A stretch of DNA of 64,000 bases, taken from NCBI GenBank assembly GCA_946902875.1, contig OX336340.1, positions 24,815,566-24,879,565 of the forward strand. The letters are read 5' to 3'. The notes beneath the pieces were generated by a model. That model was not told the DNA's origin. It did no database searches and saw only the letters and a list, made by a program, of their open reading frames with translations. This stretch comes from Nematopogon swammerdamellus. Lineage: Eukaryota > Arthropoda > Insecta > Lepidoptera > Adelidae. Both the position numbers and the translations under genes were made by a program. Positions 1 to 64,000 of this stretch are shown here, piece after piece (within the stretch, counting starts at the first letter, position 1; each line of letters starts with the position of its first letter).

Positions 1-140
1 CCTTGAAGAGCGCAGATAACTCGCCGCGAGCGCGAGACGCATCCTTGTCGAACAGGCGCAGGCCATTGGGCGAAGCGAAACTCGAGATGCGGCGATGTTG
101 TGGCGTGGTTCCTTCTTCCGGGCGGTGGCGGTGACTTTAC
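1..140. other. CpG-rich segment, possible exon edge of an unidentified gene
   Basis: This stretch is much richer in G+C and CpG than the following 2 kb. On the minus strand one frame is open from about 132 down to the window edge and reads like protein, with the motif ASPNGLRLFDKDASRARGEL. Other frames are also partly open because of the base composition, so this is weak evidence. It may be an exon or first exon of a gene continuing to the left. I do not recognise the peptide, and it does not match any part of GLDC that I know. Confidence 0.25.
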
Positions 141-374
141 CCTACCGTGTGGCTCTGGAGGACCAATTTGTTCATGAAGAAAACTCTAAATTATGTAGAA
201 ATATTTTATTTTCCAACACGGCAGGGCGGTCGCTTTGCGAAGACAAGAAAAAACAAAACACGACAACAAACAGAAATAAAAACGCACAAATGTCAAATAT
301 TTGAATATAGAACTGAACAGTGGCACTTATATTCTTGCAGGAACATGCTTTAATTGGTTGGAATCATGAATATG
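141..374. other. No recognisable feature
   Basis: AT-rich sequence without a coding signal or a repeat I can match elsewhere in the window. Confidence 0.5.
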
Positions 375-541
375 TTTTTTTTTTATGAAAATTTACATGT
401 GTGGCTACATCGCTACTTACTACACCCGTGATATGACCCCATCACACCTTGGTGATCAGGTGCCACAGGAGGTACCATGTCAGTGCTTCCCATGCCGGCT
501 GAACTGGACGGAAAACACGAACTATTTTTCATAGCTGCTTC
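375..541 (-). repeat. Diverged SINE 3' body and tail
   Basis: A T-run at 375-383 (the poly-A tail read from the other strand) is followed by a degraded version of the SINE tail shared by many copies here, including the stretch that reads 'gaactggacggaaaacac'. The 5' head is missing. Confidence 0.7.
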
Positions 542-766
542 GGGTGATCTTTATTCAGCAAAACTCGACTACGAAAAACGAAGGCTAAGGATAATTTATG
601 GAAAATTCTGTAGTAGAGCTACCTGTCTATTCAAATCCTTCTACAAGCTAGGCAAAGCATTAGGCTAAGCCTGTAATGTTTCTTAGATTTAATATAAAGA
701 TTATTAGATTTAATATATATATTTTTAATTAGAAAAATGCAAATCGAAAATAGTTGGAAAAAATAC

Positions 767-838
767 ATCCCGACCAGGATTCGAACCTGGGTCTCTGGCT
801 TGAGCCGCCAACGCGATAAGCAACTACACCACCGGGCC
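767..838 (-). repeat. tRNA-like unit (left end of fold-back)
   Basis: Seventy-two nucleotides can be drawn as a cloverleaf with A-box and B-box-like motifs (GGTTCGAATCC on the minus strand). The seven-base anticodon loop reads GGCTCAA, so the universal U33 is absent. I treat it as tRNA-derived and not as a working tRNA gene. Confidence 0.6.
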
Positions 839-1169
839 GTTACATATTATAGCGCGGTTTTCTCAACCGTTCACTTCGAAAGAATGCGGCGCGCATCCTC
901 CGCTCTCCGCCTCCATCGTACTGACGGGCAATTGCGGTGGGGGCGGGAGCGGAGGGTGCGCGCCGCATTCTTTCGAAGTGAACGGTTGAGGAAACCGCGC
1001 TATATCTCCAAATTTTCGATCTATTGCACCTTCATGAATGATGTCGCATAATTTTGCGATCAAGGTTCAATGTGGAACCGTGCAAGTTGACTGATCGCAA
1101 AAAAAAAAAAAATATGCGACATCATTCATGAAGGTGCAATAGATCGAAAATTTGGAGACAATATGTAAC

Positions 1170-1241
1170 GGCTCGGTGGTGTAGTTGGTTATCGCGTTGG
1201 CGGCTCAAGCCAGAGACCCAGGTTCGAATCCTGGTCGGGAT
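1170..1241 (+). repeat. tRNA-like unit (right end of fold-back)
   Basis: This is the inverted partner of the unit at 767-838, with the same loop GGCTCAA and the same B box. The acceptor stem has one mismatch and two wobble pairs, which also argues against a functional tRNA. Confidence 0.6.
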
Positions 1242-1661
1242 GTATTTTTTCCAATGATTTTCGATTTGCATTTTTGTAATTAAAAATATATATAAAGCGA
1301 GTACGCGCTTAGTACTAACATAAACATAAAATATAATTTGATAGGGTTATAAAATCAATGATATATATACATAAATAAAATAAGTAAATAAACAAAATAT
1401 ACAGGTATTGCCTGTCACAGAGAATCCAACGATTAATGTAACTATCGCTGTTAGGTGGAAAACTATTTGCAATTGACCACTTCCTGGGGAGGTAATTATT
1501 CGAGGATTTCCCTCCTGCGGTTAGCTCGCAGCTTGTCCAACACGCAAGCTGTGCCAACCTTGACGTGTGTCTCTTCGTGTGCAAGGGTAACTCAACGTGT
1601 GTGAATGACATGACACGTAGCAGCAGACACATAGGACGGTGATAATAATCCATCATAGCCT

Positions 1662-1768
1662 TTGTTTGCCAGTAATGACGTACGGAGCTGAAATGTGGAC
1701 CTTGACAATGAGCTTGGTCAAAAAGTGTAAAGTCGCTCAGGAAGATACGGCAAGAGCAATTCTCGGCA
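1662..1768 (+). pseudogene. RTE-like LINE reverse transcriptase fragment
   Basis: The translation contains MTYGAEMWTLTM followed by a VAQEDTARAILGI-like stretch. This is the end of the reverse transcriptase of the LINE family that also left fragments at 32258-32560 and 62190-62610. It is short and has no flanking coding sequence. Confidence 0.6.
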
Positions 1769-1787
1769 TTACTTTTTAATTTATTTA

Positions 1788-2030
1788 TTACTAGCTTTTG
1801 CCTGCGCTTCGGCCGCGTGAAATTCGTATTTAAAAAGAAGAATTTCGGTGCGCGGAACAATTCGATTTGCATGAGAGCCACATCTTAGTGTAACCGGAAG
1901 TAAATTTTAATTAGCCTATCCTGTGTCCCGTATAGTTAAATATGTTTGTACTAAGTTTCATCGAATTCGGATGATCTGTTTAAGAGTTATGGAGGAACAT
2001 ACGTACATACAGAAAATATTTCTAAAAATG
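1788..2030 (+). repeat. Interspersed repeat G, LINE-type 3' end
   Basis: It begins 'actagcttttgcctgcg' and runs through 'gtgaaattcgtatttaaaaa' to 'gagttatggaggaacatac'. Related copies lie at 8697-8905, 22211-22530 and 63655-63985, and the opening motif marks both ends of the fold-back at 35027-36566. No coding capacity. Confidence 0.7.
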
Positions 2031-2034
2031 GTAA

Positions 2035-2455
2035 TTTTTTTTTTTTATGGAAACTGACACGGTTGGCTACATCGCCTACAACGTCCTTGATGTCAGCCCA
2101 TAACACCGGGTGAACTAGGTGCCATGTCAGTGCTTCCCCCTTTAATCGTGCCGGCTACACTGAACTGTTCGGAAAACACAAACTATTTACATAGCCGTTT
2201 AGACCGACGTTTCATTCACTGCGGTGGTACCAACCCGGGCGGGTTAAACCCTACCACCAAGTAAGATTAGGAGGGAAGGGACCTACAGTTTTACGAGGAA
2301 TCCGAACCTCGGTCGGCCTCCAACGGTCAGCGGTCACCCATCCAAGTACTGACCGCACCCAGCGTTGCTTAACATTCAATAGCGACAGTTGAATGTCTGC
2401 ACCACTGAGCTAACGAGGCTGAGTTGAATGTCTGCACCACTGAGCTAACGAGGCT
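2035..2455 (-). mobile_element. SINE-A, full length (5S-rRNA-like head)
   Basis: Read on the minus strand, the element has a tRNA-like A box (TAGCTCAGTGG type), then a block resembling the internal control region of 5S rRNA, then the shared body and tail and a poly-A run. The last ~35 bp at the head side are duplicated (2381-2420 and 2421-2455). Confidence 0.85.
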
Positions 2456-3182
2456 GAAAAATTACAGCTTAGTTTTTGTAACAATTTAGTTTTTGTATCA
2501 TACATAGAGTCTACAGACGCCGTATCGCATAAAACAAAGTAACTTACTCCATGACCATCCCTTACAGATTTATTATACCATTTATTTATACCATTAAACC
2601 AGTGTTGTGTCCACATATAGATTTTAGACCCAAGCAACTTAATAATTAACCTATTTTTAAACTAACGAAAAAATTTACAAACAAAAATAAAAAATTGTGA
2701 ACATAAGATTTACAAAAATGTAAAGAAAACCACCGTCATTGCTAAGTATTATTTAACAAAATATTTTAATGCTGTTTATACCTATTTTAAAAAAGGTTTA
2801 TACTTGAGGAACATCTTTACAAGCTACTGATTTTTCAAAGTTTCGAAGCATTTTTTCTTGAATGTGAAAGAATCGAGTTTCGAAATTTTCTTGAATGTGA
2901 ATATCTCGAGTGCGAAAGATCGAAGATATGTCTATGCTGAGTACCATATACCTACGTTCGCTCGGCCAACGCGCAGGTAACTCCCCGGGTACATTATTCC
3001 GTTTTACGTTTTACTCTCGTTCTTGTAATGTCATAATTACCATGCTGGGCAGATGTTGACGGTTTCCTTGGGTAGATATGACGAATCACTTGGCACCAAC
3101 TTGGGGATCGCTATGTTGTGTCAAATTTAGAACTGAGGTGCTTTTACGAGTCGTGAGTCGACTATGTCGTGCGTTTGACATT
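2456..3182. other. Unassigned AT-rich spacer
   Basis: No ORF or repeat family could be supported. A short 'gaaagaatcgagtttcgaaa' region near 2860-2920 contains a few local direct repeats only. Confidence 0.5.
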
Positions 3183-3283
3183 ATGATTCAGATTCAGATT
3201 CATATATTTATTTCGCCATAAAGAACACACAACATTAACAAATTTCATTGAGGCATATGCATATTTAGTATGGTTCATCATCA
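3183..3283 (-). repeat. LINE 3' tail with (GATTCA)n
   Basis: It reads 'gattcagattcagattcat' followed by 'atttcgccataaagaac'. The reverse complement is present at 45828-45915, where AATAAA is followed by 'ctgaatctgaatct'. Confidence 0.6.
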
Positions 3284-3290
3284 TTCTTAG

Positions 3291-3755
3291 GTTTCCGTAT
3301 TCCGTACGGAAGCCTATTACTAAGCCTCCGCCGTCTGTCTGTCTGTCCGTCCGTCCGTCTGTCCGAGGGCTGTATCTCTTGAACCGTAATAGGTAGCCCG
3401 TTGAAATATTCGCAGAATATGTGTTACTATGGCGGATATAACAACAAATACTAAAAAAAAGAAAATGTTAAAAATGAAGGGGGGCTCCCATACAACAAAC
3501 GTTCGAAAAATCAATTAGTCACGCTACTGAATAATAGATGGCGCCACAGGCTTTTATACATTGCATTGTTGAAAGACAAAAGTTAGGCGGATATTATCCG
3601 CTAAATTGCCAACGCTCTCATTGAGGTGCTGTCATTTTCCCACCGTCAATTGCCATCGATCTCATTGAGGCTTCTCTCCGATTGAGCGGTTATTGATAGC
3701 GGATAGATACGGAAACCTCCGTGCGCGAGTAAAACTCGCACTTGACAGATTTTTG
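3291..3755 (+). repeat. Repeat D copy with (GTCT/GTCC)n core
   Basis: An abundant family runs from 'ggttccgtattccgtacgg' through a (GTCT/GTCC)n block and 'tatctcttgaaccgtaatag' to a 3' end like 'gcgcgagt..actcgcacttg'. At least ten full or partial copies lie in the window on both strands. No ORF and no clear terminal inverted repeats, so the class is uncertain. Confidence 0.8.
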
Positions 3756-4077
3756 TTTTGTCCCGTTCAGCAATGCAATCTATAAGGAAGAACCGGGCAA
3801 GAAACCTTAAAGAGCTTTTTTTAAAGTTTTCAAATATAACTTGCGTCCTAAACTTTAATTACGTTAACTAAAATCTAATAGATCCAAAAGAATTCGAAAT
3901 AGAGAGCTCGTAGGGACTACGTATCGTCCAGAAAATACCATATTTGGTTGGTTTTTTACGTATTTAGTATCAGTCCGTTCGCTGCAAACCATTCTAATAT
4001 TTTTCCTACTACGGAATTTTATTTTATTTCCAGTATTGCATTGCATAGATTCATCAAAAAGTAATGTTATAATAAGT

Positions 4078-4094
4078 ATATATATATATATATA
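4078..4094. repeat. (TA)n microsatellite at LINE 5' boundary
   Basis: A short TA run directly precedes the G-rich start of the LINE and probably marks its insertion point. Confidence 0.6.
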
Positions 4095-7000
4095 AGGGGG
4101 GTAGAGCTGTTCGCGTCCGTGACACCTTAAGGTCCTTAAGTCACACGTGCCTCCTGGGTGGTGCCAAATGAACAGCAATTAGCGTGTGGGAGATCTTCGG
4201 ATCGGCTGGGTTCGCCACCACACCCCGGGGGAAACATTACACCGCCATAACAGCTCGCTGTGTTCCGGTGTACTTCCTGGGGACCCAGTACCAGGTGGGG
4301 TTGGCTATGGTGAGGAGTAGGTCAGTGGTCCCGACGCGGATTCGCTGTTCAGAGGTGTTGCATCGACACGGTTGCCAGGGAGACCCGGTTAAACGGTTAT
4401 TCCGCTGGCCGCCCGCCGGATAGTACAGGGGCCCAATCGCGTCTAACCAACGCGAGAGGCTGCCCCGGTCAGCCGGCGCATAATCCCGGAGTGGTCCGTC
4501 GTGCCGGATGGTGACCGGTGTAAGGGTCCCGGCGGCCACTTCCGGGGGGGACCGGGGGCCCTTCCGTCTTCCGTGTCGGCGCACCACCAACCTGAACAGT
4601 AAGCGTTGAAGCTAGGGTCCACGCTTTGCCCGTGAATCACCATGGCCACCCTTCACGCTTTTCCCCCCCCCCTCACAACAATCATGACAGCACAACAAAG
4701 AATAAGTAAGGTTAAATCAGCGGTGCACATCCCTACAACCCTCTTTAGCGTCGATTCGACCAAGGTGCGGGGGTTGCACTCAAATTTGAATGCCGTCCAC
4801 CACCATCTAGAAACGACAAAACCGGCCTTGCTTTTTCTGACGGAGACGCAAATATCTTGCCCTGCCGACACCTCTTACCTGCATTACCCCGGCTACACTC
4901 TGGAAGAAGCCTTCCGCTCGCGAGCCGGGGTTTGCCTATTCGTCAGGGCGGATATTTGCTGTCGTCGCCTGCGCTGTCTTGAGGACCCCGAACTCTCAGT
5001 ACTCTGGGTCCATGTGGATCTGGGGACAGTCTCGCGGGTGTACGCCTGTCTCTACAGGTCGCACTCCGGAGATGCTGGGACAGCTCGGTTATTTGAGTAC
5101 CTGAGTGGAGCGGCAGACAAAGTCCAAGAGCGGTTCCCCACCGCGGACTTGGTTCTTCTTGGAGATTTCAATGCCCATCACGAGGCATGGCTAGGCTCCA
5201 GGAGAACAGACTTTGCGGGGAGAGCCGCCTACGACTTCGCCCTGACGCATGATCTGTCTCAACTGGTGGACCAACCCACCAGACTACCAGATATAGACGG
5301 TCATGAACCCTCGTTGCTGGATCTTCTGCTGACGACGAACCCCACTGGATATAAGGTCGTAGTGAGAGCCCCGCTGGGTTCTTCTGATCATTGTTTAGTG
5401 GGGTCCACGGTGCCATCTTCGCCTCCTCAGTCCCGTACTAGAGGAACGCGTCGAATTTGGCACTACGCGTCAGCAGATTGGGATGGGATGCGAGAGCACT
5501 TCGCATCCTACCCTTGGAGAGAGATCTGCTTCAGTTCGGACGATCCGTCGGATTGCGCTAATACCGTTGCCGAAGTGGTCCTCGGGGCAATGGAAATGTT
5601 TATTCCCAGCGCCTCTGTCGACCTCGGTGGTAAATGCCAACCGTGGTACAGCCGCGACTGTGCTGTTGCTGTCGCAGCTAAATGCGCAGCTTATCGTGCA
5701 TGGTCGCGTGCTCGTGCCGGACGTGACCCAAATGTACCCGAACTGAAGAAGAAATACAACCACCTCTCCAGATCCTGCAAAAGGGTTATTGCCAGGGCCA
5801 AATTTGACCACATCGGCAGAATCGGCGATAGACTGAACGAGCATCCAACTGGGAGCCGTGAGTTCTGGTCTCTCGCCAAATCTGTCGAGTCGAATTTCTG
5901 CCGCTCCTCTCTTCCACCTCTGCAGTGTCCTGGAGGCTCACTTGCTCACTCCGCAAAGGAGAAAGCCGACTTACTGGTATCTCTCTTTGCGGGGAACTCT
6001 AACCTGGACGATGGAGGTGCCACTCCCCCATCCATACCTAGGTGTGAGAACTCCATGCCGGAAGTGCAGTTCCGACAACGAACTGTACGGGCGGAGCTTC
6101 TCTCCCTAGACGTCAGGAAAGCGAGTGGGCCGGACAGGATTCCTGCATTGGTGTTAAAAAGGTGTGCTCCCGAGTTGGCTCCAGTGCTGACGCGCCTATT
6201 CCGTCTCTCCTACTCTAATGGTCGTGTGCCGGCGGCCTGGAAATCTGCGTTTCTGCAAGCGGTCCCCAAAAAGGGTGACCGCTCAAACCCGTCAAACTAC
6301 CGACCTATAGCGATTACCTCCCTTCTCTGTAAGGTGATGGAGCGCATCATCAATGCGCAGCTCATGAAGTACCTAGAGACAAATGACCTCATCAGCGATC
6401 GGCAATACGGCTTCCGGCCAAAACGATCTGCTGGTGATCTCCTAGCGTACGTCACTCACCTTTGGGGGGAATCGCTTGAAGGTCATGGCGAATCCTTGGC
6501 AATTGGCCTTGATATTGCCAAGGCATTTGACCGGGTTTGGCACAAGTCGCTCTTGGGCAAATTGCCGGCTTACGGACTTCCTTCTGGCCTGTGTGACTGG
6601 GTCGCCGACTTCCTACATGGGCGTAGCATTCAGGTCCTAGTGGACGGTTGCTCGTCGGACGCCATGTCAGTGAACGCCGGCGTACCACAAGGATCTGTGT
6701 TGTCACCCACGCTGTTTCTTCTGCACATCAATGATATGCTGTCTCTGGGCAACATACATTGTTATGCAGATGACAGTACGGCACACGGATCCTACACCAG
6801 TCACCCTTCAGCCAGTCGGGATGTTGTGGATGAGAAGAGACGAAGACTTGTGTCTGAGCTCGAACATACACTCGGTTCTATTTCCGAATGGGGCCGTAGT
6901 AATTTGGTCGAGTTCAACGCTTCCAAGACACAAGTTTGCGCGTTCAGTGCGAAGAGAGTGGCGTTCACACCGGCTCCTTCATTCCAAGGCACGTCGCTCA

Positions 7001-7709
7001 AATTAAGCGAACACCTCGGGGTCCTCGGAGTCGAACTGTCGCACGACTTGAACTTTCGTCGCCACATCGAGGGGAAGGCCAAGCTGGCTTCTAAAAAGCT
7101 GGGCGTACTCAATAAGGTGCGACGGTACTTCACGGCGGACCAAAAGCTGCTGCTGTATAAATCGCAGATCAGGTCTTGCTTGGAGTACTGCTCGCACCTG
7201 TGGGATGGCTCTGCCAAATACCAGCTTGCGCCTCTGGACTCGATCCAGCGTCGAGCCGTGCGACTAGTGGGTGACCCCGAAGTGTCCCGTGATCTAGAAC
7301 CACTGCAACACCGTAGGGATGTCGGCTCCCTAAGTATGTTCTATCGCTTATTCCATGGGGAGTGCTCGGAGGAGCTGTTTAACGCGATCCCGCCGTCCCC
7401 TTTCCACCTCCGCACCACGCGCACTGGGCAGGGATTGCATCCATATACGCTGGACTTACCGCGCATGCGTACCAATCGATTCTGCAGATCTTTCCTGTAC
7501 AGAACCGGTAAACTCTGGAACGCTCTCCCTGCTCATATATTTCCCCCCAAGTACAGTCTCGGGTCCTTCAAGAGGGGCGTGAATGGGCACCTGTCAGGCC
7601 GGCATGGCATTCGCAACCCCCGAATACGACCGAATGTCCATGGGCGCCGTTAGACACCTTATGGGTGCCTCGGCGCCATATGTCGAGCTAACAATAAAAA
7701 AAAAAAAAA
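4095..7709 (+). mobile_element. Near-complete non-LTR retrotransposon (LINE-R)
   Basis: The element starts with a G-rich 5' leader of about 550 bp, has one long ORF (4642-7653), a short 3' UTR and ends in AATAAA merging into a poly-A run at about 7694-7709. Six 3' fragments of the same family (12553, 27975, 29583, 43548, 49630 and 51460) show repeated 5' truncation, as expected for target-primed reverse transcription. No ORF1 (gag-like) is recognisable: either the family lacks one or this copy lost it. I could not find a target-site duplication. Confidence 0.88.
4642..7653 (+). CDS. LINE-R endonuclease/reverse transcriptase polyprotein
   Basis: This intact 1003-residue ORF would nick target DNA and copy its own RNA there. 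The N-terminal APE-type endonuclease (about residues 35-255) shows LTETQ with E68, GDFNAHH at 174-180 and SSDH at 247-250. The reverse transcriptase (about 540-780) shows NYRPIAITSLLCKVMERI, DIAKAFDRVWH, GVPQGSVLSP and the catalytic YADD at 708-711. A thumb-like segment and basic C-terminus follow. The start at 4642 is the first ATG, in a good context (accATGg). The motifs place it in the broad CR1/Jockey-like range of LINEs, but I cannot assign a clade by eye. No stop or frameshift is visible, so it may be recent and possibly active. Its G+C content is far above that of the flanks. Confidence 0.92.
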   Translation: MATLHAFPPPLTTIMTAQQRISKVKSAVHIPTTLFSVDSTKVRGLHSNLNAVHHHLETTKPALLFLTETQISCPADTSYLHYPGYTLEEAFRSRAGVCLFVRADICCRRLRCLEDPELSVLWVHVDLGTVSRVYACLYRSHSGDAGTARLFEYLSGAADKVQERFPTADLVLLGDFNAHHEAWLGSRRTDFAGRAAYDFALTHDLSQLVDQPTRLPDIDGHEPSLLDLLLTTNPTGYKVVVRAPLGSSDHCLVGSTVPSSPPQSRTRGTRRIWHYASADWDGMREHFASYPWREICFSSDDPSDCANTVAEVVLGAMEMFIPSASVDLGGKCQPWYSRDCAVAVAAKCAAYRAWSRARAGRDPNVPELKKKYNHLSRSCKRVIARAKFDHIGRIGDRLNEHPTGSREFWSLAKSVESNFCRSSLPPLQCPGGSLAHSAKEKADLLVSLFAGNSNLDDGGATPPSIPRCENSMPEVQFRQRTVRAELLSLDVRKASGPDRIPALVLKRCAPELAPVLTRLFRLSYSNGRVPAAWKSAFLQAVPKKGDRSNPSNYRPIAITSLLCKVMERIINAQLMKYLETNDLISDRQYGFRPKRSAGDLLAYVTHLWGESLEGHGESLAIGLDIAKAFDRVWHKSLLGKLPAYGLPSGLCDWVADFLHGRSIQVLVDGCSSDAMSVNAGVPQGSVLSPTLFLLHINDMLSLGNIHCYADDSTAHGSYTSHPSASRDVVDEKRRRLVSELEHTLGSISEWGRSNLVEFNASKTQVCAFSAKRVAFTPAPSFQGTSLKLSEHLGVLGVELSHDLNFRRHIEGKAKLASKKLGVLNKVRRYFTADQKLLLYKSQIRSCLEYCSHLWDGSAKYQLAPLDSIQRRAVRLVGDPEVSRDLEPLQHRRDVGSLSMFYRLFHGECSEELFNAIPPSPFHLRTTRTGQGLHPYTLDLPRMRTNRFCRSFLYRTGKLWNALPAHIFPPKYSLGSFKRGVNGHLSGRHGIRNPRIRPNVHGRR

Positions 7710-8696
7710 AGTAGTGTTTTCGGCAAAAAGTATTAAAACACCATCTATATGAATAAAGCTAAATAATTTATAAATATTAAAAATAATATATTTCATAATG
7801 CAGAACCCTGTGGGATACCCATTTTTATTTTACCTGGCTCAGATCGACGTATGACCTATACGGATTGTATTACAAATTAAATGTCGCTTTATAAGATAAG
7901 TACAATTAAAACGAAATTAAAGCGAGATAAGACTTGATATTGACAAGGTGCCGGCCGGGCAGGTGAGATGACAAGACATTGACCGTTGGAGTAACCCTGC
8001 CCTACCAGTGCCGGACTTGTACTGTTCTTAAGTATAGGCCTATTTATTTACGCCGCCCGCGCAAAACATAAATAAAATAGGATAGGAGTATTGCTAAGTC
8101 GCAATGGAGACTTAGCACCTTTACCCAAATGATATTTAGCATTTAATGGATCGAATACTCTATCCACAAGTGACTTGCTTGAGTATTGCGTCCATAATCG
8201 CGCACGAACTTGACGGCTTACACTATACCAAAGCGCAAGTGTTACTTGTAATATTCTTTAGCGACTTCGGAAATCTGCCGCCCCCTGAAGTTTGCCGCCC
8301 CTAGGCCGCGGCCTATACAGCCTAATGGGAAATCCAGGACTGTGCCCTACACTAACAGCCGTGGACCCTCGATGCGCGAATAAAACTCGAACTACACCGA
8401 TTTTTGTTCACATTCAGAACTTTATCTTTTCAAGGTTACGATTCCCAGCCGTGAGAAATGTCGACCGCATTCCTTGCGACAAAGACTGAAGATCGCATCT
8501 ACTTGAACTTTTAATTCGATTTCTTCTCCATGTTGTCTTTTCAAGGTTTTCAAGTTTTCCAAGCTGCAAGAAATGTCAACCGCATTATTTGCAACAGTTA
8601 GTCGGAATATCGGGTTAACATGAACTTTTATTGTGGTTGTTTATTTTATTTAATTTACACTAGTAATATAATTTAAATAAATTGTCGTTTATTGTT
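7710..8696. other. Unassigned intergenic stretch with degraded repeat
   Basis: No gene is visible. Around 8275-8345 the words 'ctgccgccccctgaagtttg' and 'taatgggaaatccaggactg' look like a degraded LINE-type 3' region. The rest is AT-rich. Confidence 0.45.
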
Positions 8697-8905
8697 ATTA
8701 CAAGCTTTGCCCGCGGCTCCGCCCGCTCTCATATTTCACTTCACTGCTAACCTCATAAGCCATTTAGCGTGATAGTAAGTAGCCTATAGTTGATGGGAAG
8801 AATCAAGCTATCCGTAGAATTTTTTATTACAATCGGTTCAGTGGTTCTCGAGTTATAAGCGGGCAGACAGACAGAAAGCAGACGTTGGATTTTATTATAG
8901 GTAAG
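8697..8905 (+). repeat. Repeat G copy
   Basis: It starts 'caagctttgcccgcggctcc' and continues with 'ggttctcgagttataagcgg', as in the other copies of this family. Confidence 0.6.
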
Positions 8906-9189
8906 GATATGGAAGGAAAAGGAAAGGAATAAGGAATAAGGATTTGACAATTGATGACTTGACCAATGTAAATCGGCCAACACTTTGACCAATGTTACAT
9001 TGGTCAAGTGTTTAGTGAATTGGTAAGTTCAGGTGTCGATTATTTATTATAGGTTAATTTAGTTTCGACCTCGTCTTCTTTCTTCTTCATCTTGTATCCA
9101 GTTGATTATACACGGTGTTGCAGTTGCCCCCGTAATATTTTTAACTGACATAAGGGGGTTTTTCTATATGTGAAACTAAACAACTTCCG

Positions 9190-9295
9190 TGGCGAAAAAA
9201 AAATTTTTTTAAACAGAAAAAAAATTTTTTTTTCCATAGAAATGTTAAATACTTATTCTCAAAAGGCATGGAGAAAAAAAATTTTTTTTTCTTCA
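9190..9295. repeat. Three A-run/T-run blocks
   Basis: Runs of 8-9 A followed by 7-10 T occur three times (about 9196, 9218 and 9273), separated by short unique sequence. Such blocks bend DNA, but nothing here indicates a function. Confidence 0.6.
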
Positions 9296-9471
9296 AATTA
9301 AAAGTCGTAGAACAGAAGTAGTTCTATTTCGCGTACAGAATTGAAATTACCATTGTGTACGTTGAAAGGAATATCGCATAGATCCCGATCCAAATGTAAA
9401 TTTAATTCCAAATCTAAATTAAATTTATAAATTAAATAGTTTTAATACAAAGCGTAAGAAGCTCCACTTCC

Positions 9472-9862
9472 TTTTTTTATTATGGAAACTGACATGGTTG
9501 GCTACATCTCCTACAGTATCCGTGATGTCAGCCCATAACACCGGGTGAGCTAGGTGCCATGTCAGTGCTTCCCTTCGGTCGTGCGGTGCCGGCTAGACTG
9601 AACTGGACGGAAAACACAAACTATTTACATAGCCGTTTCGACCGACGTTTCATTCAGTGCGATGGTACCAACCCGGGTGGCTTAAACCATACCACCTAGT
9701 AAAGTAAGAAGGGAAGGGACCTACAGTTTTACGTGGAATCCGAACCAAGGTCAGTCTCCAACGGTCGAGCGGTCACCCATCCAAGTACTGACCGGCCCAG
9801 CGTTGCTTAACCATCAATAGCGACAGTCGACTATCTGCACCACTAGTCTATCGAGGCTTCTT
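9472..9862 (-). mobile_element. SINE-A, full length
   Basis: Poly-T at the left end, then tail, body, 5S-like block ('accggcccagcgttgcttaa' on the plus strand) and tRNA-like head ending near 'ctatcgaggct'. Confidence 0.85.
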
Positions 9863-10357
9863 GTCGGTTTTTTTTCTAATCTAAACAAATTCAACTCGTC
9901 GACGTATCGTGTTGACCGAGTGTTGACCACCGCTCCGCTACCAGACCAGCCACATTTCCGCAGTTTGGAGTAGACTAGTTTCCTTGACCCCAGGTGCGAT
10001 GTCTGTCGGCTTGTTCAAGGTGTGGCGGAAGAGTTATTTATTACATATAGGCATACACAGTTCTCGCAGCTCCTGCTACACAGCCCTAACCTTCGCCCGA
10101 GGCTGTTACTTTGTATTTGTTATCAATATCATAGGGATAAACAATGTTTAAAGATTGGGAAGTACTTAATTCGTGGGTTACTTGTGTTTAACGCTGGGAA
10201 ATTGGTAATTTAAAAAAAAAAAAAAAAATCGTATCTCGATACCACGTGACATCTGACAAAAGTTATCATGGGCCAAACGTTGCAAATGACCCCACTTACC
10301 TACAAAAAAATGTGTCGCTCGATATGCCGAACAACCTGTATAAAACTTTTTGCTTGC

Positions 10358-10446
10358 ATTTTTTAATCCGGTATGGATGGGTGAGTCAGACGGTCCAGAG
10401 CAAATTCTCCGACCAGCCAATATCACCTCCGAGAAGTGCATACCTG
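10358..10446 (-). repeat. SINE-B 3' tail fragment
   Basis: It reads 'ttttttaatccggtatggat', then 'gaccagccaatatcacctcc'. This is the tail specific to SINE-B, truncated at its 5' side. Confidence 0.7.
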
Positions 10447-10584
10447 ATCCTTCCCTTAGGATGGCTAGCTTTAGCAGATTTTGGCTTTTTAACCGTTATG
10501 CACCCCTAAAAGGAACTTAAAAAAGTAACATACCACACGCTGTATCCCGACAATCGGCGTAAGCAGAGTAGTCGGTGTTCTTGC

Positions 10585-10925
10585 TTTTTTTTATTGCTTC
10601 CGAACTTGGTGGCTGTGCCCAAGGCCGAAGCCTCAGGCGCAGCCAATTTTACCGCCGAGGAGGTGCCAGTCCGGCTTGGAGGTGGACTAATGTCGCTGGG
10701 GAAAGGCTATTAATCCGCGATTTGAAGATCCGTGGATTGTAGGAGTGGGAAAAGATATTCCCTGGAAGTCCATTCCATACCTTTGCAGTGCGACACAAGA
10801 ACGATTTTAGAGAATGGTGCAGTTCGAAGAACTCTCCTGTCGACTACAAAGGGGTGTCCGCGAGAGTATGGCGGTTTTGGCGAAGGCGAACAGGAGGGGG
10901 AGGGGTAGGGGTAGCAAGTTCATTA
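10585..10925 (-). repeat. 3' end of a second LINE family
   Basis: A poly-A tail (T-run at 10585) is followed on the minus strand by the end of a reverse transcriptase ORF. A plus-strand copy at 12795-13195 shows the peptide VWNGLPGN, typical of LINE C-termini. The copy is 5'-truncated. Confidence 0.7.
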
Positions 10926-10960
10926 GAGCAGTAATGTTGCTGTAATTTACAAGAACTCTT

Positions 10961-11313
10961 TTTTTTTTATGGAAACTGACACGGTTGGCTACATCACCTA
11001 CAACATCTGTGATGTCAGCACATAGCACCGGGTGTACTAGGTGCCATGTCAGTGCTTCCCTTCATTTCGTGTCGGCTACACTGAACTGGACGGAAGACAC
11101 GAACTATTTACATTGCCGTTTTGACCGACGTTTCATTCAGTGCGGTGGTACCAACCCGGGCGGGATAAACCCTACCACCTAGTAAGGTAAGAAAGGAAGG
11201 GACCTACAGTTTTATTTGGAATCCGAACCACGGTCAGCCTCCAACGGTGGAGCGGTCACCCATTTAAGTATACTCACCGCGACTGATCGCACCATTGAGC
11301 TACCAAGGCTGAC
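10961..11313 (-). mobile_element. SINE-A ending 20 bp before a GLDC exon
   Basis: An almost full-length SINE-A lies antisense to GLDC. Its head ends in 'ctaccaaggctgac' at about 11313, and the GLDC 3' splice site is at 11333. The branch point of that intron may therefore lie in SINE sequence. Confidence 0.85.
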
Positions 11314-11333
11314 AAATATGTACACGTTTCTAG

Positions 11334-27959
<16,626 letters not shown>

Positions 27960-27974
27960 GCACAGGCCTCGCCG

Positions 27975-28118
27975 CTACGACTCTCGCGCTAATATTCAAG
28001 ATGAACGGCGAGAATTACCAACTAACACCAACAACGTGCATCACAGAATGTCCATGGGCATCGTTAGACACCTACTTGTAGGTGAAACGATGCCACATGT
28101 CGCGCTATCAATAAAAAA
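27975..28118 (+). repeat. LINE-R 3' end inside the GLDC 3' UTR
   Basis: It carries 'gaatgtccatgggcatcgtt', 'cacatgtcgcgctatc' and then AATAAA with an A-run at about 28106-28118. It is a close relative of the fragment at 51460-51620 and may give GLDC a poly-A signal. Confidence 0.75.
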
Positions 28119-28195
28119 AAAAAACAAATCAATTTAACGAAACAGTTGTGTTCAATTTGGTCTAATTTTCAAACGCTCACTACACAGAGCATGGA

Positions 28196-28390
28196 ATACC
28201 GCGCTCCATGCTCTGTGGCTCACTAGGTGGCTGGCGATAAGACAGAAACGCTACGCCACGCCGAGTTCGCCGCATCATTTTATATGGAGAAACGGAGCAG
28301 CGCCTCTAGTGATAGATTTGCGATCTTCGTTTCTCCATAAAAATGATGCGGAGAACACGGCGTAGCGTGCGTAGCGTGTAGGCGTAATCT
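28196..28390. repeat. Inverted-repeat element downstream of GLDC
   Basis: 'ctacgccacgccgagttcgc' with 'gcatcattttatatggagaa' is mirrored at 28330-28375, and a small hairpin ('acagagcatgga', 'tccatgctctgt') lies at 28184-28222. MITE-like, imperfect arms. Confidence 0.6.
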
Positions 28391-28634
28391 CGTGATTAGG
28401 GTACTAGTCTAGATACGTGCGTCTAGGGTGAACAGTTGACTAAATTTAGTCCACCGTACCGAATAGTTGGATTACATTTTAGCCAACCATTTTGTTAAAT
28501 TTAGCCAACCGTTGGTAGCAAATTTTGGCAAAATTTGCCGAACACAGCACTAGTTTCCAATTGTTAATTATATTGTTAAGTTATTAATGTAAATTGTATA
28601 TATATTGTATAAATCGTAGTATAGTGTGAAGTTG

Positions 28635-28650
28635 TTAAATAAAATATTTT
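28635..28650 (+). terminator. Possible GLDC poly-A signal
   Basis: AATAAAATATTTTATTT lies 680 bp after the stop codon. It is an alternative to the LINE-derived AATAAA near 28106. Confidence 0.3.
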
Positions 28651-28734
28651 ATTTAAATGTATTGTTTCTTTCAAGGTTTGTTTGTATTGCGTTAATATTA
28701 ATATAATATTAATTGCCTATGAAGGGCTGAACTT

Positions 28735-28915
28735 AGAAGCGGCTATGTAAATAGTTCATGTTTTCCGTCCTGTTCAGTGTAGCCGGCACGACTGAAGGGA
28801 AGCACTGACACGGCACCTAGTTCTCCAAGGTGGTATGGGCAGACATCACGGATGCTCTAGGTACATCACCTAGAGCATCCGTGATGTCTGCCAACCGTGT
28901 CACTTTCTATAAACG
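28735..28915 (+). repeat. SINE tail with internal hairpin
   Basis: The shared SINE tail contains an extra inverted duplication, 'catcacggatgctctaggt' followed by 'cacctagagcatccgtgatg'. Confidence 0.7.
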
Positions 28916-29264
28916 TTTAGCAAAGTATTAGGACAAGATAATTTCTCAAGCTAAAGTAAAAATTGTTAAAATGATCGGAGGTCTTGCGAGTAGCTGCCCC
29001 CTTGATTTCGATAATCTTTAATTAATCTCGTAGCAATGTATAATCTCTTCTTCTGTATCCTGAGATAAGCCTAAACTTGGTGGAAAAGAATAGGCCTACT
29101 GCATCTCTCCCTGTGCATGTCGTAAAAGGCGACCAAGGGACAAGGAACAAGGACAAGATTCCGTGCTAAAGGGCGACAGCTTAACCACCTCTCATACTTT
29201 GACACCTTTCTTCCACAGTCTTACAGTAAGTAACCGTCTTCGTGCCCTCCTGCTGGCGTGATAA

Positions 29265-29600
29265 TTGTCTTGGTCTAATATTTTGCTAAATGTGGTGGTC
29301 GGTGTTGTGCTGTAATTCACCAGAGTACTTGCAGCACAACCCCGATTACTCCTGCTTACGTCGACTGTCGAAATAAAGGCCTGTTCCCCAAAATGGAAGA
29401 ATATAAAAGTTTAATTCAACTTACACACTTTCAGAATTTTCTCCCCAAAGGTACTTGTAGATTATATTGTTGTTCTCACACGCATCTTACGCAGCATTTG
29501 GGCTTTCGTGCTCAATTGTTATCTTGTCCTAATATTTTGCTGAACGTGGTGGTCGGTGTTGTGCTGCAATTTACCGAAGTCCTTTTTTAATTTTTTATAG
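29265..29600. repeat. Two copies of repeat H
   Basis: Around 29265-29365 and 29520-29580 the words 'aatattttgct', 'gtggtggtcggtgttgtgct' and 'cagcacaac' occur twice. No coding signal. Confidence 0.5.
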
Positions 29601-29800
29601 AAAGCGCGAAATGTGGCGCCGAGCCGATAAGGTGTCTAATGACGCCCATGGACATTCGTTCGTACGCGGGAGTTGCGAATGCCATGCCGGCCTAACAGGT
29701 GCCTATTCACGCCTCTCTTGAAGGACCCGAGACTGTACTTGGGGGGAAATATGTGGGCAGGGAGAGCGTTCCAGAGTTTGCCAGTTCTGTGGAGGAATGA
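29583..29800 (-). repeat. LINE-R 3' fragment
   Basis: An antisense, 5'-truncated copy of the last ~200 bp of LINE-R, beginning with a T-run. Confidence 0.78.
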
Positions 29801-30552
29801 TCAGCAGAATCGATTGGTACGCATCCGTGGTAAGTCTAGCGTATAGGGATGTAATCCCTGCCCCCCAGTGCGCGCTGTGCGGAGTTGGAAATGAGACGGC
29901 GGGATCGCCGTCATTAAACAGCTCCTCCGGGCATTTCCTGCAGCACAACACCTATTACTCTGCTTACCCCGACTGTCGGGATACAGCGTGTGGTGTGTAT
30001 ATATATATGTATGAATATTACGTACGCAGGCGCCGAACTTTAGAAGTTAACTCGAAAATCGAGTTAGCCAACTTTCGGGAACGAGTTTTGAAAGATAGAT
30101 AGGCGTCAACGCCTCAACCTGCGTCACAGAGTCTTCTCGCCTCAGTCGTTCAACATTTTATCACGTGGGTCAACGATCAACGACGTCAGGGCTTCGAGAC
30201 ATCCGTGACATCCTATTCATTATTATAATTAGTGACATTAAAATTATTGCATAAATTGTTTAAATGCTAAAAAGTAATTAATGTTTTACGTATAAAGTTA
30301 TAAGTTTAAATTCGAAAATCGAACACTTGGGCGCTTATAATCTTTTTCATTTCCATATTATGTCCCTACATATCTATAGTAATGCCGAATAGAACAACAT
30401 ATCCCTCCGAAGTTGAACATATGGAGACCTTTTAATATTTACAATTCGCGACAGCTTTACAATAACAACAGAAAACACCAAATAGAATCATAATCAATAT
30501 TATCATCATTGTCATCATATATGGGTTTTTAAATTACCGTGGTTGTTAGACA

Positions 30553-31105
30553 TTATTTTAAATCAATCAGCTTTACTCAATTTAGGAGCACATACGAGCG
30601 GCGAGACAACTGGACTCCAACAAATCGGCAGTGTGCGATCACATGGACTCCGGAGCGAACCACTGGATTAGGTTCGATCAGGTCAAAATTCTTGCGACCG
30701 AAACACGACACGTCCCACGTCTCGTCCGTGAGTCCATCGAAATCAAGAAGCACGACAACTTCAACCGGGAGGACGCCTTCAAGTTGTCGCCGATGTGGAA
30801 CCCAGTCATAGCGCCGCTCAAGAGAAGAAGACACGACGGACACGACCAGCCGGAAGTGGACACCATCAGCGCCTTCTGTCTCTCCGCCGAGATCCGGAAC
30901 GCACCTGAACCCTCGTCTACGGAAACTACCCGCACTGGCCACGGCTACAATCTTCGTCAACGACGGACGAAGATGTGACAGTTCTCTGCCAACCGTCGCA
31001 CAAGGCAGAGTGCTTCATGAAGATGGGCCATACGCTTGGCCCGAAACGTCGAGCCACATAGCTCGGAGTGAAACCGTGAGTAAAGCTGATTGATTTAAAA
31101 TAATT
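30553..31105 (+). mobile_element. Penelope-like element 3' fragment, inverted ends
   Basis: It holds the end of a Penelope-type polyprotein and its 3' UTR. The first and last ~28 bp are an exact inverted pair around 'aaatcaatcagctttactca'. Such end structures are known from Penelope-like insertions. The reverse transcriptase is absent. Confidence 0.75.
30590..30978 (+). pseudogene. Penelope-like polyprotein C-terminus (GIY-YIG domain end)
   Basis: The frame reads KSAVCDHMDSG, RFDQVKILATETRHVPRLVR, ESIEIKKHDNFNREDAFKL and PMWNPVI, the recognisable end of the GIY-YIG endonuclease part of Penelope-like proteins. A glutamate in REDxFKLSxxWNP is usual there. The frame stays open to a TGA at 30976-30978, but the whole N-terminal part is missing, so it cannot work alone. 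Confidence 0.8.
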
Positions 31106-31702
31106 GTCATCGTATATCAACGTACCGACATATTATATATTTTTTTAGATTTTTTTTTAACAAACATACAAACAACAAATGTGAAGTAAAAACCTAAAAA
31201 ACAAACAAAAAAACAACTTTTCTTTCATACCTGGATGGACAAGTATGTATGTAAGAAGTACATAGGTATGTATATTTATTTGTACATTATATTCTATATA
31301 TTTAGTAATTTATACGTGTTAACACATGGCATATGGCTTGTATTTAACTAGCACGTACTTACGGAACCCTAAAACAGGCGATGAGTCTCTCTGCGACGAG
31401 CGCTGAGGGAATAAGGGATGCAGGGTTGTGTTGGTCGTGGTCGCACGATAAAGGAAGACTGCGGTTGCCCTGCAACCTGTGGGCGTATCAGAATGTACGG
31501 AAATGTATGTTTGAGATTATCAATATCAATCAATGACCTGAGAATGATACTCAAATACGAAATCCTAAACACGATGGAACTACTTAAATTACGACGATAA
31601 AAATGCAAGATGCAAATTGTAACAAGTTAGGGAAATTAAATTATGTAATTTGAAACAAGTTTTTTAATTAACATAGTCTGTTGTCATATCAGTATATTAT
31701 TT
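31106..31702. other. No gene; unassigned spacer
   Basis: AT-rich with A-runs. A moderately GC-rich piece at 31376-31500 ('gggatgcagggttgtg') is not assigned. Confidence 0.5.
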
Positions 31703-31800
31703 TTTTTTTTATTGATGCTGACACGGTTGGCTTCATCACCTACAACATCCGTGATGTCAGCCCATAACACCGGATGAACTTGGTGCCACGTCAGTGATTC
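31703..31800 (-). repeat. SINE tail fragment
   Basis: A T-run, then 'gctgacacggttggcttcat' and 'gtgatgtcagcccataacac'. Confidence 0.7.
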
Positions 31801-31918
31801 CTGTTTAACTGTTTATATCATTATTATGTTATTTCGTATCATTATTTTGTAAAAAATACTAGTATGCGACCGAATGCGGCGAAGCGGGGGGTTATGATTT
31901 TGGCAGCGTATGTATTTT

Positions 31919-32240
31919 TTTAGGGTTTACCGAACCCTGGTAGGGGAGGGTAGGGGATCTGTCGTAGGGGACCCTATTACTAAACCTACGCCGTCTGTCT
32001 GTCTGTTTGTCCGTCCGTCCGTCCGTCCGTCCGATGGCTGTATCTTTGGAACCGTAATAGCTAGCCGGTTGAAATTTTCACAGAATGTGTGTTATTATAT
32101 TATAGCGGATATAACAAGTAATAAAAAATTAGAAAATTAAAAAAAGGTCATAAAATGAAATGTGTTTTTTCAAGGTTTTTTTTTTGGTGTGCAGAAACCT
32201 CGGTGCGCGATTCCGGCTCGCACTTGGCCGGTTTTTCCTA
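31919..32240 (+). repeat. Repeat D copy
   Basis: A diverged copy with the (GTCT/GTCC)n block at about 31995-32032 and the 3' end 'ggctcgcacttggccggttt'. Confidence 0.72.
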
Positions 32241-32257
32241 TCAACTTTATTTCTTAC

Positions 32258-32560
32258 GTCTATGGAGATGGTTACGCGATATGTTGCGGCGCACCAAAGT
32301 AGTCGATATTAGACAGCACCTTGTGGATAAGCTCAAGTGGCAGTGGGCTGGGCACGTCAGCCGAAGAGACGACGACCCTTGGATAATCTTGTCCTACACT
32401 ATCAATCGTTGACGGGAAAACGGAGTGTGGGAAGACGACCCGCCTGTTGGGAGGACGACATCAAGTACGTTGGTGGAAAGCAGTGGTTCCGTACCGCTGA
32501 AGGCCGGGAGGACCGGAGGAAAATCAGAATGTCTGTGTCCGTTCGTCCGATGGCTGTACT
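32258..32560 (+). pseudogene. RTE-like LINE reverse transcriptase C-terminus
   Basis: Encodes pieces RRTKVVDIRQHL, KLKWQWAGHVSRRDDDPW and KRSVGRRPACWEDDIKYVGG, with a frame change in between. It is the same family as 62190-62610. It is followed by a repeat D remnant at about 32550-32755. Confidence 0.75.
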
Positions 32561-32877
32561 ATTTTTGGAGCCGTAATAGCTAATTAAAATTTTCACAACG
32601 TTATTTTGGCGGATATAATAACAAATAATAAAACATTGAAAAAGTGAAAAATTAAGTTGGGTCCTCATCATCACACAAGAAACGTATTTTTTCAATGTTT
32701 CTTTTTTGTAGTGCGGAAACCTCGGTGCGCGAGTCCCACTCGCACTTGGGCGGTGTTTTATGAATTATTGTTGTAAAGTAAATCGTTCGCCTAGTCGCCC
32801 ACTTGTCGGCCCAGCGAAGCGACCGTAAACATAAATTAATTACCTAGGTGGAATTGTTTACGATACGATTACATCTA

Positions 32878-33207
32878 ATGTACCGTGTGGGGCCGGTACT
32901 TTAAAAGAGTAGCCCCAATGCATCTCTCGCCGTGTATGTCGTAAAAGGTGACTAAGGGATATGACTCCCTTCTTATATTACTAGGTGGTATGGTTTAACC
33001 CGCCCGGGATGGTACCACCGCACTGAATGAAAGATCGGTCGAAACGGCTATGTAAATAGTTTGTGTTTTCTGTCCATTTCAGTGTAGCCGGCATGACCGA
33101 AGGGAAGCACTGACGTGGCACCAAGTTCACCCGGTGTTATGGGCTGACATCACGGATGTTGCAGGTGATGTAGCCAACCGTGTCAGTTTCCATAAAAAAA
33201 AATTGTA
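32878..33207 (+). mobile_element. SINE-C, full length
   Basis: The head 'aatgtaccgtgtggggccgg' with 'agagtagccccaatgcatct', then the common body, tail and poly-A. Confidence 0.82.
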
Positions 33208-33231
33208 CTTAGCGTGAAATTTTCAACTTGT

Positions 33232-33305
33232 CATCCTCGGTAGCTATGTGGTGTGATCGATCGACCGCCGTTCGTGTTATTAAGCACACTCGGGGCGGAA
33301 CCAAT
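33232..33305 (+). repeat. SINE-A head fragment
   Basis: 'cctcggtagctatgtggtgt' and 'cgaccgccgttcgtgttatt' resemble the tRNA-like head; the body is absent. Confidence 0.5.
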
Positions 33306-33507
33306 ATGTAACCGACTTGTTGCTGGCTGTCATTGTTCTCTCCGCGTGCGGAATCTCGTTTGTCTCATGATTTACCACTTCCGGTACAACACGGAGGGAA
33401 AATTGTTACCGAGGTATGTACTTACTTAGATGTCTATCTCAGCATTATGGCGTTAGGTATATTATAGTTAAAACCTACATGAACATAATGATTTAGAGGA
33501 CTTTTGT

Positions 33508-33885
33508 CAGCCTCGCATCGGTAGCTCAGTGGTGCAGGCAGACAGTCAACTGTCGCTATTGAATGTTAAGCAACGCTGTGTGCGGTCAGTGCTTGGATGG
33601 GTGACCGCTGACCGTTGGAGGCTGACCGAGGTTCGGATTCCTAGTAAAACTGTAGGTCCCTTCCCTCCTAATCTTACTTGGTGGTAGGGTTTAACCCGCC
33701 CGGGTTGGTACCACCGCACTGAATGAAACGTCGGTCCAAACGGCTATGTTTTCCGACCAGTTCAGTGTAGCCGGCACAATCAAAGGGGGAAGCACTGACA
33801 TGGCACCTAGCACACCCGGTGTTATGGGCTGACATCACGGACGTTGTAGGTGATGTAGCCAACCGTGTCAGTTTCCATAAAAAAA
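33508..33885 (+). mobile_element. SINE-A, full length
   Basis: Nearly identical in head and body to the copy at 22552-22944 (same 'cagacagtcaactgtcgcta' and 'gctgaccgttggaggctg'), so the two belong to one subfamily. (GA)n follows at 33893-33940. Confidence 0.86.
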
Positions 33886-34437
33886 AATGGACGGGAGAGA
33901 GACAGAGAGAGAGATAGAGCGAGAGAGAGAGAGAGAGGGAAAATATAAGAAAGCGATCGTTTATTATAATATTATACTTAATTAATCCATAAAAAACGGA
34001 TTTGCTATTAAACTGAGTCTACGGCGAGCGACGACGCCGCGGAGCGGGCAAAAGATGGTTTCTATTAAAAAAAACGCCCCACTACCCACTAACGTCCACC
34101 AATGTATACTAAGTCGACGTGACATCATCACAATCTGTCTTGATTGATTTGTGCATAGGCAATGGGCAATTTGCTTATATTAATTTTATGCTTAGATAAT
34201 TTCATCTGATTGTAATAACTTCCGAGAACTTAAGTTACCTTATTCATTCATATAAATGTTGTATACTATTGTTTAAACTTTATACATTACTAGGTTTTAA
34301 CTATACGTGACATAGGGTAAGCTAAATAAAATTCATTACCGGTTACGGTGAGTCTTTTTTATTTGAAATTTTTAATTAATTACATTACACATTACATTTT
34401 ATTACAAATTTATAATACAGTTCAATGAATAGTTTTG

Positions 34438-34494
34438 CCCCGGGATAGTGCCGAGGATGCCGGCAGAGCCGGCATCCTCGGCACTATCCCGGGG
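34438..34494. repeat. Perfect 27-bp stem hairpin with 3-nt loop
   Basis: The arms at 34438-34464 and 34468-34494 are exact inverted copies (from 'ccccgggatagtgccgagga') around the loop AGA. A weaker GC-rich palindrome ('tgccggcac' ... 'gtgccggca') follows at about 34517-34555. No ORF. Confidence 0.9.
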
Positions 34495-34683
34495 TGTGTG
34501 CTGTGTGTGGGTGTATGCCGGCACTGGCCGAGGTCGGTGCCGGCACACACCAATTATTACAGCTAATATTAATCTATACATATAATAAAATCGTAGAGGT
34601 AAGAAAGTCTGTACATTGAATGTATTCGGAAAAAAACTAACCAGGGTGGCTTAAAATGAGATACTGAACATGTTAGAACAGTT

Positions 34684-34805
34684 TTTAAAATTTTTGTTTG
34701 TTTGTTTGTTTGTCTGTACGCGCATCACGCAAAAACCACTGAACGGAATTAGACGAAACTTTGTATAGTGGCAGTTTATATGCCGGGTTAACATAATACG
34801 TAAAA
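34684..34805 (+). repeat. Repeat with (TTTG)n start
   Basis: 'gtttgtttgtttgtttgtct' leads into 'cgcatcacgcaaaaaccac' and 'cgaaactttgtatagtggc'. A similar arrangement precedes the minisatellite at 36777-36905. Possibly a piece of a non-autonomous Helitron, not proven. Confidence 0.45.
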
Positions 34806-35026
34806 AAAATTAACAAAAATAAAAAAAAATTAACAATTATAAACATTATTGCGCGTTTAATCACGTAGTCCAAAGTAAAGGTAAAAACAATTTTAAATGT
34901 CATGTTGACAACGGAGAACTGTCATCTCGACGTGAGCTGGCCGGTGACAAATTGTTTGCTATATAAAAATAATAATTGAAAGTCGAAGTTATGTCGCTGT
35001 CATTGGTGCAATAAAATTTATATATC

Positions 35027-36566
35027 TGTTGCCCGCGGCTTCGCTCGCGTGAAATTCGTATTTAAAAAAAAGGAAGTAAGTAGCTGAAGGCGGGCCCGAA
35101 GGCGGATCTGCGCTCACGTAAACGATATTCTTTCTCGATGAAAGTAACTAAGGGCGAGGCGAAAGGCGGAGCTGATTTCAGGAAGAAGAAAAACATTCTT
35201 GAAGAAAATAAGTAACTAAGGGCGAGGCCGAAGGCCGAGTTCTATTCTGGAAGACCATAAACCTTCTCGAAGAAAGTAAGTAACTATGGGCGAGGCCGCA
35301 GGCCGAGCTGCGTTCAGGAAGAAGCTAAACCATCTTGAAGAAAGTAAGTAACTAAGGCGAGGCCGAAGGCCGAGCTACGTTCGGATAATTGAAAAACCAT
35401 CTCGAAGAAAGCAAGTAACTAAGGGCGAGGCCGAAGGCCGAGCTGCGTTCAGGAAGAAGCTAAACCATCTTGAAGAAAGTAAGCAACTAAGGCGAGGCCG
35501 AAGGCCGAGCTACGTTCTGACAAATGATAAACCATCTCGAAGAAAGCAAGTAACTAAGGGCGAGGCCGAAGGCCGAGCTGCGTTCAGGAAGAAGCTAAAC
35601 CATCTCGAATAAAGTTAATTAATATTAAGATTGAGTTAATTTAATTTAAATTTTATTATAAAGTCCACGCTTCTAACGGCAAATATACCGTGCATCCTAG
35701 AACCTCGCGGTTATTCCCGGCTGGATGGCAAGAGGCCCGTTGCTAGAGACCTTAGTGCCATGGACTAAGGGTAGTTCTTTGATGTGGGACGCCACTTTTG
35801 TTCTCACATTGGCTCCAAGTCACGTTAGGACATCTTCAAGAGCGGCTGGCGCGGCCGAGGCTGGGGCGGAGAGCCTCCAACGCAGCAAATATAGAAATAT
35901 AATTCAAGATTTCGAATTTGTTGCGTTTGCGGTTGAAACCCTCGGTCCGTGGAGCAGTGAAGCCAAAAGAGGCTTGAGCTGGTTGACGCAACTGGTGTCC
36001 CGTCATCAAGGGCTTATGTACTTCATTCAAAGGGTAAGCCTTGCCATCCAGCGGGGTAATGCCGCAAGTGCTCTAAGAACATTTGAAAATGCCCGTTTTG
36101 ATAGTTATTTTAATGTTTGTTAGGTAGGTTTAATTCTTTAGTTATTAATATTACTTTTTTATTTTTATGAAATAAATAGATTGAGTAAACGATATTATAT
36201 TCTATCGAAGAAAGGAAGTCTTTAAGGGCGAGGCCCGAAGGCGGAAGAGGGTTTTTGGTTTACCTGAACGCAGCTCGGCCTTCGGCCTCGCACTTAGTTC
36301 CTTCCTTTCTTCCAGAAGGTTTGTCGTCTTCCTGAACGCAGCTCGGCCTTCGGCCTCGCCCTTACTTACTTCCTTTATTTGAGAAAGGTTTATCGTTTAC
36401 CTGAAAGCAGCTCGGCCTTGGGCCTCGCCCTTAGTTAGTTACTTTCTTTAAGAAGGTTTATCGATTACCTGAACGCAGCTCGGCCTTCGGCCTCGCCCTT
36501 AGTTACTTACATTCTTCTTTGGAATACGAATTTCACGCGAGCGGAGCCGCGGGCTCAGCTAGTATT
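35027..36566. mobile_element. Fold-back element with inverted tandem arrays around an ORF
   Basis: The left end starts 'gttgcccgcggcttcgctcg' and passes into about eight ~60-bp units containing 'ggcgaggccgaaggccgag' (to about 35606). The right part (36185-36530) holds units of the same family in opposite orientation and ends 'gagcggagccgcgggctcag'. Between them lies a ~400-bp ORF region. The overall form, long inverted ends made of tandem units with a cargo, resembles fold-back transposons. The end motif is shared with repeat G. Confidence 0.75.
35725..36123 (+). CDS. Nuclease-like C-terminal fragment in the fold-back element
   Basis: Encodes 132 residues with LVPWTKGSSLMWDATFVLTL, SKYRNI, FVAFAVETLGPWS and [18 protein letters not shown] have seen this pattern (WDxT..., KY, F.P.A.ETLG, QRGNAxS) at the end of retroelement-type polyproteins of many animals. 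The spacing of D, E and K residues suggests a PD-(D/E)XK-like nuclease fold, which is my inference. It appears truncated at the N-terminus: the reading frame stays open upstream of the ATG. It is probably captured cargo and not a stand-alone gene. Confidence 0.5.
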   Translation: MARGPLLETLVPWTKGSSLMWDATFVLTLAPSHVRTSSRAAGAAEAGAESLQRSKYRNIIQDFEFVAFAVETLGPWSSEAKRGLSWLTQLVSRHQGLMYFIQRVSLAIQRGNAASALRTFENARFDSYFNVC

Positions 36567-36596
36567 ATATAAGTATTATTGATTGCTACTGATGCA

Positions 36597-36745
36597 ATTA
36601 TATATGAACTAAAAATATTAGCCGCGCCAAATCTTTTTTTCTCCAGCGAATAGGGCTGGAGATTCAAAGGGGCAACGCGGCTAGTGTTTTGGGCACGGTG
36701 GGGGAGTCGGCGGAGATGGATGAAATTGTTTTTATTAAACGGTTT
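36597..36745 (+). pseudogene. Second copy of the QRGNAAS tail
   Basis: After 'tttttttctccag' the frame reads [20 protein letters not shown] and then SAEMDEI. This is a second, different version of the C-terminal end of the ORF at 35725-36123, outside the fold-back arms. It starts at what looks like a 3' splice site. Confidence 0.5.
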
Positions 36746-36776
36746 TATTAAACGGTTTTTTTTAGCTTGACTTCGT

Positions 36777-36905
36777 ATATTTGTTTGTTTGTTTGTTTGT
36801 TTGTTACTATCTTTGTTTCAAATCTTGCGACAACTTTTTCAACTACTTCTACTGAACCGATTTTTATGAAACTTTGCACACACATTGAGTTCTCGTGACA
36901 ATACA
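36777..36905 (+). repeat. (TTTG)n and leader before the minisatellite
   Basis: A (TTTG)n run is followed by 'gaaccgatttttatgaaac', a layout similar to 34684-34805. The run itself lies at 36780-36803. Confidence 0.5.
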
Positions 36906-36929
36906 ATATTATGATAATTTCAACTTGGT

Positions 36930-39503
36930 AACGAGGGTCTGATGATGGAGTCAGGAGGAGGACAGTGGAACTCTTCAACCGTTACTAGTAACCCCCTCGA
37001 CTTTGGGCTCATATGGTTGGTTTGGACGAGTGTTCCATACTTCTACCAATACACTTGGTGACGAGGGTCTGATGATGGAGTCAGGAGGTGGACAGTGGAA
37101 CTCTTCAACCGTTACTAGTAACCCCCTCGAGTTTGGGCTCATATGGTTGGTTTGGAAGAGTCTCCCATACTTCTACCAATACACTTGGTAACGAGGGTCT
37201 GATGATGGAGACAGGAGGTGTACAGTGGAACTCTTCAACCGTTACTAGTAACCCCCTCGAGTTTGGGCTCATTTGGTTGGTTTGGACGAGTGTCCCATAC
37301 TTCTACCAATACACTTGGTGACGAAAGTCTGATGATGGAGTCAGGAGGTGTACAGTGGAACTCTTCAACCGTTACTAGTAACCCCCTCGAGTTTGGGCTC
37401 ATTTGGTTGGTTTGGACGAGTGTCCCATAGTTCTACCAATATACTTGGTGACGAGGGTCTGATGATGAAGTCAGGAAGTGTACAGTGGAACTCTTCAACC
37501 GTTACTAGTAACCCCCTCGAGTTTGGGCTCATTTGGTTGGTTTGGACGAGTGTCCCATACTTCTACCAATACACTTGGTGACGAGGGTCTGATGATGGAG
37601 TCAGGAGGACAGTGGAACTCTTCAACCGTTACTAGTAACCCCCTCGAGTTTGGGCTCATATGGTTGGTTTGGACGAGTGTTCCATACTTCTACCAATACA
37701 CTTGGTAACGAGGGTCTGATGATGGAGTCAGGAGGTGGACAGTGGAACTCTTCAACCGTTACTAGTAACCCCCTCGAGTTTGGGCTCATATGGTTGGTTT
37801 GGAAGAGTGTCCCATACTTCTACCAATACACTTGGTAACGAGGGTCTGATGATGGAGTCAGGAGGTGTACAGTGGAACTCTTCAACCGTTACTAGTAACC
37901 CCCTCGAGTTTGGGCTCATTTGGTTGGTTTGGACGAGTGTTCCATACTTCTACCAATACACATGGTGAAGAGGGTCTGATGATGGAGTCAGGAGGTGTAC
38001 AGTGGAACTCTTCAACTGTTACTAGTAACCCCCTCGAGTTTGGGCTCATTTGGTTTGTTTGAACGAGTTTCCTATACTTCTACCAATACACTTTTTGACG
38101 AGGGTCTGATGTTGGAGTCAGGAGGTGGACAGTGGAACTCTTCAACCGTTACTAGTAACCCTCTCGAGTTTGGGCTCATTTGGTTGGTTTGGACGAGTGT
38201 CCCATACTTCTACCAATACACTTGGTGACGAGGGTCTGATGATGGAGTCAGGAGGAGGACAGTGGAACTCTTCAACCGTTACTAGTAACCCCCTCGAGTA
38301 TGGGCTCATTTGGTTTGTTTGAACGAGTTTCCTATACTTCTACCAATACACTTTTTGACGAGGGTCTGATGTTGGAGTCAGGAGGTGGACAGTGGAACTC
38401 TTCAACCGTTACTAGTAACCCTCTCGAGTTTGGGCTCATTTGGTTAGTTTGGACGAGTGTTCCATACTTCTACCAATACACATGGTGACGAGGGTCTGAT
38501 GATGGAGTCAGGAGGTGTACAGTGGAACTCTTCAACCGTTACTAGTAACCCCCTCGAGTTTGGGCTCATTTGGTTGGTTTGGACGAGTGTCCCATACTTC
38601 TACCAATACACTTGGCGAGGGTCTGATGATGGAGTCAGGAGGTGGACAGTGGAACTCTTCAACCGTTACTAGTAACTCCTCGAGTTTGGGCTCATATGGT
38701 TGATTTGGACGAGTGTCCCATACTTCTACCAATACACTTGGTGACGAGGGTCTGATGATGGAGTCAGGAGGTGTACAGTGGAACTCTTCAACCGTTACTA
38801 GTAACCCCCACGAATTTGGGCTCATTTGGCTGGTTTGAACGAGTTTCCCATACTTCTACCAATACACTTGGTGACGAGAGTCTGATGATGGAGTCAGGAG
38901 GTGGACGGGGAACTCTTCAACCGTTACTAGTAACCCCCTCGAGTTTGGGCTCATATGGTTGGTTTGAACGAGTGTCCCATACTACTACCAATACACTTGG
39001 TGACGAGGGTCTGATGATGGAGTCAGGAGGTGTACAGTGGAACTCTTCAACCGTTACTAGTAACCCCCTCGAGTTTGGGCTCATTTGATTGGTTTGGACG
39101 AGTGTCCCATAGTTCTACCTATATACTTGGTGACGAGGGTCTGATGATGGAGTCAGGAGGTATACAGTGGAACTCTTCAACCGTTACTAGTAACTCCCTC
39201 GAGTTTGGGCTCATATGGTTGGTTTGGACGAGTGTCCCTTACTTCTACCAATACACTTGGTGACGAGGGTCTGATGACGGAGTCAGGAGGTGTACAGTGG
39301 AACTCTTCAACCGTTACTAGTAACCCCCTCGAGTTTGGGCTCATAGGGTTGGTTTGGACGAGTGTCCCTTACTTTTACCAATACACTTGGTGACCAGGTT
39401 CTGATGATGGAGTCAGGAGGTGTACAGTGGAACTCTTCAACCGTTACTAGTAACCCCCTCGAGGTTGGGCTCATTTTGTTTGTTTGGACGAGTGTCCCAT
39501 ACT
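36930..39503 (+). repeat. 130-bp minisatellite, about 20 units
   Basis: Units are almost all 130 bp (a few 124-126) and contain 'gagggtctgatgatggagtc', 'actcttcaaccgttactagt' and 'gggctcatttggttggtttg'. Units alternate between a few variants ('catatggttgg' and 'catttggttgg'; 'cttggtgac' and 'ctttttgac'), which shows block-wise amplification. The many short ORFs are frame slices of the 130-bp unit, not genes. Confidence 0.95.
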
Positions 39504-39923
39504 TGCCGAACGCAAAAGTATGAAACAGACATACCATCTGTTCAAATTGATTTTGAAAGAGACGGCGGACACCTTATCCATCCTAAAGCCATACAGTTTC
39601 CAGCAAAGTTTCATTATGGAACAGCTGAGAGACGGATGTTACCGATAATTTTGTCATGGGCCTCCACTGTCCATAAAATGCAGGGCAGTACTGTTGACCG
39701 TGCTGTCGTGTATTTGGGCTCCAGACTATTTGAGGAGGGTCAAGCGTATGTTGCATTGAGTCGCGTAAAGTCTTTAGAAGGGTTATGTATTGAGGAGCTT
39801 GATTGTGAGTAATTGACAGGTAAGAAACCTAGTAACAAAGATGCAATGAGAGAGTTTGAAAGGATGACGAGTTTACGTAATGAATCATACGAGCCAAAAA
39901 TCAAACTAAAAACGTGTAAATAA
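39503..39923 (+). pseudogene. Helitron helicase C-terminus with in-frame stop
   Basis: The sequence immediately after the minisatellite encodes the end of a PIF1-like helicase: [31 protein letters not shown] and [16 protein letters not shown], which are the motif V-VI region typical of Helitron Rep/helicase proteins. A TAA at 39810-39812 interrupts the frame, and the normal continuation LTGKKPSNKDAMREF runs on to the natural stop at 39921-39923. The Rep domain and most of the helicase are missing, so this is a dead fragment. Confidence 0.85.
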
Positions 39924-40477
39924 AAAAATAGGTAAAAAAACTTTTAAGTTAAACGGTTTTATTCAAAATAAAAAACTAGAAAAAAAACAGCTGTACAAAA
40001 AACTAGAAAATAATAAGGACACAAGCCTGGGCCTTCTTAAGATTTTACGTCTGGGTAAGAAATCGTGCAATACTAGCGTGCTGTCTTCTCATGTCGGATG
40101 CCAAAGGGCACATTGTGTCGCTGCGTCAGCGGAATAAGTAATAAATTGAGACTTTTAACAGACTAATATAAAAACGTGGGGCGTATAATATGAATAATAA
40201 TCAACATGCGCCCCACGTTTTTATATTAGTCTGTTAAAAGTCTCAATTTATTACTTATTCCGCTGACGCAGCGACACAATGTGCCCTTTGGCATCCGACA
40301 TGAGAAGACAGCACGCTAGTATTGCACGATTTCTTACCCAGACGTAAAATCTTAAGAAGGCCCAGGCTTGTGTCCTTATTATTTTCTAGTTTTTTGTACA
40401 GCTGTTTTTTTTCTAGTTTTTTATTTTGAATAAAACCGTTTAACTTAAAAGTTTTTTTACCTATTTTTTTTATTTAA
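39917..40477. repeat. ~560-bp near-perfect palindrome
   Basis: The left arm (about 39917-40183) and right arm (40209-40477) are inverted copies with only scattered differences, around a 25-bp spacer. The left arm starts at the stop codon of the helicase remnant, so it looks like Helitron 3' flank that became inverted-duplicated, or a palindromic element inserted there. An assembly fold-back artefact is also possible. Confidence 0.88.
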
Positions 40478-40650
40478 TAGGTGGTAATTTTAGTTTTAGT
40501 TTTTTTTTCATTGTTATTGTGATTTTATAATAAGTGAATCAATAATAATAATATATAATATAAAGTTCAAAATATATAGTATTATTATGTACTAACACTT
40601 CTGTAATATGAATATTGGCGAATTTGCGAATATTGAGTTATTCTGTCTGG

Positions 40651-40852
40651 CAGCCTCGGTAGCTCAGTGGTGCGGTCGGTCGACTGTTGTTAAGCAACCC
40701 TGAGCGCGGTCAGTGCTTGTATGGGTGACCGCTCGACCGTGTTGGAGGCTGAGCGAGCGTGGTTCGGATTCCACGTTAAACTGTAGGTCCCTTCCCTTCT
40801 TACCTTACTAGGTGGTAGTGGTAAGGTTTATCCCGCCCGGGTTGGTTGCCTT
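40651..40852 (+). repeat. SINE-A, 3'-truncated
   Basis: The head, the 5S-like block ('cctgagcgcggtcagtgctt') and the body end abruptly at 'gggttggttgcc', without the tail. Confidence 0.75.
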
Positions 40853-41180
40853 GCAATCAATTACATTATTACAGTCATTACATTACATTACTTCCGTTAA
40901 GATGGTAAATTAATAAGTATGATGCAAATAATTTTGCATAGAGCAGATCACGAAAAGCTCCTCGAATCCTTCTAAATGCCCGACTTCGAAATCATCTCAG
41001 CTTTCCTTGTTATTTTCTTAGTTTTTCGTAGTCGGGTTTTATATAATTTGTTACAAGACTACAAGACTCGGTGGAAGGACCGCGCCAAGTTGAGAGGTAG
41101 CTAGCCCGTCGCTCTTATGCAAGAGTACATAAATTTTCCTTATCCCTTAGTCGCCTTTTACGACATGCACGGGTAGAGAA

Positions 41181-41417
41181 CCCTTTCCTTGCCCCTTACT
41201 AGGTGGTAGGCTCAAATTGTAGCGACTGGATTGGTACCACCTTACTGGATGTAAGATGGCCGCATAGCAGCCTCGGTTGTGCCTCTAGTCCAGTATAGCC
41301 AGCAATCCAGGGAAGTCTCCGGGATGGCAACTACCTTCTCGGAGGTGATATTGGCTGGTCGGAGCATGTGCTTTGGCTCCTCCGACTCAGCAACCAAAAC
41401 CGGATTACATAAAAAAA
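41181..41417 (+). repeat. SINE-B body and tail
   Basis: 5'-truncated SINE-B with poly-A. The next 140 bp (to 41553) are unassigned, then a SINE-C head fragment lies at 41553-41645. Confidence 0.75.
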
Positions 41418-41651
41418 AGAGATGCAGTGGGGTTATTCTTTTTAAGTCTCGAGATCCCAGACGGTATAATATTTTATATACTTATAAAAATATATATACT
41501 ATACATACCTACATACACGATTTAGTACAACGCTCCATGGACTACGAATATATCACGTACCGTGTGGGGTCGGTACTTAAAAAGAATAGCCCCACTGCAT
41601 CTCTCCCCGTCGCATGTCGTAAAAGTCAACTAAGGGATAAGGAAATTCGTC

Positions 41652-42008
41652 AGCCTCGGCAGCTCAGTGGTGCGGTCAGACTCTGAGCGCGGTCAGTACA
41701 TGGATGGGTGACCGCTCGACCGTTGGAGGCTGACCGTAGTTCTAATTCCACTTTAAACTGTAGGTCCATTCCCTTCTTACCTTACTAGGTGGTAGGGTTT
41801 ATCCCGGCCGGGTTGATACCACCGCACTGAGCGAAACGTCGGTCGAAACGGCTATGTAAATAGTTCGTGTTTTCCGCCCAGTTCAGTATAGCCGACATGA
41901 AGTGAAGGGAAGCACTGACATGGCACCTAGTTCAACCGGTGTTATGGGCTGACATCACGGATGTTGTAGGTGATGTAGCCAACCTTGTCAGTATACATAA
42001 AAAAAAAT
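41652..42008 (+). mobile_element. SINE-A with shortened 5S-like block
   Basis: The head 'ggcagctcagtggtgcggtc' runs directly into 'gagcgcggtcagtacatgga'. The body, tail and poly-A are complete. Confidence 0.83.
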
Positions 42009-42236
42009 TGTGAACAAACAAAAAGAGAATATTTTCTGACTCGTTTCTTGATTCACAAGAATGTACACGCCCAATTAAAAGGCTTCTAGTTCATATATAA
42101 TTGCATCAGTAGCAATCAAGTTATTTACGTTGTCGAGATATGTAATCTCCTACCTACTAGGAAGTGTTCTCGGTTCACCCAGGGCTCCGGTAATGCACTT
42201 TGCGTGGTCGTTGTATATACTAATAGCAAGAATTAA

Positions 42237-42641
42237 ACGCGGCGGGTGGCCGAGTGGTGTGGGCATCGGCTTCTCGTGCGAGAGGTCCGAGGTTCGAATC
42301 CGGTCGGCGTGTACCAATTACTTTTTCGGACGAAAAAATTTACGTGCATACCTACACCTGCTGCTTCACCGTTCGGAACCGGTGTAAAACTGTAGTTCCC
42401 TTCCCTCGCCCCTTACTAGGTGGTAGGTTCAAATTTCCGACTGGGTTGGTACCACCGTGCTGGATGTAAGATGGCCGCATAGTGGCCTCGGCTGTGTTCT
42501 CCTCTAGTCCAGTATAGCCAGCAATCCAGGGAAGTCTCCGGTATGGCACCTACCTTCTCGGATCGGGTGATATTGGCTGGTCGGAGCATGCGCTTTGGCC
42601 CCTCCGACTCAGCCACCCATACCGCATTACATAAAAAAAAA
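42237..42641 (+). mobile_element. SINE-B, full length
   Basis: The tRNA-like head at about 42240-42312 (GTGGCCGAGTGG, GGTTCGAATCC) is followed by the body, the SINE-B tail and poly-A. The head has no proper anticodon arm with U33, so it is not called as a tRNA gene. Confidence 0.87.
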
Positions 42642-42726
42642 CGTAAAACGAAGAGGTATCCTTTTAACGTAATTTTCAAAACTGTTTTCAGCATGCAGCA
42701 TTTTCTTTTCATCGAATTACCGCTGT

Positions 42727-43053
42727 ACTATAAAAGAATAGCCCCACTGCATCTCTCCTCGTGTATGTCATAAAAGGCTACCTTAGTAGCCTTTTATGTC
42801 CCTTAGGACATGACTGCCTCTTATACTACTAGGTGGTAGGGTTTAACCCGCCCGGGTTGATACCACCGCACTGAATGAAAGGTCGGTCGAAACGGCTATG
42901 TAAATAGTTAGTGTTTTCAGTCTAGTTCAGTGTAGCCGGCACGACCGAAGTGAAGCACTGACGTGGCACCAAGCTCACCCGGTGTTATGGGCTGACATCA
43001 CGGATATTGCAGGTGATGTAGTGTACCGTGTCAGTTTCCATAAAAAAAAATCG
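42727..43053 (+). mobile_element. SINE-C with small internal rearrangement
   Basis: The head has an extra inverted scrap ('cataaaaggctaccttagta', 'gccttttatgtccc'), then the normal body, tail and poly-A. Confidence 0.8.
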
Positions 43054-43231
43054 AACTGGCGGAAGGTTACAATGTAAATATGACAAATCTGAGCACAGTG
43101 TTTTTTCAGGCCCTCCTTGATTTGGTACTTTTTGTTTTCTTTCTATTATTTGTCATTATTTGTTATCAGCCCTTAAGATTTTTTTTTTTAATTGCAACCG
43201 GTTACCTATTACGGTTCAAGAGATGCAGACT

Positions 43232-43452
43232 TTTATAGTGCCACCAGGAAGTTATGATGCGTGGGAAATATGTGCAACTGTCTGCATTCCTAAGAAGGGA
43301 TGTGAACTTTCGGTCGAAAGTTTGTCGATAATTGTATGACCTAATAACCTAACTATCGACAAACTTTCGACCGAAAGTTCACGTCCCTTCTTAGGAATGC
43401 AGACAGTTCCGCATATTTCCAACGATTCATAACTTTCTGGTGGCACTATAAA
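43232..43452. mobile_element. Palindromic MITE (family C), second copy
   Basis: The arms match 23105-23327, and tips 'tatagtgccaccagg' and 'tggtggcactata' are intact. A repeat D fragment in antisense follows directly (43453-43530). Confidence 0.83.
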
Positions 43453-43547
43453 GGTAGGACGGACGGAAGGACGAACGGAGTGACGGACAGACGGCGAAGG
43501 CTTAGTAATACGGAACCCTAAAAACAAAAAAAAAGATTACGTAAAAT

Positions 43548-43751
43548 CCTGTAAACTCTAGAACGCTCTCCCGGCCCACATATTTCCCCCAAGTACAGTC
43601 TCGGGTCCTTCAAGGGAAGCGTGAATGGGCGTCTGTCAGGTCGGCATGACATTCGCAGCCCCCGGATGCGACCGAATGTCCATGGGCGTCGCTAGACACC
43701 TTATGGGTGCCTCGGCGCCATATGTCGTGCTTTTAATAAAAAAAAAATGCT
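43548..43751 (+). repeat. LINE-R 3' fragment
   Basis: The last ~200 bp of LINE-R, 5'-truncated, ending in AATAAAAAAAA. It is very similar to the full element at 7500-7709. Confidence 0.82.
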
Positions 43752-44489
43752 GGAAGAATGGAGGTATGAATGAGACACAAATTGCGGATGCTGTAAATAC
43801 CTATTTATTTCAATATTGTCATAGAATATATGAACGCCTCTTCACAACGAAATCCTACAATATTTGTATACAACTCGCAACGTGGGTGTATGTATTGTTA
43901 GTTTCGTATTGCACATACTTTTGTATAGTTAATAATACACTCTAGTATTGACTTTTAATTCATAGTACTAGTAAAATTAATAAACACATACTCCATTAGC
44001 CTGTAGAAATATTATTTGAATGGTAGCTTTCACAAATTAAATACCTACTTACTCGAGAAAGGACGATGCAACACAATCTATAAATAAATACAATATGTAA
44101 TATGGAAAAAGAAACCTATATAAGTTTCTTTTCCTTCCTTTCTTTAAATAACCTATATAAGTTATTTAAAGAAAGGGATTGAAAATGGCGGTGTTCTACA
44201 TCGGTACAGTCGGCATGCAAATTTTTCTTTGCATAGTTATTTTGTTTTTTTGCAGATTGTCATCTTCGAACATTTGCTTTATTTTGGTTAGACGACAATA
44301 CTGTGTGAGTGAAAGAAAAATAGGAACGCAGCCATTTTCAATCACTGTTTTTAAATAACTAGGTAGTACATATGTAAAGTTAAAATGTTTTTATTTCAAA
44401 AAGAACTGATTGTATTATACGGAGCTGCATAACTTTTTTCTAAATGTTGAAATTTTAAATTGTTCAGCCACTTTTGCCACAATACTTTT
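43752..44489. other. AT-rich spacer, no gene
   Basis: A small inverted pair ('cctatataagtttctt' and 'cctatataagttatttaaag') lies at 44115-44175. Otherwise nothing recognised. Confidence 0.5.
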
Positions 44490-44853
44490 TTGTCAGCCTC
44501 GGAGCTCAGTGGTGCGGTCGGTCGACTGTTGTTAAGCAAACCTGAGCGCGGTCAGTACTTGAATTAAATGAGTGACCGCTCGACCGTTGGAGGCAGACCG
44601 TGGTTTGGATTCCACGTAAAACTGTAGGTCCCTTCGCTTCTTACGTTACTAGGTGGTAGGACTTATCCCGCCCGGGTTGGTACCACCGCACTGAAAGCAG
44701 CCTCGGTTGTGTTCTCCTTTAGTCCAGTATAGGCAGCAATCCAGGGAAGTCTCCGGTATGGCACCTACCTTCTCGGAGGTGATATTGGCTGGTCGGAGCA
44801 TGTGCTTTGGCCCCTCCGACTCAGCCACCCATATCGGATTACATAAAAAAATA
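44490..44853 (+). mobile_element. Recombinant SINE: SINE-A head with SINE-B tail
   Basis: The tRNA-like/5S-like head and body of SINE-A run to 'taccaccgcactga'. The sequence then switches to the SINE-B-specific part ('aagcagcctcggttgtgttc' onward) and ends in the SINE-B tail with poly-A. The switch lies in the body both families share. Confidence 0.85.
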
Positions 44854-46469
44854 CAGCTGACAATATTTCAGATAGTTCATCTGACAATATAACTATATTT
44901 CAGACAATATATCTGAAAATATAAATATATTTCAGACAAATACATCTGACAAAATGTTTATATTGTCAGATTTATTGAAAGTTGAAACCGTTATAATATG
45001 CGGGGTAGATGAGTACACAATAATGCCGATTCGTAATAATATGCTCACCTCTAAAATACAACAAAAAAAAAACACTGTATTCGCAAACAAATTATTTGGT
45101 ACACCAAACAGGAGTATTTCACATTCACACATTATGTTAATCATTATAACCCAGCAGTGTTCACAGGACGATATGGGTACCTATAAAGAAAAGATTACAA
45201 TATTTTCTAAAAGATGAAGAGCTAACACTTTTCACTTCGACAGTAAGTACGTATAGGCACATTCGAGCGGCGTGTAGCACAACCTACATAATACCTATAA
45301 AGTTTACCTTTGTTTGTTATTTTGTAAAGTAATCTAATTTTTTGTGGCAGCTATTTTTATTAAGATTGAAACACGCATTTTTACAGGAAGCCGAGACAGA
45401 TTGAAATGTCAATTACAAGAATATACACTTATAGAGGAGAGAATAGAATCAAAGTAATTACTCGCATGTATTGCAGTAAGTATTGCTTGAACCTCGAAGC
45501 CGGTTACATACATAATAGGACCAACGTTGCAGTATGCGCCAAGGAGGAGAGATAACAGAGGAGTTTTTGCTAGCCATAATTTCTAGTAAAACATGTGTCG
45601 CTAGTGCGGAGAGCAGCAGGGGGAGGTACAACTCCGCAGTCCATCAACCAATCACGCACACCGAACTAAATGCTAGAAACGGCACATCCCCATGAAACTA
45701 GTTACCTGTGTGTGAACAAATGTGTGTGCCTTCACTTAAGCAATCTCATTACTAAAGATCTCATGCTATTAATAAACTAATGCTCTTCACTCGCGCAATT
45801 GCGTACATGACAAAAACAATTATGACGAACCATACTGAATATACATATGTCTCAATGAAATATTGGTAATGTTGTGTTCTTTATGGCGAAATAAATATCT
45901 GAATCTGAATCTAAGATGATAAGCTGATCCATATAACACAAGAATCAGTCATTGTGAAATCAGCTTATAAGCTGCTTTGGCCAATGACATATTTTTTCGG
46001 AAGCGATGCATAAGAAAGGCTCATCTAGTACTATATAGATCAGTGATCACGCACCATTTAATTAGCTGAATCGCGCGCGACCACTCCGCTGACGCGACTG
46101 CTGCAATGCCACCGCACTTGGATCATGACTTGGATAATGTATGCCCCCAGTTGGTGACGCCGTACTCACTGCTCAGTTTGCTTATTCCGACTGCTCTCTC
46201 TATCTCTCTCCTCCATCGTCTGCGCGTTCGATATGCACGAACACCGCCTAACAGTGTGCGTCTCCAATATACATAACATGTGTGTGTAGGTCAAATGTAC
46301 CTTTAATGTCTTCCCGGCGTCAAAGTATGCTGACTTCTATAGCTGTTATAACATAAACCAATTTAACTTTCACCCAGGACGAGTTCCGATAAAAATGGAG
46401 TACGAGATAGGTCGAACAGTCTTAGTCGAGCGCGCATCCAGCATTAGAGCTAACAGTGAAGAGGAATAG
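44854..46469. other. TBC1D30 downstream region, mostly unassigned
   Basis: Local repeats of 'tatttcagacaatat' occur at 44870-44960. A LINE 3' tail with AATAAA and (GAATCT)n lies at about 45828-45915. The stretch next to the TBC1D30 stop codon probably holds its 3' UTR, but I cannot fix a poly-A site. Confidence 0.45.
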
Positions 46470-49375
46470 CTACTTCGACGGAGAGTTGATGGAATCACGA
46501 GAGTAGAGGCCGAGACGGACGCCCAGCTCTTTTGGCATCCTGATGGCGGGCCGCGCCGGGAAGGGATGGTAGGAGCCGGTGGAGGGACTGCGAGGACACG
46601 ACAGCGAGGACACCGGGTCCGTCTCCACCAGCGACGTGATCTGACTCGACGTGTCGTCCGGCGACATCGTCGACTTCTCCGGAGGCTCCTTCGGCGTCGG
46701 CGTGTCCTTCGGGAAAATCTTGGGCGATATCGGTGTCGAGATCTGGTCCAGTGAGGTTATCTGACAGAGAGTGTCACTCGAGTTGCTTTTGGCGGCCGTC
46801 GGTGAGTCGTCATCGGCGGACGGCTCGTACGAAAAACTGACGGACGAAGTCACCACGAAGGCAAAGTCGCTCCCCTGGCTGCTCTCGCCTCTAGATGAGT
46901 TTTCGCACACTTTCGGCCCTCGGTCGAGCGTCCTACTGCAGATGTCGCTCGCCCGAGACAGGAGACAGTCGCTGTACTTACTTGTAAGTGAGTAGTCGTA
47001 CCGGTCGCTCGTCGGATCTACGCTTTTGCTTTGATAGCGCGATGTGCTCGCGTAGCCGACGCCGCCTTGGGATCTGTCTTCGATATGTTTGTTTTTGTTA
47101 AATGTTTCCATTGACCAATCATATTTTGAGTCAGCCACCGATTTGGAAGAATTCGGGTATAAATCACTGTAGATGGGTGAAGCTGCCCTATTTAACGTTT
47201 CGGTGTCAGATTTACATTTATGGTCGCCGTCGCTGTCGCACTTGGCCAAAAACCCTTTATTTTCCCAGCCGTAACGGTCAGTTCTATTACCGATTGCGGC
47301 ATCGCTGCTGGGAGATTTTTTCAAGTGTGCACCTGATAATGTTCCCTTATTCAATGACAAGGCGTTTAGGAATGCGGTAGATGTAGGTTCATCTAGCGAA
47401 GTCGGCCTCAGTCTCATGAAAGGAGTAACCCTTTCAGTATCGTGCGCCACAGGCCGTTCATCCCATTTGATTAGAGAATCGGAAGCCGATCCTTTGAGAA
47501 CTGGCGACTCTATTATTTTCCCAGTGATGATTGAGTGGTGGGGAAATTTAAAGGTTTCGAATTCTTGCTTTCGTACCATCGACGGTCCAGCAATATCGTC
47601 TTTTGGATTAGGCGCAGCTGTAATTTGCTTGGTGAGGATCCTGTTTAATATTTTTGAATTCTCTTGAATGATCTGCAAAGCTCGTTCACTATTACGACGA
47701 CCACTTTCTAAAATACCTATTTTTTCTAGTGAATCCTTGGAAAAGACGTCTTTTTCAATACTATCGCTAAATGAAGTTCCTTCTTGCTTATCGTACTTTG
47801 CACTAGAATATTCTTTTTCTTCTTGGGAAGCATTTCTACTTGTTGTATCTAAACCTGATTTACTTGCATTATAATTGCTTTCATACTTTGCTAGACTAGG
47901 GTCATATTCAGTCTTATTTTGTAATTTTTCATTGAGGTTACATTGAAGCATAAGGGAATCCGGTTTTTTTGGCAACCGTGACAACCGTTTCTGAGTCCTT
48001 CTATTTGGTATATCGTCCTCGTCTGAACTTTGCATACCGGCTATCTTTCGCGCACCGAAAAATTCGGGACTGTGTTCAAAATATTTATCTATTTTCAAAG
48101 GTATGGGCGGTTCATCTTCGCTGATGACAATGCTCTCTCCGCCGGGACTACGCAAAGGACTTTCGATGTCCGATAAATTTTTATCTGATAAATCTATATC
48201 AGGCACAAAATTTGGACTCATGATGAGACTGTCGATAATGTCTGGTGGTCTCGGTTGAGCCGAAAATGTTCCAGAGTGGTCCGATAAAAGATCAGATAGA
48301 CGATATGTATCGCTGTACGTAGACTTGTAGTCGAACTGATACCGAGATTGTGTTAAATCCAAAGGAGTCACTTCAGTGAAAGACGTATGATTTGGACTGG
48401 GCGAGTTCTTGTGGAATTCCGGAGTCTTTATCAAATCCTTTTTCAAAGAGCATCGAAGTCCAATTATATCACTATCACTTTTAGACGTAACTTCACTGCT
48501 CATTTTGGAATTCGTATCGTCCAAATCGAGTATTGGGCTCTTCAAGCTGGTGTTGCGTAAAGGTTCGTCAGATAAGCTTTCCTCCATGTTCTTTCTATTT
48601 TCAAATTCCTCTAAGTAATTACGAAGCTGTTCCCCGGGAGTCGAACTAACGAATTCGGACAAAGCGTCAATATCACTTTTCTTTGTTTCGTCCTTAGCGT
48701 TTTCCTTTGTAATCGGAAACCGTTCAAGTTGCTCGACTTTTTCATCGGTTTCTATGTTCTCTGGGCTTTTAATACCTATGAAATCTTTTTCTTTTGATAT
48801 CCCGCCAGTATCGTCATTTGGACTATAAATCGGAGACAATCGAACTAAATCCTGAACGGATCTATTACTAGTTTCTGCTATTTGGGCAAGGTTCACCGCG
48901 TTGTCGTCAAGACTGGGAGGTTCGGAGTCGAAGTCGCTGGCGCGGTTGTGGTCATCGCACAGGCTGGTGTCGGTGCTGGACGCGGAACCCGAGCGCGACG
49001 AGTACGACGAGGATTCGCTCATGCTGCGGGAGCGCATCGCGGACATCATCTCCTTAGCTTCTAGTTCTGAAACTATCACACCATCGCCTGCTTCATCAGA
49101 CTCCAATGATGCTTTCCTCTCGTCGTCTTTTGCCTTTTTTATATCTTTCCACTTGATGGAGTCTCTCCGCGTGACGGTTTTTCTATGGTGTTCGTCTTTC
49201 CAATTGATGGTATCATCTGCCCGGGATTTAGAGCTCCGGGATGGTGCAGGACGACGCGATGGAGGTACCGCCCCGGGAGGAGGTCCCAGACGACGGCCTC
49301 GGGAGCTCACTATTGCACTCTTGCCGAGAAGGAGGTGGTTCACGGTCAGTGACGGTGGCGTAGTCGGGATTCCCA
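46470..49375 (-). CDS. TBC1D30: TBC1D30 last exon (968 codons including stop)
   Basis: The acceptor is CTTTCCAG. Two bases complete a valine codon split with the previous exon, so the ATG at 49397 is not the start. The exon opens with GIPTTPPSLTVNHLLLGK, matching the NHLLLGK motif of vertebrate TBC1D30. It continues as a Ser/Asp/Glu-rich, low-hydrophobic tail with a repeated INWKD/IKWKD motif, serine clusters (SRSMSESSSYSSRSGSASS) and many SP sites. It ends with FPARPAIRMPKELGVRLGLY, close to the vertebrate C-terminal FPSVKPLRK..NLGLYG element, so the true C-terminus is present. It is much longer than the vertebrate equivalent. Stop at 46470-46472. Confidence 0.92.
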
Positions 49376-52300
49376 CTGGAAAGATAAAATCGAACATTTA
49401 ATTTAATTTTATTCTCTCATTCTTTCTTTCTCTTTTTATTTCTAGACTAACATTTGTCCGTCGCTTTGTCTCGTAAACTTCGAATTGAAAGAATGTAGCA
49501 ATCAAGTGGGCAGCTATCACCATGCATTGATACCACCCAGTCCAGAGGTTGTCGATTGAGACGTAGAAACAGACGTACCACTTCCAACCAGGCATACTGA
49601 ACTGAGATTACATCCCTAAACTTTGAACTCAACGCGGATGCGTGTGCCTGTCGGTTCGGCAGATATTTCCTCTACAGAACCGGCAAGCACCGCAACGCTC
49701 TCCCTGCACATATGTTTCCCCCCAAGTACAGTATGGGGTCCTGCAAGAGCGGCGTGAATAGGCACCATTCGCAACGCCCGCATACGACCGAAGGTCCATG
49801 GGCGTCGGCAGACAGACACCTTATGGGTGGCACTGCGCCACACGTCGCGCTATCTATTAAAAACCGGCCAAGTGCGAGTCGGACTCGCTCACCGAGGTTC
49901 CCGTATGATGACCACGTAAACGGTGGGTTTTATTATTTGTTTATTTACTTTAGAGTGGCACTCGCACGTATCGCCATCTATCGGTGAAAGTTCGCTGAGT
50001 GGTTGGCTCAAAGCGTATCCTATTTATATTATAAGTATAACATAGATATATGTCACCTCCCTTACAGGAAATTTTGTAGAATATTAAAATGTTTTTTAAT
50101 CATGTACCTACTTTGAGTAAAATTTTAGTATTATATACAATTTTATACAATTGTAAAGTTCAATTTGAAAATGAGTGGTAGATGATGTTCGTTAAGTAAT
50201 AATTAAAAGAATGCATATATTTTATAAACAATTGTTTTTATTAACATTTTGCTTTTCATTGCTTCACTGCACATATACACGTTGGATAATTCGGTAGATG
50301 GCGCTCTTCTGAAAATTAAGATATTTTTTTTTTTTATGGAAACTTGACACGGTTGGCTACATCACCTACAACATCCGTGATGTCAGCCCATAACACCGGG
50401 TGAACTAGGTGCCATGTCAGTGCTTCCCTTCATTTCGCATATTTGTACGAGACCCCCTTTAACTTTGTACTTTTTCTATTTTTTATTATTTCTTGTTATA
50501 GGTATCCGCCATAATAACACATATTTCATGAAAATTTCAACCGGCTAGCTATTACGGTTCCAAAGATACAGCAATAGGACTGACAGACAGACAGACGGCG
50601 TAGGCTTAGTAATAGGCTTCCTTACGGGGTACGGAAACCTAAAAAGCAGACAATGCTATCTATGCTGCTCTAATTTGTGTATTTTGTCTATGTGTGCATT
50701 TATATTTCATACTACTGTTCCCTCTTTAGTACTGCATTGTCCGCCCCTATGCGTTTTCCACATCCCAAAGGTTAGTCCGTAAATAATGCCGCAAGGCATT
50801 AAGCTCGCCTTTTGTAACCCTTCTATATAATGGTGTACAATAATATATATTTTTATTTCATTTTAATTTGTATAATATAGTGCCACCAGGAAGTTATGAT
50901 GCGTGGTAAATATGCGAAACTGTCTGCATTCCTAAGAAGGGCCGTGAACTTTCGGTCGAAAGTTTGTCGATAAATTGTATGACTTAATAACCTAAATTAT
51001 CGACAAACTTTCGATCGAAAGTTCACGTCCCTTCTTAGGAATGCAGACAGTTTCGCATATTTCCCACGCATCATAACTTCCTGGTGGCACTATAGTTTGA
51101 AAATAAGTGCCTGACGTACCGGCGGCGTGCCTCGCGCACGCGGCGGCTAATATGACGTGCGCTTGCCGCTGCCTTTCGCGCAGGCGCGCGTACTGCCGCT
51201 TCAGTGCTCCGATGTCCAGCGACAGCCGGTCCCCACCAGACATGTCCGCACGTCTCGGAACATTCACCTGATGGCATGTTGCAAGAACTCAAACACTGTC
51301 ACGTCTGAATGCTAAGGCAGTAATTGGGTACATTTTCTGTGGAAAAATTCACTGGAAATACATTTAAAACCATGTGCACACAGCAAGAGACATAAATTTT
51401 CATAATTATTATTAGAAACTGAAACAAAAATCCCTTTTAAAAATAAAAATGTGTAAAATGGGGAACGCACTCCCTGCCCATCTGTTTCCTCTCAAGTACA
51501 GCCTGGGGTTTTTCCCGGGCCGGCATTCGCAATCCCCGTGCATGACAGAATGTCCATGGGCATCGTTAGACACCTACTTGTAGGTGAAACGATTTTTTAA
51601 CGATTCGATGCCACATGTCGATGGCAACATCACTTCAGGTTACTGGTTGTTCATTGCAGGCTTATATACCTACATTTAAAAAAATTTATGGAGTAAATGA
51701 AAATGTTTTGTCCCAAAACAAAAACCTATCGAAAAAAAGAGTTTCAGTAGATTTATGTATCTGTGGACGCGTTCCGAATTGCGTACTGCAGGTCTATTCT
51801 TGTAAATTCTGACAGCGGAATCAGCGCTGATGTGGCGCAGAGAGCCACTTACCAAAGTGACTCTCAGCGCCACAACAGCGCTGATTCCGCTGTCAGAATT
51901 TACAAGAATAGACCTGCAGAGCAATATATACCCGCGTACGAGCATTCAGAATTGAATTGAACAATAATAATTAGTTACGTTAATTAGAAAGAGAAAAAGA
52001 ATTAGTTACCGTCGCTAGAGCCATCTTGTTGCCTTCGTCACTGGAGTCGCCTTCGTCCTCGGAGTAGAATAGTTTAAGGCCTCTCCTGGTCACCGACTGA
52101 ACCTGCAATTAACAAAATAATTACTTCCTCTACATTGATCATCAGTAGAGACACACACACTCACACACACCACAGCTGTATCATCCGTCACCTACAACAT
52201 CCGTGATGTCAGCCCATAACACCGGGTGAAGTAAGCCATGTCAGTGCTTCGCTTAATGAAATTAATATGCTAAAATTGTGTATTTTGGCACTAGTTTCAT

Positions 52301-55300
52301 GAAAATCGGTTCAGTATATTCAGAGATATGTTTTCTTTTTTATGGAAACTGACACGGTTGGCTACATCACCTACAACATCCGTGATGTCAGCCCATAACA
52401 CCGGGTAAACTAGGTGCCATGTCAGTGCTTCCCTTCATTTCATGTCGGCTACACTGAACTGGACGGAAAACATGAACTATTTACATAGCCGTTTCGGCCG
52501 ACGACGACGTTTCATTCAGTGCGGTGGTACCAACCCGGGCGGGATAAACCCTACCACCTAGTAAGGTAAGAATAGAAGGGACCTACAGTTTTTACGTGGA
52601 ATCCAAACCACGGTCAGCCTCCAACGGTCGAGAGGTCACCCAACCAAGTACTGACCGCGCTAAGGGTTGCTTAATAACAGTGGATCGACCGTACCACTGA
52701 GCTACCGAGGCTGAGTTAAAAGTTAAAACCCACTGCACAGGTTTCTCGAAAACAAAAACCAAAAAACTACTAATAAAGTACAACATAGATACTCGTAGTA
52801 ATGTAACAGTTAATTAAATTAAAGTATAAATGTATTTCACTAGGGGTTTTATTGTACGTTTGGAAGTAACTTTACGATTGTTTTCTATCGAGAAAATTTC
52901 ATGGAATCACGTTTTCGCCAAACATAATACCTAGAATTAGTACTCTACTTGCGAAGCAATGTATGGTATTAGAGAAAGGAAAGGGAAAAGGAAAGAAAAA
53001 GGAAAGAGTTCTCGCTCAACGTCAATCCCGATAAGACTGAACTAGTTCTCTTTACACACAAACGGAAGTTAGGCGACTTAATACTGCCAAAACTCTTCAG
53101 CACCCCAATACCCCTGGCAACAGAAGTCAAATACCTGGGCATCACACTTGACAGTAAGCTAAACTGGGCCAAACATCTTAATCTTAAAATAAATAAAGCT
53201 CGTATAGCCTTTTGGCAATGTCGCAGACTCATAGGTAAGACATGGGGACTCAACCCTAACATTACGCTGTGGCTATACTCAGCTATAATAAGACCTATGG
53301 TAACCTATGGTGCAGTAGTATGGTGGCCCAGGACCAAACTCAGCACAGTTATTAACAAACTTCAAAGTTTCCAGCGTCTAGCGTGCGTTGCGACCACAGG
53401 GTGCATGCGCACAACACCCACAGCAGCGATGGAAGCCATGCTGTGCCTTCCGCCTCTTGAACTTTTCATACAACAAGAGGCGGCAGCCGCAGCAATTAGG
53501 CTGAACGTCCTAGGACTGTGGAGGGCTAGTACACAAACACCACACACGACCATACTTCAGGAAATCATGAAAAAACATCCCCTGATAGAGGCACCGTGTG
53601 ATAGAATCAGGAAAACACACGTGTTTGACAAACACTACTATGTAGAACTAGCTGAGGAACCTAAGGACTATTCGGGGTCCGAGGTAAGAATATACACCGA
53701 TGGGTCAAAAACAGGGTCGGGAACAGGGGCAGCAGCTTTCTCACTTGACCTAAACATACATAAGACAATCACTCTAGGTATTCACAACTCAATCTTCCAG
53801 GCTGAGTGCATCGGAATAATAGAGGCAGCAGCGGCAGTACGCAGCAGAGAAATCACTGGTTACCAGATCAGAGTACTGTCAGACAGCGCATCGGTGCTAC
53901 AAGCCCTAAACACCGTGACAATCAACTCCGGACTGATACTCCAGTGCCACCAGGCACTAGAGGGTATAGCGGTAAACAACAAGGTATCCCTACAGTGGAT
54001 CAGGGGGCACAGCGGCTCCTACGGGAACGATGCGGCGGACGAGCTGGCTAAACGGGGCTCCAGCTGGAGTGCAGAAGGCCCAGAACCGTATGTACCCTTA
54101 CCAATCAGCCAGTTCAAATATTGGCTACATCAACTTACAAAATCTAAACATGAAAATCTTTGGGCCAACACCAGGGACTGCAGGCAATCCCGGGAAGCCA
54201 TTCCCAAACCAGACCTGAGACTCAGGAAATGCCTGCTAAAGTTCCACAGAGGTCAACTGCGTATGGCGGTAGGACTTCTTACGGGTCATTGCCCACTCAA
54301 CAGACACTTGTTTACAATAGGTGTCACCGACAGTCCCCTGTGCAGAGGCTGCATGGCGGAGGACGAATCAGCCACCCACGTGCTCCTGGAGTGCCCGGTG
54401 GTGGCAGAAGTACGACTGCAGTTTCTTGGGAACGTGGGAACTGCCCATGGAGTGTGGAAGCGTCCAAGAAGAGTGCTCCACTTCATGAAAGAGCTCGGGT
54501 GGCTGGAGTAACACCACCCGAGCGCCAACGTACAACGGACCGTCTTGAGGTCTCAGTGCGGAGAATGGCCCACCCGTCTTCCCAAGAGGCTGGGCAGCAA
54601 ACAACAACAACAACAACAACATGGTATTAGAGACTCTTAAATGGTCAATAAATAAATAATACAGTAGAGAGAGAGAATTATGTCGTAAAAGGCTACTAAG
54701 GGATATGACTCCCTTCATATATTACTAGGTGGTAGGGTTTTACCGCCCGGGTTGGTGCCACCGCACTGAATGAAAGGTCGGTCGAAACGGCAATGTAAAT
54801 AGTTTGTGTTTTCCGTCCAATTCAGTGTAGCCGGCACGACCGAAGGGAAGCACTGACGTGGCACCAAGTTCATCCGGTGTTATGGGCTGACATCACGGAT
54901 GTTGTAAGTGATGTAGCCAACCGTGTCAGATCCCATAAAAAAAATAAAAAAAAATCTGTTAAGTGCGAGTTTTACTCGCGCACAGAGGTTTCCGTATCTA
55001 TCCGCTATAAATAATATCCGCCTATCCGCTCAGGTAGTATGGTCTTCGAATTTTAATTTCGAAGATATGTAGGACGATCGGAGAGAAGCCTCAATGAGGT
55101 CGATAGCAATTTACGGTGGGAAAATGACAGCAACTCAATGAGATCGTTAGCAATTGAGCGGCTATCTTTTGTTTTTCAACATGCAATGTATAAAAGCCTG
55201 TGGCGCCATCTATTATTCAATAGTGTGACTAATCTATTTTATTGTACGTTTCTCGTATGTTAATCCCCTTAATTTTTAACATTTTCTTTTTTTTTTTTCT

Positions 55301-58300
55301 TATTTGTTGTTATATCCGCCATAGTAACGCATATTCTGTGAAAGTTTCAACGGGCTACCTATTAAGGTTCAAGAGATACGGCCCTCGGACAGACGGACGG
55401 ACGAAAGGACGGACGGACGGACGGACAGACGGCGGAGGCTTAGTAATAGGCTTCCGTACGGGATACGGAAACCTGAAAATGATGACGTACCGCAGAGTGT
55501 ATGACGGGCGGTGCGTGCGAGGAGGGTGGGGGCGCGGGCGGGGTGACATGGTAGCGGTGCAGGTCGCGCAGGCGCGGCAGCTCCGGAGCCTCACCCAGCG
55601 CCACCACGCGCGCCACCAGCGCCTCCCCAGCCTCCCACACAGCGCCGGCACCGCCGCCCATGCAGCTGTAGAACTCGTCTGCCGAGCGCGCTGACAGGAT
55701 ACGACTGAAATGGACATCATACGAGTACATACATACAGGGCATCTGTATTCCGAAAATTGGGGTAAGCGGAATAATCGGTGTAGTGCTGCGAGAACTCTG
55801 GTGGATTACAGCGCAACACGGACCACCCCATTTAGCAAAATATAGGACAAGATAATTTATCGAATTTGAATCGAAGATCGAAGATTAAATACCGATTGAA
55901 GGAATGAAGTCAGTTACCTGCCCACTGCATAACTGTGAAAGGCCCGTGCCAAGGTGAGAGTTGCCAAGGTGAGAGGTACCAAGGTGAGAGGTTTTTTTTA
56001 TGTAATCCGGTGTGGGTGGCTGAGTCGGAGGGGCCAAAGCACATGCTCCGATCAGCCAATATCACCTCCGAGAAGGTAGGTGCCATACCGGAGACTTCCC
56101 TGGATTGCTGGCTATACTGGACTAGAGGAGAACACAACCGAGGCTGTTATGCGGACATCTTACATCCAGTACGGTGGTACCAACCCAGTCGGCTACAATT
56201 TCTGCCTACCACCTAGTAAGGGGCAAGGGAAGGGACCTACAGTTTTAAACCGGTTCCGAACGGTGAAGCAGCAGGTGTAGGTATGCACGTAATTTTTTTC
56301 GCCAGAAAAAACCCATTGGTTCACGCCGACCGAATTCGAACCTTGGACCTCTCGCATGAGAAGCCGATGCCCAAACCACTCGGCCACCCGCTGCTTGGTG
56401 CCAAGGTGCCAAGGTGAGAGGTGCCAAGGTGAGAGGTGCCAAGGTGAGAGGTGCCAAGGTGAGAGGTGCCAAGGTGCCGTGAGAGGCACCAAGGAGAGAA
56501 GGATCCTATCGCTCTTAATCACGGCATCTTGTCCTCATCCCTTAGGCGGCTTTTACGACATGCAGTAAACTGACAGAGACTGAAACTCCTAGTGCTTGAA
56601 TTGTAACATAGGTAAATAGTTAGTAAGTAAGGTGAACAAATCCTAAGGATAATTTTTGCTGGTTCTTTCATGGTTGATCGTCAAAACTGTATAATGCATG
56701 AGAAACATGACTTATCAAAGCACATACTATCCATCCATTTATTAGTACAAAGCCATAAACGTACTCCTGAAGAAGGTCCCATATTGCAAGCGCCGTCAAC
56801 AGCAGCACTTCGTTGCCGTCGAGGAAGACCAGATCCCATACCCTGAGGAGAGCGCCGCGCGGCAACCACGTCGCGTACAGCGTCAGGAACCACTGCATCG
56901 TGAAGACGTCGGGCAGTGGTGGCTCTACACCACCACCTGTGGATGAAAACCAGAAGCATAAAGAGCAACAAATAGACGAAATATCGAATATTATAGCTCT
57001 TGCATGAGTGACCGCCCGACCATTGACGCTGGCCTTCGTTCGGATTCCACGTAAAACTGTAAGTTACCCAGGGTCCTTAATAGGTGGCAGGGTTTAATGC
57101 GGCCGGATTGGTACGGCGACAATTTCCAATTTACCTCCCGGCCTTCCGATGTACGGAACCACTGCTTTCCGCCGACGTACTTACTTGATGGCATCGTCCC
57201 ACCAAGCGGGTGATTCTCCCTAGGACACTGTAGGACACTGTTAGTACTCCAAAGGTCGACGTCTCTTCGGAGTAGGAGAAGGTATGTCGGGATTCACAAA
57301 AAGTCTCTATGAACGTTTGTACATTACCATCGGAAGCGCGATGCAGGCAGTCCAACTGTCCAAATGCTGTGCCAGTCAAGGCATCCTAACCCTTACCAGG
57401 TCTCTGAAGGCGACCATGTCCGATGAGAGGCCGCGCAGACTGTCTGCGAAGTAACCTTCCAGCAGGACAGCTTCCACCAGGTAGATCATCACCTAGTAAT
57501 CATGGCTAAGTAAATTACCATCGGAAGTGCGCTGCAGGCGGTCCATGTGCTGTGCCAGCCGAGGCAGCCTGATCCTCAGCAGGTCTCTGAAGGCGTTCAT
57601 GTCCGCTGAGAGGACGCGCAGATCGTCTGAGAAGTAACCCTCCGGCAGGACAGCCTCCACAAGGTAGATCATCACCTGGTAATCATGGCTAAGTACATTG
57701 CCATCGGAAGCGCGCTGCAGGCGGTCCATGTGCTGTGCCAGCCGAGGCAGCCTGATCCTCAGCAGGTCTCTGAAGGCAACCACCTTCGCTGAGAGGCCGC
57801 GTAGATCGTCTGCGAAGTAACCCTCCAAGCCTCCACCAGGTAGATCATCACCTGGTAATCATGGCTAAGTACATTACCATCGGAAGCGCGCTGCAGGCGG
57901 TCCATGTGCTGTGCCAGCCGAGGCAGCCTGATCCTCAGCAGGTCTCTGAAGGCAACCACCTTCGCTGAGAGGCCGCGTAGATCGTCTGCGAAGTAACCCT
58001 CCAAGCCTCCACCAGGTAGATCATCACCTGGTAATCATGGCTAAGTACATTACTATCGGAAGCGCGCTGCAGGCGGTCCATGTGCTGTGCCAGCCGAGGC
58101 AGCCTGATCCTCAGCAGGTCTCTGAAGGCGTCCACCTTCGCTGAGAGGCCGCGTAGATCGTCTGCGAAGTAACCCTCCAAGCCTCCACCAGGTAGATCAT
58201 CACCTGGTAATCATGGCTAAGTACATTACCATCGGAAGCGCGCTGCAGGCGGTCCATGTGCTGTGCCAGCCGAGGCAGCCTGATCCTCAGCAGGTCTCTG

Positions 58301-61047
58301 AAGGCGTCCACCTTCGCTGAGAGGCCGCGTAGATCGTCTGCGAAGTAACCCTCCAAGCCTCCACCAGGTAGATCATCACCTGGTAATCATGGCTAAGTAC
58401 ATTACCATCGGAAGCGCGTTGCAGGCGGTCCATGTGCTGTGCCAGCCGAGGCAGCCTGATCCTCAGCAGGTCTCTGAAGGCGGCCATGTCCGCTGAGAGG
58501 CCGCGCAGACTTTCTGTGAAGTAACCCTCCAGCAGGACAGCCTCCACCAGGTAGATCATCACCTGGTAATCATGGCTAAGTACATTACCATCGGAAGCAC
58601 GCTGCAGGCGGTCCATGTGCTGTGCCAGCCGAGGCAGCCTGATCCTCAGCAGGTCTCTGAAGGCGGCCATGTCCGCTAAGAGGACGCGCAGATCGTCTGC
58701 GAAGTAACCCTCAGGCAGGACAGCCTCCAGCAGGTAGATCATCACCTGGTAATCATGGCTAAGTACATTACCATCGGAAGCACGCTGCAGGCGGTCCATG
58801 TGCTGTGCCAGCCGAGGCAGCCTGATCCTCAGCAGGTCTCTGAAGGCGGCCATATCCGCTGAGAGGCCGCGCAGGTCGTCTGCGAAGTAACCCTCAGGCA
58901 GGACAGCCTCCAGCAGGTAGATCATCACCTGGTAATCATGGCTAAGTACATTACCATCGGAAGCACGCTGCAGGCGGTCCATGTGCTGTGCCAGCCGAGG
59001 CAGCCTGATCCTCAGCAGGTCTCTGAAGGCGGCCATATCCGCTGAGAGGCCGCGCAGGTCGTCTGCGAAGTAACCCTCAGGCAGGACAGCCTCCACCAGG
59101 TAGATCATCACCTGGTAATCATGGCTAAGGTCAACCTCGTGGCAGTGGAGTAAGGGCCTTGCTTGGTTGGCGGAAGATCGTGCGTTCGTTCCCAGCTGGA
59201 GTGCACCACTTTCTTCTCTCTCCGAGTTTGACAAGTTCATTTCTATCGTGGACTGCTGCATGATTGTGATTCTTTGTAATATTATACTTTATGCCAATGT
59301 GTGGCAAATGCGGGCTTATTACTTTAGGAAATGTCTTCCAGTTAACCCTATGGACCCAACTTTTTGTAATTTTCTAATATGTCCCCCAAAATCTAAATTC
59401 ACCCTATACGTCCGTAATTCAAACTCTATAATAAATTATTCAACTTTTTTCGTCCAGTAAGTAGATTCGGGGAAAATAAGCTGTGACAGACGGACAGACA
59501 AACGCGAGAATGATCCTATAAGGGTTCCTTTTGTTTCCTCTTTTTAGATCAAAGGTTTACCGAAAGAATTGCGATAAAAATATGCAAACATACGAATATT
59601 TAGGTCACATTAAATTGTGTTGTTACACACAAAAAATTATATTGTATATTTTTAATTAGAAAAATGCAAATCGAAAATAATTTGAAAAAATACATCCCGA
59701 CCAGAATTTTTGCGAAGTCAACTTGCACGGTTCCCCATTGAACCTTATGCACCCAATCGTGCAAGTTGACTGTTCGCAAAAAAAATTATGCGAAATAATG
59801 AAGGTGCAATAGATCGAAAATTTGGAGATAATACGTAACGGCCCGATGGTGTAGTCAGTTAACGCGTTGGCGGCTCAAGCCAGAGACCCAGGTTCAAATC
59901 CTGGTCGGGTTGTATTTTTTCCATTGATTTTCGATTTTTTATTTTATTGTGTCCAATGAAGAGTTTTTATTCTATTCTTCTTCTTGCATCTTCATGTCGC
60001 GTCGTGTCTCGGTCTGAACTGACCCACATCTGCGGTGTCATCAAGGATATTCGTCCATGGGTGTCACAGGCGTAGTATCGTATCCTATTCCATCATACGA
60101 GGTGTGGCAATTAAGTTCCGGGAATTTTTCAATAAAACACAAACAAATTAGGTTACGAACAAAATTGTATTATCGACTTTCACAAATTTATAGTATCCCT
60201 GTAACTCTACACAATGATTCCAACGTCGCTCCCACAATTGGAAGCACCCTTGGTAGTCTTCCGAAGTTAACTCGCTCAGCACCGCGGTAACAGCTTCCTT
60301 GACCACCTGTACGCCGCCATGATGAGTTCCCTTGAGGTGCAAACTTCAAGAAGAAGTCGCAGGGGGTGATATCGGGGCTATAGGGTGGGTGCGGCAACGT
60401 TGGAATGCCTTTTTTCCAAAGATTTAAATAGTTAGATACAGCTTCGCCATACCCGGCACGCTATCAAACACGTTAGCATTAAATGTATGGCATGCAACTC
60501 ATTAATATTAGACAGCAACATACGCAATCCATTAGTGCGACAGAGATAGTTATTCGTTCGAGCGCTTTTATTGTTCGCATTGCTGGTGACGAGTGCTAGC
60601 GTCCTATTAGGAATCTAAACTATTTAAATCTTTGCTTTTTTCGCCAAAAACTCTTGCACAATGAACGAGGAATGAGCCGGCGCGTTGTCGGGGTGCACTG
60701 GGTGAGTTCACTCATTTTCACGACGACACTAAAAAAGTTACTTTAGAAAAACACACATAAAAAACAAACGAAACACGCCATTAATTTCGAATGGAACGAA
60801 AGGAAGGTCCCTTCTTTCCAGTCATATGTTTATAAACGACGCAGTGTTGCCAGTTCCCGAGTTTTATCCAAATTCCCGGGATTCCCGGGACTTAATTGCC
60901 AAACTACGTATAATACGAAAAATAGCAAAGCTGATACGAGAGCTGATATATACCTTCAGAGAGTCGGACTCAGATTTGTCCATCACTTCCAGAATGATCG
61001 CGGCCAACATGTTGAAGCCCTGGCAGTAGCCGACGTCCTTGTTCCAC
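46470..61047 (-). CDS. TBC1D30: TBC1D30-like Rab GTPase-activating protein, C-terminal exons
   Basis: TBC proteins stimulate GTP hydrolysis by Rab GTPases with an arginine and a glutamine finger; mammalian TBC1D30 acts on Rab8 and affects cilia. The minus-strand exons are 61047-60954, 59111-58955 (plus nine tandem copies), 56936-56765, 55704-55491, 52102-52010, 51267-51120 and 49375-46470. They join in consistent phases and match the vertebrate order: GYCQGFN, MIYLVEAVLPEGYF, VFTMQWFLTLYATWLP, RSADEFYS, DIGALKRQYARL and VNHLLLGK. The arginine finger and N-terminus lie right of the window. The last exon adds ~970 disordered residues. A cilium-related role in moths is inference only. Confidence 0.93.
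49630..49860 (+). repeat. LINE-R 3' fragment in the TBC1D30 intron
   Basis: Runs from 'gatatttcctctacagaacc' to 'gtcgcgctatctattaaaa'. A ~50-bp repeat D end in antisense ('ccggccaagtgcgagtcgga') follows at 49862-49915. Confidence 0.75.
49916..50328 (-). other. TBC1D30 intron, unassigned
   Basis: AT-rich; no exon signal or repeat recognised. Confidence 0.5.
50329..50645 (-). repeat. SINE tail fragment and adjoining repeat D copy
   Basis: Positions 50329-50435 hold the antisense SINE tail with its T-run; 50440-50645 hold an antisense repeat D ending 'ttccttacggggtacggaaa'. Confidence 0.72.
50646..50860 (+). repeat. LINE 3' tail relative
   Basis: 'ccacatcccaaaggttagtc' and 'ttaagctcgccttttgtaac' resemble the LINE tail at 24840-25090, but diverged. 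Confidence 0.45.
50879..51094. mobile_element. Palindromic MITE (family C), third copy
   Basis: The arms and tips are as in the other two copies. It lies only 25 bp inside the intron that follows TBC1D30 exon 51267-51120. Confidence 0.85.
51120..51267 (-). CDS. TBC1D30: TBC1D30 exon, ALKRQY segment
   Basis: The acceptor is GCCATCAG and the donor GTACGT. It has forty-nine codons plus one base and encodes VNVPRRADMSGGDRLSLDIG then ALKRQYARLRERQRQAHVIL. The INALKRQY..RIKKKQ..QVH segment of vertebrate TBC1D30 is the counterpart. It is probably a short helical or coiled region. Confidence 0.9.
51460..51620 (+). repeat. LINE-R-related 3' fragment
   Basis: 'gggaacgcactccctgccca' through 'gaatgtccatgggcatcgtt' to 'gccacatgtcg'. 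It shares the variant end 'cacctacttgtaggtgaaac' with the GLDC 3' UTR copy. Confidence 0.7.
51785..51921. mobile_element. Short MITE with ~44-bp perfect terminal inverted repeats
   Basis: The arm 'ctgcaggtctattcttgtaa' and onward to 'gcgctg' (51787-51831) is mirrored at 51876-51920. The interior holds a second, imperfect pair ('gcgcagagagccactta'). It sits in a TBC1D30 intron. Confidence 0.8.
52010..52102 (-). CDS. TBC1D30: TBC1D30 exon, acidic linker
   Basis: The acceptor is AATTGCAG and the donor GTAACT. It has thirty-one codons and is phase 0 at both ends: VQSVTRRGLKLFYSEDEG then DSSDEGNKMALAT. It corresponds to the acidic DSDEEND region after the TBC domain in vertebrates. Confidence 0.85.
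52331..52713 (-). mobile_element. SINE-A, full length
   Basis: An antisense copy with poly-A (T-run), complete tail and body, a 5S-like block ('gcgctaagggttgcttaata') and a head ending 'gagctaccgaggctga'. A second SINE tail scrap lies at 52180-52255. Confidence 0.85.
52963..54633 (+). mobile_element. 5'-truncated LINE with RNase H, flanked by a 13-bp duplication
   Basis: The direct repeat ATGGTATTAGAGA at 52963-52975 and 54621-54633 flanks the insert, and the 3' end is a (CAA)n tail (about 54598-54620). This proves a retrotransposition event into the TBC1D30 intron. The 5' end is cut inside the reverse transcriptase. Confidence 0.93.
52976..54511 (+). pseudogene. LINE polyprotein C-terminus: RT end, RNase H, zinc knuckle
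   Basis: The frame is open from the insertion point, through FSLNVNPDKTELVLF, EVKYLGITLDSKLNWAKH and MVTYGAVVWW (53297), to the stop at 54509-54511. Counted from that Met, the RNase H domain shows YTDGSK (D135), E170, SDSAS (D196) and GNDAADELAK (D245). A C-x2-C...H...C motif (CRGCMAEDESATHVLLEC) follows. The catalytic YADD lies in the lost part, so the piece cannot transpose. The family is distinct from LINE-R, which has no RNase H. Confidence 0.88.
54669..54939 (+). mobile_element. SINE-C, head shortened
   Basis: Starts within the head ('atgtcgtaaaaggctactaa') and has the common body, tail and poly-A. Confidence 0.8.
54955..55478 (-). repeat. Repeat D, long antisense copy
   Basis: From 'gttaagtgcgagttttactc' to 'gtacgggatacggaaacc', with the (GGAC/AGAC)n block at 55384-55432. 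It includes the ~100-bp 'atagcaatttacggtggg' segment also present in the copy at 3291. It ends 12 bp before the donor of a TBC1D30 exon. Confidence 0.8.
55491..55704 (-). CDS. TBC1D30: TBC1D30 exon, end of TBC domain
   Basis: The acceptor is CATTTCAG and the donor GTACGT. One base completes aspartate, then 71 codons follow: RILSARSADEFYSCMGGGAG, then ALGEAPELPRLRDLHRYHVT and a proline-rich end. The SADEFYS motif and PxLxxLRxxxxYxxTP match vertebrate TBC1D30. Higher G+C than its flanks. Confidence 0.92.
55735..55860. repeat. Repeat H copy
   Basis: 'gcatctgtattccgaaaatt', 'ggggtaagcggaataatcgg' and 'tgctgcgagaactc' match the other H copies. Confidence 0.5.
55950..56495. repeat. 15-bp minisatellite split by a SINE
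   Basis: Units of 'gtgccaaggtgagag' lie on both sides (55950-55991 and 56395-56495) of a SINE-B. The SINE inserted into an existing array, or the array expanded afterwards. Confidence 0.85.
55992..56396 (-). mobile_element. SINE-B, full length, inside the minisatellite
   Basis: An antisense copy from the poly-A (T-run at 55992) to the tRNA-like head (about 56318-56396, complement of GTGGCCGAGTGG). Confidence 0.87.
56765..56936 (-). CDS. TBC1D30: TBC1D30 exon, TMQWFLTL segment of the TBC domain
   Basis: The acceptor is CATCCACAG and the donor GTACGT. Two bases complete a glycine shared with the preceding exon, 56 codons follow, and it leaves with GA. It encodes GGVEPPLPDVFTMQWFLTLY, ATWLPRGALLRVWDLVFLDG and NEVLLLTALAIWDLLQ, the conserved TBC block with FTMQWFLT and RVWDxxF. 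Confidence 0.95.
57000..57195. repeat. SINE-A fragment and RTE-like fragment
   Basis: Positions 57000-57112 hold a degraded SINE-A middle part in sense; 57120-57195 read on the minus strand KYVGGKQWFRTSEGRE, the RTE-like C-terminus also found at 32258 and 62190. Confidence 0.6.
57328..57492 (-). pseudogene. TBC1D30: Duplicated exon, tenth copy (degenerate)
   Basis: 165 nt with an 8-bp net insertion, a TGA after VRVRMP and a changed acceptor (ATTACTAG). It is the oldest-looking copy. Its downstream flank diverges eight bases after the donor, which marks the array end. Confidence 0.85.
57519..57675 (-). CDS. TBC1D30: Duplicated exon, ninth copy (intact)
   Basis: 157 nt, with EGYFSDDLRVLSADMNAFRD and QRTSD. 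It is intact although it lies beyond the four broken copies. Acceptor and donor are standard. Confidence 0.7.
57702..58379 (-). pseudogene. TBC1D30: Four frame-broken duplicated exons (7-bp deletion)
   Basis: Copies 58379-58230, 58203-58054, 58027-57878 and 57851-57702 are 150 nt each. All lack the same 7 bp in the AVLPE codons, so the frame runs YLVEAWRVTSQTIYAASQRR to a stop. They share other changes (LSAKVDAF or LSAKVVAF), so one broken unit was amplified. Their inclusion would truncate the protein. The copy at 57702 has GC in place of the GT donor. Confidence 0.88.
58406..58562 (-). CDS. TBC1D30: Duplicated exon, fourth copy (intact, most divergent middle)
   Basis: 157 nt; the middle reads LLEGYFTESLRGLSADM in place of LPEGYFADDLRGLSADM. 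The flanks are identical to the other copies. Confidence 0.7.
58589..58745 (-). CDS. TBC1D30: Duplicated exon, third copy (intact)
   Basis: 157 nt; differs by YLLEA and by LRVLLADM in place of LRGLSADM. Confidence 0.7.
58772..58928 (-). CDS. TBC1D30: Duplicated exon, second copy (intact)
   Basis: 157 nt with one change from the first copy (YLLEA for YLVEA). It is in frame with its neighbours, so copies 1 to 4 also form one continuous open frame through the 26-bp spacers (each adds NVLSHDYQ). Confidence 0.7.
58955..59111 (-). CDS. TBC1D30: TBC1D30 duplicated exon, first copy (default form)
   Basis: This 157-nt exon enters in phase 0 and leaves with one base. It encodes VMIYLVEAVLPEGYFADDLR, then GLSADMAAFRDLLRIRLPRL and AQHMDRLQRASD. 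The vertebrate counterpart is IMIYLIDKVLPESYF..LRALSVDMAVFRDLL. Its acceptor is the only one with a normal long intron upstream (to 60954). Spliced to 56936-56765 it restores the domain exactly. Confidence 0.9.
59645..59940. mobile_element. Fold-back element with tRNA-like end, shortened copy
   Basis: The left end 'tatatttttaattagaaaaa' and 'tacatcccgaccag' matches 715-780, but the left tRNA-like unit is deleted. The interior inverted pair ('agtcaacttgcacggtt', 'cgtgcaagttgact') and the whole right end are present. Confidence 0.75.
59840..59911 (+). repeat. tRNA-like unit in the second fold-back copy
   Basis: 72 nt with a well-paired acceptor stem (GGCCCGA with TCGGGTT), D-arm, five-pair anticodon stem and T-arm. 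The loop again reads GGCTCAA, without U33. It is the best-folded of the three units. Confidence 0.6.
60098..60908 (-). mobile_element. Internally deleted mariner with TA duplication
   Basis: The ends 'cgaggtgtggcaattaag' and (inverted) 'cgtagtttggcaattaag' form terminal inverted repeats, each flanked by TA (60096-60097 and 60909-60910). The minus-strand transposase remnants are HPDNAPAHSSFIVQEFLAKK, then HPPYSPDITPCDFF and GTHHGGVQVVKEAVTAVLSE with a frameshift between. The N-terminal half of the transposase is deleted. A ~185-bp piece flanked by 'gatttaaatagtt'-type inverted words interrupts it at about 60433-60617. Confidence 0.88.
60954..61047 (-). CDS. TBC1D30: TBC1D30 exon with the glutamine finger
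   Basis: The acceptor is TCTCGTCAG and the donor GTATAT. One base completes the codon from an exon outside the window, then 31 codons follow: WNKDVGYCQGFNMLAAIILE, then VMDKSESDSLK. YCQG carries the catalytic glutamine of TBC domains. Vertebrate TBC1D30 has RWNKNVGYCQGFN here. It ends in phase 0, as the duplicated exon requires. Confidence 0.95.
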
Positions 61048-61141
61048 CTGACGAGAGGAGAGACACACGGCTCTTTAGTGGACTAACAAAAACATACAAA
61101 CCTAACATATCTTCTAGAGTTCGGTTTAAAGAATTTTTATT

Positions 61142-61471
61142 ATGTCGTACCGTGGGGCTGGTACTTTAAAAGAATAGCCCCACTGCATCTCTCCCCGTGT
61201 ATGTCGTAAAAGGCGACTAAGGGATATGACTCCCTTCTTATATTGGTGGTAGGGTTTAATCCGCCCGGGTTGGTACCACCGCACTCAATGAAAGGTCGGT
61301 CGAAACGGCTATGTAAATAGTTTTGTGTTTTCCGTCCAGTTCAGTGTAGCCGGCACGACCGAAGGGAAGCACTGACGTGGCACCAAGTTCACCCGGTGTT
61401 ATGGGCTGACATCACGGATGTTGTAGGTGATGTAGCCAACCGTGAAAGTTTCCACAAAAAAAAAAAATCTA
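61142..61471 (+). mobile_element. SINE-C, full length
   Basis: The head 'gtcgtaccgtggggctggta' with 'aatagccccactgcatctct', the common body and tail, and poly-A. It lies 95 bp upstream of the glutamine-finger exon, in the preceding intron. Confidence 0.83.
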
Positions 61472-62189
61472 CGACACACATAGGTACACATTCGCTTGCA
61501 GAGATTATTATAAGTTGTTACAAAGCAAATAATTAAAATTAAATTTAAAACTGTAATGTAATGTAATGTAAAACAAATGTACTGATAAAGCTAATTAATC
61601 ACACAAAAATATTCAGTAAACAGACGGACAGACCAACAGACAGACAGACAGTAACAGTACAGACATCACATAACACAGAATTGAAATAGAGTTAGAGTTA
61701 GGGCTTTAGCCAAAATTTGCTTGCCATTTCTTTCGACTTAGAGAAATTGCTAAGTGATTCAACAGCAAAATCCCGAACGAGGCAGATTTTATTTAATATT
61801 AAAAAATAGTAACAAATATGTCATAAATACAACCATAAACATATGAGTATGAGACCAACCATACCTACTACGTGGTGAGTCAAGGTCTAATCAGCTATAA
61901 GAGTAAAATTTATTAAGCAAACAGATAATTTTCCTAACGATCACACATGGCACACAAGTAAGGGTGAATGATGTCCTTCGATCCAAAGAATAAAGACAAA
62001 TATTATCTACGTATATGGAAATGATGAGTAATTCGTAATTTATTTCGACGTTACATCTCACATAACAACACATAATATTATTATATTACATATGTGAGAT
62101 GTGAGATTGGCTGTTCCTGAGGCTTTGACATTGAGTACAGCCCTCGGTACAGCCATCCATTTCGGGAGCGATAGATATATATATTTATA
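61472..62189. other. TBC1D30 intron, unassigned
   Basis: AT-rich with a cagacaga run at about 61620-61650. No exon-like signal found. Confidence 0.5.
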
Positions 62190-62610
62190 TATGACCAGTG
62201 TGTCCTCCCAATTATGACGTGAAACGTGGACGCTGACGGTCGGTGTTGTCCAAAGGTTGAAAGTTGCCCAGCGAGCAATGGAGCGAGCCATGCTGGGAAT
62301 ATCGCTACGTGATATGGTGCGTAACGAGGCAATCCGCCGACACACCAAAGTAGTCGATATTGGATACCGGGCTAAGCTCAAGTGGCAGTGGGCTGGGCAC
62401 GTCAGCCGAAGAGACGACGACCGTTGGAGTAACCGTGTCCTACACTGGCGGCCGTGGACAGGAAAACGGAGTGTGGGAAGACCACCCAACAGATGGGACG
62501 ACGACATCAAGTACGTCGGCGGAAGGCAGTGATTCCGTACCGCTGAAGGCCGGGAGGACTGGAGAAAAATTTTATTGGAGAGGCGTATGTCCAGCAGTGG
62601 ACGCTTACAC
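62190..62610 (+). pseudogene. RTE-like LINE reverse transcriptase C-terminus
   Basis: It encodes KVAQRAMERAMLGISLRD, KLKWQWAGHVSRRDDDRW, KRSVGRPPNRWDDDIKYVGG and, after an in-frame TGA, FRTAEGREDW. It is the longest of the four fragments of this family here and ends in a (CTGA)n-like tail at 62615-62626. Confidence 0.8.
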
Positions 62611-62626
62611 GCTGACTGACTGACAT

Positions 62627-63547
62627 AATATACTCGTATATATTTATAAAACTATTATATAGGTATATTAAGTATTTTACTTATTTTATTGTAATTTGCC
62701 ATTGCATTTTATTTTGCTTTCAATTATTTGAAAATGGGTTAATTTAATTTAATTAATTTTTATTTAATTGACTATAAATTGTTTAAAATTGTGTGTGTAT
62801 TTGTTGAATTAACTCTGTAGTTTTTTTTTTCGAGAAATCTGAGTGCATCGACACAGGCGAAAGCCCAGCGGTGCACTCGGGACATCTATCAAAATATGTC
62901 GTTTTGCGTTTTCTGTGTCTACTCTTCTCCTCTTTCTTTTCTAAACCATTAGTGATACTAACGTAGACTTCAGAAATTGAAATTGTTTCAATAAACAATT
63001 TGGAATTTAGGTATCAAATATTGTTTTATTTTCTTTTACCACATAATTGCCTTCATAAATAAACCCATGTTGAGTTATCCTAACGAGATGTGAGTTAGCC
63101 AAAAAATAAATTAGACACCACATTGGACATTTCTAGTCAACCGATACGATGTCCTGTGAGTGCGAGCCTTCAATCTACCCGAGTAGTAGGTCGTCTGAAT
63201 GTGTATAAAACACATATGCATTCGTAGCACCTTATCAAAGTAACTAACTTGGTAGTCCTCTCTCTGAACACCACCGTCGTGGTATGCATGAAGGATGTAT
63301 GGAACAAAGTTCTAAACGCCCTCCACTTCGGCGAGAGTTGTCGGCATGTCGCCCACACAAATCATCATAACTGGATACTTCGAAAGAGCGAACTTCCAAT
63401 TTTCCTCTTGAATAAACTCAATGGAAGTGTGTACAGTAAAATATGGTAGGAGTATTCAACAATTTATAAATCAAATATTACCCAATGCCTTTGGAAATAA
63501 ATTAGTTTACATAATAATATGACGTACGGTACGTAAATATTAGAAAT
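62627..63547. other. No supported gene; one unassigned ORF
   Basis: AT-rich. Around 63165-63370 the base composition is more balanced and frames are open on both strands. I could not match it to TBC1D30 or any repeat, so I leave it unassigned. Confidence 0.4.
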
Positions 63548-63654
63548 AACTTTTGCCCGAACTCCGCCAGCGGTATTGTAGGTTTTCAGCAAAAGTTTAA
63601 AGGAAACTCGCATGTTTTACTCAAGCTTCTCAATTTGAAATTTAGCCTGCGCGA

Positions 63655-63985
63655 TACTCGGCTTTTGCCTGCGGCTTCGCTCGCGTGAAATTCATATCTA
63701 AAAAGGAGAAAGTAAGTAAGCACGCCACCGTACCTTTATTTCGGCGCACGGAGCAATTAAGTTTGTATGAGATCCACATCTTAGCGTAACCGGAACTGAA
63801 TTTTATTTATAGCCTATGCTGTGTCACCTATAGTTAAATGTGCTTGTATCATCCAATTCGGATGACCGGTTTAAGAGGCATGGCACAAGAATTATTGAAA
63901 TCGGCACAGAACTTTAGGCTGTAGAGTGGAATATCTATATTCACATACATACATACAGTATACATTTCTAAAAACCGGCCAAGTG
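63655..63985 (+). repeat. Repeat G copy, then repeat D edge
   Basis: 'ctcggcttttgcctgcggct' to 'catacatacatacagtatac' matches 1788-2030. From 63974 'aaccggccaagtgctagtcg' is the antisense 3' end of repeat D running out of the window. Confidence 0.7.
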
Positions 63986-64000
63986 CTAGTCGAACTCGCG

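What the first reader, a model, noticed from the sequence alone, without database searches (positions are those of the whole stretch)
57322..59129. Ten tandem copies of a single catalytic-domain exon in TBC1D30
Seen: one 157-bp exon of the Rab-GAP (TBC) domain is repeated ten times, with units that include only 18 bp before the acceptor and 8 bp after the donor. The 26-bp spacers carry a donor at one end and an acceptor at the other. Inference: the spacers are far below workable intron length, so adjacent copies cannot be spliced together. A transcript must pick one copy, or skip spacers by reading through (183 = 61 codons, frame kept). That geometry would enforce mutually exclusive choice by steric hindrance, or allow TBC domains with one to four repeats of the segment. 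I know of no such array in this gene.
Basis: partly seen in the sequence, partly recalled or inferred. Interest (0 to 1): 0.9.

Follow-up and report, generated by a model that had tools for sequence, protein, structure and literature searches.

The report
Exon caught in a repeat array
In this moth genome a small stretch of DNA holding one exon of a Rab-GAP gene has multiplied into ten head-to-tail copies; half of the copies are broken and only the first keeps every conserved amino acid, so the array looks like a repeat that grew across an exon rather than a designed splicing switch, and two other genes in the same genome show something similar.

Summary
The array is real: ten head-to-tail units at 57321-59129, minus strand, in an otherwise intact TBC1D30 gene; a whole-genome search reported no match elsewhere. 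But they are not ten equal exons. Copies 1-4 and 9 have the intact 157-bp exon. Copies 5-8 share a 7-bp deletion (150 bp; stop when entered normally). Copy 10 has a stop and an 8-bp insertion. At every position where copies differ, copy 1 has a residue found among 94 insect homologues; copies 2, 3, 4 and 9 each carry at least one residue seen in none. The 26-nt spacers are too short to splice, but skip-one introns are 202-209 nt, so steric hindrance would not enforce one choice. Long-unit arrays are common here (9, this one included, in 143 kb; 4 in 60 kb elsewhere), and scans of three families showed two more exon arrays (RABGAP1-like, PAS-kinase-like) whose units lack the normal acceptor. 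Best explanation: an exon-spanning minisatellite in which copy 1 serves as the exon and the rest is removed as intron. Alternative use of copies 2-4 or 9, or read-through, is not excluded without RNA.

The parts
60954..61047 (-). TBC1D30 exon upstream of the array (carries YCQG); ends in phase 0
   Evidence: GT-AG boundaries and continuous frame in the assembled gene
58955..59111 (-). Copy 1: intact 157-bp exon, phase 0 to 1; proposed working exon
   Evidence: At all positions that differ between copies its residue occurs among the 94 homologues; flanking phases fit
58772..58928 (-). Copy 2: intact 157-bp exon; V6L not seen in 94 homologues
58589..58745 (-). Copy 3: intact frame; V6L, G21V and S23L, none seen in 94 homologues (G21 and S23 are invariant there)
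58406..58562 (-). Copy 4: intact frame; P11L (P invariant in 94), A16T and D17E not seen in homologues; D18S seen in 24
58230..58379 (-). Copy 5: 150 bp, 7-bp deletion; stop in the normal phase, open if entered in phase 1
58054..58203 (-). Copy 6: 150 bp, same 7-bp deletion; last exon base G to A
57878..58027 (-). Copy 7: 150 bp, same 7-bp deletion
57702..57851 (-). Copy 8: 150 bp, same 7-bp deletion; donor GC instead of GT
57519..57675 (-). Copy 9: intact frame; G21V and A27N not seen in 94 homologues; A16S and A50T seen once each
57328..57492 (-). Copy 10: degenerate, TGA in frame, 8-bp insertion, 18-25 substitutions against each other copy
56765..56936 (-). TBC1D30 exon downstream of the array; skipping the array reads V-V-V-stop at its start
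55491..55704 (-). TBC1D30 next exon
51120..51267 (-). TBC1D30 next exon
46470..49375 (-). TBC1D30 last coding exon, ends at a stop codon
   Evidence: start corrected by one base

Best explanation
A minisatellite grew across one exon of TBC1D30. A segment of about 183 bp holding the exon, its acceptor end and its donor was duplicated in tandem. It then expanded by unequal exchange or slippage: copies 5-8 are a local expansion of a unit that had already lost 7 bp (shown by their shared deletion and 1-4 differences). Because each unit carries its own splice sites, the upstream exon can join the acceptor of copy 1, and the donor of copy 1 can join the downstream exon, so one good copy is enough. 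Copies 2-10 are then removed as part of a 2.0-kb intron and drift (inferred). Any use of them would be splicing noise: single use of 2, 3, 4 or 9, read-through within 1-4, or addition of 5-8.
For: At all positions differing between copies, copy 1 has a residue present among 94 homologous insect proteins, while copies 2, 3, 4 and 9 each have at least one residue seen in none of them. Five of ten copies cannot serve singly. Copies 5-8 are near-identical, showing recent local expansion. Long-unit arrays are common here: 9 (this one included) in 143,435 bp of this locus and 4 in 60,000 bp from six places elsewhere. Two further exon arrays in the genome have units without the normal acceptor, as I read them (RABGAP1-like, 131 bp x 13.2; PAS-kinase-like, 196 bp x 5); in the kinase, copies 2-4 have DFS for DFG. 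Each of the 94 matched homologues has the segment once (94 of the 120 listed, of 1065 found; some are from the same species).
Against: Copies 1-4 are all open, in frame and joined by stop-free spacers, and copies 2-4 keep the same splice-site letters as copy 1. Pooled pN/pS among the five intact copies is 0.55, not 1 (pairs 0.34 to 1.55, one pair without synonymous change; few sites), so past constraint on some copies is not ruled out. A 62-bp run is identical in copies 1-9 (20,000-shuffle p = 0.0004), which I explain only by conversion or shared recent origin. A branch-point motif count favoured copy 1 (and copy 10), but 6 of 8 other acceptors of the gene also lack the motif, so I discard it. 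No RNA was available.
Confidence: 0.8

Rival explanations
1. A mutually exclusive exon cluster: the splicing machinery picks one of copies 1-4 or 9, giving Rab-GAPs with slightly different TBC domains.
For: Five copies fit both neighbours in frame; neighbouring copies cannot be joined across 26 nt; two full-length copies joined lose the frame; 18 of 24 variable columns among copies 1-9 fall in unit positions 33-99. Such clusters are not rare in insects: PMC9741552 (passage read) counts 154 Drosophila genes, just over 1.1%.
Against: Five copies are dead for single use; residue changes in copies 3, 4 and 9 hit sites invariant in 94 homologues; non-adjacent copies have workable 202-209-nt introns; the units of the other two arrays found lack the normal acceptor.
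Confidence: 0.08
2. A variable-length Rab-GAP: read-through of spacers within copies 1-4 (157, 340, 523 or 706 nt), or insertion of phase-symmetric copies 5-8 after one of copies 1-4, gives TBC domains with extra 50-61-residue segments.
For: Open joins: 11 of 55 read-through choices (ten within copies 1-4, and copy 9 alone); 16 of 45 pairs, 24 triples and 16 quadruples, each one of copies 1-4 followed by copies from 5-8 (some need the unspliceable 26-nt joins). The 7-bp deletion makes copy 5 open when entered in phase 1.
Against: Any frameshifting deletion of that length class has this property if the short 5' part is stop-free, so chance is sufficient. Extra helices inside a compact TBC fold are unlikely to be tolerated (inference). 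None of the 94 homologues matched shows a doubled segment.
Confidence: 0.06
3. An assembly artefact: the true locus has one or a few copies.
For: No reads could be examined; tandem repeats are a common assembly error.
Against: Units differ by deletions, stops and substitutions in an ordered way, which stuttering would not create; the array is 1.8 kb, within one long read (inference); the contig is chromosome-sized (26.1 Mb).
Confidence: 0.06

Closest known systems
Exonic or splice-site-spanning minisatellites (VNTRs)
   Same: Tandem units with local homogenisation, internal variants and many similar arrays in the genome
   Different: The unit is an entire exon with both splice sites, inside a conserved enzymatic domain; population variation not testable here
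Mutually exclusive tandem exon clusters (Dscam type; PMC6071210 and PMC5740500, passages read)
   Same: Tandem homologous exons whose joint inclusion (two full-length copies) loses the frame; spacing below the 50-bp donor to branch-point limit used for potential steric interference in PMC5740500
   Different: Half of the copies cannot serve singly, copies are near-identical, and steric exclusion cannot rule more than two exons
RABGAP1-like and PAS-kinase-like exon arrays of the same genome (L017, L024)
   Same: Tandem arrays of an exon-sized unit spanning the donor, downstream of an intact first exon
   Different: Their units lack the first bases of the exon and the normal acceptor; units of 131 and 196 bp
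Ten 609-base tandem repeats in C. elegans frm-1 (PMC4039745, passages read)
   Same: Ten long-unit tandem copies in introns beside alternate exons of a gene
   Different: Not described in the passages as copies of an exon; affects a different gene and animal

Membership tests
Mutually exclusive exon cluster | Copies have intact reading frame and matching phases | tested here: not met
   5 of 10 copies can replace the exon singly
Mutually exclusive exon cluster | Each copy kept by selection | tested here: inconclusive
   Copies 2, 3, 4 and 9 each carry residues seen in none of 94 homologues, but pooled pN/pS is 0.55 on few sites
Mutually exclusive exon cluster | Geometry forbids joint inclusion | tested here: not met
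   Adjacent spacers 26 nt, but skip-one introns 202-209 nt
Mutually exclusive exon cluster | One and only one copy in mature RNA | not testable with these tools
   No RNA data
Mutually exclusive exon cluster | Competing docking and selector RNA pairings | not tested
   -
Minisatellite | Head-to-tail tandem copies of a unit | tested here: met
   Period 183, 10.0 copies
Minisatellite | Local expansion of variant units | tested here: met
   Copies 5-8 share a 7-bp deletion and differ by 1-4 bases
Minisatellite | Copy number varies between individuals | not testable with these tools
   One assembly only
TBC1D30 orthologue | Best matches are TBC1D30 proteins over most of the length | tested here: met
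   The best 36 listed proteins are 51-59% identical over 66-100% of the query; those with a name are Lepidopteran, several called TBC1 domain family member 30

The most novel reading that the evidence does not exclude
This genome has a recurrent process that turns single exons together with their 5' splice site into tandem arrays. Three arrays are seen in scans of only three protein families; all three units are exon-sized, with both ends within about 30 bp of the exon ends (read). In TBC1D30 the array has become splice-competent, so that a length- and sequence-variable Rab-GAP domain is expressed: copies 1-4 or 9 alternatively, 1-4 read through, or phase-symmetric copies 5-8 added as cassettes.
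Probability: 0.1. Interest if true: 0.8.

Novelty: new variant of a known kind. Interest (0 to 1): 0.42.

Why it matters
It shows how a tandem repeat can swallow an exon without killing the gene: if every unit keeps its splice sites, or if the first exon stays whole with its own donor, the surplus copies become intron. That is a plausible raw-material stage for mutually exclusive exons, seen here perhaps three times in one genome. It also warns gene annotators against counting such copies as alternative exons.

Tried and rejected
Branch-point motif (yTnAy) as a marker of copy 1: rejected, because copy 10 also has one and 6 of the 8 other acceptors checked in the gene lack it. Retrocopy or dispersed element as the source: no match outside the array was reported. 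Diversifying selection between copies: not shown, pooled pN/pS 0.55. Circular-RNA or retrotransposition origin of the units: rejected, because units carry intronic bases. Array in relatives: not testable on DNA; only proteins of relatives were seen. 26 of the 120 listed proteins gave no match to the segment and were not counted; one of the 94 (P0044) matched only its first 40 columns. A fourth family scan (PF00225, and one request for PF00443) did not complete. The family tables were checked for repeated exons by eye.

Full report
Observation. The window lies on a chromosome-sized contig (26.1 Mb) of a 699-Mb genome in 39 contigs. Tandem Repeats Finder gives an array at 57319-59129, period 183, 10.0 copies. 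Read on the minus strand, a full unit is 18 bases before an acceptor, the exon, and 8 bases after the donor; nine spacers of 26 nt separate ten exon copies. A genome-wide search with the unit reported ten matches, all in the array (one candidate place was passed on and scored, and the tool calls its repeat counts lower bounds).

The gene. I assembled ten exons on the minus strand from the window and 80 kb upstream. Their phases fit throughout and give 1403 residues (the 5' end is not complete). The best 36 listed homologues are 51-59% identical over 66-100% of the query; those with a name are Lepidopteran, several called TBC1 domain family member 30. The repeated exon is PF00566 positions about 98-159, and a fragment joined across it scores 95 bits. 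It runs phase 0 to phase 1, so leaving the whole array out gives V-V-V-stop.

The copies are not equal. Copies 1-4 and 9 have an intact 157-bp exon. Copies 5-8 share a 7-bp deletion, differ from each other by 1-4 bases, and read into a stop in the normal phase. Copy 10 has a TGA and an 8-bp insertion and differs from each other copy by 18-25 bases. Copy 8 has a GC donor and copy 6 an altered last exon base. Of 1065 homologues found, 120 were listed; 94 of these matched the segment, each once, and 26 did not match. Some of the 94 are from the same species. P11, G21 and S23 are the same in 94 of 94, and position 6 is I or V in 94 of 94. Copy 1 has, at all positions that differ between copies, a residue found in the homologues. 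Residues seen in none of them are: L6 in copy 2; L6, V21 and L23 in copy 3; L11, T16 and E17 in copy 4; V21 and N27 in copy 9.

What splicing could do. Of 55 acceptor-to-donor read-through choices, 11 are in frame and open: ten within copies 1-4, and copy 9 alone. Neighbouring copies are 26 nt apart, but the next but one is 202-209 nt away, a workable intron (established knowledge, not tested). So steric hindrance would not force a single choice; [quoted passage not shown] PMC5740500 used less than 50 bp between donor and branch point as potential steric interference and found it in 57 human clusters, 9% (passages read). Two full-length copies joined lose the frame. One of copies 1-4 joined to copies from 5-8 keeps it (16 of 45 pairs are open, all of this kind), because the 7-bp deletion makes copies 5-8 phase-symmetric. 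Any deletion of that length class would do so if the short leading part is stop-free, so I do not read design into it.

Context in the genome. With period at least 50 bp, length at least 300 bp and at least 2.5 copies, there are 9 arrays, this one included, in 143,435 bp around this gene and 4 in 60,000 bp from six places elsewhere. One of them ends about 12 bp before TBC1D30's second assembled exon. Scans for three families then asked how often exons are caught; I checked the tables by eye. TBC: 70 of 70 candidates scored, 62 matches, this array and a second in a RABGAP1-like gene; a pair on C25 with overlapping profile ranges was not followed up. RhoGAP: 56 of 56 scored, 58 matches, no array seen. 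Kinases: 129 of 580 scored, 135 matches, one array in a PAS-kinase-like gene. The RABGAP1-like unit is 131 bp x 13.2 copies, about 99.6% identical: the exon minus its first bases, the donor and a short piece of intron, with a stop in the read-through frame. The kinase unit is 196 bp x 5: the exon minus its first 15 bases, the donor and 11 bases; copies 2-4 have DFS for DFG, and copy 5 has CSAE for CSPE. Neither unit carries the normal acceptor as I read it, so those arrays cannot be menus of whole exons. These two genes were not compared with homologues beyond the solved structures. That two of three arrays lie in the same part of a TBC domain may be chance; the TBC search was prompted by the first.

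Mechanism. Shown: tandem units, local expansion of the deleted variant, one copy with all conserved residues. Inferred: duplication by slippage or template switching (a short sequence shared at the unit ends is visible in the kinase array, GAGTA), spread by unequal exchange, splicing through copy 1, and drift of the rest. Against this: pN/pS 0.55 among intact copies, an identical 62-bp run in copies 1-9 (p = 0.0004 against random placing), and unchanged splice-site letters in copies 2-4. PMC9741552 counts 154 Drosophila genes, just over 1.1%, with tandem duplicated exon substitution (passage read), so real clusters are not rare in insects. RNA would decide.

Literature. Searches for tandem exon duplication with mutually exclusive and insect, TBC1D30 (20 of 118 listed), minisatellite with exon and splice terms, steric hindrance, exon duplication with minisatellite and moth, duplicated exons not spliced, minisatellite with Lepidoptera and exon and TBC1D30 with exon duplication terms (8 of 1,246 listed) showed no paper that I recognised, from titles and abstract starts, as describing such an array in this gene. 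Only passages of four papers were read. Most subscription papers are not held.

Noticed in passing
L017 3153-4884 (C4:4122153-4123884), minus strand: RABGAP1-like gene with 13.2 tandem copies of a 131-bp unit (most of a TBC-domain exon, donor, short intron piece), about 99.6% identical, at the domain position of the TBC1D30 array.
   Followed up: partly
L024 3392-4376 (C1:26365392-26366376), plus strand: PAS-kinase-like gene with five tandem copies of a 196-bp unit around the catalytic-loop exon; copies 2-4 have DFS for DFG.
   Followed up: partly
C25:12994714-12995049 and C25:12996310-12996690, plus strand: Two TBC matches about 1.3 kb apart with overlapping profile ranges (70-183 and 83-199, the second with two stops): a possible further duplicated exon or a second gene.
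   Followed up: no
window 36923-39504: Array of about 20 copies of a 130-bp unit with stops in all six frames in the part examined.
   Followed up: no
C8:24885678-24886400 (beyond the window, L009): A 64/247-bp array ends about 12 bp upstream of TBC1D30's second assembled exon.
   Followed up: no
window 60148-60460: Fragment resembling a mariner-type transposase (recalled motif) in the intron upstream of the array.
   Followed up: no
window 52973-54511, plus strand: 512-codon open frame resembling the RNase H end of a non-LTR retrotransposon (recalled), in a TBC1D30 intron.
   Followed up: no
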